Below, in pieces: positions 1 to 64,000 of a stretch of DNA of 64,000 nucleotides. The stretch spans positions 20,598,001-20,662,000 of the forward strand of contig NC_135358.1 in NCBI RefSeq assembly GCF_051622035.1, read 5' to 3'. The stretch is from Arctopsyche grandis (Eukaryota > Arthropoda > Insecta > Trichoptera > Hydropsychidae). The notes beneath the pieces are model-generated. The model worked only from the letters and a program-made list of their open reading frames with translations. It was not told where the DNA came from and searched no databases. Both the position numbers and the translations under genes were made by a program. The stretch's first letter is position 1. Every line of letters starts with the position of its first letter.

Positions 1-57
1 CAAATAAACAGAATACATAGTAGGGAATTTCTTGCATCCACAGTCAGCACCAATATA

Positions 58-320
58 TGTATGAGCCGTTATATTTGAAAGTGGCAAAGTCCATTTTTCT
101 TAATTTCGAGAAATATTTTCCAAAACATTAAATTTAATGTTTTATATTTAACAATATTTAAAATTACTGATAGTTTGTGATACATTTATTTTGTTTTCCG
201 AGATTCTGGACATATATAATTAAAATAAGTGATAACAATTGTGAATTAAGTCAAACATAAATAGTGTTTTTGGAACTGAAAATTAGACTTCCGCCACTTT
301 CAAATATAGCCTCTCACATA
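58..320 (-). mobile_element. MITE family A, copy 1 (about 260 bp, terminal inverted repeats)
   Basis: Both ends carry the same inverted sequence: ATGAGCCGTTATATTTGAAA near 61 and the reverse complement of GCTATATTTGAAAGTGGCGG near 292-310. The interior matches, in reverse orientation, the copies at 8,924 and 38,753. No coding capacity is visible. This is inferred to be a non-autonomous DNA transposon; the superfamily is not clear because no target-site duplication could be fixed. Confidence 0.7.
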
Positions 321-1544
321 AGAACCAGCCGTTAATACGACCAAATGGAAGAGAGAAGATTAAAATTGCACTCATACATCACAACCAATTGTAAAAATAA
401 TGATGAGCGCAGGCTACCAGAAAAATAGGTTAAAATGTGCTCATTGAGATGGAAAATATCGCATTCAGGCACGGCAGCAACAATTCCATTAATAAATCGG
501 GTAGCTCTTGGAACAGGAGCCATCCGATAAAGCACTGTGCTGGCAGGAGGTATAACCATCAAATGATGATGTATAATGTACACGTATACAAAAAGAAAAC
601 ATTTTTGTATTCAATATAAAAATTCCTGTTTAAGCAGGCGAAACGTCGAGAAAACGAGTCTCGGAATATTTTAAGTCGGTCGAACGGAGAGCACCAATTC
701 TCTTTTTATCACGAATTCCCGAATCCCATGTATTTAAGTCTGCTAAACATGATTAGGGGGTATATTTTTATAATTAGCAAGATGAAAAAGAATCCCGAGC
801 ACGACAGAAGACTCAATACATAAATAAATCTAAATTAACTCTAAATTACATTATGTGCGTGTGTAAATTTTTAACTGTAAAAGATGCTGATGGAGATATG
901 CACACGTGCTAATCCAGTGCTATTTTTTCTCTCAAACACGTGTACACAATATTTACCTTATGTAGACATACGTGTTCATAAAGTAAATATTATGTGAAAC
1001 AAAGCGATGTCAAACTATTTTTTTTTAAATCACGTATATACGAATTCACGTAGCTCGAGAACTTACTGTACATACATACATACATGCAAAGAATGTCTAA
1101 TATATTTTTTAGAAATAAAGACACTGTACATTCCAATGCAGTTCAACACGGTTACTAAAAAGAAAAATGAAGTGAATAATTTTGCCAGTCAAATTAATTG
1201 TAAAATATGTAAATATCTGAAGCAAATTCAACGCCAAAAAGTGCTCCCTCTTTACTTAAGCTCTGAATTTTGATATAATGCAGTTAAATATTTACAATTG
1301 GGGCTGCGCGTAAGAGATCCTAAGAGGGTTACGGGAAAAAAATAATAATTTTGGAATATACAGAAATTAGAGTTAAAAGATATTTATATGTATAAATCAT
1401 AACTACACTGATCATTGTTTGTTTTCGTCTCTTTTTCCGTGGTATCTTTGAAGTTCGCTAAAATGTATGAAACCTTCTACTCATTATTGTTTGAGTTTAT
1501 TTAATTAACTAATGAAATTGAAAAATATTAAAATGAAACCAATC
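321..1544. other. Gene-free AT-rich stretch
   Basis: No ORF with coding character, no RNA gene and no clear repeat boundary was seen. It contains scattered TACATA microsatellite pieces and A/T runs. The short open frames here (for example near 437-619 and 1,007-1,273) are low-complexity and lack homology I recognise. Confidence 0.5.
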
Positions 1545-1565
1545 TATATATGTATGTATGTATAT

Positions 1566-2246
1566 ACATATATAAAATTGAATGTCTATTTGTCTGTCTG
1601 TCTGTCTTGTATAGGCTCCTAAACCTCTCAACCGATTACGATGGAACTTTCAGGATTTATTGTATGCATGTCTGGAAAGATTACTGTGAAAAAAAAATGG
1701 GAAAAAACTTCTTAATAATAATATTCGTAATTACGATTTTACCGACGCGAAAATATGAAGCGCCATTATGTAGTCAAGGAAATGTGTTTGTTGGCCACCA
1801 CATTAACGGGTTGATTTATGGCGACACGGCGTTGAAGAGCCGTTAGTAGAGCTCCAACCATCACTTGAAACGGGAACGGGAATTGCATGCCTTATTGTTC
1901 AGCTAGTTTATTATAAAAATTCCACATTTTAACTAATAGGGGCCAGTGAAAATGTTATTGGATATGATTTCACGTTAAAGAAACGTTACTCCACGGCGTT
2001 GAGCTCCAACCATCACTTGAAACGGGAACGGAAACGGGAAAAACGGGAATGAGTGGCATTGCAACGCAATAATTTCAAATGTTTTCGCCTCATGACCTGC
2101 GTTGTTGGGCGTAAAATAAACAAACAATTGAATAATTTCAAGTGTGTTCGCTGCCTGCATTTTTCCGACAAGTGGGAACGGGAACGGGAACGGGAATTGC
2201 ATGCGTTATTGTGGCAATGCAACGAATGCCGGGTTCAGCTAGTTAA
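1566..2246 (+). mobile_element. Helitron-like non-autonomous element (composite)
   Basis: A TATATAAAATTGAATGTC start followed by GTCTGTCTGTC and a conserved CAACCGATTACGATGGAAC block is shared with the element at 26,785. The unit runs to GTTCAGCTAGT at about 1,900, then a second 3' portion again ends in GGGTTCAGCTAGT at about 2,243. Just before the last end is a short stem (GCATGCGTT with AACGAATGC, one mismatch). A CTAGT end with a 3' hairpin and no terminal inverted repeats is what Helitrons show, hence the call. GGGAAC(GG) simple repeats fill the 3' part. No Rep/helicase coding is present. Confidence 0.5.
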
Positions 2247-2299
2247 ATACATAATATTCAAAAAAATTGTCTTTGAAAAACCAAAGAAAACTGCGAAAT

Positions 2300-3380
2300 T
2301 TGGTGCGAATAAATAAGAAGATATTTAGCAAATTAATTTGTTTATTGATAAAGCTTATGGCAGCAATGAGAAAACTTATAATTATGGCAACATTTAAGAT
2401 ACATATTTATTATGAGTAGAAGTCATGTATGTACATATGTACAGCATGATTCATGACTCAGATTTTCTGCAAAGTATGTACATATATATGATAAATCGTT
2501 TATTGTTTTAATCGAGATGTAACAAATCAGGAAATACTTTAAGAATTATTTTAGAAATTTGGTATGCATACAATATTGTAAAGATGAAAAATAAAGTGCT
2601 ATAAAAGATAGCAAATTCACATTCATGAATTCAAAATTATAATACTTTAGTAGTATGTTCTATGAAACAAATTTTTAATGTGCACCAAAATAGATTGTTT
2701 TGCACGCAGCTTAAAAAAAAGTCTCTAAAATGAATGTTTGTTAAACTAAACGAGTCTTTGAAAATATGCATAAACATAATACATTATCTGAGTAAAGTTA
2801 TCCCTCGAAAAAAATGGTCGAAGGAAACAAATCCACAGACGAACAGAATTCAACAGACGTTTTGGATTTATTCATCAATTTTTGAATTTTTGCGTATATT
2901 TTTACCCATTATGGTTTCATAAACTAGATAACAATAATAATTAACATAAATAATAACGAACATGCCACGTGTAAGTCAAGCTGAACTATTCCAGCACGTG
3001 TCGAGTCATGCGCCTTACCGCTTCCCCCTTGCCCGCGTGCCACTGGTCGATGGCCCGCACCCCTGCCAACCCCCATTTTCCACCCCGTAGCCATCCCACG
3101 ACCACCCCATAAGCACCTCCTGCACCGTTCGGTCACAACAAAGCCATCACATCGGCATCATCAAAACATATTGCACACACGCAGTTACCGAACCGCCTTG
3201 ATTCGTGCACCCTATATACGTGAAGATTTAATCAACTCGATTTTGTCAGGTACATACAAATACATATAACAATAATAAAAAATAAATAGCCGTATTGAAA
3301 ATCAATAAAGCCTTATCAAAATATCGATTACCAGTTAAGCGGAAATGGTATTAGGTAACGCGCACAAATGTGTTTTTTCC
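2300..3380. other. Gene-free stretch with a C-rich block
   Basis: Mostly AT-rich. Between about 2,960 and 3,140 there is a C-rich, CpG-bearing block with two CACGTG-type E-boxes near 2,966 and 2,994. The frames there are open only because of composition. Nothing else is recognisable. Confidence 0.4.
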
Positions 3381-3384
3381 GTGT

Positions 3385-3420
3385 CAGTGGTAGCAGTAGT
3401 AGTAGTAGTAGTAGTAGGAG
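3385..3420 (+). repeat. AGT trinucleotide microsatellite
   Basis: A run of about eight AGT units followed by AGGAG. It lies just upstream of a CAGTGCTTCCCAAACT motif near 3,437, which resembles a hAT terminal sequence, but no matching right end was found. Confidence 0.8.
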
Positions 3421-3586
3421 TTTCGTTTGCGGAAGTGCAGTGCTTCCCAAACTAGGGGACTGTATTAGAACAGGGGGGGGGGCGATATAACGTGGTTTTG
3501 GATAAAGTAGATTAGTAGTCTAATGGTCATGCGTTTGAGTATGCACACAAAACATGTAACTCACTACTTTTAAACGACAAAAGAAG

Positions 3587-3760
3587 TACTGGAATGGTAC
3601 CCGATAGATTGTACAGGGTGAAAAGGAAGGCCTCAGAGAAGATGGACGGATGAAAATAGAAAGATGTATGGGTTGCGATGAATGAGAGTTGCGCAAAATA
3701 CAGACGCATGAAGCGTGGTGGAGACACCTTCAACCAGCAGTGGTTGTAAATGATGATGTA
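3587..3760 (+). mobile_element. RTE-type LINE 3' end fragment
   Basis: Conceptual translation gives a degenerate GRPQRRWTDE-like block followed by MRVAQ, which is the extreme C-terminus typical of RTE-clade LINE polyproteins. Downstream the sequence ends in GATGATG, the short tandem tail seen in RTE elements. Stops and frameshifts show it is dead. Same family as fragments at 4,172, 25,380 and 58,990. Confidence 0.6.
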
Positions 3761-4171
3761 CATATGTATGTATATTCTTTGAAATAAAAAACACGTGTGC
3801 TCTGTATTATTGCATAACATTTAATTGCCACTGCAATTAGTGTCATAAGAATTTCATACATAGTATGTATGTCGGGTTTTTCTATTTAGATTATCTCAAT
3901 AAGGTCAGATTATTAGATCTATACTTATTTCACAAATTTGTTAAAAAAAAAGAGTACTTTAGTACACATATATTAACACGAACAAAAATTGCTATATGGC
4001 TATATTTAGCCAACCTATAAAATACTCTTTCATTATAAATGTATTATAAGTAAATGTGCAAGTAAATATTTTTATGTATAAATACATTTTATTTATTTTT
4101 ATTTCATTTTAAAAAGTCGCTAGTACGCCTGATCTATGCTATGGTGATCCAGGTCAAAACTCACCCCCTGG

Positions 4172-4275
4172 AATGTTTTCGGTGATATTTTATCCTTGTA
4201 TTGACATATGCTTGGCAGTGATCGATAACGGTAGATCTCATATTTGAAGAAATGTAGGAGAAAGTTGTCACAATA
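4172..4275 (+). mobile_element. RTE-type LINE internal fragment
   Basis: The translation VIFYPCIDICLAVIDN matches the peptide FYPCIDIDLTVIDN encoded on the minus strand at about 25,800-25,855. Both belong to the post-RT region of an RTE-like LINE. An in-frame stop is present, so the piece is a relic. Confidence 0.5.
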
Positions 4276-4536
4276 ATAAAATCATGCGAATTAAAAACGA
4301 CACGAAGACAAGCTCATTTACAATTGGAGTCTACCTAGGTATGCCATGCCGTGAAATTACACTGCAAGAGAAAATCAGAGGAAATTCATCAAATTCAAGA
4401 ATTTAAAAATAAGCATTATAAATCGGTATCGGTGGTGTTGAAAGAATTGTGGCTACATTTCGTAGAACTGTCAATACGTATGAGAATTATTGAGAAGCAT
4501 GAGGACGTACGTAAACATGTCGTAGCTCAATTGCGG

Positions 4537-4570
4537 CACACACACACACACATACACACACACACACACG
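4537..4570 (+). repeat. CA dinucleotide microsatellite
   Basis: CA repeat interrupted once by CATA. It produces spurious open frames on both strands. Confidence 0.9.
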
Positions 4571-4689
4571 ACTCGATATCATTTGAGAACCGACGCATCG
4601 CACGGAAAACACGCATATAGAGAGAGGGGGTAAAAGAAGAGGCGAAGAAAAAGCGTAGAAGAGAAGAGAACCAGATGCGAACTTTGAGA

Positions 4690-5010
4690 ATTGCGTCACA
4701 ATACGGAATCGCCGCGTGTGCTCTGTCTCTATCTTTCGGCCGAGGAAAGACCGAGACGGAGACAGGGCGAGTCGCCACAACAAACCCCCCGCGACGGGGG
4801 TGTAGAGGGGTAGAGGCGGCGCGGCGCCCTAAAATAGAACGCGGGGGCGAGGAGGGGGCTCCGTAGGCACGGCAGGGAGCTTCGGGGGTGGAATTTTCCG
4901 GGGGATGAGGATCTACGGGGAGCGCGCGGCCCCGACAAAAAATCAATATGGCCGCCGGCGCACAGCTGATCGACAGGACAAAATGTCAGCGAGACATTTG
5001 GCGCCAAATT
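4690..5010. promoter_or_regulatory. GC-rich, CpG-dense island (candidate promoter or first exon)
   Basis: A block with very high G+C inside otherwise AT-rich DNA, with many CpG, a GGCGGCGCGGCGCC stretch and an ATGGCCGCCGGCGCACAGC segment at 4,948. Overlapping open frames on both strands are explained by composition. It may be the 5' end of a gene with distant exons, but no splice partner is visible. Direction cannot be decided. Confidence 0.3.
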
Positions 5011-5636
5011 TTGACATTTTCCCAAACAATTGATTGCGCGTCCATGGCCCCGCGGAGCGATCTTTTACACGCCAAAAATTACAGCGGTCTTATTCAATAT
5101 TCAAAATCCATAGTGACAAGCTTATATGTTCTTACATAGTTAATAACACCATTAGAAGAATACTTAAATATATAGATACGTATCATAAATATGCCACGTG
5201 TAATATACATACATATGAATGTATTTTTAATGCAATATTTGAAGATGGAGCTTAGTTTTCGTCATACATTTTGATTAAAATTCATATACATATCATGTAT
5301 TATCATCTTCTCATAATATTTTCGTAGCTATTAAAAAACGCGAATGGTTGTACTTGTTTATGTATTTATATAATATAATACAGTCTACCCTCTTATGTAT
5401 AACGCATTATATACATATGTTTCGCAATAACACGTAAAAAAGCAACAAGGGAAAAAGAATAACAATAAAATCGTAAGAAAACATGATGCAGAACATACGT
5501 AACGCCCTCTTACATTTTTATTTTTATTTTAAATTTTCTTTTCTTTTCCAACATATCTTACGTACATATTACCAGTCTGGCGTCTTAATGAAGGGTTGAC
5601 TATATTATTTTTGTTTATTTTATTCTATTTACATTT

Positions 5637-5700
5637 TCACTATAGTGACATTACAGAGTTGCTCTTAGTCGTCACAATGGCTAAGAAAAATAAGAATAAA
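5637..5700 (-). mobile_element. LINE/SINE-type 3' tail with stem-loop
   Basis: On the minus strand a CATTGTGAC arm and a GTCACTATAG arm enclose a loop ending CTGTAATG, followed by an A/T-rich tail with AAATAAAATAAA. The same arrangement ends the SINE at 19,069 and the sequence at 32,266. It looks like a retroposon 3' end recognised by a LINE reverse transcriptase. The body further upstream is not recognisable. Confidence 0.4.
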
Positions 5701-6298
5701 CATGGATGCAAAAACAAAATAAAATAATAATAAACAAAAACCTTTGTAAAAATGAGATAAAATACGAAACAAATAAATCAATATGTAAAAATAAATACAA
5801 TATTGGAACATATTATAATTTACAAACAAAAAATTAAACAATCTTTTGTATTTTATATTGTTTGTTTTATTTTCGTTTTTTTAATGGTTAGTATTTTTGT
5901 TTTCGGTTTTCTTTGTTGATTTTCATTTTCATTTTATCTTTTTATCATTATTTTTATTATCTTATTTAATATTTCTGTACTACTGTCTTATGTATTATCA
6001 AACCCCTTGGATCCTTCGGGCTTGCCACCTTTCCTAAGTATTCTTAAATAAATAAATAAAGAAATTCCTCAACCAGATCAGCATATTTTAGATTACACAA
6101 ATCCAAGCTAACATAAATTAGGTTGAGGAGCTTGACGTCCCTTGTGACAAGGTGACGAAGTCGTCAAATTGGTACGTGCCATGGGAGAAGAGAAAAAACT
6201 GCGACATCTAATGTATCAGAGTTGACTGTGAACATCAAAGCTTAATTCTGCAAGATTTGGAGGACCAACCAGTAACTTGTGAAATTTGTGCATTTTGC

Positions 6299-6931
6299 CA
6301 GTGGCGTAGTTACTGCTCCCGCAGACCCCGCAATGCGAGGGGGGCGCCACGAAGCGCGCCTTTTTTACTGATTTTTTAATTTGTTCCGTACTTTTTTTGA
6401 AATAACTTTTTTAAAAACTTCTCTTATTTTTCAACCTATTTGTACTATATGTGTATGTGCTATATGTATGTATATAAATTATTATACATATTTTGAATTC
6501 ATCCTCATTGTGTAATTGATCTATGCCAATAGGGCTAGAAGACTGTCGTATTTTTCCATCTTTTGAACGTCAGTGCCACTTTTCAACCTATTTGCTGAGA
6601 ATTCTCTCTTATTCTTGTATATATTGTGTAAACAATAATACAAAATTATATGATTAAAACCAATAAAATTTATAAATTTTTCGCTGTCACCATTAACAGG
6701 TGGGAAGTTGTTAAGGAAAATACACCATCAGTTGTGAATACAACATATTGTGCACTGCTTGTTGGTCGCCCAGATTAAACTATAGGTACATATACCGATA
6801 CGTAAAAAAGATATAAATCATTAATTTGGAAAGTTATTTTGCTGTAAGTAAATAGAATGAATATATGGGGGGGGGGGGGGCGCCTTAAAATATTTTGCGG
6901 GGGGGCACCAGGAATTCACGCTACGCCACTG
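6299..6931. mobile_element. hAT-like MITE (633 bp) with 8-bp target-site duplication
   Basis: The ends are CAGTGGCGTAG at the left and the reverse complement CAGTGGCGTAG at the right. The 8-bp sequence CATTTTGC directly flanks both ends (6,291-6,298 and 6,932-6,939). An 8-bp duplication with CAG...CTG ends fits the hAT superfamily. G-rich runs adjoin both ends. The interior is AT-rich with no transposase. Confidence 0.85.
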
Positions 6932-6939
6932 CATTTTGC

Positions 6940-8920
6940 GTATGATTTTAACACTTTTAATCATTGAACATAAATACATTTAAAATAGGGTAGTACTGAA
7001 AAGAAAGTCGTATGCGCTTTGATATATTGGGAGATTATTAAAACGGAAAAGCATTAACAATAGTTGATAATAAATCATACACATACACTTGCAAATATTA
7101 TTTTTTAAGAAGGAATCAGTTATGTGATTCATTTTGATTGGCAAGTTTTTAACGAGAAACCTGAAAATCTTTTAATTTAAAAACCATATACGACGCGAAT
7201 ATTACGAATGGCAAACGTTTTCTGGTAGGTTTTTAGTTGATTTTACTAAAAAACAATATGAAAACCATATACTATTGTATAGCTTTATGAGAACATAATT
7301 CAATTGAACTCCTACACCTTTCTTAGAAATTTCTTATGCATATATGTATATGTATGTATAATATTCCTGCGCAAATACATCGCAATAAATTTCATTCTAT
7401 GTACCGCAAAAATATACAATAGTAGGTCCCCTCCCCCCTAATTACATATTATACGTACATTTTTTAAACAATCACCCTAGACTTATATGTATTTAAAACT
7501 ACGCAAAATAGTACACATTAGATGCATGTACGAGCATTCGCACAAATACCAACACCAGTGCGTGCATACGTAATATTTTCACCGTTGAAAGTTCCGTTAT
7601 TTCGTTTATGGTGCACTGTGTTATCCGTTTATCTTTACGGTAAATTTTGTCAGTCAGACCTTTGCAAACGGTATATAATTGATGTGCGTGTGTCTATACA
7701 TACACATCTATGTATTTACATACATACTCGTAGTCGTATATTAGACACACTTTGTCCACCAGAATCATATTTATAATAGTCCAGCTGGCGAAAATGCACA
7801 CAAGCATGCAATAAATGAAATTTGTATTTTTTTTATAGCATCTAAACTATTGAAACACGGCGCGAATGCCTAAATGGTATGGTAATAAATGAAAATTTGA
7901 ACGGAAGCGGCGTGTAGACATCTATGCGTTAAATTTGAAACCATGTGAAAATGGTTCGCGTACTGGGTGCGTTTGGAAAATTCAAACATGGAAAAGCTTC
8001 ACGGTGGCATTTCCTTCGCGGGTAGATGGTGAACATTTTACCACGGAAATTATTCGCTGTAGAAATGCTTTTTATGAATTGGATTTGGGCATGCGATTTA
8101 TGTATTTATTTGACGACATTAATTTCCTTTTATTTTCCTGTGAAAATATTTAATCGCATATATTTTTTGATATGATTGAGAGTATTGTATTTTTTTCGTT
8201 AAAAATTTAAATATTGATTTTGACGTCTAGATTCATAACTACTTTCATACGGTCAACGTCACTTCGGTGTTCGATATTACTTTCACCTAATTCGCGTTAC
8301 TTGACCGACGACATTATAAATTTCTTTCGACTTTTGAATCACGACGTAAGCATCCACATCATATCCTGCTTTGAAAATAATCTTAGAGCAAAATTTCACA
8401 ATGCAAAAAATAAACAAACCACTCCACATGTCAATTCGATCATTTTTTCTTTATTTGAAATTAGTATAAAAAGTATGGAAAAATAAAAGAAAAAAAAACA
8501 TTATTCTTAAAACAATTAATACTGTTGAATTGAAACTGCTAAAATTAAATCCATTTTCATGTATCATACCCGAAATTAATAAAAACAAGCATGCAATAGA
8601 ATTTTAAATTGAAACTTATTCCATGGTTTATGTTATTTATATAAAAAATTGCATTATTCATACAAAATCTCCTATGTAACCTCAATAGAGATTAATAAGA
8701 CATGACATGTGTATTAAATAAACTCTCAAAACAATTAATTTTCGGGAATTTCCCGATGAAAAATCAATCGATTTGATTTAAATTACGTATTACTTACTAC
8801 CTACATACATATATATGTATATTGAATTTCTGCAAGCATATGATTTAAAATATAATTGAAATTAGCTCATATAAAGACATTTTTTATGGAATGAATGAAA
8901 TTATAAACAAAAAAAAACAT
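6940..8920. other. Gene-free AT-rich stretch
   Basis: Open frames at about 7,522-7,776, 7,935-8,153 and 8,214-8,486 (plus) have no recognisable domain and no consistent splice context. Microsatellite motifs are frequent. I see no gene I can support. Confidence 0.4.
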
Positions 8921-8923
8921 CAA

Positions 8924-9188
8924 TATATGACCCGTTATATTTGAGAGTTGCGGAAATCCAATTTTCAGTTCCAAAAACACTATTTCAGTTTGAGTTAATT
9001 CACAAATTGTTATTACTACTTTTAATTCGATATGTCCAGAATCTCGGAAAGGCAGTATAAACTTATTACAGGCCAACAGTGTTTTGAAATATTGTAAAAC
9101 GCAATATATTACATTTAATGTTTTGCGAAATTTTCTCGAAATGGAAAAAAGTCGACTGACGACAATCTTAAATATAACGGCTCATATG
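8924..9188 (+). mobile_element. MITE family A, copy 2
   Basis: Begins TATATGACCCGTTATATTTG and ends AATATAACGGCTCATATG, an inverted pair. The interior (TTCAGTTCCAAAAACAC, CGATATGTCCAGAATCTCGG) is collinear with the copy at 38,753 and inverted relative to copy 1. Confidence 0.75.
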
Positions 9189-9189
9189 T

Positions 9190-11090
9190 GTTCTAATTTT
9201 ATATGCAAGAAGACTATTGTTGTATTTAATTTTAGAATAATAATTTTTATTCCTTTTTTTATGAATTATATTTTTTTATGTTTCAGCTCTATAACTTTAT
9301 TCATTCGGAAGAAAAAAACTTTCGAAAAAACATACTGTTTTCGTATTCCAGCTGTGAATATAATTACTTAAACGATAGTTTACTCAAAAAAAAAATAGTA
9401 TATAGTCAGCGCAGAACGAATTCTAGCAAATCTAATACCGACCAAATATATTAAACATACACCCGTGAAAAATTCAGTCAGGTACGGAAGACGGCACATT
9501 TTCCATTTTCCGTTCACACTTAAATATATTCACCCGCTCGCAAGACGGAAATTCAAATTGCGTTTAAATAATTTAAAAATCCTTTGTTTGAGACGCAAGA
9601 CCAAAGGGACCGCGTCCCTCTAAGGGTTGACGTGACGCAGAGAGTGCGCTCGTTTTAAATTTGACCGATGTCGGAAGTCGATTTGCCGTAAGTTTTTTGA
9701 CCCTATGACATCATGGGGGTCAAGAGCCGAAGGGCCCGAACGGCGGCGACCTCCACGGGGTCAGGGGTCGCGCATACCCCAATTCGATTGCCATGGGAAA
9801 AGCTCGTATACCCACACACACGCGCATACAGTTACACGACCCCGAACACCTCTCTTTGCTACGTGATGTGACTCGGGGGATGATCATTACTTCAGACATA
9901 TTGATGCGTGATGATATAATGAGGTGGGTGGGTGTGTGGGGGGGGGGGGGGGTGGGGTGTCGGCATGACCCCAAGCCTCGGGATCAAGACGGTGAATAAC
10001 CGTTAAGGGGGTTCGCGATATAAATCGCGACTGTGGCACACTTGCCCTGGCAACCGGCCAAACACCCATTCGCGAGGGGTTAATGAAACAGACGAAGAAT
10101 ATGTATATAACAGATTCGCAACTTTTACTGGAAATAGTGGGCCATGTCCAGTTAGGGACGCTCGGTTTCAATTGTTTCAATGGTCGATGATACGAATCGA
10201 TTTTTTACACGTTTATAAAATGCAAATGTAGATGTTCTCTCACCGATTCAGTGAACTGTGATCCTCACAATTTCATTAGAAACTTGAGAAGTGTGATGCT
10301 TCAATCATCATATATGTATTTGAATAAAAAAAAACTATTAAATATTCGTTTGTTTTATTTTCGTTTATTTAAATAAAACAGTGGTTTGAAAAAATAAACT
10401 ATTTTTTTTTGTTACAATAGAATGAAAATGAGACTTATAACAGGAATTTTGGATTTAAGTCGGCTAAATTTCGGATTTTGAATCAATCTACATATGTATA
10501 GTAGGATTTGTTATCTTTATATTAATATTATGTATGTAGAAATCTTTAATAATAATTTATGTGTTGTAAATTCTGCTCGTATGCACTTTTAAATCTATAA
10601 ATATCATTGTCTTTTAATCAATTGCCAATTACATAGACTTATCTTACTTTTATAAAGAAATATCCGTATTTAGAATGAGGACAAGCGCCCCAGCTTCAAG
10701 GAAAATTTCTCTCTAATAGTGAAAGTTTATTTTAGTCGGTGCCTACGATAAAAATAATTTTATTTACGATTATTGTGTATTTTCATTATTATAATAATGT
10801 AGTATTTCTTATAATTAAATTGTAAATAAATCAAGTATTTGGCTACATTCCTGGTCCATTGTTCAATGACTACACAATATAATTTTTGGAAGAAAAACGT
10901 ATCAAGTATCTTATTACATACTCTTTTTCTGAAATAAATATACTACTATGTATTTTATTAATGAATTTTTGCTTATTAATATAATCTCAAATCCTCAAAG
11001 TGTAATATTTATTATAGTCAATATTACAATTTTAAAATCGATATCGTTATACATATCAAGTAAATATAAAATATTACAGTCAAGTAAGTC
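9190..11090. other. Gene-free stretch with a GC-rich block
   Basis: AT-rich except for about 9,590-10,080, where CpG density rises and a poly-G run occurs at about 9,936-9,955. Overlapping frames on both strands in that block are compositional. It could be regulatory. No gene is recognised. Confidence 0.35.
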
Positions 11091-11098
11091 ATGCACAT

Positions 11099-11899
11099 AC
11101 TAGTTTGTTCATACTTACATAAAATAAAACTATCGGTTTTAGCTTAAGTGCTAACAGTCAAAGGCTATCTTAAAATAGACAAAACCTTTGAGATTTCAAA
11201 ACACCAAGTACATACATATATAAAAAAGAAATCCTATGAAAACCACATTACTACGTTTCTGCTAATTTTTAAAAATTGCAACCTAGGGTAAGCATCCATA
11301 AATAGAGGATGTGACAAACGATTAAGAATTCTTAAAATTATACACATGTTGTACCCGATGACATATCATCGTATGGGTGTTGGCATATTAAGTTATTAAA
11401 TAAAATAATTAAAAGAAATGTATCATCGGTCATGTCTTCGATCCCCACGCGGTCGATTTTCTTTCAAATACCTTTTAAATATATTTAATTTAATATTTAT
11501 AGCTAATTGTTTAATATGAAAGGAATGGTAACAACTACCTACATATTAACAATATAAAAAACCGATAGAAAAATGAATTAATTAAATAAATTTTCAATAG
11601 ATAGGGGTAAATTCTTTTCCAAGCGGAAACATTAGTAGCGATCAGAATATATAGAGGTTTTTTTCTTTTGTTATTTTTTGTTATATACGTTTTGGCAGTG
11701 GTTTAGCTGTAACGTACATATGTATGTCGAATCAAACGACTATTATAGTTTGGCGAGCGTTATCTCAGACAGACACACATACGGAATAGCGATATTATAA
11801 ATACAATAGTTTGCGCATGAGCAAACTAGTTCGTTTGTCAGTATGTTCTTTTGTGTACACTATAATTGGTCATATTGGTTCGTATATGAACAAACTAGT
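11099..11899. mobile_element. TIR DNA element B, copy 1 (801 bp) with 4-bp target-site duplication
   Basis: Starts ACTAGTTTGTTCATA and ends with its reverse complement TATGAACAAACTAGT. ACAT flanks both sides (11,095-11,098 and 11,900-11,903). The interior shares GCAACCTAGGGTAAG and AAATCCTATGAAAACC with the copy at 23,338 in inverse orientation. No transposase ORF. A 4-bp duplication excludes hAT, Tc1 and piggyBac; the superfamily is left open. Confidence 0.75.
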
Positions 11900-12164
11900 A
11901 CATATGTTTATAAACGAACCAAATATATATTAACTAATACATATAAATATGTATGTATAAGTTTTTTTTTTCATATTTAGTTATAGTGATATTATATAAA
12001 TATGAAAGGCTCTTATATAATGCTTGTCAACTATTGTCATATCCTGGACTCAAGCGAGATAAAAATGAACTTTTGTTTCAAAGAAATTTTTAATAAATCT
12101 CCGAAAATTTAAGCAAATATTAGTTTTAAAAATGTAAAGCAATTATTAATTTTATTATTGTAAA

Positions 12165-12480
12165 TTGTGCTTTTTGATAGGGAAAGTGTCACGATTTTCC
12201 GGGAAGGTCGGCATGGTAAGGGTAGTTCGGTGCGTTGCGATCGATTACCCGGAAGTGGCAGAGTTCCGCGCGCGAGCGCCTCCGGAAGTCGGGGTCGCGG
12301 ACCTCCCCCAAGGCCGTTCGACGACCCTCGGACGCCGACCCGAAAAATTGCGGAAAATCCCGGAAAATCTCCGAGCAGCAGCGTCAGCGGCAGAGGCGTG
12401 CTTCCTCCTACTCGTAATCAACCGGTGTCACAGTGTCGGAAAACCGCCAAACCAATTTAATTCGGGGTGAAAGCCTTCCG
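12165..12480 (+). other. Isolated GC-rich segment, possible exon of unknown gene
   Basis: A CpG-rich block inside AT-rich DNA, open in three overlapping frames. One frame encodes an Arg/Pro/Ser-rich peptide starting after a TTTTTGATAG acceptor-like sequence. No family is recognised. Because all frames are open together, composition alone may explain it. It could equally be a regulatory island. Confidence 0.2.
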
Positions 12481-13819
12481 ACAAATCCAAGTCCCGAATT
12501 TAATTACCTTAGATATATCCAAACGACGATCAAAGGTCTTTAAACTTTCAATATAAAAGACAATGGTTTTATAATATTAATTTTAATTGTATATTTTATG
12601 TAATAAAATGGACCTTAATTTTATACGTACTGATTTATATAAATATGAATGAATTTTCATCTTGTTTTAGCACTCGATCTGCGCTGTATATATATGTATG
12701 TTTGTACATACATACATACATATATAGTACATATATTGGATTAGATATTCGTTTTTTTTTGTTTTTCATTGTTTTTCATTTACATATACATTAATGTGTA
12801 TAAAAATAAGCAAAAATCAAAGAAAATAGGCTATACAGAATATATCAATGTACATACACATGTATAATATATGAATAATGAGTTTCAAATGAAAAAATCA
12901 ATGCCTATAAATATCAAAATATCATATGATATTTTATATTTTATTTTAATATAAATATAATAAATAAGATGTTTATACATATGTTTTTCTTTCAGTAACA
13001 GACGCATCTCAGTTGCGACAAGTTAAATGTTTAATGTTTTATCGAGTTTAATAAATTTATGTGAAAAGTTGATGACTTGTTTATTAAATCAATAGTCAAA
13101 TATTGTATCATGACAAGTCAATTTTGTAACATCAATTATGAACTTTATGAGTATTTACATATAAATGTTTTTATTTGTACCTACATTTAAAGTTATAGAT
13201 TTGAGAGTGCCAATGAATTTTTTTCAAAATATGGAAATTGTTGAGTAAATATATTCAAAATTCATTTTTGTAGACAATGGACTTATGTATATATATAAGA
13301 GATTTAACTTGAGAGAGCTTTTTCTTGTACTATATGTATAGCACTTTCGTTTTCACTTGTTACCGTTAGCCCAATGTACAGGGAAGGTAAATAGAAAGGG
13401 AAGGTGGCGTGCAAACTCGCCCCCCCCTAACCCCCATACAATCACCCCATTGCCAGTGTTGTTGCCAAAGGTCATTAGCATCCCCATAAAAGGGGTGCAA
13501 CGACCCTAACTCTGTGAACTATAGTAAGGAGCACATTATTGACCCATTAATGTGTAAAATTTGTTCATTTTTCTTTTCTTAGAAGCGGAAATTTTCCTTA
13601 CAATTGCTATCTCGAAAATCTATGTACATCAATTGTAAAATAAGATTTTGTATAGATATTTTAAAAATAGAGGATTCGAGATTCAATATATGGATAAGAA
13701 AATAGATCATGCAAAAATTTCTTGTTCGATATCTAGAAGATTTATTTTCTGTATCTGATTTTCGCGAGCAAATGTATGTGTGCGTGAAAGCCGATTCGTC
13801 TTTTTCACATCAAATCTAA
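12481..13819. other. Gene-free AT-rich stretch with a C-rich block
   Basis: TACATA and ATATGTATG microsatellites near 12,690-12,725. A C-rich block lies at about 13,395-13,510. Nothing coding was seen. Confidence 0.4.
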
Positions 13820-14028
13820 TCAATCTTCAGATTGTCGAGGATTTTCTTTTATATAAATTTCCTCTGATTCGTATGAACAAATTCGATAATTGAATGTTTC
13901 TTTGTCATCTTGTAAAAAGACTATAGAAGAATTGAAGAGTTCATTTTCGTACAATTTTAGTTCTTTGTGTGTGGTTCGAACGATAGGGTTTTCCGGATTT
14001 TCATCGACCGTTAACAACCCCTACAGCT
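13820..14028 (-). CDS. Candidate orphan exon, unknown protein
   Basis: A 65-codon frame rich in Glu, Asn and Arg reads through to a TGA and starts after an acceptor-like TGTAG at about 14,029. The residue mix looks more protein-like than surrounding frames, but no domain is recognised, no upstream exon was found, and it has no clear neighbour. It may be a chance open frame. Confidence 0.15.
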
Positions 14029-14029
14029 A

Positions 14030-15850
14030 ATAGTAAGAGACTCTTTTATGTTAAAACCCATTGGCGTGTTTTTTTTTGGTGTATTTATATTTAATGTGTT
14101 TTATTAATTATTGAATTCACAAACCTCGTATAGTACTCGGCATCTTGTCGTATCCTGGTAATCCTCAATAATTCAAACTAGATGATGTCATCTTCTTATA
14201 ATAAAAAATCCTCACGACGATTTACCGCCGGAAAATGGTTGAATATCACTTCGTAATTTAAGAATTTTCATTTTAATTAACTTTATTAAAATATTGAATT
14301 ATAAAACAACTTTTGGTGTTAAAAAATAGGTGTACTTGTTTGTTATGTTTGACGTAATAAAAGGCACTCTATTTTAAATATAATTATTTATATAATATTC
14401 TTTTAATTCAATCAATAAATATATGCTTGTATGTATTTAATTTTTATTTTGAAATTTTTATAAAAAATAAATGCGTTGCGTTTATTGGACCATGAACTTT
14501 TCCTGTTTTAATCAATATGTAAGAAATAAAAATCTACAATATAATTTATTCTTTTTCTCGTTAAATAATTGATCTATGGACGGCGGAATTTTCTGAAACA
14601 AAAAAGAATACAAATTAATGGTCATTTCAGTATACTAAATACATAATACAAGTAAAAAGAGTGGCATTACAACGAATATTAATATATGTATATAAAATGA
14701 ATGAATAATTTATAGTAGGTTTTTCAATAGCGTATCAAAATTAGACAGTATGGTATAAAGTCTTCAATATACGCAATTTTTATACGAAAGTAAATATTGT
14801 TATATGCAAAGTTCGAAGTCAGCGTTCCTGTCGTTTCAAATTAAGTCAAATTCATGGTAATTTATAAGAGAGCTGGATGTTCTCTCGTCACATTTCGGTG
14901 TCCTAGGTCAATGTCAATATTACGTATTCCAGAATATATAGGGTGACACGACGACTATAAAATACTCAAATTTAAATCTGATTCAAAACGAATTTACATA
15001 CATATGTTACTTCAAATATAATTCGAGGATGACCTCCAAAAGGTAAGAATAAATATAAAACGAGCCATCCTTTCATTCATACGAAAGAAGGGCTGTAAAA
15101 GTAGACGTGTATGGAATATAAATATTTGCTAAAATTTGATGTGCCTGTTTTAGCCTCCAGTCAAATTTCATTCAAAACTTTCACGGAAGGAGCAATTTAA
15201 CAAATAGACAATCTTTGTTCTCGACTTCTGCCTTGGGCGTATTAAATTCAAATGGTGGGTAAGGAAAGCTTCAACGAGATTAATTTACATATTTACATAG
15301 CTTAAACTTATGTATTTATGAATGAGGCTATTAAAATTATTACATTTTTATTTTATCTATGCACGTAGTAACAATAGATGAAGCTTTGTGATCTTGCAAA
15401 AATTTGAACGCGAGTTTTTTTTTAATAATTTGTACATGAGTATATACGCGATTCAACTCGGAACCACAAAATTTGATATGCTATTCCAAGATACCCAAAT
15501 TTTGAGTTTCGAATGGGTTTGGAGCCCTAGATTGAAGGATTGCACGAAAATCGAAATGTTTGTTATCTATGTAAGCTTTAGCTTTCAACTGAGAACCATC
15601 AATTTCGGTTCACTATTTCATAGTACCTTGACATAGAACCTAAATTTTGGAAGGGCTCCGTGCCTTGGACTGAAGTACTCGTCCGTTATGAAATTCCACA
15701 GTTTAAATATAAAACAGCCAAAATTGGTTTGCTATCCTCAAGTGTTGGAAGGCTTTTTTTTATAACTATCATCTTTTTCATATATGCCATAGTGCTATGA
15801 TAGGTCACATAAAATATTGTAGATACTATGGCTAACTGTGTACATACATA
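14030..15850. other. Gene-free AT-rich stretch
   Basis: No gene, RNA or clear repeat boundary is seen. A small open frame at 15,388-15,636 has no recognisable content. Confidence 0.4.
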
Positions 15851-15857
15851 TCTAAAC

Positions 15858-16225
15858 GGGTTTGGTGGAAACGATCGAAAAGCGCCAGACAGATTGAACC
15901 ACAGATTAACTGGATGGCTGCTTTAAACGCAATTCTCGACTTCACGAATGAAAACTTGCACATCAGATGACGAGTAACCTTTCGATGTGCACAGATGCAA
16001 TTATTAAAATTGAGTTGGATCTTTCTGGCGAGTTTTTAATAATTTAATAAGGAAAAATTCTGAACTAAAATATCATAAGCACATAACGTATACAAGGTAG
16101 GTATGTCGGGACTTCGGGTAGATTTCGCTTAGTGTAAGTGCGAGCAGTGCGCACGCATAAGGTACACGTGTCGTTAATCTGTGGTTCAGTCTGTCTGGCG
16201 CTTTTCGATCGTTTGCACCGCATCG
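15858..16225 (+). mobile_element. MITE family C, copy 1 (368 bp), long terminal inverted repeats
   Basis: The left end reads GGGTTTGGTGGAAACGATCG then AAAAGCGCCAGACAG. The right end is its inverse, extending about 50 bp to GTTAATCTGTGGTTCAG. Flanks ATCTAAAC (15,850-15,857) and ATATAAAC (16,226-16,233) differ by one base and look like an aged 8-bp target-site duplication. Second copy at 45,352. No ORF of its own. Confidence 0.8.
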
Positions 16226-16318
16226 ATATAAACACAGTATTCAATGTAGACATACACATATGTATATTAACTCAAGACAAATTAAACAAATTCTGACTAG
16301 TTGAATTTGCGAGACGCG

Positions 16319-16520
16319 GGAGGGGGTTAATGTCGATTTTATTGGAACCGTCACAACAATTAAGATAGATAAATTGGCAAATTCTGGCAGAGGATGGTCG
16401 ATCTGGATTAAATAGCCATCGAGATCTTGCCGAAAGCGATGGACGTACTCATCAATAAACTCTTCGATTTTAACCCACGACCTCCCCAGTAGTAAGCAAG
16501 CGCCCTATCCGTGAGCCAAA
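16319..16520 (-). mobile_element. tRNA-derived SINE, family 2
   Basis: On the minus strand a tRNA-like head begins TTGGCTCACGGATAGGGCGC (A-box-like) and continues to GGTCGTGGGTTAAAATC (B-box-like). Downstream is the block CCAGAATTTGCCAATTT followed by ATTGTTG and GACGGTTCC, which is also present in SINE family 1. Polymerase III promoter boxes plus a shared body identify a SINE rather than a working tRNA, because the cloverleaf cannot be completed. Confidence 0.55.
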
Positions 16521-16529
16521 TTTTGCATA

Positions 16530-18900
16530 CCGGAAATTGTAAAACGAATCCCCATTTCTGGCATTTGGTCACACCACTCGACACGTTTGACACGATTGAC
16601 GTTTGACGGGTGTCAGCGTACGTGTGCGTGTGAAAAATGGGTCGAGGTCGGACATACAGTCCCACTGTTAGGTCATTAACGATCCCGGCCTAGAGTTCAA
16701 AGTAACGCTACTCGGAGTGTACGGTACGAGCGTCATCATCATCGCAGCATTACGGTACATTGTGGGCTAAACTCAGCCAGGGGTCGACCACCGCTACCAC
16801 TTGCACTCTCTACGGCCAACTCGCACTCCTCACCTCTCATTATTATAGTTTGTATGTATGTACATACATAAATAGTTTCACGTGAGACGTTCCGGTCAAA
16901 AATTGAACGGTTTTGTTTTATCGGTCGCGTATATGTCTTTACATTTTCCGGTATTTGTGTAGTGTGAAAGAGCTAGGCTTAAAAAGTATATGATTTAATA
17001 TTTTCAAAATTTTTAATTAACAGCTTGCCAGAAACACAAAAATGTAATACAAAATAAAAATTACAAAATATAAATTTTGACTAGTCCCCACATGCAGTGG
17101 AAAATTTACGAATATTTCGCCGAGAGGCATATCGTAAGTGATACTGGCGAGTTTAAGAAAAACCACGCACATGCAGGGCCATGCCTAACATATGTACAAA
17201 TGTGTGCAACGCACACAGGCGGCCGAAATATAAATGCGGCCGAATGAAACGAGAGGGAAATAACGGGATAGCAGGTATAGCTTCGGTCCGCATAGAGCTA
17301 GGACTTTTATCTTTGCGACTGCCAGATGTATTTCTTCAAGAATGTTGAGTATTGGTTGGTCGTCAAAAGAACAATGTCCTAGATGTGGGATTGGGGGTGA
17401 TAACACTATATTTTCATGAATGAACTGGTCCTGTTCGGAACTAAAATTTTTGGTTTTCAGTCTGTTTTCCTGGTTAGTTTTTATTGTGATTGATTTTTTC
17501 AACACTATACCCCGAATCAATATGATTAATACAAATGCTGATAAAATTAAAGAGCGACCGATTTAAGTTTGCACACGGGCGGCCGAACTCCTAGGCGCGG
17601 CCCTGAGCACATGAGCAAGAAAAGTGACACGTGAAACATTCTGGAGGCCACAAACTCCTCAAGAATCCACGGATTGTCAATTTGGTCCATCAATATGCCG
17701 GCAAAAGCTTTAAATAAACAAATTCGTCTCCGAGTAATGATTTACATCCTAATACATGTACATATATGTATGTAGAAACGCCATGGGATATAAGAATGGG
17801 TAAACACCATACTTCTTCTTATACAACTTGTGCACTCTTTCGAAGAGTACACAATATTTTACCTCCGAGGGGCACCAAATCTCAGTTTTTATATGAGCTA
17901 GGATAGTTTTGATTGATTTTTCAATACATACTTGTGTGTGTGTTCTGTGGAAGAGAAATTAAATTAATGAAATAGTGTAGATTTTTGATCCACGCTTGAA
18001 ATGAAGCTTTCTAATTGAGCATGATGTCCTTGGAGAGTGATAAGAACTTTCGCTTTGAATATGAAATTCTTTTGATCGAGTTGAAATTTATGTAATGATG
18101 TTGCAATAATGATTGTTGCAGATCAAACAAAAAGTCTTAGATATGGCAGATGTAATGAATATTACGATAATGTATGTATAGAAAACACAATATAAGTGAT
18201 TTAGAATAGATGGTAGACATGGATGGATGGTAATTAATTACTCTTTTGGTATTGATAAAAGACATATGTAAGTTCAATTCAAGCTTTAAATAGTTTGATT
18301 TATAGTTTGTTTCTTGTTCAGTGATTTTATCTTGAAAGATTTGTAATATTCAATTTTTAAATCCGAATTTAGAATAAATTTTTTTTCGAATAAAGATTTT
18401 GAGTATGTTTGTTTTCAATGTTTTACCCTATGAAGATTTTATTTATTTTGTGTATACAATTTTATCCTATGCTCTTAAATAAGTGGTAGGATAACTGCAT
18501 AACATCCTTTTTAAGATTTTTTGAAAATAATTAAATGAAATTCCAGAGATGTGATTTTGACAAAACCCACCTAAAATCCCGCCTAGGTCAGAGGTAGTTA
18601 ATTTTTGTGAATGGCTAACTGTTCCTCGTGCCATCAGTGAAGCACACCTGCCCTGTGACGCTATGCCCCGTTACGTGACGTCACATGGCTACGACGGGCA
18701 CACCTGCGCCGTAACGGGACTTACAACGGGACCCATCTCGCGCGCATCTCAATCGCACGCGCACGCGCACCTATACATTATTTACATATCAATGATCTTA
18801 GTATAAGTAGGCAATACTATGCTAGACAGCTACGAGGTGTACTATCCCTGGACACCTGCGACCATTAATGATTTTAGACACCTGCGATTTTAAGGAGCCG
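16530..18900. other. Gene-free stretch with CpG-bearing blocks
   Basis: CpG-bearing blocks lie at 16,540-16,850 and 18,600-18,770. The second contains a full TGACGTCA site at about 18,678. A 111-codon minus-strand frame at 17,185-17,520 is flanked by GGCGGCCG motifs on both sides (about 17,219 and 17,579), suggesting a repeat rather than a gene. No gene is supported. Confidence 0.4.
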
Positions 18901-18919
18901 GTGTCAAAAATCAAAGAAA

Positions 18920-18957
18920 GTTCACATCTTCAAAAACTTCATTTTGAAGATGTGAAC
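18920..18957. repeat. Perfect short hairpin (16-bp arms, 6-nt loop)
   Basis: GTTCACATCTTCAAAA is followed by a 6-base loop and its exact reverse complement. A second, weaker pairing extends outward (AAAGAAAG with CTTTCTTT). Confidence 0.9.
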
Positions 18958-19024
18958 ATTCTGAACTTTCTTTTATTGGGGCTGGAAGCTTATACATACC
19001 TTTTTCTGAGATTTCAAAATTTTT

Positions 19025-19498
19025 TTATTTTTATTTTTTATTTTTTATTTTTTTTTTATTATTTCATACCAGGAAGGCATTACAGGTAAACCCCAATTCG
19101 CCTTCCTGGCCAAATTACAAACAATACAGCATTTTTTATTATATAAGTCGCTAAATTACGAGACACTGACTTAAACTCGACAATTAACGAGACATCTATG
19201 AATTGTACATACATTTTTATTGTAATATTTACATTAATCATACTCAAATAGTGGTGACATAGTGGGTAGGAAGGATTTTTAGCCAATTTTTAATCGGGAA
19301 TCTTTTCAACAATGAAATCAGAGAAAATTGGCAAACTCTGATAGGAAACGATCAACCAGGAGTCACAAATCCTGGTATGACCAGCAGCATTACAGATATA
19401 CTCAGAAAAATTCTTTTCAATCGAGGTCAGCTCAAGGGATCGAACTCGGCGCCTCTCAGTGTTAAGCAGAAGCTTAACGACCGAGCCACGCTGCTGGC
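19025..19498 (-). mobile_element. tRNA-derived SINE, family 1, copy 1
   Basis: On the minus strand the head starts GCCAGCAGCGTGGCTCGG (A-box region) with GAGTTCGATCCC as B box about 50 bases later. The body contains TCAGAGTTTGCCAATTTTC. The 3' end forms a stem (CCAGGAAGGC pairing with GCCTTCCTGG) whose loop ends CTGTAAT, then an A/T-rich tail of TAAAAAAT type to about 19,025. A near-identical copy is at 56,458. Confidence 0.85.
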
Positions 19499-19516
19499 AG
19501 TGAAAATAATGAATTT

Positions 19517-19560
19517 CATCCATGTAAATATGAAAACTGTTTTTCATATTTACATGGATG
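19517..19560. repeat. Perfect short hairpin (20-bp arms, 4-nt loop)
   Basis: CATCCATGTAAATATGAAAA, loop CTGT, then the exact reverse complement. It directly abuts the 5' end of the SINE at 19,498. Confidence 0.9.
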
Positions 19561-19569
19561 ATTTTATAT

Positions 19570-20445
19570 GCGTATTGTTTGTTTGCATGTCGACTAGCTG
19601 GTCCCTAGGCAATTTTAAACATTGCGCGAATAAACCTTTGAACGGATCAAAGCTCAGTATTAGGGTTTAAAGTTGGATTTTAAATTGCATGAAATTATAC
19701 TACTATGAAGCGCATAGAATCAAACAGTTATATGTACTGTTTTTTTTTTCATTTTAATAATTATGCAATTAAATTTTACATTGCATCATAAATAAATTTT
19801 CAAAAAAGTGGGTATAGATTTGAAAATGTTCTCAGTGTTTACATTTTTTTAATGCATCTGTCTTTATAATTCTTATGAAGTTTTCTATGAAGCGTTACAG
19901 CTTTCTATCTATTGTGCTAGTTCAGTATAATAGAGATTAAAATCCTGTTGGTTGCTTTTCCTGTTTCTTTAAGCTTCATTTGTATTTTTCTCACGCATCC
20001 TTTCGTATTGACCTTACGTTACAAAGATGCGATGATGAAATATCTATAAAACATTTTTGAGGAGATTTTCTTTCTTTAAAATATCTTTCAAAGTCAATCA
20101 AGGTTACAGAAAATATGTTTTATGTGTCCAAAAGCATAGTGAAATAATGTCAGCTTTTACATTTATGTATGTAGATACATTTTTATAATAATTCACAAAT
20201 ATAAATGACGATTTTCATAGTTCAATTGTATTAAAATAAAAGCCTAATCCTTATCAGACTCCTATGAGATTCCAATAAGATTTTAAGTTCGAAAGGATTT
20301 TTCTCCCGGTCATAAAATCTTCAAAGGTCATACGAGGGTCATTACAGAAGAGCACCTTTTTCTTCAATATTTATTTATTTCGTTGTTGTCGAATTGTAAA
20401 TTTGACCCACTTACGACAGCTCTGTGTGTGTGAAATACGAAAAAA
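19570..20445. other. Gene-free AT-rich stretch
   Basis: No coding or structural signal recognised. Confidence 0.4.
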
Positions 20446-20676
20446 ATGGCGGAAGACAAGAAGAGAGCGATTACAGTTATACAACTGTTAAACAATGTTG
20501 TGTTTGAACCGTTCGGCTCGCTCAATTTAAACCGAGCAAATATTAAAAATCACACGTTGATAATTAATGTCAAATTATGCACGCAAAATGTGAATTTGCA
20601 CAAAAAATATTCCATTTCGATTGATAATGAAACGTCTCGTGCAAAGCTCAAGTTCAATACAGAGCTTTTATCATGA
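20446..20676 (+). CDS. Candidate small ORF or first exon, unknown
   Basis: A 76-codon frame starts at AAAAAAATGGCGG, a good animal start context, with a short CpG-bearing leader upstream. The peptide is Lys/Asn-rich without signal peptide or membrane segment, and no family is recognised. Its true coding part could be short with a donor inside it. No downstream exon was found. It may be a chance frame. Confidence 0.2.
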   Translation: MAEDKKRAITVIQLLNNVVFEPFGSLNLNRANIKNHTLIINVKLCTQNVNLHKKYSISIDNETSRAKLKFNTELLS

Positions 20677-20679
20677 ATG

Positions 20680-22600
20680 AATGAACGATCGTTCGAGCAT
20701 AAAAAAACATTGTAAATTGATAAAATCAATGATCAGAATAGATCTTCAATTCCAACGGTACAGATCGATTAAACGAAAGTGTTTCGAGATCTCCGCTAAC
20801 GGTTTAATTTACCCGTTAATCCCAATCTTGATAATATTATTAAAATACGTTTGATCGAAATGTACAAATATTACTACAGGTCATTACATTCATGCTAGAT
20901 ATAATACAAAGAACGACTTCGAATTTCGCACAATTCAATAAATAGGCCAATCTTTAACCACCGGTTTTAAATTACCGTTAAGTCAAAGTCAACGGTTAAT
21001 GTATGTATGTATGTATGTATGTACGTGCTTGTTGAAGATGTACAGTTAAAATTGAATTTTACGACTTGCGAAAAATTACATTTTATAATTTATCGCATAT
21101 GATATTAATTACATTCACACACACACACACACACTTGCACATCTGTTAAACTTTCTATAGTTAAAATGGAAAAGTTTGCGTCTTTGTGTGTGCGTATCGG
21201 ATCCTTTGTGTACAGGTACATTGACACAGGACATTCGTCTTCCCGTTGCGGAAGGTCAATCCAGGGTCAATGAAAAGGGGGTTTGTAATATGATAAAAAT
21301 ACTCACAAAGTATAAAATCCACAATTTGTACGAATACGATCACTTCGAAATGTATAAGTAAACATAAAACAAACTCAAAACAAACAACACTTTCGGAACA
21401 AAATTTTAAAAATTCACTTGTATGTATAATAAATATTTTTTTTACACTTTGCACAATTCCCGTCTGTTAGAAAAATATTCCAAATAAACACAGTATTACG
21501 TTTTTTATTGCAAAAATTTATCCAAAGTATAATAGTATGTATAGATCCATACTCAAAGGGGTAGTTTTGGGTGCATGATTTTTTTTTGTTTTTCTTTTGG
21601 GAGGAGATTGGGTTTTAGTTTGGTACTATCATCCGGAAGGGGGAGGTGAAGGGGGGTTTTGGGGGGTGGTAGGGTGGGTGCTCGCGTCAGAAACGTTTGA
21701 TGTTCGGTGGCCGGGCGACCATCCCCGTCGACGAGCGGTTCGGCACTGGCGCTTGCTATAGCCGACCAACGCTCGAGTCGTATCTCTGAATACCGACCAA
21801 GTACCGGTAGTCCCGGTTTAAAGCGAGCTTAAGGCAATAGTCCGGAGTTAGGGAGAGCGAGCGTTAACGGTCGCCGCTGATCGCACACCGCGGAATTATC
21901 AAGAACCGTTCGATTAATAATATTCAAAGGCTGTAGCGGGATCTCGAGACTTGTACATACACATACATACATATGTATGTATGTGCGTGGTGCGTCAAAA
22001 GTTCCGGTATATTTTTTAATTAATTTATTATTAGGTACATATGTACATAGGTATAGTTTTAGTTTAGTGGATCTCAAAGTTTTGCTTTGCCAACTTTTTG
22101 TTCGGTTTGTGCTTTGACTTTTAACTATGATGATGTTAAATACCAGTGGCATGCCGTCATTGAACTAGAGGAACTAGAGGCTAGTCCCCTAAATCTTCAA
22201 CCTAAAATTTAAAAATATCAACAATTCATTTCAATAAATTCAAATCTTTGTCCATATTTATATTGTTCACTTGGATTAGCAAAGTTCAGAAACAGGAATC
22301 GGCAGTGGCAGTGGATTTTTATGGTGTGGTCCTCCGCGTCGTTTGCTTGCACGGACTTGTGGTCTTAACTTTGTTCCCCTCGCGGTACTGGTGAATTGTT
22401 ATGTATAGGCGTTCCGTCGAAGACATTTTTTTAATGTACTCCTCTTATCAAGCATTAATAGAATTTTCACTAAGAATATTCTGTTTGTGTTTATTAAATA
22501 TCATTCTGAACTTTTATTTGTTAAAATAGCACATACATACATATTTACACAAAACTTCTGTGCATATATGTATGTATATGGCAAAGGTCAAAGAGTGCAA
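20680..22600. other. Gene-free stretch with a G-rich and CpG-rich island
   Basis: ATGT and CA microsatellites at about 20,999-21,020 and 21,117-21,133. From about 21,640 to 21,920 G-runs are followed by a CpG-dense segment, which could be a promoter. A CCAGTGGCATGCCG motif at about 22,144 resembles a transposon end without a partner. Confidence 0.4.
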
Positions 22601-22602
22601 TT

Positions 22603-22836
22603 ATGGCAAAGGACACGGCTCACGAAACGATTCCCTCAGAACGAATCAGTAAGGAGCGCGCGGACACAAATAACAAGGCCTTGGAATGTTGCATTCTTGG
22701 TCAATTGTTCGATAAATCATTTAGAAGATTTTTAGAAATTCATTCTATAAGAAGGATAAAAATTAGCAAGCAAAAATATAATATTTTTTTAAATAAAGTG
22801 AAAACCATTTTATTTTATTTTGTATATAATTTATGA
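22603..22836 (+). CDS. Candidate small ORF, unknown
   Basis: A 77-codon frame starting in AATTATGGCAAAG. The first 35 codons are charged and protein-like (Glu/Arg/Thr), the last 40 are Ile/Lys/Phe-rich and look like read-through of AT-rich DNA. If real, it is probably a first exon ending early. No family recognised. Confidence 0.15.
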   Translation: MAKDTAHETIPSERISKERADTNNKALECCILGQLFDKSFRRFLEIHSIRRIKISKQKYNIFLNKVKTILFYFVYNL

Positions 22837-23050
22837 ACGAATCTCATTAAAAAAGTTTTTCGGCTTTATGTTTTGATGTACAGTCAACTTTCCAATAAAG
22901 CGCTAGATTGGTTTAGACAAAAAGCATAAGAAATAGAGGAAAATGTTGGAGGACATCCTGTATCATATGTTCATTATCACAAACTCGTTATATTCTTTTC
23001 CTTTCTTACTTTTTTTGAGTTTCTTGCGGAACAGATCTAGCGTGTTATAG

Positions 23051-23260
23051 GAGGGTGATTTTGATATGTGTAACTATTCCTCTCAAAAGGATTGCCCATA
23101 CAATTGTCATCAAATTGAGTATTGCTCACACAAAGATCCCGAGCACAGAGAATCAATTGTAAATAAAAATAATAAAAGAGTTACCAGAAATTCAAATTGC
23201 ACTAATCCAATAGAAAACCATAGGCAACACTCGTGTGGTCAATCCTCTTGTGGGAAATAG
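23051..23260 (+). CDS. Candidate Cys-rich small ORF or terminal exon, unknown
   Basis: Starting after an acceptor-like TTATAG at about 23,050, a frame runs to a TAG with eight cysteines in its last 64 residues, many His/Asn, and no signal peptide. Cys-rich terminal exons are common in secreted insect proteins, but no family spacing is recognised and no upstream exon was found. Confidence 0.2.
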   Translation, partial: EGDFDMCNYSSQKDCPYNCHQIEYCSHKDPEHRESIVNKNNKRVTRNSNCTNPIENHRQHSCGQSSCGK

Positions 23261-23337
23261 TCCGTTCACCGTTTGTGTATACATATGTACATAAATACAT
23301 ATGTATGTATGTTACAGCTTACAGTGTGTGTACATGC

Positions 23338-23742
23338 ACTAGTTTGTTCATTCACGAACCAATCTGACCAGATTTAGTGTACACAAAAGAACAAATTGAT
23401 AACCGAATTAGTTTTTTCATGCACAAACTATTAGGGATAAGTATAATTTTTCTCAATCATATGTATGTATAACTACATATGTATGTACTTACCCTAGTTT
23501 GCAATATTTTTAATATTAGCGGAAACGGAAATTATAGCAATGTTCTAATGCGGTTTCCATAGGATTTCCCTTTCAAATACTTGGCGTTTTGACATCTCAA
23601 AGATTTTGACAGCTCAAAAGTTTTAACAGCTTAAAAGTTTTAGCAGCTGAAAGCTTCATGCGATGCCTGGTGAGTCTATTTGAAGATAGATTTAGTATTA
23701 AACACACACTAAAACTAATAGTTCGTATATGAACAAACTAGT
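23338..23742. mobile_element. TIR DNA element B, copy 2 (405 bp) with 4-bp target-site duplication
   Basis: Starts ACTAGTTTGTTCATT and ends TATGAACAAACTAGT. ATGC flanks both ends (23,334-23,337 and 23,743-23,746). The interior carries CTTACCCTAGTTTGCAA and GGTTTCCATAGGATTTC, inverse of the copy at 11,099. It is about half the length of that copy, so one of them carries a large indel. Confidence 0.75.
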
Positions 23743-23759
23743 ATGCTCATGAACGAACA

Positions 23760-25375
23760 GGAGTGAACACGGACTAAAACATATATTTATATTGTAAAGG
23801 GATAAGAATAGATTATAATTTAATTAGAAATTTTGATCTAAATTTAGATACTAAACGAATATTATTGGGATTGATTTTACTGTCACAAAATACATATAAA
23901 TATCATTATAGTAAAAATTTATTAAATTGGATAAAATTTCTTTGATTACAATGTTAAGATAACCAAAAGTTCTAATATCACCCTAAATTTGTTCTGATTC
24001 TATACAGCAGAATTCATCAATTACGATTTTGATAGAGTTATGGAAATATCTCGAAAAATTCGTAATCACCATAACACGGTTCTGTTATTCAAAGTATATT
24101 TTAAACTTCTTTTAGCTTTTCTGCATAGTAATCAGACACATGTTGTACTATAAAAGCAAGTAAAATTATGTGCTTTGTGCACAGCCTTGTATGCTCAACG
24201 AGCGACGAGATATGATTGAGAAGACAATGGAGTGTCAGTTAAAATTATAGACACTTACGGTGCAGTGTGTCAGAGTTGAAGTTAGAAGGAGAAAATAGAA
24301 TATTCCGCGGATTCTAATTGAGGACACGGGAAACCATTTGGATCATTGCAGAAATTGGTCGGTGAAACGGAAGCGGTACGATATTGAAAGGTTGCGAAGA
24401 AAGTGAAGATACCAAGAATCGAATAAAAATTTAATAACGAACAACGGTTACAGAAGTATTCGATGACTTGTGTGGGCACTTAGCCGAAAACCGTTAGGTG
24501 GGTTCTGTAAGAGGAGAGAGATGAAAAAACCCGAACCGCGGTTTGACATAATTTAAGCACACCGATCACGACTTACTGATTCACCGTTCGATAGTCGAGG
24601 GAGGGTCACCGGGTCACAAGTCGACCAAAAACATTGTTAAACTGCAATCGGATATGAAAACGGAAGATATTTTCCTACATTCTACTTCCAGTAGACTTCC
24701 TTCGAAATTTCTCACAAGCTATCTAACGGGTTTAATGAAGAACAATACGAATTTTATGGTGTAAATCGTTAATTCTTCATATATTATACATACATATACA
24801 CCGAGAAATGTAAATTGATAATATTCAAATTAATCTTTGAATATGAATATCTCGTAATCATAGCATCTTAATCACTTATAGATAATCATTCTCAATACAT
24901 TATATTGCACATAAAATACTAAATTAGAATTTTTACAGTTAAGAAACTTGCAAATGGCAATATATTATATGCAACTATTTATATGTATATATATACATAT
25001 GTACATATTTATATATAAATTTAATCATTTTTGGAAATCTTTGGTGGTGTTATGTACGGTCAAGAAAAAGCGATGCAAATATTTTTGAATAAAAGTGCAT
25101 TCTACATACTATACATACATATGTATGTAGTTTATTCAATATGTGAATCGCTTCACACCATTTTCCGTGAATTTCATGATTTGCACGTATGCATTAAGTT
25201 GTCATCTTATGACATCATCTTACACTCATTTTGTGAAATTGCTAATTTCATGAAATGCCAAAGAAAACCTAGTTCATGAACGGTGAAAAACCTTAAGGTA
25301 AGATCACTCTGAATTACACGGCATGGACGTGCTCTTGGCTTCCAGCTGGAATGGGTGTATCTTCGTGTCACTTTT
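23760..25375. other. Gene-free AT-rich stretch
   Basis: Nothing coding recognised. Short CpG-bearing patch near 24,530-24,620. Confidence 0.4.
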
Positions 25376-25379
25376 AATT

Positions 25380-25900
25380 CGTACAATATAATTATTTCGA
25401 CAGGTTTTTCCTCATCATCTACAGCTATTCATCATCCACACATTTTCCTAATTTTGTTTACCCACCTTCCTTGTGGTCTTCCTTTTACGCATTCGAATTC
25501 TCTTGGGTACCATTCTAGCACTTATTTAGTCCAACTTTCGTCCATTCTTCTTCCCACATGGTCCACCCATTGACATTTCAATATCTTCACTCTATCCACT
25601 ATATTCACTACTTATTCCTTTTCCTGTCTTTTTTCGTTATACCAAGCATACAGCTTTCCATACTTCTTTGAGTGCATTGGGCTTTCTGTAGCATCTTGGC
25701 GTTGAATGTCCAAGTTTCATATCCATACGTCATCACTGGCAAAACACACTGATCGAAGATCTTTTCCTTCAGCACGGTTTCTCCTACATTTTTTAAAATA
25801 TGGGAAACACTGTTATCGATTACTGTCAAATCTATGTCAATACAAGGATAAAATATCACCGAAAATCCTCCAAGGAGGTGAGTTTTGCCAATGATCGCGA
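25380..25900 (-). mobile_element. RTE-type LINE C-terminal fragment
   Basis: Minus-strand translation includes KIFDQCVLPVMTYGYETWT and QRSMESCMLGITKKDRKRN, the conserved post-reverse-transcriptase region of RTE-clade LINEs. Toward 25,470-25,600 the RNA-binding-like tail is still visible but frameshifted. Inactive relic, related to those at 3,587, 4,172 and 58,990 but different from the full LINE at 40,570. Confidence 0.7.
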
Positions 25901-26143
25901 TGACATATATTAGCTTATTGCAAAGCTATCTAAAAGAAAAACACTGTATCTGCTGGCCTTTAGTGTTTTCATGAAATTAGGAAATTCTTTATATTATATG
26001 TACATACATACATATATGTATGTGTAACTACAATAGTGACATACATACATATATATGTATGTAACTATTTTTTTTATTCAAAATTTTCAAATAGTTTTAA
26101 GTACAATATCAAAATTGCCATTTCTTTATTTAATAGTAAGTAG

Positions 26144-26343
26144 CATGGGGGGGAGGCAGATCACACCGGGCAAAAGATTGAGGGGGGCGCATTTGAAATA
26201 AACATTAATTGTAAAATTTCAAATAATCATTTAAATAATATTTTAAGAATCATATCAAAATAATTCCAGATATTATCGACCGCGTTTTGACGCCCCCCTT
26301 AATCTTGCGCCCAGGGTCATCTGCCCCCCTGCTTCCCTGCATG
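26144..26343. mobile_element. MITE with G-rich terminal inverted repeats (about 200 bp)
   Basis: The left arm GGAGGCAGATCACACCGGGC and the reverse complement of the right arm (GGGGGGCAGATGACCCTGGG) match, followed by CAAAAGATT or GCAAGATT and AGGGGGGCG on both sides. The interior is AT-rich. The target-site duplication was not resolved. Confidence 0.65.
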
Positions 26344-26679
26344 CAATTGTTAAAAATATCTGCTAATTTCATTCAATATTTGCTCATTTCATGAAATTTG
26401 GAAATTTGCACTGTTCATGACTGAACACTTTTTTTGACATTTTCATTAGATGAGTACTTTTGTACGCATCCAGGAACTGATTATGAACCAAAGTAGAAAT
26501 AACAATTGAATCATAAATTACTAATTGCTTATAATTTGAACAACTTGATTGATATTTATAATATAACACTTTTCCTCCAGATTGTATGCAATAGTTTCCT
26601 TAGACTCTTTGAATCATTTAAACACTGAAGAATATTTTTTCTTTTGTTTTTTTTTTCATGTATTCATCCATTTCATATC

Positions 26680-27018
<339 letters not shown>

Positions 27019-27059
27019 TATAATATTAAATTTGTTCACAGAATAAGTTCAATTGAAAT

Positions 27060-27530
27060 GAAAGCTCACGGTGAATCAAAACGCCGAGACGAAGACGGCA
27101 GGGAAATTCGGCACTCGGTGAAGAAATTCGACCCGCGAATTGGGCGAGACATCATCAGTTGGTTCGCGGTACTCGAAGTCTCAGTATCCGCGGCGATAGA
27201 GCAAGACGGAAGTAAACTGTAGGGGTGTGTGAGAGAGCGAGACGAAGAGGTTTTACCGTTGGCGGGCGTTGAACTCACAGCAGCCGGCCGGAATTCGGCT
27301 GCTTTTTGACCGGCCGCAAGTCTACGGTAACCCTGCGAGATGCTGGATGCCGGGCCCTTGCACCCACGCCCCCACAACTGGGGGACGCGACCGCCCACGG
27401 GGCCCTTTTGTGTCGCCAGACCAGAGAGTACCGTATTGTCTTTCCAAAGGTAATGGCTAAGTTAAACAGAGTCCGACACGGTGAAAGAATAACCGCGAAC
27501 CATCGATCAATCGAGGAACGGTAAAAGCTT
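27060..27530. promoter_or_regulatory. CpG-rich island (candidate promoter or exon)
   Basis: GC-rich with dense CpG between AT-rich flanks. Frames are open on both strands (27,066-27,398 minus and 27,269-27,524 plus), so composition explains them. A TTC microsatellite follows at about 27,530. No gene family recognised. Confidence 0.3.
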
Positions 27531-27546
27531 CTTCTTCTTCTTCTTC

Positions 27547-29080
27547 GAGTAGATATTTATTTATTTATAACTTCACATTGACTCGGATGATATTGTAATT
27601 GATATACGAAAGACTGCTCGAGGGGATATAACATTTTATTATAATTAATTTAATTTTCAACCTTCTATCTGTTGTATGAGATCAGGTAAATATCAGGCTT
27701 CGTTAGATTCATTCGTGTATTATTGCTTGAATCTTGGATAAAATTGGACAATGTGGGTGACTGAGAGAAATCAATACAGTACAGTTTTAAATAAAGAGAT
27801 TATTGTATCAATGGATAGAAGAAAAACGTTTGAAATAATCAAAAGTGTCTTTTACAAAACTACCTGTTGAATGTCAAGGGGGAAAATGCTAGTAAGATGT
27901 ACCTTGGCAACTGCGGTGGGATTTATAGAAGGTTATTTAATGTTAAATAAGTTTTTCCGGAGTCAAGATGTATTTTTTAGATCCCAAAAGGGTAGTTCGT
28001 CACATTGCATAAAAATCTTTGGCTCATTTAAAAGACGAAATTGATAAATACATATATAAAAATTTACCGTTAAAATAACAAGCTGGTTTGTCGGTTAGAT
28101 CTTACTCCAGCTGTGTCTATTTTGAATATATTTTAAAACTAAATTGATAGCATTTCTTTAGTTTTAATTATAATGTATGTGATCGGAATTGTATGTTTTT
28201 TGAAGATCGACTTCAACATTTCACTCTAGGTTCCTGTTAAAGTCAAAAGTTTTCTGCGAAAATATTAATTATGAACGAGTTTCATTTTGTAAGGCAGAAA
28301 TGTCTGCCTGTCCATCTGTTGGTTCTTTCACCAGGTCAGTGTACAAAGAAAAAAAAATGTTCTGCACAATCTGGTATTGTGTGTGATTCAATTTATGAAA
28401 GTGGTGACGCGAGTTCCGGTAGGAAAGTTGGAAAATAATTGAGCATTTTAGTTTAGTAAAATTATCAATAGAGGGATAAGAAAAAATATTGTAGCCATAT
28501 ATATTTGATATTTTATTTTCTTGAGAATGAAAACATAAATATGATATTTATATATCATTATTTACACATTTACAAGTTTTAATATTATTCATATAAAAAT
28601 GTAAATATATATTTTTTATAAAGCTTTTTGATGCAATGCATAGATGTCACTATTCCATTTTCCAATAAATTTTCCGAAATTTCTAATATCAGAATATGCA
28701 TACATATGTATGTATATACATACATATGTTCGTATATATTATATTTTTATGTATAATACCATTACTAGAAAAATACTAGAAAAATTTACATACATGTGAA
28801 AAGATATATGTAGTTACATTTGAGTTCGAATTTACTTTATTGTCATGGTCTCTCAAAATATTACTACATACATATGTATGTTTCGAGCTATATACATACG
28901 GTTGATTTATGGCATTCAACAATGAATTAAATCATCGTAAAAATATATTGAGCTATTATTGTTGATAAATTGATAATAACAAAATTTCAATTTAGAAAAG
29001 TATAGGTTTACGTACAGTTTTTATATCGGAAAAATATAAAAATTAATTAGCCTATTTGAAATTACATTTTGTCACATAAA
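27547..29080. other. Gene-free AT-rich stretch downstream of the receptor relic
   Basis: The missing 3' exons of the receptor gene at 30,334 could lie here on the minus strand, but I could not recognise a channel pore or third membrane segment. Microsatellites near 28,700 and 28,865. Confidence 0.35.
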
Positions 29081-29081
29081 A

Positions 29082-29405
29082 CGTGTTCGAACTCATTTGA
29101 TTATAGTCTTAGGAATAGTTTTAGATTAATTGGATATTGTCCTTAAGTCTTTTCCAATAAGGAGAACTTTCGAGACAAAGGACTACAATAGAAATAGGCA
29201 TCATATAAGATAACATTTTCACCAAAATTTACAGAATATTCTGTTTGAGCAAAGTTTTTTGAATTAATATTATTATGGAACCATGTTTATTTAAAGTAAG
29301 TTTTGCTTTGCTAGTTTAAATATAGCAATATCAGACAAAGCAGCAATCGGAGTTCCATTTTCGCTGAGAGTTATAGGATCCTCCAGTTGTAATGGAATGT
29401 GATAT
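29082..29405 (-). pseudogene. Degenerate tandem copy of the ionotropic-receptor-like exon
   Basis: On the minus strand this is clearly homologous to about 30,713-31,030 of the intact exon: peptides LEDPITLSENGTPIAA and IQKTLLKQN align with LEDPIIFSEIGTPIVA and IKKTLLKR, and YFYCSPLSRKFSLL aligns with CFYCGLLSQKLSLL. They fall in different frames, with an in-frame stop after the first block and a deletion of about 11 bases. It is therefore a broken tandem duplicate. The signal-peptide end and the ligand-domain end were not found next to it. Confidence 0.75.
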
Positions 29406-30333
29406 TGAATTTTTTGTAAATTATATGATAGAAATCTCTGGCATATTTAAAAAATTTAAATGGGATTGAAATATAGATATTAGCTATACAAGTACAACTA
29501 AAATTATTTAAATGTTTAAAAAAATGCAAATCCAAATTAGTATTTTCATTATTATTGAGATTATTTATTGATATGATATGGAATAATTATTCCCCAACTG
29601 GTTTTAATATCATATGAGGAGCAATTAAATAATATAAAGTAATAAATTTATTGCATCGATGTGTTATGTTTCGATAATAGTTGATTATATCTAATGGCGC
29701 TCATATTTCATTTTATTCGAATAAGTGACTTTTTTGCAACACCATTAATATTGTAGTAATAATTTTTTTTTGTTTTTCATTATATTTATTATGTATAAAT
29801 GATACATTGTACATACAGACGTATTTAAATATTTCACCATCAATTTTGGGAAATCCTTAATCTCGAATAAAAACGCCCAAAACTTCGAAAGAAAACATTA
29901 TTTAAACTATTATCAATACGCACTTGAGGATAGATAAAATAAGGGAAATAAATAGTCATCTCTAAATTAACATTTCACACACAAATTTCATAGTTTTTTA
30001 ACATACGTATGGTTTTGGCATTACTAAAAGCAAATGTTGCTGTTACCACACAAACACGGGTTGAAAAATCAAAGATGTTGAAGAGGATGTATGGAAGGAC
30101 GTTTTTATAAAATATAAAAAAAAAACATGATTTCGACAAGAATATTAGTTAATTAGCATTTGATTTTTTTATAAATATTTGAACTACCAATATTAGAATA
30201 CATATTTTTTTAGTAATGAAAAAAGTGGGGGTCAAAAAAATTAACCACCGCCCTGGTTATTTTTTATTTAGCACTACACCACTGTATGTATGTATGTTAT
30301 AGGTATATTTAAAATTATAGTATTATATCATAC

Positions 30334-31357
30334 CTGTATTATCAATTGGTTTAGCGTATATTGCATATACTGGATTATTGACGAGCCTCCCCAAATTGGT
30401 AATTTCATCGAACTTAGTCAAATGATATACTATGGCAAATGCCCAATCAACTCTCGATTTTGAAATGTCGGTTAGCATATCGTCGTAAAGATTTTCTGGA
30501 TTTGTAGACCTTAAGCCCGTAATGAACTGCACATTAAAATCGAGACGTTTCATCATTTCAGTCAGAAGTGCATTGCCACATCCGTCGATTTTATCACACT
30601 GTATCATTGTGAGATCATTGATCAATGGAAAATGCAAAGGATTTGTGCAGTTGAAATATGGTAGATTTAAATCTGCGGTGAGTTTGAAAATGTGGCCGTT
30701 AAATTTAAAAAATCGCGTTTGAATCGACTCTACTAAAGGGGCAGAGATGGCTTTAGAAGAATTGAATATTGAAGCCCTTTTTAGTAAGGACAGTTTTTGA
30801 GACAAAAGACCACAATAGAAACAAATGTCATATAAGCAAACATTTTCTTCAAAATATTCCAAGTAAAACACGGAATGTACTCTTTTGAGTAATGTTTTTT
30901 TAATTAATATTTCGGAATCGTTTTTAAATTTCAAGCTTTGCTTTGGTGCAAATATGATAGTGTCAGTTGAAGCAACAATTGGCGTTCCGATTTCGCTGAA
31001 AATAATGGGATCCTCCAATAAGACGACATGGAAAATTTTAGTAGTTCTCGGATTATCAACATTGAAATTATATTTAGTTGATATGTTGTCGTAGTTAATT
31101 TGGGCGGAAATCACTTTTTCGCCGTTTAAATTTAAGATTATAGTTTCAACAAAGTCCAAATCTACATTTTTGTAATGAAATGCAATGTCAAATTTGTGAG
31201 TAGATGACAAAATTATGTAGCTTATTGAAATGCCCGGTTGCTTTTCAATTTCGAAATTATATTCCGTTGGTCTAAAGTTATTTGAATTTATATAGTCGTT
31301 TTGAGCGAAAGCATTCGCAATGAGTATAATAATCGAAGTCACGATGAATGCTGTCAT
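30334..31357 (-). CDS. Divergent ionotropic receptor-like protein, N-terminal exon
   Basis: The exon encodes 341 residues, plus one base of the next codon. I chose ATG at 31,357; the frame continues 6 codons upstream only through a TTG. Residues 1-19 (MTAFIVTSIIILIANAFAQ) are a signal peptide. An extracellular N-terminal region with several N-X-S/T sites follows. From about residue 225, FFKFNGHIFKLTADLNLPYF, then DGCGNALLTEMMKRLDFNVQF and later WAFAIVYHLTKFDEI and IYAKP fit the first ligand-binding lobe of insect IRs. A donor ACAG|GTATGA at 30,334 ends the exon just before the expected first membrane helix; without splicing a stop follows at once. The pore and third helix are not found, so this is either a partial model or a truncated gene. 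IRs are ligand-gated cation channels of chemosensory neurons, known from the family; ligand unknown. Confidence 0.55.
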
Positions 31358-31374
31358 TTTAAATGAGAATTTCA

Positions 31375-31410
31375 AACTGAAATTTCATTTTCAAACTGGT
31401 TTTTATATTG
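31375..31410 (-). promoter_or_regulatory. TATA box and initiator of the receptor gene
   Basis: TATAAAA at 31,401-31,407 (minus) lies 29 bases before the A of an arthropod initiator TCAGT at 31,378. The predicted leader is only about 21 bases before ATG at 31,357. Spacing is canonical for a focused insect promoter. Confidence 0.6.
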
Positions 31411-31827
31411 AAAAATGTGTGATATTAGGTAAATTAATTCACCCATTGATTATAATTGGTATAAGTTATGTTCCAATGATGTGTATTATTATAGTTTGAT
31501 GCTATCTCATGATAGCGCTGGCAATTCATAATATTCACACAATTTATGCGTTTTGGAATAATATATTACATTGCGATTGATATCAAATAACTTTTAATAG
31601 TTTTTCGATCATTCAAAATTTGGTAAATTAAGCATATATATATTTACTAAAAATACGTGATTAATATTGTTCAAAGTATCATTCAAATTCTGAAAATTAT
31701 TATTATTTAAATGTATGTATGTATCAACATCATTTTCATTTTAACAGAAGGTTGTCAGATCTATTGACATCTTAACCGGAACATTAAAATTTAAATAAGC
31801 TTTTTATTATTGCAAATTTATCATGAC

Positions 31828-32186
31828 CAGGGCCGATGACAGGGGGGGGGGAAGTTGGGGTAAAGTTCCAGGGCCCGAAATATTCGAGGGGCCCCGTTTC
31901 AAGACGCCCAAATTACCAATTCTGGAGAAAACCATTACAAAAATATACTAAAAATACATAATAAATCGTAACGATAATTATATTTAAAAAATAAATGAAA
32001 TCATACCATTTACATACATACATACATATATCATACTTTATTATTCAATTATTGTAAAAAATAGTAATAAAAATTCTAATAGATTTTTCGTATATTAAAA
32101 ATACATCTATAAGATCTTTTTTTAGTTTGTCATAGGGCTCGATATATTATTTTTTCAAGGGCCCGGGATTCCTCTCGGCAGCCCTG
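31828..32186. mobile_element. MITE (359 bp) with perfect 8-bp target-site duplication
   Basis: The left end CAGGGCCGATGACAGG and the reverse complement of the right end CAGGGCTGCCGAGAGG match at 12 of 16 positions. ATCATGAC directly flanks both sides (31,820-31,827 and 32,187-32,194). An 8-bp duplication with a CAGGG terminus suggests a hAT-type element. No ORF. Confidence 0.85.
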
Positions 32187-32265
32187 ATCATGACCATGGA
32201 TAGTCATTTGGGGCTGAAAGCAAAAGAGTAAAAAACGTGTTTTCAAAGAAGCTATCGACTAGACA

Positions 32266-32350
32266 TTTATTTATTTAAAAGTTTTGGATCTTTGTGGCAT
32301 TACAGGAAGAACCTAATGCGTCACAATGGCCTAGATAATAAAACAAGAGG
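32266..32350 (-). mobile_element. Retroposon 3' tail with stem-loop
   Basis: Minus strand: GGCCATTGTGACGC, a loop containing CTTCCTGTAATGCC, and CACAAAGATCC, then an A/T tail with AAATAAATAAATG. It shares the CCTGTAATGCC motif and arrangement with the SINE family 1 tail and the tail at 5,637. Confidence 0.4.
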
Positions 32351-33085
32351 GGGAGAAAAATAAAAAATAAATAGATAGAACAAAAAGCAAAAGCAAAAAA
32401 ATAAGATAAAAAAAACAACATTTTAACACAATCATAAAAAAAACAGTTAGGTAATAAAATAGCGGATAAATGAAAATATATATGAACTTCACATATTATT
32501 ACGTACATACGAGTTCGTATCGTCATTTTAGATTTGATAATAATAAAAATCCCGTAAAAAAAGCAAATGCTGAGCAATATTTAGGCAGTTTTCCATACGG
32601 CAATTTTCCTGTGCGACGGGAGACCCACGCGCGTGATTTTCGTAGCGGTGGTTATCCTGGTAGCGATTCACATTTGTGATGTAACCCCTTTACCATTTTC
32701 ATTATAAAATCCTTGTATTTTATTACAAAAGACTTGGGTGGTTGATCGGTGTTCTATTCCGTAAGTATGTATGAATAAACAATATATAAATATATTGGAA
32801 TACATACTTTCTATTATACTTTTAGAATATTCAACTATTTTGAAATTTTTCTGCATTGTTTTTAAAAGAGAATAGATAGCTCTTAAAATTATTACGTCTC
32901 TACTAATATACATATATATGTAATAAAATAAAAAGTGCTACAAAGAGAAACGTCAAAAGTCAGCGCGATCATGGTCGTACAAAATCCGTGGTGGGCGTTA
33001 CCGATCTACCTGATCAACTGTCAGTTTCCGTTTCCACGTCAGTTGTCATGTGAATTGTGAACTAGGCGATATTTAGCCGGCAAAA

Positions 33086-36000
33086 ATGGCCACAGATAGG
33101 CAATTACAGTTTCCAGAGTCGGTAACGGCTGCCATAGAGCAGGTACTTCCAAGCTCCGACCACTTGGATAGCCCTGACTTCGACACAGTCAGCTACATAA
33201 ACTCCCTATTCCCCACCGAACAATCACTCTCCAATATAGACACAATCGTATCTAAAATGGAGTTCAAAATAACCAGCATAGACGAGGAGATTCAGTGTCT
33301 AGTTCGGGGACAAAACGCTTCACAGACTGAAGGCGGAGCGGCTCTAGTAGCCGCTCGAGCTCTAATTGCAGACCTCACTTTACAAGTGGGCGATATCAAC
33401 AAAAAGGCTGAACGTAGCGAGGATATGGTTAGGGAAATCACTAGTGAAATCAAGCAGCTCGATTGTGGAAAGTGTAACCTGACTGCGGCCATCACTACGC
33501 TCAATCATCTGCATATGCTTGTCGGTGGTATCGAGTCATTGCGTAGTCTCACCCAAAACCGTTGCTATAAGGAGATATTGCTTCCGCTTCAAGCTATTGT
33601 AGAAGTTATTGGGCACTTTGAGAATTACACGGATATTAAGCAAATCAAGGATCTGCAAGATCAGGTCGCATTGATTAAACATGACCTTGGCACGCAGATA
33701 AAGGCCGACTTCAAAGACTCGTTTACAGGTTATTTATATATTTTATAGAAGACTCGACAAGTTTTTAATTAAAACTTGAGTAAATGTTGTACAATATGCA
33801 TATTATATTGATCATTCAATATAAATTTCATGTTTTATTTCAGCACCATCGTCTAAGAGTTTCATGTCAAACAAAGTCCTTTCTGAAGCTTGTATGGTGG
33901 TATCGACATTAGATCCGAACGTCAAACAGGAGTTACTAACTTGGTTTATAGGATTGCAATTGCAGGTATAATTTCTAGCTTTCATTTCATTACACAATCA
34001 TTTAATTTATCATTGAATTCATATGTGATACTTTTTGTAATCAAATATTCTATTGGATGTTTTCAGTTTAGTAATAGGTTACTATAATTTTGTAGGAATA
34101 TGTTCATCTATTTTCCAATAATCAAGATACGGCATGGCTAGACAAAGTCGATAAAAGGTATGCGTGGATAAAAAGACACCTTATTAAATTTGAAGATTCT
34201 TTGGGTCACATTTTCGCACAAGATTGGGAAGTTTCGGAAATGATAGTTGTTGAATTTTGTAAGGTATACATGGAAAGCTTTTTTATTTATATCAAGGTAA
34301 TAAAAATGCGAAAAGTTTTATTCTTTTGAAATCATTTTAGATTACAAAAAGTGAATTAACTAAAATAATGGTTGCTAGAAAGCAAGAAATTGATGTTAAA
34401 TTGCTTTTATATGCCATTCAAAAGACATTCCATTTTGAGACTTTATTAGATAAACGATTTACAGGTATTTGTTTGGTTGTTGTCTACATATATTACTGAA
34501 GTGTGTGTGATGTTTCTACAATATTTTTAATATGTTTAGGAATAACTTTAAAGGATTCTAGTGAAGTTACAAACACTGTCGGCGAAAGAAATACTATGAC
34601 AAAGCCTAAAGAAAATACAGTTTTACAATCTACAAACCCCTTTGAAAATGTTGACGAAGAAGAATTGGTATTTATAATAGTTTTATTTATCAATTTGTAA
34701 GTCGTTTAAAAATTAAGTTATGCTTATTTTAAAATATTATTTAAGGAATCGAGTGAAAAGATTGAAGGAAATTCAGATGCTGTTGAAAATGAAAATGTCA
34801 ACCAATCTACGTCAACAGAAAAATCATATTTTATTGGACTTATTGGAAGTTGTTTCGAACCATACTTATATTTGTATATAGAAAGTTTAGATACAAATTT
34901 AGCTGATTTGATGGAACGTTTCGTGCAGGTGAAACATATGTTTATATATGTATAAATAAATGTTTATTTTTTTATATATAACTTAATTGATGGAATAACA
35001 TACATGCATGTATATGTATTTTAGGATGCTAAACAAGCACCTCCTGGAGCCACGAGTGTTACTGATGGTAGTCAAAGTACTGTTTTGCCAAGTTGTGCTG
35101 ATCTGTTTCTTTTTTACAAAAAGTGTATGGTTCAGTGCTCTCAACTAACTACCGGACAACCGATGCTAGGTAAAAATATTGTACATATATGAATAATTAT
35201 GACGATTTTTTCATTTTGTTAAATATGAAATGAAATTGAATTGTAGGTTTAACAGCCATCTTTCAAAAATATCTACGAGAATATGCACTGACCATTCTTC
35301 AAGGTAGTCTTCCAAAGCAAGTCGGCCAAGGAACGACAGCATCATCAATTGCCAGAGATCTACAAAATCTTTCAACTGCTCATCTTATACACAATTTCCA
35401 AAGCTTGTTAAAGGAAGGGGATTGTATAAGGTTATTTTTATTATATTTTTTAATATCATATAATATTTTGTGCGTTTTTTTAATATAATTTAATTTCAGA
35501 TTCACAAAACAAGAGCTGGCCAGAATTACTTGTATTATTACCACATCGGAGTATTGCTTAGAGACAACAGTACATTTAGAAAAGAAACTCAAAGAAAAAG
35601 TGTCTGCCAACCTTGCAGAAAAGATTGATCTTTCGCAAGAACAAGACCTGTTTCACAAAATCATATCAAATTCAATTCAATTATTAGTTCAAGACTTGGA
35701 AATAGCATGTGAACCGTCCTTGTTAGCAATGACTAAGATATCATGGGCAAATGTTGATTCAGTCGGAGATCAGAGTTCTTATGTCACTCAAATCATATCA
35801 CATTTGAAAACGACAATACCTATTTTAAGAGATAATTTATCATCGTCTAGAAAATATTTCACCCAATTTTGTATTAAATTCGCCAATTCATTCATTCCTA
35901 AATTTATTCAAAATATTTATAAGTGTAAACCAATTTCTACGGTGGGATCAGAGCAGCTTCTTCTCGACACTCATATGCTAAAAACAATCTTGTTAGAGTT

Positions 36001-36310
36001 GCCGTCTTTAGGATCGCAAGTGAAACGACCTGCGCCCGCTACATACACAAAAGTAGTCATCAAAAGTATGACAAAGGCAGAGATGATTCTCAAATTAGTT
36101 ATGGCACCGTTAACTATGTCTACTACTACTTCTGGATCGAGCATGTCGTCAGTGGATAATTTTGTCGATCAGTATGTTAGATTATTACCAGAATGCTCTT
36201 TATATGAATTTCACAAAGTGCTCGAAATGAAAGGTGTGAAGTTGAATCGAGGTGGAGGATGGGATGCAGCCTTCAAACAAAAATCAAAACAAGTGACCAA
36301 TAATAAGTGA
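33086..36310 (+). CDS. Vps53: Vps53, GARP/EARP tethering complex subunit
   Basis: Nine coding exons: 33,086-33,728; 33,844-33,965; 34,096-34,263; 34,341-34,464; 34,540-34,667; 34,746-34,928; 35,025-35,169; 35,247-35,430; 35,500-36,310. All introns are 69-130 bases with GT/AG ends, phases agree, total 835 aa, the normal Vps53 length. The N-terminus ([20 protein letters not shown]) and the following region to about residue 140 (predicted coiled coil) are diagnostic, as is TKSELTKIM and a helical C-terminal half with [16 protein letters not shown] near the end. Vps53 joins Vps51, Vps52 and Vps54 (GARP) or syndetin (EARP) to tether endosome-derived vesicles at the trans-Golgi or recycling endosomes. 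Start context GGCAAAAATGGCC. The last exon, 811 bases, is the longest. The gene is convergent with the GalNAc-transferase. No frame break seen. Confidence 0.97.
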
Positions 36311-36686
36311 ATCTGGATTGTGAGATATATTGGCATTTCTTTATCTTTAACTCAGTGCTAAAACCGTATAATACTGAACAAGAATGCACATAGAGTATGG
36401 GTAATGTAGTAAGGAGTAATTTATTATCCCATGAAACTTGGTTGGCAATGCCGGTAATTGAAATATGTGATCTCCTTGAAAAGTTAGTTTAGTTGAACTA
36501 TTTATTTGAGTTTTTTTTTTTTATACAATTGAATGCCTTAAAATATTACATTCCTTTTGAGAGATTTGAAACTTGTATATACACACATGTACATATTTTT
36601 ATTTCAATTGGCCTTTATTGCAGTTAAAGTTCAGTTTTAGTATTATTTCAACTTAAATATTGACTGAATATTTATTATTATGGTAT

Positions 36687-36692
36687 AATAAA
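36687..36692 (+). terminator. Polyadenylation signal of Vps53
   Basis: AATAAA 377 bases after the stop codon, in an AT-rich 3' region. Confidence 0.6.
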
Positions 36693-36767
36693 TTAATTTA
36701 ATAATAGTTAAAAAATGGTTGTTTTATTTTTTTGAATAAGAATTAAAAACAGTATTTATATAAATAA

Positions 36768-36773
36768 TTTATT
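36768..36773 (-). terminator. Polyadenylation signal of the GalNAc-transferase gene
   Basis: AATAAA on the minus strand, 278 bases after the stop at 37,051. A second one lies near 36,723-36,728. The 3' ends of the two convergent genes are therefore only about 80 bases apart and may overlap. Confidence 0.5.
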
Positions 36774-37050
36774 GGACGGATCTATATAATATATAGTAAA
36801 TACATAACACTCACTCACAGGAATTGATATACATTTCGATTAAAAAATATATAAAAGTATTAAAACACATCTTTAGAGATTCTCATGACTGAATTCAGAT
36901 CATTATTTTTTTAAAATGCAGTCACACTTAGTAGTGCGATTTTCAGTCTTGTAATAGTTATTCCTTGGAAAGAAAAGGAACACGATCATAACGAAAAAGC
37001 ATAATTCTTCAATGAATCACAACCTTTTGGCAACATATGGGCTATATAAA

Positions 37051-40000
37051 TCACAACTGATTCGATTCAAACCGCTCATAAGCGGGCACTCTGAATTGTC
37101 CGGGAAAACCATGGGGTTTCGGAAGGATATTGTCAGCGCTATCTACTTCGTTTGTATCCAACCTTCTTTTGTGCATTCCAAATATCTTGTTGATCATTTT
37201 AGAACGGCCGAAAGAACCGCTTTCGTCACCGTATGACTCAAAATCATCACCATTAGTATCTGGAAGAGAGACGTACGTTCATAAAGAGTCCATAAACATG
37301 AAAATATTTAATATATTATGAATAGTTTACCAAATAAAGAAGGAATTTCTCCAAATTTGTTATGTTCGTTGAATTCCATGACCCACTTTTGAGTGCGTGA
37401 AGTTTTATCGCACGCCGTCGTGATGAGATCGTCTCCTGTCGTCAAACCTTTAGTATCCAAACAAGTCTTGGTAAGAACATGTTTAATTTGATTGCTCTTG
37501 AGCAATTTCCATTCCTGTAATAAAATATGTATTACATAAAATCATAAATACGATACAGAAAATTTATTTAAGATTTTTATTGTACCTGATCCTTTTTCTT
37601 CCCATGACAATCTGACATAATGACAACACGAGATTCAGGAGCATCCCTAATATAAAATAATACGCAATTATAATACAAATATTACAATTTGGGTTCATTA
37701 AAACAAAGTAATTACCTTCTATATTGAACCATAGCGCATTTTTCTTCAGTTCTAAGTTCTCCAGTCAATGTCAAACTCAAATATTGTGAATAGTGTAGTT
37801 CCGGGTGGCAACCATAAACGCCGAGTGATGCCAAAGATTGTTCATCTCTGCCAAGCAAATCGATGCACAGACCCGAAAACCGATTTTTAAACCTGTAAGT
37901 GGGAATTATTGAAATTGAATAATCTGTAAACGGGAAAATTTTCATCATTGAATTTACCAATTTTCACTCACCGTCCATATCCCACAACGTTAGATCCCGG
38001 TACAAACTTTTGGGGATACACATTTTTTAAGTACCAATCAAAAGATTTGCAATGAAGCTTTTCCCGCAATATTTTTCGGTGCGTTATATCACCAATATCA
38101 GGTCTATTCTTAAAAGTAAATAAATTTGTCAATAAGTTTTTTGTCAAACTTTTAACTCGCTGTATTGAAAAAAATATTGGTAACTACCTCTAAGTCTTTT
38201 CGGTGTGAAAAGAAATATTTTGAATAGTCATCCATCCATACTAAAGCTAACCGAGCTGTATTGATTCCTGAAATGGAAAGGCAAAAGCATATAATATACG
38301 AAACTTATCACTTTTACATGCTTAATGTAATGCTTTTTACTGCTTCTGACCTTATATCCTCATTTCCGATTGCTATACAATACAATAGAAATTAAACATG
38401 AGTTTTTCGTAACATACAAACATTTATATTTAAATTGCTATATACATATGTACAAATATTGGATTAAAAAAGTTAGCCGTTGTTAAATCGGCAATAAAAA
38501 ATATGAGTGTACAGATCAAAATAATTTAGGTTTTTGATAAAAATTATAGTAAATTAAAAATAGTGTTCATATGTAATATTCTTATACAATAGCTGTTTCC
38601 TGTGTACAAAAATGTAATATTTTTAAAATGTGAGTATTCATTGTTGATTCAAATATAAATACCGGATATTTATATTTTTGAAATACTAAAAATCAACTGT
38701 GCTTTATGACAACTTTCCGCCTGAATGCAACCATAGGTTTTATTACTATATATCACATATGAACCGTTATATTTTAAAGTAGCGGAAGTCCAATTTTTCA
38801 GTTACAAAAACAATATATCTGTTTGACTTAATTCACAAATTGTTATCACTTATTTTAATTCGATATGTCCAGAATCTCGGAAAAGCAGAATAAACGAACT
38901 ACAGGCCATCAGTATTTTTAAATATTGTTAAACGCAAAACATTATATAAACGCAAACGAGATATTTCTCGAAATTAAGAAAAGTGGACTTATGCCACTTT
39001 CAGTTATAACAGCTCATATTTTATTTAGTATATCGAATCGTTTCAACACATAATAATTTTATTTTAAAGCACACCCAATAAGCGTTTAAAATTTTATAGG
39101 TCGTTCATATTGTTTTTAGTATTTTATCAAAAAAGAAAAAAAAGAAAAATACAAAATACACGGTGATTAAGAATAAAATACTCAATACGAATAGAATAAA
39201 TGAAATAATAAAAACAAATAAATAAATAATATGAAATACAAAAAATAGTAGTTTCACGAAAAAAAATATACCATGAGTATCTCGATCATTTGGAAACTTG
39301 TATGGATGGAATTCTCGGAATACATGGCCGACTCTCGAACAAGGGATGGTCTCTAACAAACCCCCACCTACAAAATTAAATGAATCACTTATTAGTTATT
39401 ATACATTACGTTATTGGATTAATTATTAAATCATAATACATCCATCCTTCGATTTAGATTGTATATTGAATCCAGAAAAATACATTCTGTACTCTATATA
39501 CATACATACATATGTATGTGCAGTAAAAATATCAAATCTGACTTTATTAATATGTAAAAACAATTATGAAACATTTAGGCAGATGTTATATTAGCAGTGA
39601 CGTAACAAGGGGAGGGGATGGGGGTATCGATACCCCGGGCGCACCAGTTTTGGGGGCGCTGCGAAGGCAAAAAATATGCCCAGAATATCAAAATGTCATA
39701 TTTTGTAGTAGCTTGAGTTCGTTTCGAAAAATTAAATGTGAGCAGGTTGAAGAATTAAGGTCCATTCATACTAGCACAGTACGTACCGGCAAGTGCACAT
39801 AACCAGCAGTACGAAAAGTATTCTTTGGTATATTTTGTACGGACACATTCATGTATAATGTGGCGTAGACGTAACATGTCAATGTAACGAATCAAGCAAA
39901 ACTGGTTTTCAACTGGCAACTGGAAATATTCACAGACGACGTGACGTCATAGTAGCGAGTGTACGTGTACTAAGTTTTTGAAAACGTCATATTGTGACAG

Positions 40001-43000
40001 TATTGACTCAACAACACGACAAGCAATATTGCGCCGTAACGTCGCGCTCTGTAATGGATGGATGAATATGTAAGCCAATTTTTGCCATGCACTCATCTAT
40101 TTGCTAACAATCCCATGAGCCTGAAACACGCCGATCGGCGTTATTTTTGGAGTATGTAAAAAATAAACAGGAATGTATTTCTGTCAGTGAACCAGACAAT
40201 CATATTGTTGAGTGGACGTGAAGAGGGGGCTTCCAGAATCGGAGAGAAAGACGCGGGAAGTTGTAGAATTCGTTTATTCGTCTGCTCTCGTCGGCGCTCC
40301 AGGACGGAATGGTTTCCAAATAAAGAGCGCCCCATATTTATAGATGTTTGGGCTCAACAACTATTGGTCATTGAGTCAGACGATCCCATTGGCCGTTGCA
40401 TACGGCTCATTCATTCGTAGAGGCCATTTTGGCGGGAACGAGAGATCAGGTGATCTGCGCTAGTAAACCATCGGTCCACAAGCGCCACTCACCTAATCTC
40501 TACGTTATAATATTATATATGTATCCACATGTATATTGCTGTCGGTTCCCTCATCACTGAGGATCGTGACTATGATGTGCGGTCAACCAGCTGCCTCCAT
40601 TCAGTTCTAAATTCGGCCAGGCGAAGACTTGCTACCGTGGAAGCGCCCGTCGCTGCAGATACTTGGTCAGTCCAGCGTGCGGGGGATCTGCCTCTGGCTC
40701 TTCTGCCTTCGACGCTACCAACCACAACCAACCGCTCCAGGCTCTCCTCACCTCTTCGTGCAATGTGGCCGAAGAACTGCAATATACGTTTCAGGCATAT
40801 TGTTGACAATCTATCCTTGATTTTCAATTCTTCAAGAATAGACACATTCGTGCGTTTGTCGGTCCAAGGCACGCGCAGTAGCCGTCTCCAGGACCACATC
40901 TCGAAGGCATCGATTCTCCGTCTATCCGCCGCCTTCATGGTCCACGTCTCGACACCATAAAGGCAGACAGAAAAAACGAGACTCTTCACGAGACGGATTT
41001 TGACAGCAGTTGTAATGGCTCTATTCTTCCAAATCTTCGTTAGTTGTGACATTGCCGATTTTGCTAATGTAATCCGGCGCCGTATTTCCAATTCGCTGCC
41101 GCCGTTGTTAGATATGAGTGACCCCAGATAGACAAAATTATCAACCACATCTATACCGTTTAAAGCTGAGTTGTTGTTTTGCAGCTGTTGGTGACGGTCA
41201 ATTATCATAATTTTTGTTTTGGGGCGGTTTATCTGGAGGCCAAGCACATTACTCTCTGTCTCAACACGACGGATCAGTTCGGCCATTTCTTCATGATTAT
41301 TAGCTATGAGCGTTGTGTCATCCGCATACCGAAGATTGGATAGTTTTTTTCCACCAATGGACACTCCACCCTTCCAACCATCCAGTGCTCTACGCATTAT
41401 ATACTCTCCATATATATTAAATAGGTCTGGAGATAATATACACCCTTGCCTTACTCCACGTTGTACTCGAAAATTTGTCGAGTTTAGCGAATTGATTCGA
41501 ACTACTGCATTGTTATCATTATACAAGTTATGTATTATCTTTACAAGATGCATGGGGACTCCCATGTCCAGTAGAACTTTCCACAGATAGTCCCAGTTCA
41601 CAAAGTCAAAAGCTTTTTTATAGTCTATAAAACAAAGAACGGCTGGAGTTTGAAACTCCCGACATTTTTCAATGAGTTGACGTATATTCAGTATTTGTTC
41701 CCTCGTCCCTTTGACCTTTTACAAACCCTGCTTGTTCGTTCGGTATTTGCCATCCAAGGTAACTGCTCAAACGATCTTTAATTATATACAGCAATACTTT
41801 ACTAGAGTGCGATATTAAGGCTAAGGTCCTGTAATTCTCGCATTTTTTTGTAGATCCTTTCTTGTGTAAGGGAATGAATATTGAATTGACCCAATCTTTC
41901 GGCCATACTCCGTTTACCCAGATCTTGTTGCACATATTACATAGCGCCTTTATCGCAGTTTCACCAAGCTCTTTCAGAAGTTCAGCTTGTATACCATCGC
42001 TGCCAGGAGACTTTTTACATTTCAGTTTCTTTATGGCATTTACAACTTCAGATGTCAAGATGTCAGGCTCCCTGACATCATCAATTAGGGAAACAATTGA
42101 GGTCGACGAACTACCACTGTACAATTCCGAACAGTATTCTTTCCATCGGTTGAGTATCATATCAATATCTGTAAGCGTGTTTCCAAATTGATCATCTATT
42201 GTCCAAGTTTTGGGTGAAAATTTTTGAGTGACGATTTTTACTTTGTGAAAAATATCCCTTGCCTGATTCTTTAATGCGTGTTTTTCTATCTCCTCACATA
42301 TGTCATTTATATATTTAGCTTTATCCCGCCTACAACTCCTTTGAATATCTTTATGTAATATTGCATACCTTTCAAGATATTCTGTCGATGTTATGCCAGT
42401 TTGTTTAAGTCTTTTACGTTCTTTTATCTTAACCCAAGTTGAATCAGAGATAAAAGACTTACGATGTTCATTTTGCGGTGTTTGATGTTTTCTGGCATAC
42501 CGAATTATGAGATCTTTAAAAATTTTCCAAGACTCTTCTACATCTACATTAGGATTTATTTGGAATTCTGCATCTTTTTCTCTGATTACATTGCCAAAAT
42601 TAATTACATCATCATTGGTGAGTTTAATTGCTTTATTTTGATGTCTTTTAATCATTTTCAATTTCAGTCGAAATTTAGCAACAAGTAAGTTATGGTCCGA
42701 TCCGCAATCTGCACCTGGATATGTTTTGACGTTATGTATCGATGATTTCCATCTAGAATTTATTAATACATAATCGATTTGGTTGCGGTGACGATCCCCA
42801 GGAGATATCCAAGTGTACAATCGCCTAGGATGATGTTGAAACCAAGTATTCATAATGGACATTTTATTTTCAATGCAGAAACTTATAAGTTTCTCTCCTC
42901 TCTCATTTTGAATACCCAATCCATATTTACCTACTATGTTATCAATGTTGCTATTATTACCGACTTTGGCATTAAAATCACCAAGAATGATGGTCATTTC

Positions 43001-46000
43001 TTTGTTTGAGATATTTGACAATGTATCGAGTAGTGAAGCATAGAACGCATTTATTTTAATATCTTCGGCATCTGCAGTAGGAGCATATATTTGAAGGATG
43101 TTTAGTTTATACGGATGCGTGTTGAGTTTTAAGTGTATAAGTCTGTCACTTATGGGGTTGTAGCCAATTAGTGCACTGGTTAATTTAGATGCTAAGATCA
43201 CCGCGACACCGCTATGTGACGAATCTTGGTTACCAGAAAAATATATCGTATTTCCATTTGAAGTTTTATAATGGCCGTTGTTCTTCCAGTGCGTTTCCGA
43301 GATTCCGAGTATATCTAGCCTATGACTGTACATCTCTTTCTCAACAACCAGTGTTTTCCCAGGATTCAGGAGTTCTCTAACGTTCCAAGTACCTATTTTG
43401 GATTTGTTCCGTAAAGTTTCTCCAGTCGCATATTTTCCACATGATGCCTGGTGAGTCACATGCATGTGGCCAGTAGCCAATTTCACACCGTGAGACCTGG
43501 AACCTCGAAGGCGCCGGGTGTCAGCCGGAGAGTCAGACTTCTTCACACTTTTATTTTTGTACATCATAGTTATCTTGGGAGAATACTGCAGTGGATTCCC
43601 ACTTCCTTCTACAGCGCAGTAAATGTTTTGACATCTTATACTGGCAGAGCTGCTGCCCACTACCAGGGATTTATTATAGAGTTTCCTTCTCTGTCAAAGA
43701 TGATACGGTACCTTTGAAAACCGGGTTGTGCTTTTGTTAAGCGGCGGCACTTACTCGCCGCTGACCTGAGACCGTCATAGTGTTGTGTGACATTTTATAG
43801 AGTGAAACTTACCACGGATTCACTCATCACCACTCTTATCTCAGCGCTCCTTGTCCAGGACCACCATGTCGCCATGGCAGTTGACTGCAAGAGTCGTTCC
43901 CCTATTTGCAACTTGGGGACCTGAGCGGTTGCATGGAGCTCTGCTCTGAGCTTATTAATTACTCCGTGCGGACGGACGTGTGTTTCCATTTATGATATAT
44001 TTACATATATAGACAGTTTATTCACAATCATAATATTTATGAAATTAGTACCAAACAATAACGTTAACGTTGAGTACAAGTATCCAATATCAAATATTAA
44101 ATTATCAAAACTAAATATTAAATAATTCAACACTCAATATTAAATAATCAATTATGAAATAATTCAACACTCAACATTAAATAATCAATTATGAAATAAT
44201 TCAACATTAAATATCAAACCATTCACTCAATATTAAATATGAAATAATTCAACGTTAAATATTATCAATACTATCATTAATAAATCAATCGACGTTAATA
44301 GTAAATTATTATCAAAAGAAATGTGATCGAAATTATGTGGGTAATTATGTAAATATGAAAATATTATAAATTTAAATTCCATTTAAAAAATATGAAATCA
44401 AGCATAGGTAATGATTCTGAATATGTACTAACTTGCGAGGCGCCAGAAGAGCTACATACTCATCCCAGCACCTCCTCTTTAGCTCCAATTTAACACAAAA
44501 TTCTACATACTTATCGGGAACAACACACAAACACACGTCCGCACCGAGCTCGCTCAACCCGCGATCAAACAGGAATACTACCTGCTAAGCCTTTCCAGGT
44601 AGCATTGAACATGAGTCGTGTAATACGTGTCAATATTTATAAAGACTGGTTTACACCGGAATTTCTGAATTTATAACCATAGCAGAATTTCTCGGTGGAA
44701 ATCCCTAACTGCCGAGTATTTTAGATTTTGGCTTGTCATTTAAATTGTGAGCATTACATTTTAACAATGAAGAAGATGGAACTAGTTTTGGAAAAATACA
44801 TTCATTAATAGACTTATTTTGTTTATTTTATATTATATAGAGTCTAAACACACCTTTTACAGAACTCGAAATCCTCGGCAGTACTTATCTAGGGTTTATT
44901 TGGACTAGCTACAATTTTTATACATGCTTTCTATTGGATTTCTAAATAATTCTAGTTGGAAATGTTGGCGAAATTTTCAGCGTGGCGACAGAAAAATTTA
45001 AAATTTCAACAGAAAAGACGGGTTAATTGACAAAATTCGATAAAAGCAAAGTTTATGACTTTTTTGTAATCTGTATTTCAAACATGCAGACTTTGTATTG
45101 AAAGCAATAATGTGGCGCCAGATTTGAGGCCGACCATCAAAGCAGAAGTTGCATTTAGGACAATGCTTTCAAAACATATAATATATATATTTTGTCTGAA
45201 CACAAAATACTAAGAATTAATAAAGTACAGAAATTCTTATAATTGACTGTATTTCAAGTTCAGTGATATAATACATACTTGACTTTTAGAAGATATCTTC
45301 AAGAGGAGATCTTTAAAGCAAGTGGACAACGTCAACGCATATAATAAATATGGGTTTGGTGCAAACGATCGACAAGCGCCAGACAGACTGAACCACAGAT
45401 TAACTGGATGGCTGCTTTAAACGCAATTCTCGACTTCACGAATGATAGATTGCACATCAGATGACGAGTAACCTTTCGATATGCACAGATGCAATTATTA
45501 AAATTGAGTTGGATCTTTCTGGCGAGTTTAATAATGCAAAATTCGGAACTAAAGTATCAGAAGCACAGAACGTATACAGGGTAGGTATGTCGGGACTTCG
45601 GGTAGATTCCGCTTAGTGTAAGTGCGAACAGTGCGCACGCATAAGGTTCAGTCTGTCTGGCGCTTGTCGATCGTTTGCACCGCATCGAATAAATATTTGT
45701 TTCTTAGCAAATTTTATAAGACGAAAGGAGGGGGGGGGAAACAAAAAAAGTTTGCCCCAGGCGTCATTTACCCTCACTACGCCACTGTTTATTAGTCAAA
45801 CTGAAATCATGCAAATTGAAGGATAGGTCTACTTTAAACTTACACTGCCATATTCTAAAACTCATTTCAAGATTTTCACCACCCCATCCATCCATTTGCT
45901 CGTCGTATGATCCAACCTCCCAAAAGTAGTTTCTTTCTATGGCAAAAAGCCCCCCAGCCATTGTCGGCGATCTATAATCAAATATATGTATATTAAATAA

Positions 46001-48872
46001 ACAATTGAAGCTTCAAATCAATATTGAAGGATAAAAATCAAAACCTCGCAGGTGCTATGTCGCTTTCTCTTCTTTGAAGTTCATCATCGCTCAAAGCAAT
46101 CCAAGTGAAATGACCAGAAAATATAAATCCACCAACCTATTAAAGTTTTAAGATTATTTTATGTGGTCATATAATTATTACATACATATATATGTAGGTG
46201 CAATGCTTAAATTATGTAAAGATTCAATTACCTGGAAAGTAAAACCAGAAGTGCTATAGTAGAAAGTATTGCTATCAATTACGTCGATAATCGGAACTAA
46301 TACAGCTTTGCGCTCCTCTTTGATTCGTTGTAGTAAAGGTCTGAGCCAATCCTTCACAGCTTCACAGTGAGCATCGAGAAAGACGAGAACGCCCCCATGA
46401 GATACTCTAGCTCCGGCGAGTCGGGCACGAATCAAACCGGACCTCTCTTGCAATCTCACTACTTTGACCATATTTTTAGGAAATCTAGTCTCTATGTAAT
46501 AATCTAACTTGGCGCCGAGTTCGGGCAAAGTGGAACAGTCGTCCACGAGTACAACTTCCTGAACGTTTGTACCACCCGTGTTCAACACGCTCCATACGGT
46601 ACGTATAACTACAGAATAAGGCTCGTTGAAGAACACTATAATAACCGAGGCCGATGGCAGATCTTCGTCGTAGTGAACGAAAGCACATTTCGGATCACGA
46701 TAATCTGAAAAGGATGATTGATCATTATGAAAATTTAAGGCGAGTAAAATATTAAAATTCGAGACATTCTCGGTCAACTAACAATGATACGGTGTTGAAT
46801 TAAATATATATAACCTTGTCACACAGCCGATACAGTGTTTAATCAAGTGTTATTATTATGTTTGAAGCGATTAATTTGAATATCAAATACGTGTATACTT
46901 AATGTACGTATATATATTATATTTGTATGAACAGTCTTTATAGATGATAATCTGTGTTTAAATTTTCGTTTTATTTCGTCGGAATAATTAAATTCATGCC
47001 ATTACTTTTTATTCATTCTATAGATATGTAGCAGGGCGATGGAGTCAGAGCATTTCAGGCGGAGTCAGAGTCGTAAAAAATCAACCGACTCTGAGTCTTT
47101 TTTATTATTTTCTTTAATTAATAGTATTTCAATTGAGATAATAATAATTTCTTTATAAAAATCATAAATTATATTAAAAATAAAATCGTTGAATTGTATT
47201 TTGACGTGTTGTGCCCTAAACTGACTGTTTCCTCTATCTCATACTTTTTTATTCTTATTTTTTGATTAAATTGATTTGTTTGTGTGTGAAATTCATACAC
47301 ATACATTATGAATGAACTTACTTTTATTATTTATATCTATTTCATTACCAACAATTCAATAAATCGGTTATGTGTCAATTTTTAGTGATTTTTTAAATTT
47401 ATTTAATTTTTCATATTTTGAAAATCGGTATTATTTTTATTATTAACAATTTTATAACTTGGCAGTAAAAGTCAATGTTACTAAAATCGTTCAAATTTGA
47501 GTCGGAGACGAATCGTAATATAAATTCGGAGTCCGAGTCGGTAAATTTTGATCTGACCCACACCCCTGATAGATTTACTTTTTCATGTAAAATTGATCCT
47601 TTTTCATTTCAGATTAACCCTTTTTCATTTCAAATTGACCCCTTTTTAGAGTCAATTCGAAATGAAAAAAGGTCAATTTGGAATGAAAAAGGTTTAATTT
47701 GAAATGAAAAACCTGTAGTAGAATTTCTCAGACTTTTCCCTTTTGGTCGGTAGCCATTTGAATAAACAGTTTTCAATTTAGTAGTGTATAGATCGACTTT
47801 TAAAACGACATATTTGTTAATTTGTGAATATTTCAAAATCAAAAAGTATTTTTAATAAATTCCACTTTTATATTATTTCAAGTGTGGCTACTATTATAAG
47901 AACTCCGATGTTGAATAACTCAACAGTCGACGATAAATTATCCAAATAATCATAAAGCATATTTGAAAATTTGGAACTATTACAAAATATACAAACATCT
48001 TCATCATCAAGGTATAAAAGCTATATATAGTAAAAAAAAAATCTACCGCTATGTGGTTTTTTAATTCATGCATAAACTATTGCAAAACTTGTTATGTCTA
48101 CAATATAACCATCTCGAAAAGGTTATTTATAAACATCGAAATGTCAATATCGTATTTTTCTTTCTCATTTACAGAATACGATGTGTTTAAATATGACACA
48201 AACAAAACGACGTCTATGAGGACATAACGGGTTTTGCAATTCATCTAGGCGAATGCAAATTCAATTACAAAACCGATATCTCACATTCACGCCGATACGA
48301 TTTAGCATAACTTTTACTTATGCACTAAATTGCATAAGATATATAATTGTCATGAACTTTTTGAATCGAAGTTCATTTTTTGCGCCGACGATTGGGTAAA
48401 AGTAGTGAGCCTTGAAGGGGGAGAGGGGAGGGGGGAGAATGGTGAGAGCAGAATTGATACCCTTGAGGGTCCTGTTGTAGGGGATGATGTCGCTGAGGGG
48501 TTCGTTGAGAGCAATTCTCTTGTAGACGGCTTCGCCCTCGGAAACGAGATCGTCGGGCAAATAAGCCGGCTCCCCGAAAGCCCCCATCTCGGGCTGCTGG
48601 CGAGCTTCGTCACTGCGAATCTGCTCCTCGAGCGAGCGTCGTTGCGGAAGGATCAGGTGTCCTCGCGAGCCCAGGAGCTGAGAGGGGGAGCTGCCGCTGC
48701 CGCTGCCGCTGGTGCTGCTGCTGCCGCTCCACCCCTTCAGGAGAGACGCGCAGTAGCAGAGGAAGAGCAGGCCGAAGCACCATCGCGCGGCCACGATCAG
48801 CCGGCGAGTGCACCAGCGGAGACGAGCGTGCGACACCCCCATTGCGGGCGGCGGCCGCGCCGCTACTGACAT
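37051..48872 (-). CDS. Polypeptide N-acetylgalactosaminyltransferase (pgant/GALNT family)
   Basis: Eleven coding exons, minus strand, in transcription order: 48,872-48,461; 46,704-46,232; 46,136-46,045; 45,971-45,844; 39,367-39,272; 38,267-38,188; 38,108-37,972; 37,892-37,716; 37,646-37,586; 37,514-37,331; 37,259-37,051. Phases agree and give 682 aa. A short Arg-rich cytoplasmic tail and one membrane anchor (about residues 27-45) form a type II Golgi protein. A Ser/Gly-rich stem follows. The GT-A domain starts after [21 protein letters not shown] carries the DxH metal motif, SRVGHVFR the third metal ligand, [15 protein letters not shown] the Gal/GalNAc-T motif. A ricin-type lectin domain (CID, QEW and QKW-type repeats) follows. 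It transfers GalNAc from UDP-GalNAc to Ser/Thr. The last exon adds about 70 residues past the lectin domain, unusual for the family. Intron 4 (6.5 kb) holds a LINE and a MITE. The paralogue is not assigned. Confidence 0.95.
38753..39020 (+). mobile_element. MITE family A, copy 3
   Basis: Begins TCACATATGAACCGTTATA and ends CAGTTATAACAGCTCATA, with an interior collinear with the copy at 8,924 (CGATATGTCCAGAATCTCGG). It lies in intron 5 of the GalNAc-transferase gene. Confidence 0.75.
39594..40075. other. Transposon-end fragments in intron 4
   Basis: CAGTGACGTAACAAGGGGAGG at 39,597 resembles a hAT left end without a right partner. From about 39,758 a GGTCCATTCATACTAGCACAG segment and, inverted, CATTCATCCATCCATTACAG near 40,070 may be ends of another decayed element. 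Confidence 0.3.
40441..40501. other. Compact two-tier stem-loop
   Basis: The outer arms AGAGATCAGGTGA and TCACCTAATCTCT pair over 13 positions with one mismatch. An inner stem GCGCT/AGCGC closes a loop of about 19 bases. It lies 69 bases past the LINE stop codon, on its 3' side, and could be a structured 3' untranslated region of that LINE. Confidence 0.5.
40503..43990 (-). mobile_element. RTE-clade LINE, nearly complete
   Basis: A non-LTR retrotransposon in the same orientation as the host gene, inside intron 4 of the GalNAc-transferase. It has an apurinic-type endonuclease and a reverse transcriptase in one frame, no zinc-knuckle ORF1 and a short 3' untranslated region. The 5' boundary (about 43,990 or further) is uncertain: a GC-richer segment with an open frame at 44,372-44,557 could be more 5' leader. 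No target-site duplication was resolved. Confidence 0.85.
40570..43660 (-). pseudogene. LINE polyprotein: AP endonuclease plus reverse transcriptase, one frameshift
   Basis: Two overlapping-phase frames, 43,660-41,669 (663 codons) and about 41,710-40,570 in another frame, join at a CAAAGGGACGAGGG segment near 41,705-41,718. Endonuclease motifs in order: [46 protein letters not shown] and GSDHNLL. Reverse transcriptase motifs: [31 protein letters not shown] and the catalytic [11 protein letters not shown]. The C-terminus has YGVETWTMK and [12 protein letters not shown], as in RTE elements. The protein would nick target DNA and prime reverse transcription there. A single one-base indel is the only break I saw, so the insertion is young or the break may be a sequencing error. 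Confidence 0.85.
44098..44275. repeat. AT-rich tandem repeat, unit about 40 bases
   Basis: Repeated blocks of AATAATTCAACACTCAA plus ATTAAATAATCAATTATG, about four degenerate units, in intron 4. Confidence 0.75.
44280..45342. other. Intron 4 remainder
   Basis: AT-rich with a GC-richer patch at 44,430-44,600 that may be LINE leader sequence. No exon fits the reading phase here. Confidence 0.4.
45352..45687 (+). mobile_element. MITE family C, copy 2 (336 bp) with 9-bp target-site duplication
   Basis: Ends share GGTGCAAACGATCGACAAGC with the inverse at the right. AATAAATAT flanks both sides exactly (45,343-45,351 and 45,688-45,696). Relative to copy 1 it lacks about 30 bases of the right arm. 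Inserted in intron 4. Confidence 0.85.
45720..45790. mobile_element. Right-end fragment of a hAT-like MITE
   Basis: A G-run followed by TTGCCCCAGGCGTCATTTACC and CACTACGCCACTG, the inverse of CAGTGGCGTAGTG seen in the element at 6,299. The end overlaps the region just 3' of exon 4. No left end found. Confidence 0.4.
47032..47568. mobile_element. GAGTCGG-type MITE (537 bp)
   Basis: Starts CAGGGCGATGGAGTCAGAG and ends, inverted, CAGGGGTGTGGGTCAGATC. GAGTCGGAG-like runs lie inside both ends. Flanks ATAGATAT and ATAGATTT differ by one base if four bases are added to the left end. Such ends occur in arthropod hAT-like elements. Located in intron 1 of the GalNAc-transferase. Confidence 0.65.
47577..47711. 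repeat. Tandem plus inverted repeat of a 20-22 base unit
   Basis: CCTTTTTCATTTCAAATTGA-type units occur in tandem on the left and their reverse complements (AATTTGAAATGAAAAAGG) in tandem on the right, giving an imperfect palindrome. Adjacent to the MITE ending at 47,568. Confidence 0.8.
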
Positions 48873-48943
48873 ATCCCCCCCGAACTACTCACATTCCCGT
48901 CCCCCTTCCCCCGGTGCTGACACACGCTACGGCTGTACTATAC

Positions 48944-51900
48944 GATTCACTGTAAGTTCGCCTAATGCAATTCACCTAATTCGAGTATACCTAAGCGAGT
49001 TGGTCGAATATCAACATACCGAACGACGACCATACCTAATGTCATACATACCTAACTGCAGTTTACCTAAATACAAATTGATCGAATGAAGGTTGTTTTA
49101 CGTTGACGGATAGATGGCACTTTTGCATTGATAATTTCAAGATTATTTAAAACAAAATAAAATATTAAGTTGTATTTTAAAATTTATATTTTATTAATAG
49201 ATGAAGCCGATCACTGGCACGTATTTATTGTTTTTAAAAAATGTGCGTGTTTGGCTGTGTATTTTAGTAATAATTCAAACACCATTAAATATCTTTGAAA
49301 CTGAAACACTGAAACTTTTTACTGCGTAATAAAATTTTAATCGTTGCGCTATAATTTTTTTTTTCATTTTCAAATCTGCCGGAAGTAGCATTATTTTTCT
49401 TTGAATTATTATATATCCTAGACCGTGTATCGAACTGAAATTTTATATCTATAACTTGTATTAACTTGTACGCTCGAACTTACACTATTTTTTGGACTTA
49501 TTAATTAAATGTCTACTCTTATCGAAAAAATATAGTCCTTCAATTAATATTACATAAATAATAAATAATCAATAAGTTTATAAACCGGAAACGAGCCTTT
49601 TATTACATACAAATCTCAAAAATGATGCGACTGCTGCTGCCGATGCTGCTGATTTTTTCGAAACTATTGGATACTCACATTAAACTAATAGTTGATAGTG
49701 TCATGCCGACTCGAATTGCAAGTCAAGTGCCGTTTTATTAAGTGATAAGCAATACTGTGTTACATTCATTGAAAGCCTAGGTTCTATAAATCATATTCAT
49801 TAAGTAGATAGAAGAAACGGAATTCAGCGAAGAAATGTCATACGATGAACACTTACCATTTTACATATCGACTAATTCCGATAAGTCATATTTTAAATCC
49901 ATTGTCATATGAAATAATTATTATATATGGGATAGATGAAACATATTGTGACTAATCAGAATATATTACAACAGGTAAATACACTTTTACTATACATATG
50001 TACTCTGTTAATATTTTTCTTATATAGATATATACTTTTTACCCGAACAATAGAAAAAGTCAAAGATTTGTGGAAACATTGTGTTTCATTTGATACTTAC
50101 TCTAGAGAACAGCTGGCATTGTTATCATTAACAATCTTTGAGTTTTACTGAACAACATTTCAAATCTATTTTCAAACAAGAAATCGAACGGAAATAAACT
50201 AGAAAATATATATCACTCTTTATCTTCCGGCGACAATTCGTCTTAGATTGTAGAAGACAAGAGTCTCCACTTGCTGAAGTTGAAAATTATAAAGAAAAAG
50301 TAAATATATATATTAATTATTTAAACAATGGGAATAAAAAGTACACAGTAAAATTTTTTAAATTGAAAGAAATAGAGTCTTTTGAATTTTTTTTAATACA
50401 CAACAGTTATGATAAATATTAATAAACACGAAAACACAGTATTTAATGAATGGTCTGGTATACAAATATTTAAAATATAAAAAAAACTCATGGGGTGGTG
50501 ATTTATTGGCAGTCTTTTCACTACATAATAACCATGAGGGGTGACACATCACTTGCAAAACTTGATTTTAAGTGGCAGTCATCACATAACAATTCATAAA
50601 AACAATTCATTCCACAATAACAACAATTCAAAAATGAAGTACACGTATGATTTAAGTGAAGTTATATTTCGCAATTGCAATCACATTATCTTAGAAAAGC
50701 ACGAAACATTTCATTACTCAATATAATCAATTTCACCCTACTTATTTTATTTATTAAGTTTTGATAACATGGGATCAATTAAGGTAATGATTTTTTTTTT
50801 AGACATTGGAAAACTATTTCTGAAGAGGAAAGGGTTGGAATAACTGTGGAAACTACTGAGGACCTGTTGGCCCTACTCATCGAGCCGAGAATATCCTAAA
50901 TTTGTTGTTAGTAGATTTATGCGACAACTAATGGAACAGTATCACATTTGTGTTAGCAAAATTTGATATGGGAGCTGTTTCGTTCACAGTTATCGTCGCA
51001 GGGAGGCAATCTGCGTTAGAGAATATGTCAAGATTAAAAATGCTGAATTCCATAATTTATTGATAAATATTACTTATACTATGCTATTTTTAAATTTTTC
51101 GTTCTAGTATATTTAGAACTGAAATTTGGATTTAATGTACGTTTAGAATCCTAGCTCCACGCTTGAAACCCAATTATAAATGTGATATTAAATTCTGAAC
51201 TAAAAAAGGATTTCGAAAAAATATGTGGCTTCAAATTTTTAAACTCTTTCCAATGTTAAATTTTATTTATCGCTGTGTGAATGAGCTGATAAGCATTAAA
51301 TTTTGTGCGAAACAATTAGACATGTCACAAGCTACAGTTATTGATTGAAATCATTATTTACTTAGGGTCTGTGTGGTGTCACTAATAGAACAACCAAATA
51401 CCATGATCGGTGGAGAAGAGATGGTCATTGAAATTAGCAAACGTCTTTTCGTTTATATACGTACCAAATTTTTTGTAAAAAACTTCTATAGCTTCACACA
51501 AGAGTATTTTTATTACATGACTTGATACAATAGTCAATTTTCTTTAACGTTAGTTGTTGTACATATTGATTATTCATATATTGAAAAGAATATATGTGTT
51601 CTGTGTTGTCTGTAATAAGTTGACCATCTGTAATACCACTCATGAGTTTTTATTACATGAAAATGTTTATTATAAATTGGTTTATTTCTGTAACTTGATT
51701 AATAAATTATTTATTATTTATTGTATTGCTTGTTTCTTGTCTTGTTATTATTGTTTATATTTCATTGTGTTTTGCAATCTACAATACATATGTAGTATAA
51801 ATTACTAACTGATTTATATTTGTTATGTATTCATCATAATTTATATTTATTACGTATATTTAAAATTATTAATTATTTATTATGGAAATTGTATCAATCG

Positions 51901-52531
51901 TAGAAATTGTACTAGTCTGTCTATTATACATGCGTTTTCTTCTCACCTTCTTTTAATATTGATGATTGGAAAGCCAATTTTAATATATGTACAATAAAAA
52001 AATCTGTATATCTTTTTTGATTCCTTTTTATTTTATTCCGTTTTATTACTTTATTTTATCATAAATTTTATTGTAAATATGTACAATGGTTGCTATATAA
52101 TATAGTATAGTATATATAGCAAAAGGTAATACGAAGCTACAAAAGCAATTAATTTTTTCAATGTCCTTAATTTAGTTCACTCGCCATTAGGTGGGAAATC
52201 CTTTTTAAATCTTCTGTTTGGCGCAATATGGTGTATATAGAGTTTAAGGGCTATTTGCAAAGAAATGTTATAACATTTATCTGTCTATGTTACTACGCCA
52301 TCTATTGATATCGCGTCGAAAAATTACTAAATAATAAAATTTACTACTATTGGTTTGAAACTCGGCTACTGCTGGTTTGAAACTCGAAATTAGGTGAATG
52401 TGTCATTCGGTATAAAGATATTAGGTGAATTTACCATTAGGTCAATAGATTTTCGGTAAAAGCGTCATTAGTGGAATTGCATTAGGTGAATTGATTTAGG
52501 TGTATTGCATTCGACCAATTTACCTGCACCC
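48944..52531. mobile_element. Large TIR element (3,588 bp) with 9-bp target-site duplication
   Basis: GTACTATAC occurs exactly at both borders (48,935-48,943 and 52,532-52,540). Reading inward, the left end GTAAGTTCGCCTAATGCAAT and the reverse complement of the right end GTAAATTGGTCGAATGCAAT align without gaps, each then followed by a CACCTAAT-like block. Both ends carry degenerate arrays of CCTAA boxes over about 150 bases (left to about 49,090, right from about 52,380). The 3.3 kb core is AT-rich without a recognisable transposase. A 9-bp duplication is typical of Mutator-like elements, so a non-autonomous MULE-like element is inferred. It lies about 70 bases upstream of the GalNAc-transferase ATG. 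Confidence 0.75.
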
Positions 52532-52630
52532 GTACTATACAATGCAAAATGCACTTGTTGATCGAATCTACCGCGTGGTGGACTCAACGCACTTTTTTAT
52601 AACCATGTCTACAAAGTATGAATATGTAAA

Positions 52631-52907
52631 AAACGGTAAACGAACTACTAGTCAAATGTGAACCAGTCACTGGACAACCGGTCGCTCTAGATCGGTCACA
52701 CGCGATCACCCGCCAGACTAAAACTGGTCACGAGAAAACTGGTCACACCCTAAAATCGGTCCCGAGAAAACTGGTTGATCGATTTTAGGGTGTGACCAGT
52801 TTTCTCGTGACCAGTTTTAGTGTGACGAGTGATCACGTGTGACCGATCTAGAGCGACCGGTTGTCCTGTGACTGGTTCACATCTGACTAGTAGTCCGTTT
52901 ACCGTTT
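52631..52907. mobile_element. Foldback element: near-perfect 277-bp hairpin
   Basis: Two arms of 128 bases (52,631-52,758 and 52,780-52,907) are reverse complements with only a few mismatches, separated by a 21-base loop. Ends read AAACGGTAAACGAACTACTA. Internally a short motif, AACTGGTCAC or its variants, is repeated. No coding. It has the form of a foldback MITE; target-site duplication not resolved. Confidence 0.85.
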
Positions 52908-53115
52908 AAAATATGATCAAATTTTAATAAAAAGTACTCCTTTGTAAGTTTATTACGCTTCGCTGCGACATTACGTTTCAACAGATGTCACCAGTGCTAA
53001 AATCAGTATTGGCACGCTTTCTGAAGTTCAAACATACATCTCGATACGATTATTCTTTTTTATTTATTTAATAATAATGGCATCCACGATTACGAAAAAA
53101 TCGCGGGGTCCTATT

Positions 53116-53350
53116 CAGGGCTGTAGAGTCGGCTAAAAATTTGATTTGAAAAAGCACGTCACTAAAATCTCAATCACGGAACATCTCGCACTCAAACACT
53201 CCATCAATCGAAAGCTATCTATTTGAAATGTTGAATTAACGAGAACTTGCCAGATATTTCGTATTCGTGATTTTTGTGGCAACGATTGTCGTGCGAACAC
53301 AATTTGCGCAATAGCCCGTTTATCAAAAATTTACCGACTCTGATACCAAC
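53116..53350. mobile_element. Decayed GAGTCGG-type element interrupted by a MITE
   Basis: CAGGGCTGTAGAGTCGGC at 53,116 and ACCGACTCTGATACC at 53,333 are the two halves of a short element related to that at 47,032. Family D copy 1 is inserted between them. Confidence 0.5.
53143..53324. mobile_element. MITE family D, copy 1 (182 bp) with 8-bp target-site duplication
   Basis: AAAAATTT flanks both sides (53,135-53,142 and 53,325-53,332). The interior CACTAAAATCTC, ATCACGGAACATCT and the right end GCCCGTTTATC match copies at 54,258 and 56,925. The left end is shortened. Confidence 0.75.
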
Positions 53351-53591
53351 TTTATCATGATTCAACCTTGAAAACTTTTAGTAGGATCAACTTTTTTTGC
53401 ACAAACTGTAAAAATATAGTAATAAAAGTAATAGCGATTGTAAAAATATTTACATGTTACCCAATTTATTAAATTATTGGTAATGAAATAGGTATAAATA
53501 AAAAGTAAATGCATTCATAGTGTATGTGTATGAACTTATACACAAACAAATCATTTTAATAAAAATAAAAATTAGAATAAAAAAAAGTATG

Positions 53592-53815
53592 AGACGGAAT
53601 AAACAATCGGTTTTAGCCACAACACATCAAATACAAAGACGGAATAAACAATCGCGCGCACATTAATACGAGAGGAAAAGCCTGTTCCTCTTGTTCCTGT
53701 TGTATCATGCTCGCGCAAATTAAGTGAGTATGTACGCGCGCAGAATACGGGAGGAAAAGCCTGTTCCTCTTGTTCCTGTTGTACCCTGCTCACGCAAATT
53801 AAGTATGTACCGTTT
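53592..53815. repeat. Tandem duplication, two units of about 80 bases
   Basis: Units starting CGCGCGCA at 53,653 and 53,735 share GAGGAAAAGCCTGTTCCTC and TTGTTCCTGTTGTA, then GCGCAAATTAAGT. A GACGGAATAAACAATCG sequence is also duplicated just upstream at 53,592 and 53,637. Confidence 0.85.
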
Positions 53816-54257
53816 ACCATGCACCCTTTTTTTTTGATCTTTCAACTTAAGATCTTTCGATTTTCGATCTTTGCCTTCCGATATTTGCGTTTTCTGTAAT
53901 TTAACATTCTGGCTCGTCATGTAGACCCGTTTTTCTTGTGTGCGGCTTTAAATGATTTATTCATTTGTCGTAAAAATTCTAGCCATACAACCTGCAATTA
54001 CACATGCTTTCGAAATGCGATGCGCCACGTTTATTTCTATGCATGGATTTAGCAAAAAAAATCTATTTCAGTTTACAAACTGTAACTTGTTTTGTAGAAA
54101 TATTCCCACCGGAAATTATTGCATCAAAAAATCTATTACGACATTTTAAATATGTATGTACTTAGTTGTACATATATGTATGTATATACATACATATATA
54201 AAAGGTGTGCTTTTATAAATAGTGAGCATTAAATGTGAAATTATGATTGCATTCTTA

Positions 54258-54460
54258 TAAATATTCCGCACAAAACGATCTCGCGCACATCACTAAAATC
54301 TCGATCACGGAACATCTGGAACCCGAAAATTCCATCCATCGAGATCTACCCACGTGAAATATACTAACGAGAACTTGAGTTCCAGATAATCCGTATTCGC
54401 GAGTTTCGTTGCAAAGATTGTCGTTTGCACGACCGCAATGTACGAAATAATCCATTTACC
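54258..54460. mobile_element. MITE family D, copy 2 (203 bp) with 8-bp target-site duplication
   Basis: CATTCTTA flanks both sides (54,250-54,257 and 54,461-54,468). Interior shares ATCTCGCGCACATCACTAAAA and GATCACGGAACATCTGG with the other copies. The right end reads AATAATCCATTTACC, the inverse of the GGTAAACGGATTATT left end at 56,925. Confidence 0.8.
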
Positions 54461-54954
54461 CATTCTTATACGAGTATACAAAATGCATGATAACATGAAT
54501 GTGTGCTTTCAATTTTAAAACTTGTATATATACCAATAATGGAATATTTAATAGAAATAATTTGTATGCCAGACGATAGGAAGAAGAGTATAATACTTAT
54601 GTATGATCCATATAAATAGTTTAAACATAAAAACTATGTGATGGAAATACGAATAAGCAAATGGGTTTAAATGAGAAATAATCAACTTATACGTGCTGTT
54701 GAAGTGTAACGAAAATATAAAATATCTGGTGTGAGAAAAATTTTATTTAAAAAAAAATAGTCTAATTTTTTTCTTTGCTAAAGGTTAGTTTAAAATACCT
54801 TGCTAATCAGCAATTAAAAACGGTTTTATATATTTTGACTCGTATTTTATTATACATTTACGTTAAATGTAATATTTTCATATTTCACATAAAAAATGAG
54901 TTTATTAGTAATTTCATTTTGTGCAAATATTGTGCATTATTTGTATTTTATATT

Positions 54955-57900
54955 TTAAGCCCAAACTACACTTTCGATCCAATCGATGTAGGAACTGATT
55001 CTCGTATAGACAGCAGGTGAATTGGCTCCACCACATCCAACCCCAAAAGATGTGACACCGATCAATTGGTAGGCACAGGCAATCTCTGGATCTTGAATTT
55101 GCAGCGGACCACCGCTATCACCCTGATAAGAATAGTACCAAGTTACCAAAGATTTTAATAAGGCGATACTATAAGTAAAAACAATGAAACGGGTAGTTAT
55201 TTACTTGACATGTGTCTTTTCCTCCGTTCAAATCACCAGCGCACATCTGCTCTGAAATAATTCCTCTAATCAACTTCCTATTGTTGCGATCCTTATAAAA
55301 TGTGGAACACACACGCTGGTCGATGATTTGAAGATCAACTTTTTGTAGTGTATCAGAAGCAGCTTCGACTGAAAATTTAGTATATTTACATAGATAACTA
55401 ATTTATAGAATATCTATTACATCGCGAGTTTGTTAAAAGATGACTAACCGTAACCAATTTTTCCCCAACCTGTGGCTATAGATCTGTCAGAAGGAAAATT
55501 TGGTGATTGCCACAAGCAAATTGGTTTAACCCTTTCGTTGAATCTAGAAATTTAATATATTTTCTTAAGTTCGGATGTGAGTTGATGCATTACTTTTGTT
55601 GATTTAAATGTCTAACCTGGCACGGCTAGTTAAGTGTATCAGTGCTATGTCATGATATTTACTAGTTCCTTTAAATCCAGAATGTTTGACAATAGCAGCA
55701 ATTTGAATATCTTGAGGAATTACCCCGTTGTTAGATTTTATGTTGTGCTCACCTAATCTTACCATTGTAGGTGATGAGCTAAAATTTGATTTCGTTGGTT
55801 ATGAATTAGGTAGATAATCAGTAGGTTTAATTTATAAATGATTGATTTGAAATTTTGATTCCATACCTAGAAACACTGGAGTCTCTGATATCTGTGCAAT
55901 GAGCTGCAGTTAAAACAAAATTTTCACTGATCAGTGATCCACCACAATTCCATGCGTATCCAGATCCATCAATCAATGGCCAACCAATGGCAGCCTTTAT
56001 GTAGTATAAATAAAATATTAAAATAACTTGCATATAATTTCAGCATAACTATGCGTCCAGGAAAAAAGTCCATGAACAAAAACATAAATAATTCACCATG
56101 TGAGGGAATTCACCAGGAGATGCTTCAATTCCACCAACAATTGCTGTTTTAAACAAATTTTCACACTCCTTAAATTCTCTGCACTCTGTAAAAAATATCA
56201 AAAAATTTAAATTCATTCATTACGTATCCAATACACTTGCATTTTTGAAAGGATTTTTATTGAGTTATGATGTGGGGAGGTTAAGTATTATAAAAAGGCA
56301 AAGTTTACTTTGTAATGTCCCCAATTCATTGACACACTTTGAGATTTCCTAGTGATAAAATAATGATTCATAAATCGCATAAATTGTTTAAATTTAATTT
56401 TATGAAGCATTTACATTAAAAAATGCTTTTACGATAAAACTGAAAAGGTATTACATAGCCAGCAGCATAGCTCGGTTGTTAAGCTTCTGCTTAGCGTCGA
56501 GAGGCGCCGGGTTCGATCCCTGGCCCGGGCCTCGAAAGAAAATGAATTTTTCAGAGTATGCTGTTGGTTAGACCTGGATTTGTGACTTCAAGTTGATCGT
56601 TTCCTATCAGAGTTTGCCAATTTTCTCCGATTTCATTGTTGAAACGGTTCCCGGAAAAAAAATTGGCTAAAAATCCCTCCTATACGATATGTCACCTATA
56701 ATTTGTTATTAATTAATGTGCAATAAATAAGTTTGTGTACAAATTGATAGATGTCTCAGTGATTTGCGAGTTTTACAGTGTCTCGTAATTCAGTGATTTA
56801 TATAAAAAAAATGCTGAATTGTAATTTGTTAATTTGTAATTGGTCAGGAAGGCGCATTGGGGTTTACCTGTAAGGCCTTCCTGGTATATATGTAAAATAA
56901 AAATAAAATAAAATATATGTATATGGGTAAACGGATTATTCCGCAAAATGCGATCTCGCGCAAGTCACTAAAATCTCGATCACGTAACATTTGGCACTTG
57001 AGTTCGCGTTAGTACACTATTTCACGTGGTCAGCTTTCGATTGATGGAATATTTGGGTGCCAGATGTTCCGTGATCGAGATTTTAGCGACATGCACAAGA
57101 TCGCTTTTTGCGGAATAATCACCGAACCATATTGTATGTATGTATATATTTGACTTCTGAGCTGTCTATATTTGCAAGTGTTTTGTTTTAGGAAAACCGA
57201 ATTTTATTATTATTTAAAATTATACATTAAAAATATCGGTAAACCAAGAATATTGCAAACCCTAACAGATATAGAAAGCGAATATTCAATATAGGTCATT
57301 CGTGAACTTTCTCTGATGGTGTGTCAGAATATGATGTATAAAAAAGTTTTTCAATTCAAGCGTCTGTCAAAAAAATATAATTGTGTTCCAAGAAATGGTG
57401 CAATTGAGATAGTTGTATATCGAAGGTTGCATTTGTATTTTTAAACATGCACGCTTATGTGTAAAAGAAAATTTGCCGGTTTTTTTTTTTTAAATAAAAA
57501 GAATATGTATTTGTGTTTACTGTTCGTCTTCGGTAGATCACATTTGCATAGCTATGTAAGTAGAAATCCATGTCGATATGTAAACACAACTCGCAAATTA
57601 TCTGAGAAGAATTTTAAGTGAAATGAACTGTTAATGGAGACATCTATTGACTGCTCTTAAATTATCCACACAATGTACCTAACATATAGTATCTTATGAA
57701 AATATTAATAAAATGTTATTTATACTTACTTCTAACACTAATTCGTTCGATAGTTGGTCTATTTCCTCCACCACCAGTGTTACCTCCATTAGTACCAGTA
57801 CCGGCACAAACTCCGAGGTCGATTTTCCTATTTGGACAGCATACAACTGAAACACTACCTGTAAATAATAAAATCAGTAATGAAATATAATCTTATTTAT

Positions 57901-58314
57901 AATTTAGTATACAATATAATAGTAATAATAATCTACCATCAAAGCCGCAAAGAGTTGGTTTGATTCGCCTGCATTTCAGCAAATCAAAAACTAATTGACA
58001 CTCATTGCTCTTTATGCAAGTTCCTCGACTTCTATCATGAGCTAAAGTACATCTTTCTCCAGCTGAAGTATATTAAACCATTTAGTGTAAATGACATTAT
58101 TATATGTAGAAAGAAATATGTACATAATTGGAAATGAAAAAAATATTGGTCTTAAATTCTGATATTGCAGGGATTTAAATATGATTCGATATTTGTGTTA
58201 TTAAATGTATGTATTTGATTTTTTAGACACCAATAATGTTTTGAAAAATGTCTTACCATATTGACCTTGCACACAAGCTACGAAAATTAATGAAAGTGCT
58301 AATATTTTAAACAT
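54955..58314 (-). CDS. CLIP-domain serine protease (trypsin-like)
   Basis: Nine coding exons in transcription order: 58,314-58,257; 58,062-57,937; 57,858-57,730; 56,185-56,097; 55,994-55,867; 55,778-55,617; 55,543-55,449; 55,368-55,205; 55,122-54,955. Phases agree; 372 aa. I chose MFKIL at 58,314 because it starts a signal peptide (about residues 1-17). A CLIP domain follows (GERC, GTC, NEC, LLKC, TLCGF, VVCC), with one cysteine more than the usual six, then a Gly/Asn-rich linker. The activation site is FKTA/IVGG (residues 116-123). Catalytic residues are His166 (TAAHC), Asp220 (HDIAL) and Ser320 (GDSGGP); Asp six residues before the serine (KDTCQGDS) predicts cleavage after Arg or Lys. Such enzymes act in haemolymph cascades for Toll signalling, melanisation or clotting. 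P1 alanine at the activation site is odd for activation by another trypsin-like enzyme. Intron 3 holds SINE and MITE insertions. The exact orthologue is not decided. Confidence 0.93.
56458..56916 (+). mobile_element. tRNA-derived SINE, family 1, copy 2
   Basis: Starts GCCAGCAGCATAGCTCGG (A-box region), B box GGGTTCGATCCC, body TCAGAGTTTGCCAATTTTC, 3' stem built from CAGGAAGGC and GCCTTCCTG with loop ending CTGTAAG, then a (TAAAA)n-type tail. Lies antisense in intron 3 of the CLIP protease. Confidence 0.88.
56925..57128. mobile_element. MITE family D, copy 3 (about 204 bp), palindromic
   Basis: GGGTAAACGGATTATTCCGC at the left and its inverse at the right; about 65 bases at each end pair well (CACTAAAATCTCGATCACG with CGTGATCGAGATTTTAGCG). 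It follows the SINE tail within about 10 bases. Target-site duplication not clear here. Confidence 0.75.
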
Positions 58315-58989
58315 ATTGAAGTATTCAGAATCTACTATTTGTAATACATAAAATGCGTAACATATAAAGGTAAAATATAAATGAAACAAATGATCAAATT
58401 TGCTTGGCAAATTTTACTGTTCTTGGACACCACTCAGCGAAGACTGAACACAAATTAGAGGTCAGCAAAGCTTCTGCAGTGGTTGTTGAAAACCGGAATT
58501 CCCAGTTAAACGTTTCTTCGAAGCATGTGATATCAGGTTGTTTATATTTTGTTGATTTTAAATGCATTTTCCTCAATTTCCACTTTTAACCATCGCATTA
58601 TATTATTGTTTTTTTTGTGAATGTGCATTAGTGGAATGAAAAGAACAGGATTTTATAAAAAATGCAATAAAAAAAAAGCATTCAAGGATATAGCAATACT
58701 AAAGTTTTCTAGAATCAGCTTTAAACAATTCTGTAAGTAAAAAAAATACGAAACAGGTTGTGGAATTTTTAAACAATTCAGTTTCTATTTTTTTGTCTGT
58801 ATACGCCTAATTGTTTCTGAGAATACTATTGTAAACACATTTAATTTTGATGATTTTCTAAAAATTAATCGTTGGTTGGATGGATGTGAATATTATTTTT
58901 ATCGACTAGTAATAAATTATACACAGATATTTATATGCCTGATAGTATTTCATTAGGTGATAAAACAGTAGAAGTAGTTAGTAATTGTA

Positions 58990-59420
58990 TATAATATGTC
59001 CGGTAGTAAGGAAGAGGAAATGAGAAGACTTATAAAATTAGGATGGAGTGTATTTGAGCGAATAATCAGCGTTTTGAAATCAAAAGTGCCACAATGTAGG
59101 AAAGAGAATGATCTTCGATCAATGTGATTTTCCAATGATGACGTATGGATGTGAAATTTGGACAGTGAACGCCAAAATGTTACTCAAAGTCCAATGCACT
59201 CAAATAAATATGGAGCGCCATATACTTGGCACAACGAGGAGATATAGGAAACGGAATACATGGGTGAGAAGTATGACAAGAATAGTTATAGTGGAGATAT
59301 AATGGAGAGAGTGAACAGATATGGCAAGTGAAATGAAAGTCCGACCGCTGTACTCTGTGAGGTGGATTATATGCCATCTCGCTTGCACCTAACATATTAC
59401 GCGATACAACCATATATACA
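58990..59420 (+). mobile_element. RTE-type LINE C-terminal fragment
   Basis: The translation FDQCDFPMMTYGCEIWTVNA then MERHILGTTRRYRKRN corresponds to the post-RT region also seen at 25,380. Frame breaks before and after. It lies upstream of the CLIP protease gene. Confidence 0.7.
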
Positions 59421-59429
59421 ACGAAAGCA

Positions 59430-60700
59430 TTTAAATTGCAATTACCGCTTTAGTTAGTACGTTTAGATAAAAAAAAAAAATATTGAGATAGAAGACCAAT
59501 GCTTATAAACGTGGTAAAATAAAAAATTTGCCAAATAAATGAAAAATAGCACGGAAAAAAAAAATTATTTTTGACTTTTAAAATTCGCTAGACAATTAAT
59601 TAGAAGTATTTCAAAGCAATAAAATATAATAATTAATAGGAAAAATATCTGACTATTGATTTCAATACTCACTTTGAGCGTAACAATCCTAAATTTTGAG
59701 TTAAAGACCGCAAAAGCCAAAAAACTGTAAAAGTCGCGGATTTTTTTAAACGCTCATATCTCGTAAATGATCGCCCACCAACAAAAATAAATATCATATT
59801 CGAATTCAGTGGGTCAAACTTAGTAAAGATTGGCTAGTCTCCGCTCTGGTAACTCAAAAACGTGATTTTTTTGTTGCTCAGTGTTATTAGTCTTTTTGGC
59901 ACAAAAATTCGCTATAGTTAAATTATATAAAATATGACCCGGTCCTGGTTATTAGCAGCGGCTGGTACCCCCCCTCTCGTCAGGCCTCATGATGATGATG
60001 ACAATTTATTAATACCAGTCAAAATTAGTCAATTATAGTGTCAACATTTTGATTTTATAATGCAACGCTTAATAATTCATGGTTACATTTTGGAATAATG
60101 TCAAGGTAAAATTTGTGTAACGAAATTCTATGTATTGTATTACAATTTAATAATTACTCATTGTTCATATTCCACATACTTCATCGTTATAATTTACTCA
60201 ATAAATTGATAGAATGCGGATGGGTAGTTGGAAAACAATTGATTAATTTCGAATAGCGCACATGCGCTGTCCGAGTCCGAGTACAATGAGATAGTATATC
60301 AAATTTGGTGCTTCTAAATTAACAACTGTATATTTTCATAGCGAACAATATGAATTCTTATATAGAAAAAAATCACCCACATGACATTGCTATTGCAGGT
60401 GAAAGTAAGAAACTGAAAAAATAAACTTTTTAGAAATCTTTGTAATTTATATCTAGAGAGCACCACGAGATAGTATAACAAATTTGGTTTTTCTAAATTG
60501 AAAGATACAGATATACATAGCTTAACATGTCCGCATAATATTCATCTTTATCTTTATAATAAAGTAGAATATTATTCATTTAAAATTATGTCTTGAAATT
60601 AATCTAAAATAAATAAAACCAAAATGATTGTTCAAATAAAATCAAGGAATAGTTGATAAATAAGAAAAACTTGATGTTATATTTTTATATATAGTATATG
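59430..60700. other. Gene-free AT-rich stretch between protease and HINT1
   Basis: No exon fits here. A GATGATGATGA run at about 59,991-60,002 may be an RTE tail. A repeated phrase (GCACCACGAGATAGTAT with variants; CAAATTTGGT) at about 60,288-60,310 and 60,460-60,490 suggests a small duplicated repeat. Confidence 0.4.
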
Positions 60701-60709
60701 TATATATTT

Positions 60710-60715
60710 TTTATT
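60710..60715 (-). terminator. Polyadenylation signal of HINT1
   Basis: AATAAA on the minus strand 38 bases after the stop codon. Confidence 0.6.
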
Positions 60716-60752
60716 GCAATTACATAATGTTTAACACGGATGAAAAATAATA

Positions 60753-61454
<702 letters not shown>

Positions 61455-61634
61455 TTGAAATAAGCGATTTCAGTCTTCTGAATTGCCTGAAGCTAGAGCT
61501 TCAGAAACAGACAGATGGTTACTGACAGAGTGACAGCTTCCGTCACCTGAACACTTGTACCAACTCACTTGGCATTGGACAATTTTCAACATAAATTATT
61601 TTAATTATTGTTTTCTTCTTAATTAGTATTGGGA

Positions 61635-62061
61635 TTATCCGTTTGACAACAATTCTTCATGATTAGTTTCTCCGAAGTTCAAGGGAATTATACCCAAGCA
61701 TGCCCAAAAGGAAAGGAGTAGGATAGAGATATGGGTAGTACCCATACTCTTTCTTATATGGAAAACGAAGAAATGCTTTTTGGACTTTTTCGATAATAAG
61801 AGAGTAGTTTGCTTCATGCGGATTACACACAATCGCATTATACTCTAGCTTACTTCTTACAAGCGAGTTGAAAAGCAAGTGAGAAGACAAGGGGTTGGAG
61901 AATAACCTAGCATATTTCAAGACAAATCCAAGCCGACGAAAGGAAACGTCAGCGACTGTCTTGATATGGTTGTGAAAGGTGAATTGAGGATCAAAACTTT
62001 TGATCCTCAATTCACATTTTTGATTCAAAAGTGTTACCCAAGTCGACCATAGATTCCACAC
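61635..62061 (-). mobile_element. Jockey/CR1-like LINE reverse transcriptase C-terminal fragment
   Basis: The minus-strand frame encodes FTFHNHIKTVADVSFRRLGF, LFNSLVRSKLEYNAIV and IEKVQKAFLRF, ending near LELRR, the thumb and C-terminal region typical of Jockey and CR1 reverse transcriptases. No catalytic YADD segment remains upstream. A perfect inverted duplication (61,979-62,015) interrupts its 5' side. Confidence 0.7.
61979..62015. repeat. Perfect short hairpin (18-bp arms, 1-nt loop)
   Basis: GTGAATTGAGGATCAAAA, one C, then its exact reverse complement, inside the LINE fragment. Confidence 0.9.
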
Positions 62062-62069
62062 GCTTCAAC

Positions 62070-63160
62070 AACACGGATATATTGTCAATATATAGTTAGT
62101 TTGTGTAATATTAACGACTTTAAGACAAATATTAATTATCAAGATGCATATCCTGAGCGTCTACTTTAGAAAATAAACTATTCAACGAAATATTAGACTT
62201 TGATGAATACGAATTTCATTACACATAACTTATTATACTCTTTTATAAGTCATCTAAGTAAATCATTAATTTAAACGAATACCTCCCCCCCAAAAAAAAT
62301 ATCTCAAAAATAAAAGATATTGAATAGGTACAACGCCTCATATACAAGTTTGACCTTTGTATTGAACTTTGAACTTTGTTTTTGATACTTCTTATGTTCT
62401 TCAAATATTAAAAAAAAAGATCTTCAAATAAATAGAAAGTTGTCGGTTGGTCATATCCAATTTTTTTTATATATTTTATTAAATAATGACTAATTTTTAT
62501 ACTCCATATATATACATACATACATATGTATATATAATACATACATACATGCAAATGTATTCTATGGATATCTTTTACTATCTAGAATAGACGTCGGCAG
62601 CCTTTTTTGGCCGAGTGTCAAAAGCAACCAAAATGTGATTATTAAGATGTTTTAATGAATAATAAGATAAATTTGATTGAGACAAAAACTCTTCCGTCTG
62701 TCGTACAACATGCGCAGTTATTTCCTTGGAGTGGTTAACTCCAAGGAAATAACTACACAAGTTTGAAAATGAACGAGTTGTTCGAACTTTTTGAGGAAAG
62801 ATTTAGAAAAAAAACGGATGATAATGCCATTAGTAGTAGGTATATAAAAAATGGTGGTTCTAAATTGACAACTGTAGATTTTCATAGAAAACAAACAATA
62901 TTCACCCTTATTTAGCCTTATATACATACATACATATAAATATGTATATATGTATAGTAAAATCACCCATACGACGTCGCTGTTGCAGGTGAAAGTTCGA
63001 AATTGAAAAAAGGAACTTATTGGTTATCGTGTCACGATATAAGATCCAACTACAAAAGATCCATGAAAGAAGATCCGTCCGATAGAATGCGATTAAAACG
63101 ATAAAACGTCCGGTCAGTTAAAGCTCCAGTTACAAAATGATCGAGCTGGAGTCACATACA
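62070..63160. other. Gene-free AT-rich stretch
   Basis: Microsatellites near 62,510-62,550 and 62,925-62,955. No gene recognised. Confidence 0.4.
62716..62754. repeat. Perfect short hairpin (17-bp arms, 5-nt loop)
   Basis: AGTTATTTCCTTGGAGT, loop GGTTA, then its exact reverse complement. Confidence 0.9.
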
Positions 63161-63174
63161 TACATATATCCGTC

Positions 63175-63250
63175 TGACTAGCAGCACCGGACTGGGAATT
63201 GAGCCCACGACCCCTGAATTGATATCATTATACGCTAACCACGTTATTTT
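63175..63250 (-). mobile_element. Possible tRNA-derived SINE head
   Basis: On the minus strand GGTTAGCGTATAATGATATC followed by GGGGTCGTGGGCTCAATTCC, where the last part resembles a polymerase III B box and matches the GGTCGTGGG phrase of SINE family 2. No body could be aligned. Confidence 0.3.
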
Positions 63251-63792
63251 GCTGGTTATATACCAAAGATATTGTTTTAATGTGATCGACAATAAAAACA
63301 CATTAACAAAGATCTGACATTACAAAATATGAAGTAAACGTATGTTCACACATATGTATGTATGTACATATGTAGCTTTCGTTGAAAAATTAAACGCTTT
63401 TGAATACGTACTCACTAATGTAACGAACGAATACGCAATACGACTTGTTTTCATTCGGCCACTTGAAATTTGTATCACGAACGTAAAATACACACACGAA
63501 TGTCCGCGTTTAACACATGTACGCGATAATGAGAGTTTGGATCATGTAATCATGAACGGGGGTGGCCGAATCCCCTTCTCACCCTCGACACCCATGCCTC
63601 CTCCCTCCCACGGGGGTTGCGATGGTTGACAAATGGCCGTTGGTCACGCTAAACGTGCATTACGCCGCGTATAATGTAATATCGATATCAGTGCACTTGA
63701 AACTTCGAATGCAAACTGGGCTAAGATAAATCACAAGAAGTCCCAAAATTGGCGGAAAAGAAAGTACACCAGGTTTCAATTCACCGCTTAGA

Positions 63793-63966
63793 GCCGGGCC
63801 GCACCGTGCAACTTTGTCGGCCGACTTGTTGCGCGACACGAAAAAATGTATGGAAATGTGTGCGACAAACAAGTTGACGAGTGTGGCATGTCCCATCTTC
63901 CTGCATGCATTGGTCTGGTCGTCCTCAACCAAGTTGTTCGCAAGTTGAGCGGTGCGGCCCGGCCCT
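63793..63966. mobile_element. GC-rich MITE (174 bp) with terminal inverted repeats
   Basis: Starts GCCGGGCCGCACCGTGCAACTT and ends with the inverse of GCCGGGCCGCACCGCTCAACTT. Interior carries CAAGTTG and GCGCGACACG words. Target-site duplication not fixed. Confidence 0.75.
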
Positions 63967-63982
63967 TATGGTGGGTGCACCG

Positions 63983-64000
63983 CAGTGGCGGCTCGTGAGA
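63983..64000 (+). mobile_element. Left end of a further hAT-like element, cut by the window edge
   Basis: CAGTGGCGGCTCGTGAGA resembles the CAGTGGCG terminus of the element at 6,299. Only 18 bases are visible. Confidence 0.3.

Follow-up and report, generated by a model that had tools for sequence, protein, structure and literature searches.

The 64-kb window, by which we mean the whole stretch of DNA analysed, contains an element of 3,588 bp that lies between two exact copies of a 9-bp sequence and close to the start of a gene on the minus strand. The features are as follows.

46178–46777, minus strand: downstream frame, about 1.5 kb further on in the neighbouring gene, with a glycosyltransferase family 2 domain (PF00535, 94 bits)
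48318–48884, minus strand: frame in which the neighbouring gene begins, without a Pfam match at E ≤ 0.001 and with its first in-frame ATG at 48872
48935–48943, plus strand: left copy of the 9-bp target-site duplication, GTACTATAC, exact
48944–52531, plus strand: whole element, very probably an internally deleted non-autonomous MULE, 3,588 bp; its ends coincide with those of other copies
48944–48956, plus strand: left tip, GATTCACTGTAAG; 6 of 13 positions identical to the right tip
48957–49087, plus strand: left array of nine degenerate 10-bp TTCACCTAAT-like boxes at a pitch of 14–16 bp
50620–50633, no strand: internal-deletion junction; longer copies have about 1.77 kb here (e.g., positions 1661–3425 of L009)
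51175–51453, plus strand: relic of a Merlin (IS1595/ISXO2-like) transposase with an in-frame TGA at 51346–51348
52389–52518, minus strand: right array of nine boxes at a pitch of 14–16 bp, in inverse orientation
52519–52531, minus strand: right tip, GGGTGCAGGTAAA (read inwards)
52532–52540, plus strand: right copy of the 9-bp target-site duplication, GTACTATAC, exact

Following the naming in the initial annotation, we take the frame at 46178–46777 to be that of a putative polypeptide GalNAc-transferase and the frame at 48318–48884 to belong, presumably, to the same gene. About 70 bp past the right duplication there is a hairpin (52613–52925) with 149-nt arms, 89% complementary, and a 15-nt loop. 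Pieces of it, of 77 and 60 bp, recur at the fetched loci L054 and L040, and it is thus probably a separate repeat family. On the minus strand at 40570–43693, overlapping frames of 674 and 382 aa look by eye like a non-LTR endonuclease and reverse transcriptase.

Ends of the element

The sequence GTACTATAC is present at both borders exactly as first described, while a third occurrence in the window, in reverse-complement at 14128, is unrelated to the element. In inverse, ungapped alignment the two terminal 36-mers agree at 25 positions, over the length originally proposed, and this value is not reached by any of 200,000 random pairs of 36-mers from the window (maximum 24). The similarity is weaker further in, with 61 of 144 positions matching in the ungapped alignment. 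Terminal inverted repeats, which are a MULE trait, are therefore present over the terminal 36 positions and imperfect beyond them.

Each end is composed of a 13-bp tip followed by nine TTCACCTAAT-like boxes that share one orientation with respect to the end and are located at offsets of 14, 28, 43, 57, 72, 88, 104, 119, and 135 on the left and 14, 28, 42, 56, 72, 87, 103, 118, and 134 on the right, and the arrays end about 144 bp from the element edge. The initial annotation had thus recognized real arrays at both ends, but its count of about six boxes at spacings of 10–25 bp has to be replaced by nine at 14–16 bp. Scored against TTCACCTAAT, the boxes retain 5 to 10 of 10 letters, several slots being weak and the lowest at 5, and the positions past the ninth slot score 3 to 5. 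When the slots defined on the left end are applied to the right end, the score is 75, compared to a shuffle mean of 37.1, and none of 5,000 shuffles reaches 75. On the left end itself, where the slots were defined, the score is 65 against 36.1 (again 0 of 5,000), and the best slot score in the window outside the element is 52. This slot test replaced a Fourier-type periodicity score, which was not significant for the boxes (340 and 156 of 400 shuffles reached the score). The nine-slot arrays are nearly invariant across 22 aligned copies, all nine slots being kept. By analogy, it is likely that the subterminal boxes bind the transposase.

The family in the genome

The genome (475.7 Mb, 189 contigs) was searched for copies, and L-numbers denote the loci that were fetched. 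The element as query gives at least 58 matching pieces, with 40 of 378 candidates scored, and the common family copy measures about 5.3 kb. A 35-base left-end pattern, allowing up to three mismatches, occurs 53 times, and a 38-base right-end pattern, with right ends listed at the same tolerance, 66 times; the controls give 0 in both cases. A correctly oriented right end lies within 12 kb of 39 of the 53 left ends, with spans of 2.8–9.2 kb.

Among the 25 copies first fetched, a script obtained both ends for 22; 14 of these have 9-bp duplications, five have 8-bp duplications, one has a 10-bp duplication, and two have none. The remaining three are L031, which has both ends and a 9-bp duplication, L032, of which the right part is present, and L033, with the left only. 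Adding L031, L057, and the window copy to the 22 scripted copies gives 25 read at both ends, of which 23 have target duplications of 8–10 bp (9 bp in 17, 8 bp in five, 10 bp in one). The two that do not, L026 and L027, have the same right flank as L025 and therefore look like rearranged duplicates. MULE target-site duplications measure 8–11 bp, commonly 9 bp. Within the terminal 170 bp, a few sites distinguish 22 copies from the window copy, and over the last 1,150 bp the pairwise identity among 22 copies is 0.979–1.000; such near-identity indicates that the family moved recently.

The proposal in the initial annotation would have fallen if no other copy had the same ends, and dozens with these ends are found, 9 bp being the commonest duplication among those read at both ends. 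These copies also dispose of the alternative of an ancestral sequence in which the GTACTATAC pair and the similarity of the ends arose by chance. Although a reverse GTACTATAC does occur elsewhere in the window, the other copies begin and end at the same borders, with different duplications, and apart from two matches of 38–39 bp the left flank occurs only once in the genome. We regard coincidence as refuted.

Parts of the approximately 1.77-kb stretch that is missing at 50620–50633 are common to L009 and the separately structured L029, which makes a deletion in the window copy the simpler reading. L023 and L024 are 3.83-kb copies of identical internal structure, in which some 645 bp of additional sequence is delimited by a 5-bp overlap, and their 8-bp duplications are different; they represent a second non-autonomous form that has itself moved. 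At 16.37–16.55 Mb of contig C2, eight right ends with the same single mismatch are found at intervals of 16–40 kb, four of them with matching left ends, an arrangement that suggests a repeated segment with an older subfamily in it. L020 is a 7.8-kb family copy with a nested insert of about 2.5 kb that holds a 349-aa frame.

Transposase remnants: MULE and Merlin

For 14 of the 53 left ends, no Merlin relic is listed within 9 kb, and six of these (L055–L060) were fetched. MULE and/or FLYWCH pieces are found in three of the six. L055 has a 410-aa open MULE frame (PF10551, 62.5 bits, cut-off 27.6), upstream of which there is a stretch that continues FLYWCH, split off by a foreign insert. L056 contains a FLYWCH zinc finger (PF04500, 63 bits, cut-off 23.6) and a short match to the MULE frame. 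In both L055 and L056 the left end stands alone in the 6.15 kb read, and no right end (up to three mismatches) is listed near L055. L057 combines both family ends and the 9-bp duplication GGAATTTGA with MULE pieces in broken frames (PF10551, 53.7 bits, cut-off 27.6) and has no Merlin relic. These features argue that the ends belong to a MULE, so that the Mutator-like assignment first suggested from the duplication proves to be right. L058–L060 have no MULE or FLYWCH match; the transposase domain in L059 is of another kind (PF13843), and a long frame in L060 resembles a retrotransposon by eye.

Among the fetched loci and the window, matches to the MULE and FLYWCH queries at E ≤ 1e-4 are confined to L055, L056, and L057, and no MULE or FLYWCH sequence is found in the window copy and the 22 copies. 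The longer copy with a MULE transposase that had been anticipated is therefore represented by MULE pieces in L055 and L057, but not by an intact gene, none being found with family ends in the 6 of 14 relic-free left ends read. In the genome search with the MULE frame, in which 102 of 1,404 candidates were scored, no listed match of at least 70% identity has a longer stop-free frame than the 410-aa one, the others being shorter or broken. Related MULE frames of 482–549 aa occur elsewhere in the genome at 29–40% identity.

MULEs of the Phantom/Muta type have an N-terminal FLYWCH domain upstream of the MULE domain. L056 has the FLYWCH domain, and in L055 a stretch that continues it lies upstream of the MULE frame, with no single uninterrupted gene seen; the nine-slot ends display the subterminal tandem repeats of this type. 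We conclude with high confidence that 48944–52531 belongs to a recently active MULE family of the FLYWCH-containing (Phantom/Muta) type, of which it is an internally deleted, non-autonomous copy.

The only transposase-like sequence inside the window copy is of another kind. The relic at 51175–51453 aligns with residues 68–159 of a 287-aa open Merlin-type frame in L054 (positions 1669–2529, C6:9546868–9547728; PF12762, 30.7 bits), with 51 of 96 columns identical (a match also scored at 57% identity, E 4.6e-22). Of the 25 copies first fetched, 24 share the codon position of the TGA, L033, a left half, being without the relic, which indicates that the relic was dead before the family spread. DDE_Tnp_IS1595 sequence in the family amounts to this 96-column relic with its common stop, and it is absent from all six of L055–L060 in the 6.1 kb read of each. 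The Pfam search on eight short frames of the element gave matches below curated cut-offs only, and a scan of viral contigs for the Merlin fragment revealed no relative.

An identification of the element as a Merlin (IS1595-type) transposon, with the relic as its own transposase, was at one stage adopted on the basis of the relic, and was dropped because relic-free elements with the same left end carry MULE pieces. We now consider it very improbable. The relic matches a Merlin open frame that itself matches PF12762, it is present in 24 of the 25 copies first fetched, and Merlin duplications also measure 8–9 bp according to an excerpt of PMC8101967. However, L057, whose ends are those of the family and whose duplication measures 9 bp, carries MULE pieces and no relic. 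GG is expected at Merlin tips (PMC8101967, same excerpt), whereas here the left tip has GA and the right GG, and one duplication is of 10 bp, which could be 9 bp plus a chance match. In addition, 20 of the 41 Merlin loci of the genome and L054 have 0–4 scattered box matches each, with no box array in the 3.2–4.4 kb read per locus.

The relic is instead read as old passenger cargo of the MULE. The genome has 41 PF12762 matches, five of them in open frames of 320–424 aa, and Merlin is thus well represented in it. MULE and Merlin relics lie 1.0–2.2 kb apart, edge to edge, at C2:38.99 Mb, C6:5.55 Mb, and C9:10.13 Mb, according to the match listings in the same order and relative orientation at all three places. 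This suggests, from sequence arrangement, an ancestor that may have carried both, the MULE gene having later been lost. We have also considered L054 as an autonomous partner and rejected it: it has no CACCTAA/CCTAAT boxes, and its DNA identity is 71% over one 263-column stretch. No recognized ends are found in the 4.4 kb read, and its Merlin frame could be a relic or a retained gene.

Target sites and relatives

Between the edge of the element and the first in-frame ATG of the gene (48872, minus strand) there are 71 bp, in good agreement with the approximately 70 bp given initially, and the second ATG is 101 bp away. The 71 bp have a GC content of 61%, and the left flank of the insertion, which holds the gene start, 66%. 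Averaged over 22 insertions (20 scripted copies, L057, and the window copy; L026, L027, and L031–L033 excluded), the GC content of the flanks is 48%, compared to 35% in a small control made up of the edges of 20 loci that were chosen for another reason (p 4e-6), and 33% in 154 bins of the window (p 1e-10). In 40 flanks, the GC content is 53% beside the junction and 42% at 200 bp. The family thus prefers GC-rich target sites, and it may target promoter-like DNA.

This preference bears on whether the insertion has been co-opted to provide or modify the promoter or 5′ leader of the putative GalNAc-transferase gene, which we consider unlikely. The distance of 71 bp and the preference of the family for GC-rich sites would fit such a role, and in a yeast assay a long Muta1 derivative placed in the 5′ UTR blocked a reporter, a short one being leaky (excerpt of PMC5225508). 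However, target preference alone predicts proximity to a gene start, the 61%-GC stretch may retain the original start, and an upstream non-coding exon is possible.

The statement in the initial annotation that the ends match no known family is too strong, since the same architecture is described, in the portions of PMC5225508 and PMC3169594 consulted, for Muta1 and Muta5 of Aedes aegypti and Tm1 of Meloidogyne; the comparisons that follow draw on such portions of the papers cited. Muta1 has a 145-bp end, in which a 10-bp tip is followed by nine 12-bp repeats separated by 3–4-bp spacers, 8–9-bp duplications, a FLYWCH-MULE transposase, and more than 300 putative non-autonomous derivatives, while Muta5 has a 151-bp end with an 8-bp tip and nine 15-bp repeats (PMC5225508). 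Subterminal tandem repeats after a short tip are found in ten of twelve Muta families with long terminal inverted repeats and are thus not universal (PMC5225508). The present family resembles Muta1 and Muta5 in its FLYWCH-MULE type, 8–9-bp duplications, and nine repeats per end, a likeness of layout, and also in its many non-autonomous derivatives with heterogeneous interiors and a possible preference for genic regions (PMC5225508). It differs in that the left and right arrays are degenerate (61 of 144 positions match in the ungapped comparison), in the Merlin relic inside, and in that no complete transposase gene was found.

With Tm1, a Mutator/Foldback element, the family shares asymmetric tips, tandem repeats (13–15 bp in Tm1), 8–10-bp and mostly 9-bp duplications, FLYWCH and MULE domains, and a majority of non-coding copies; the repeat sequence differs, and the repeat number varies in Tm1 but is nine in all 22 copies here (PMC3169594). 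A survey that places Muta in Phantom, group 20, gives 8–10-bp duplications, FLYWCH in some members, and arthropod hosts for that group, as here (PMC6446971). Merlin elements share the 8–9-bp duplications, and a relic of one lies inside, but the tips and the MULE-bearing relatives do not fit them, the relic being read as a passenger (PMC8101967). In view of these parallels, the element adds to a known kind of transposon and leaves the knowledge of transposon classes unchanged.

As to how the copies moved, transposase from another MULE copy would have acted on them in trans, binding the nine subterminal boxes at each end and pairing the ends. It would then have cut at the tips and inserted the element at a target staggered by 8–10 bp, with a preference for GC-rich, promoter-like DNA, in this case the 5′ end of the putative GalNAc-transferase gene. 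The source of this trans-mobilization may be dead.

The family is a well-resolved, young animal MULE family, with near-identical copies, intact duplications, and a measured preference for GC-rich sites, and it provides one candidate case of promoter disturbance beside a glycosyltransferase gene. The layout of nine slots is also that of Muta1, a mosquito element with experimentally demonstrated activity, as reported in the consulted part of PMC5225508. It is tempting, though as a whole rather doubtful, to go further and propose that an end geometry of about 145 bp, with a short tip and nine transposase-binding slots at a pitch of about 15 bp, is conserved across distant FLYWCH-MULEs despite drift of the box sequence, which would imply that the transpososome takes up a fixed number of transposase units at each end and targets GC-rich gene starts. 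The number of transposase units that an animal MULE end needs becomes testable with this family.
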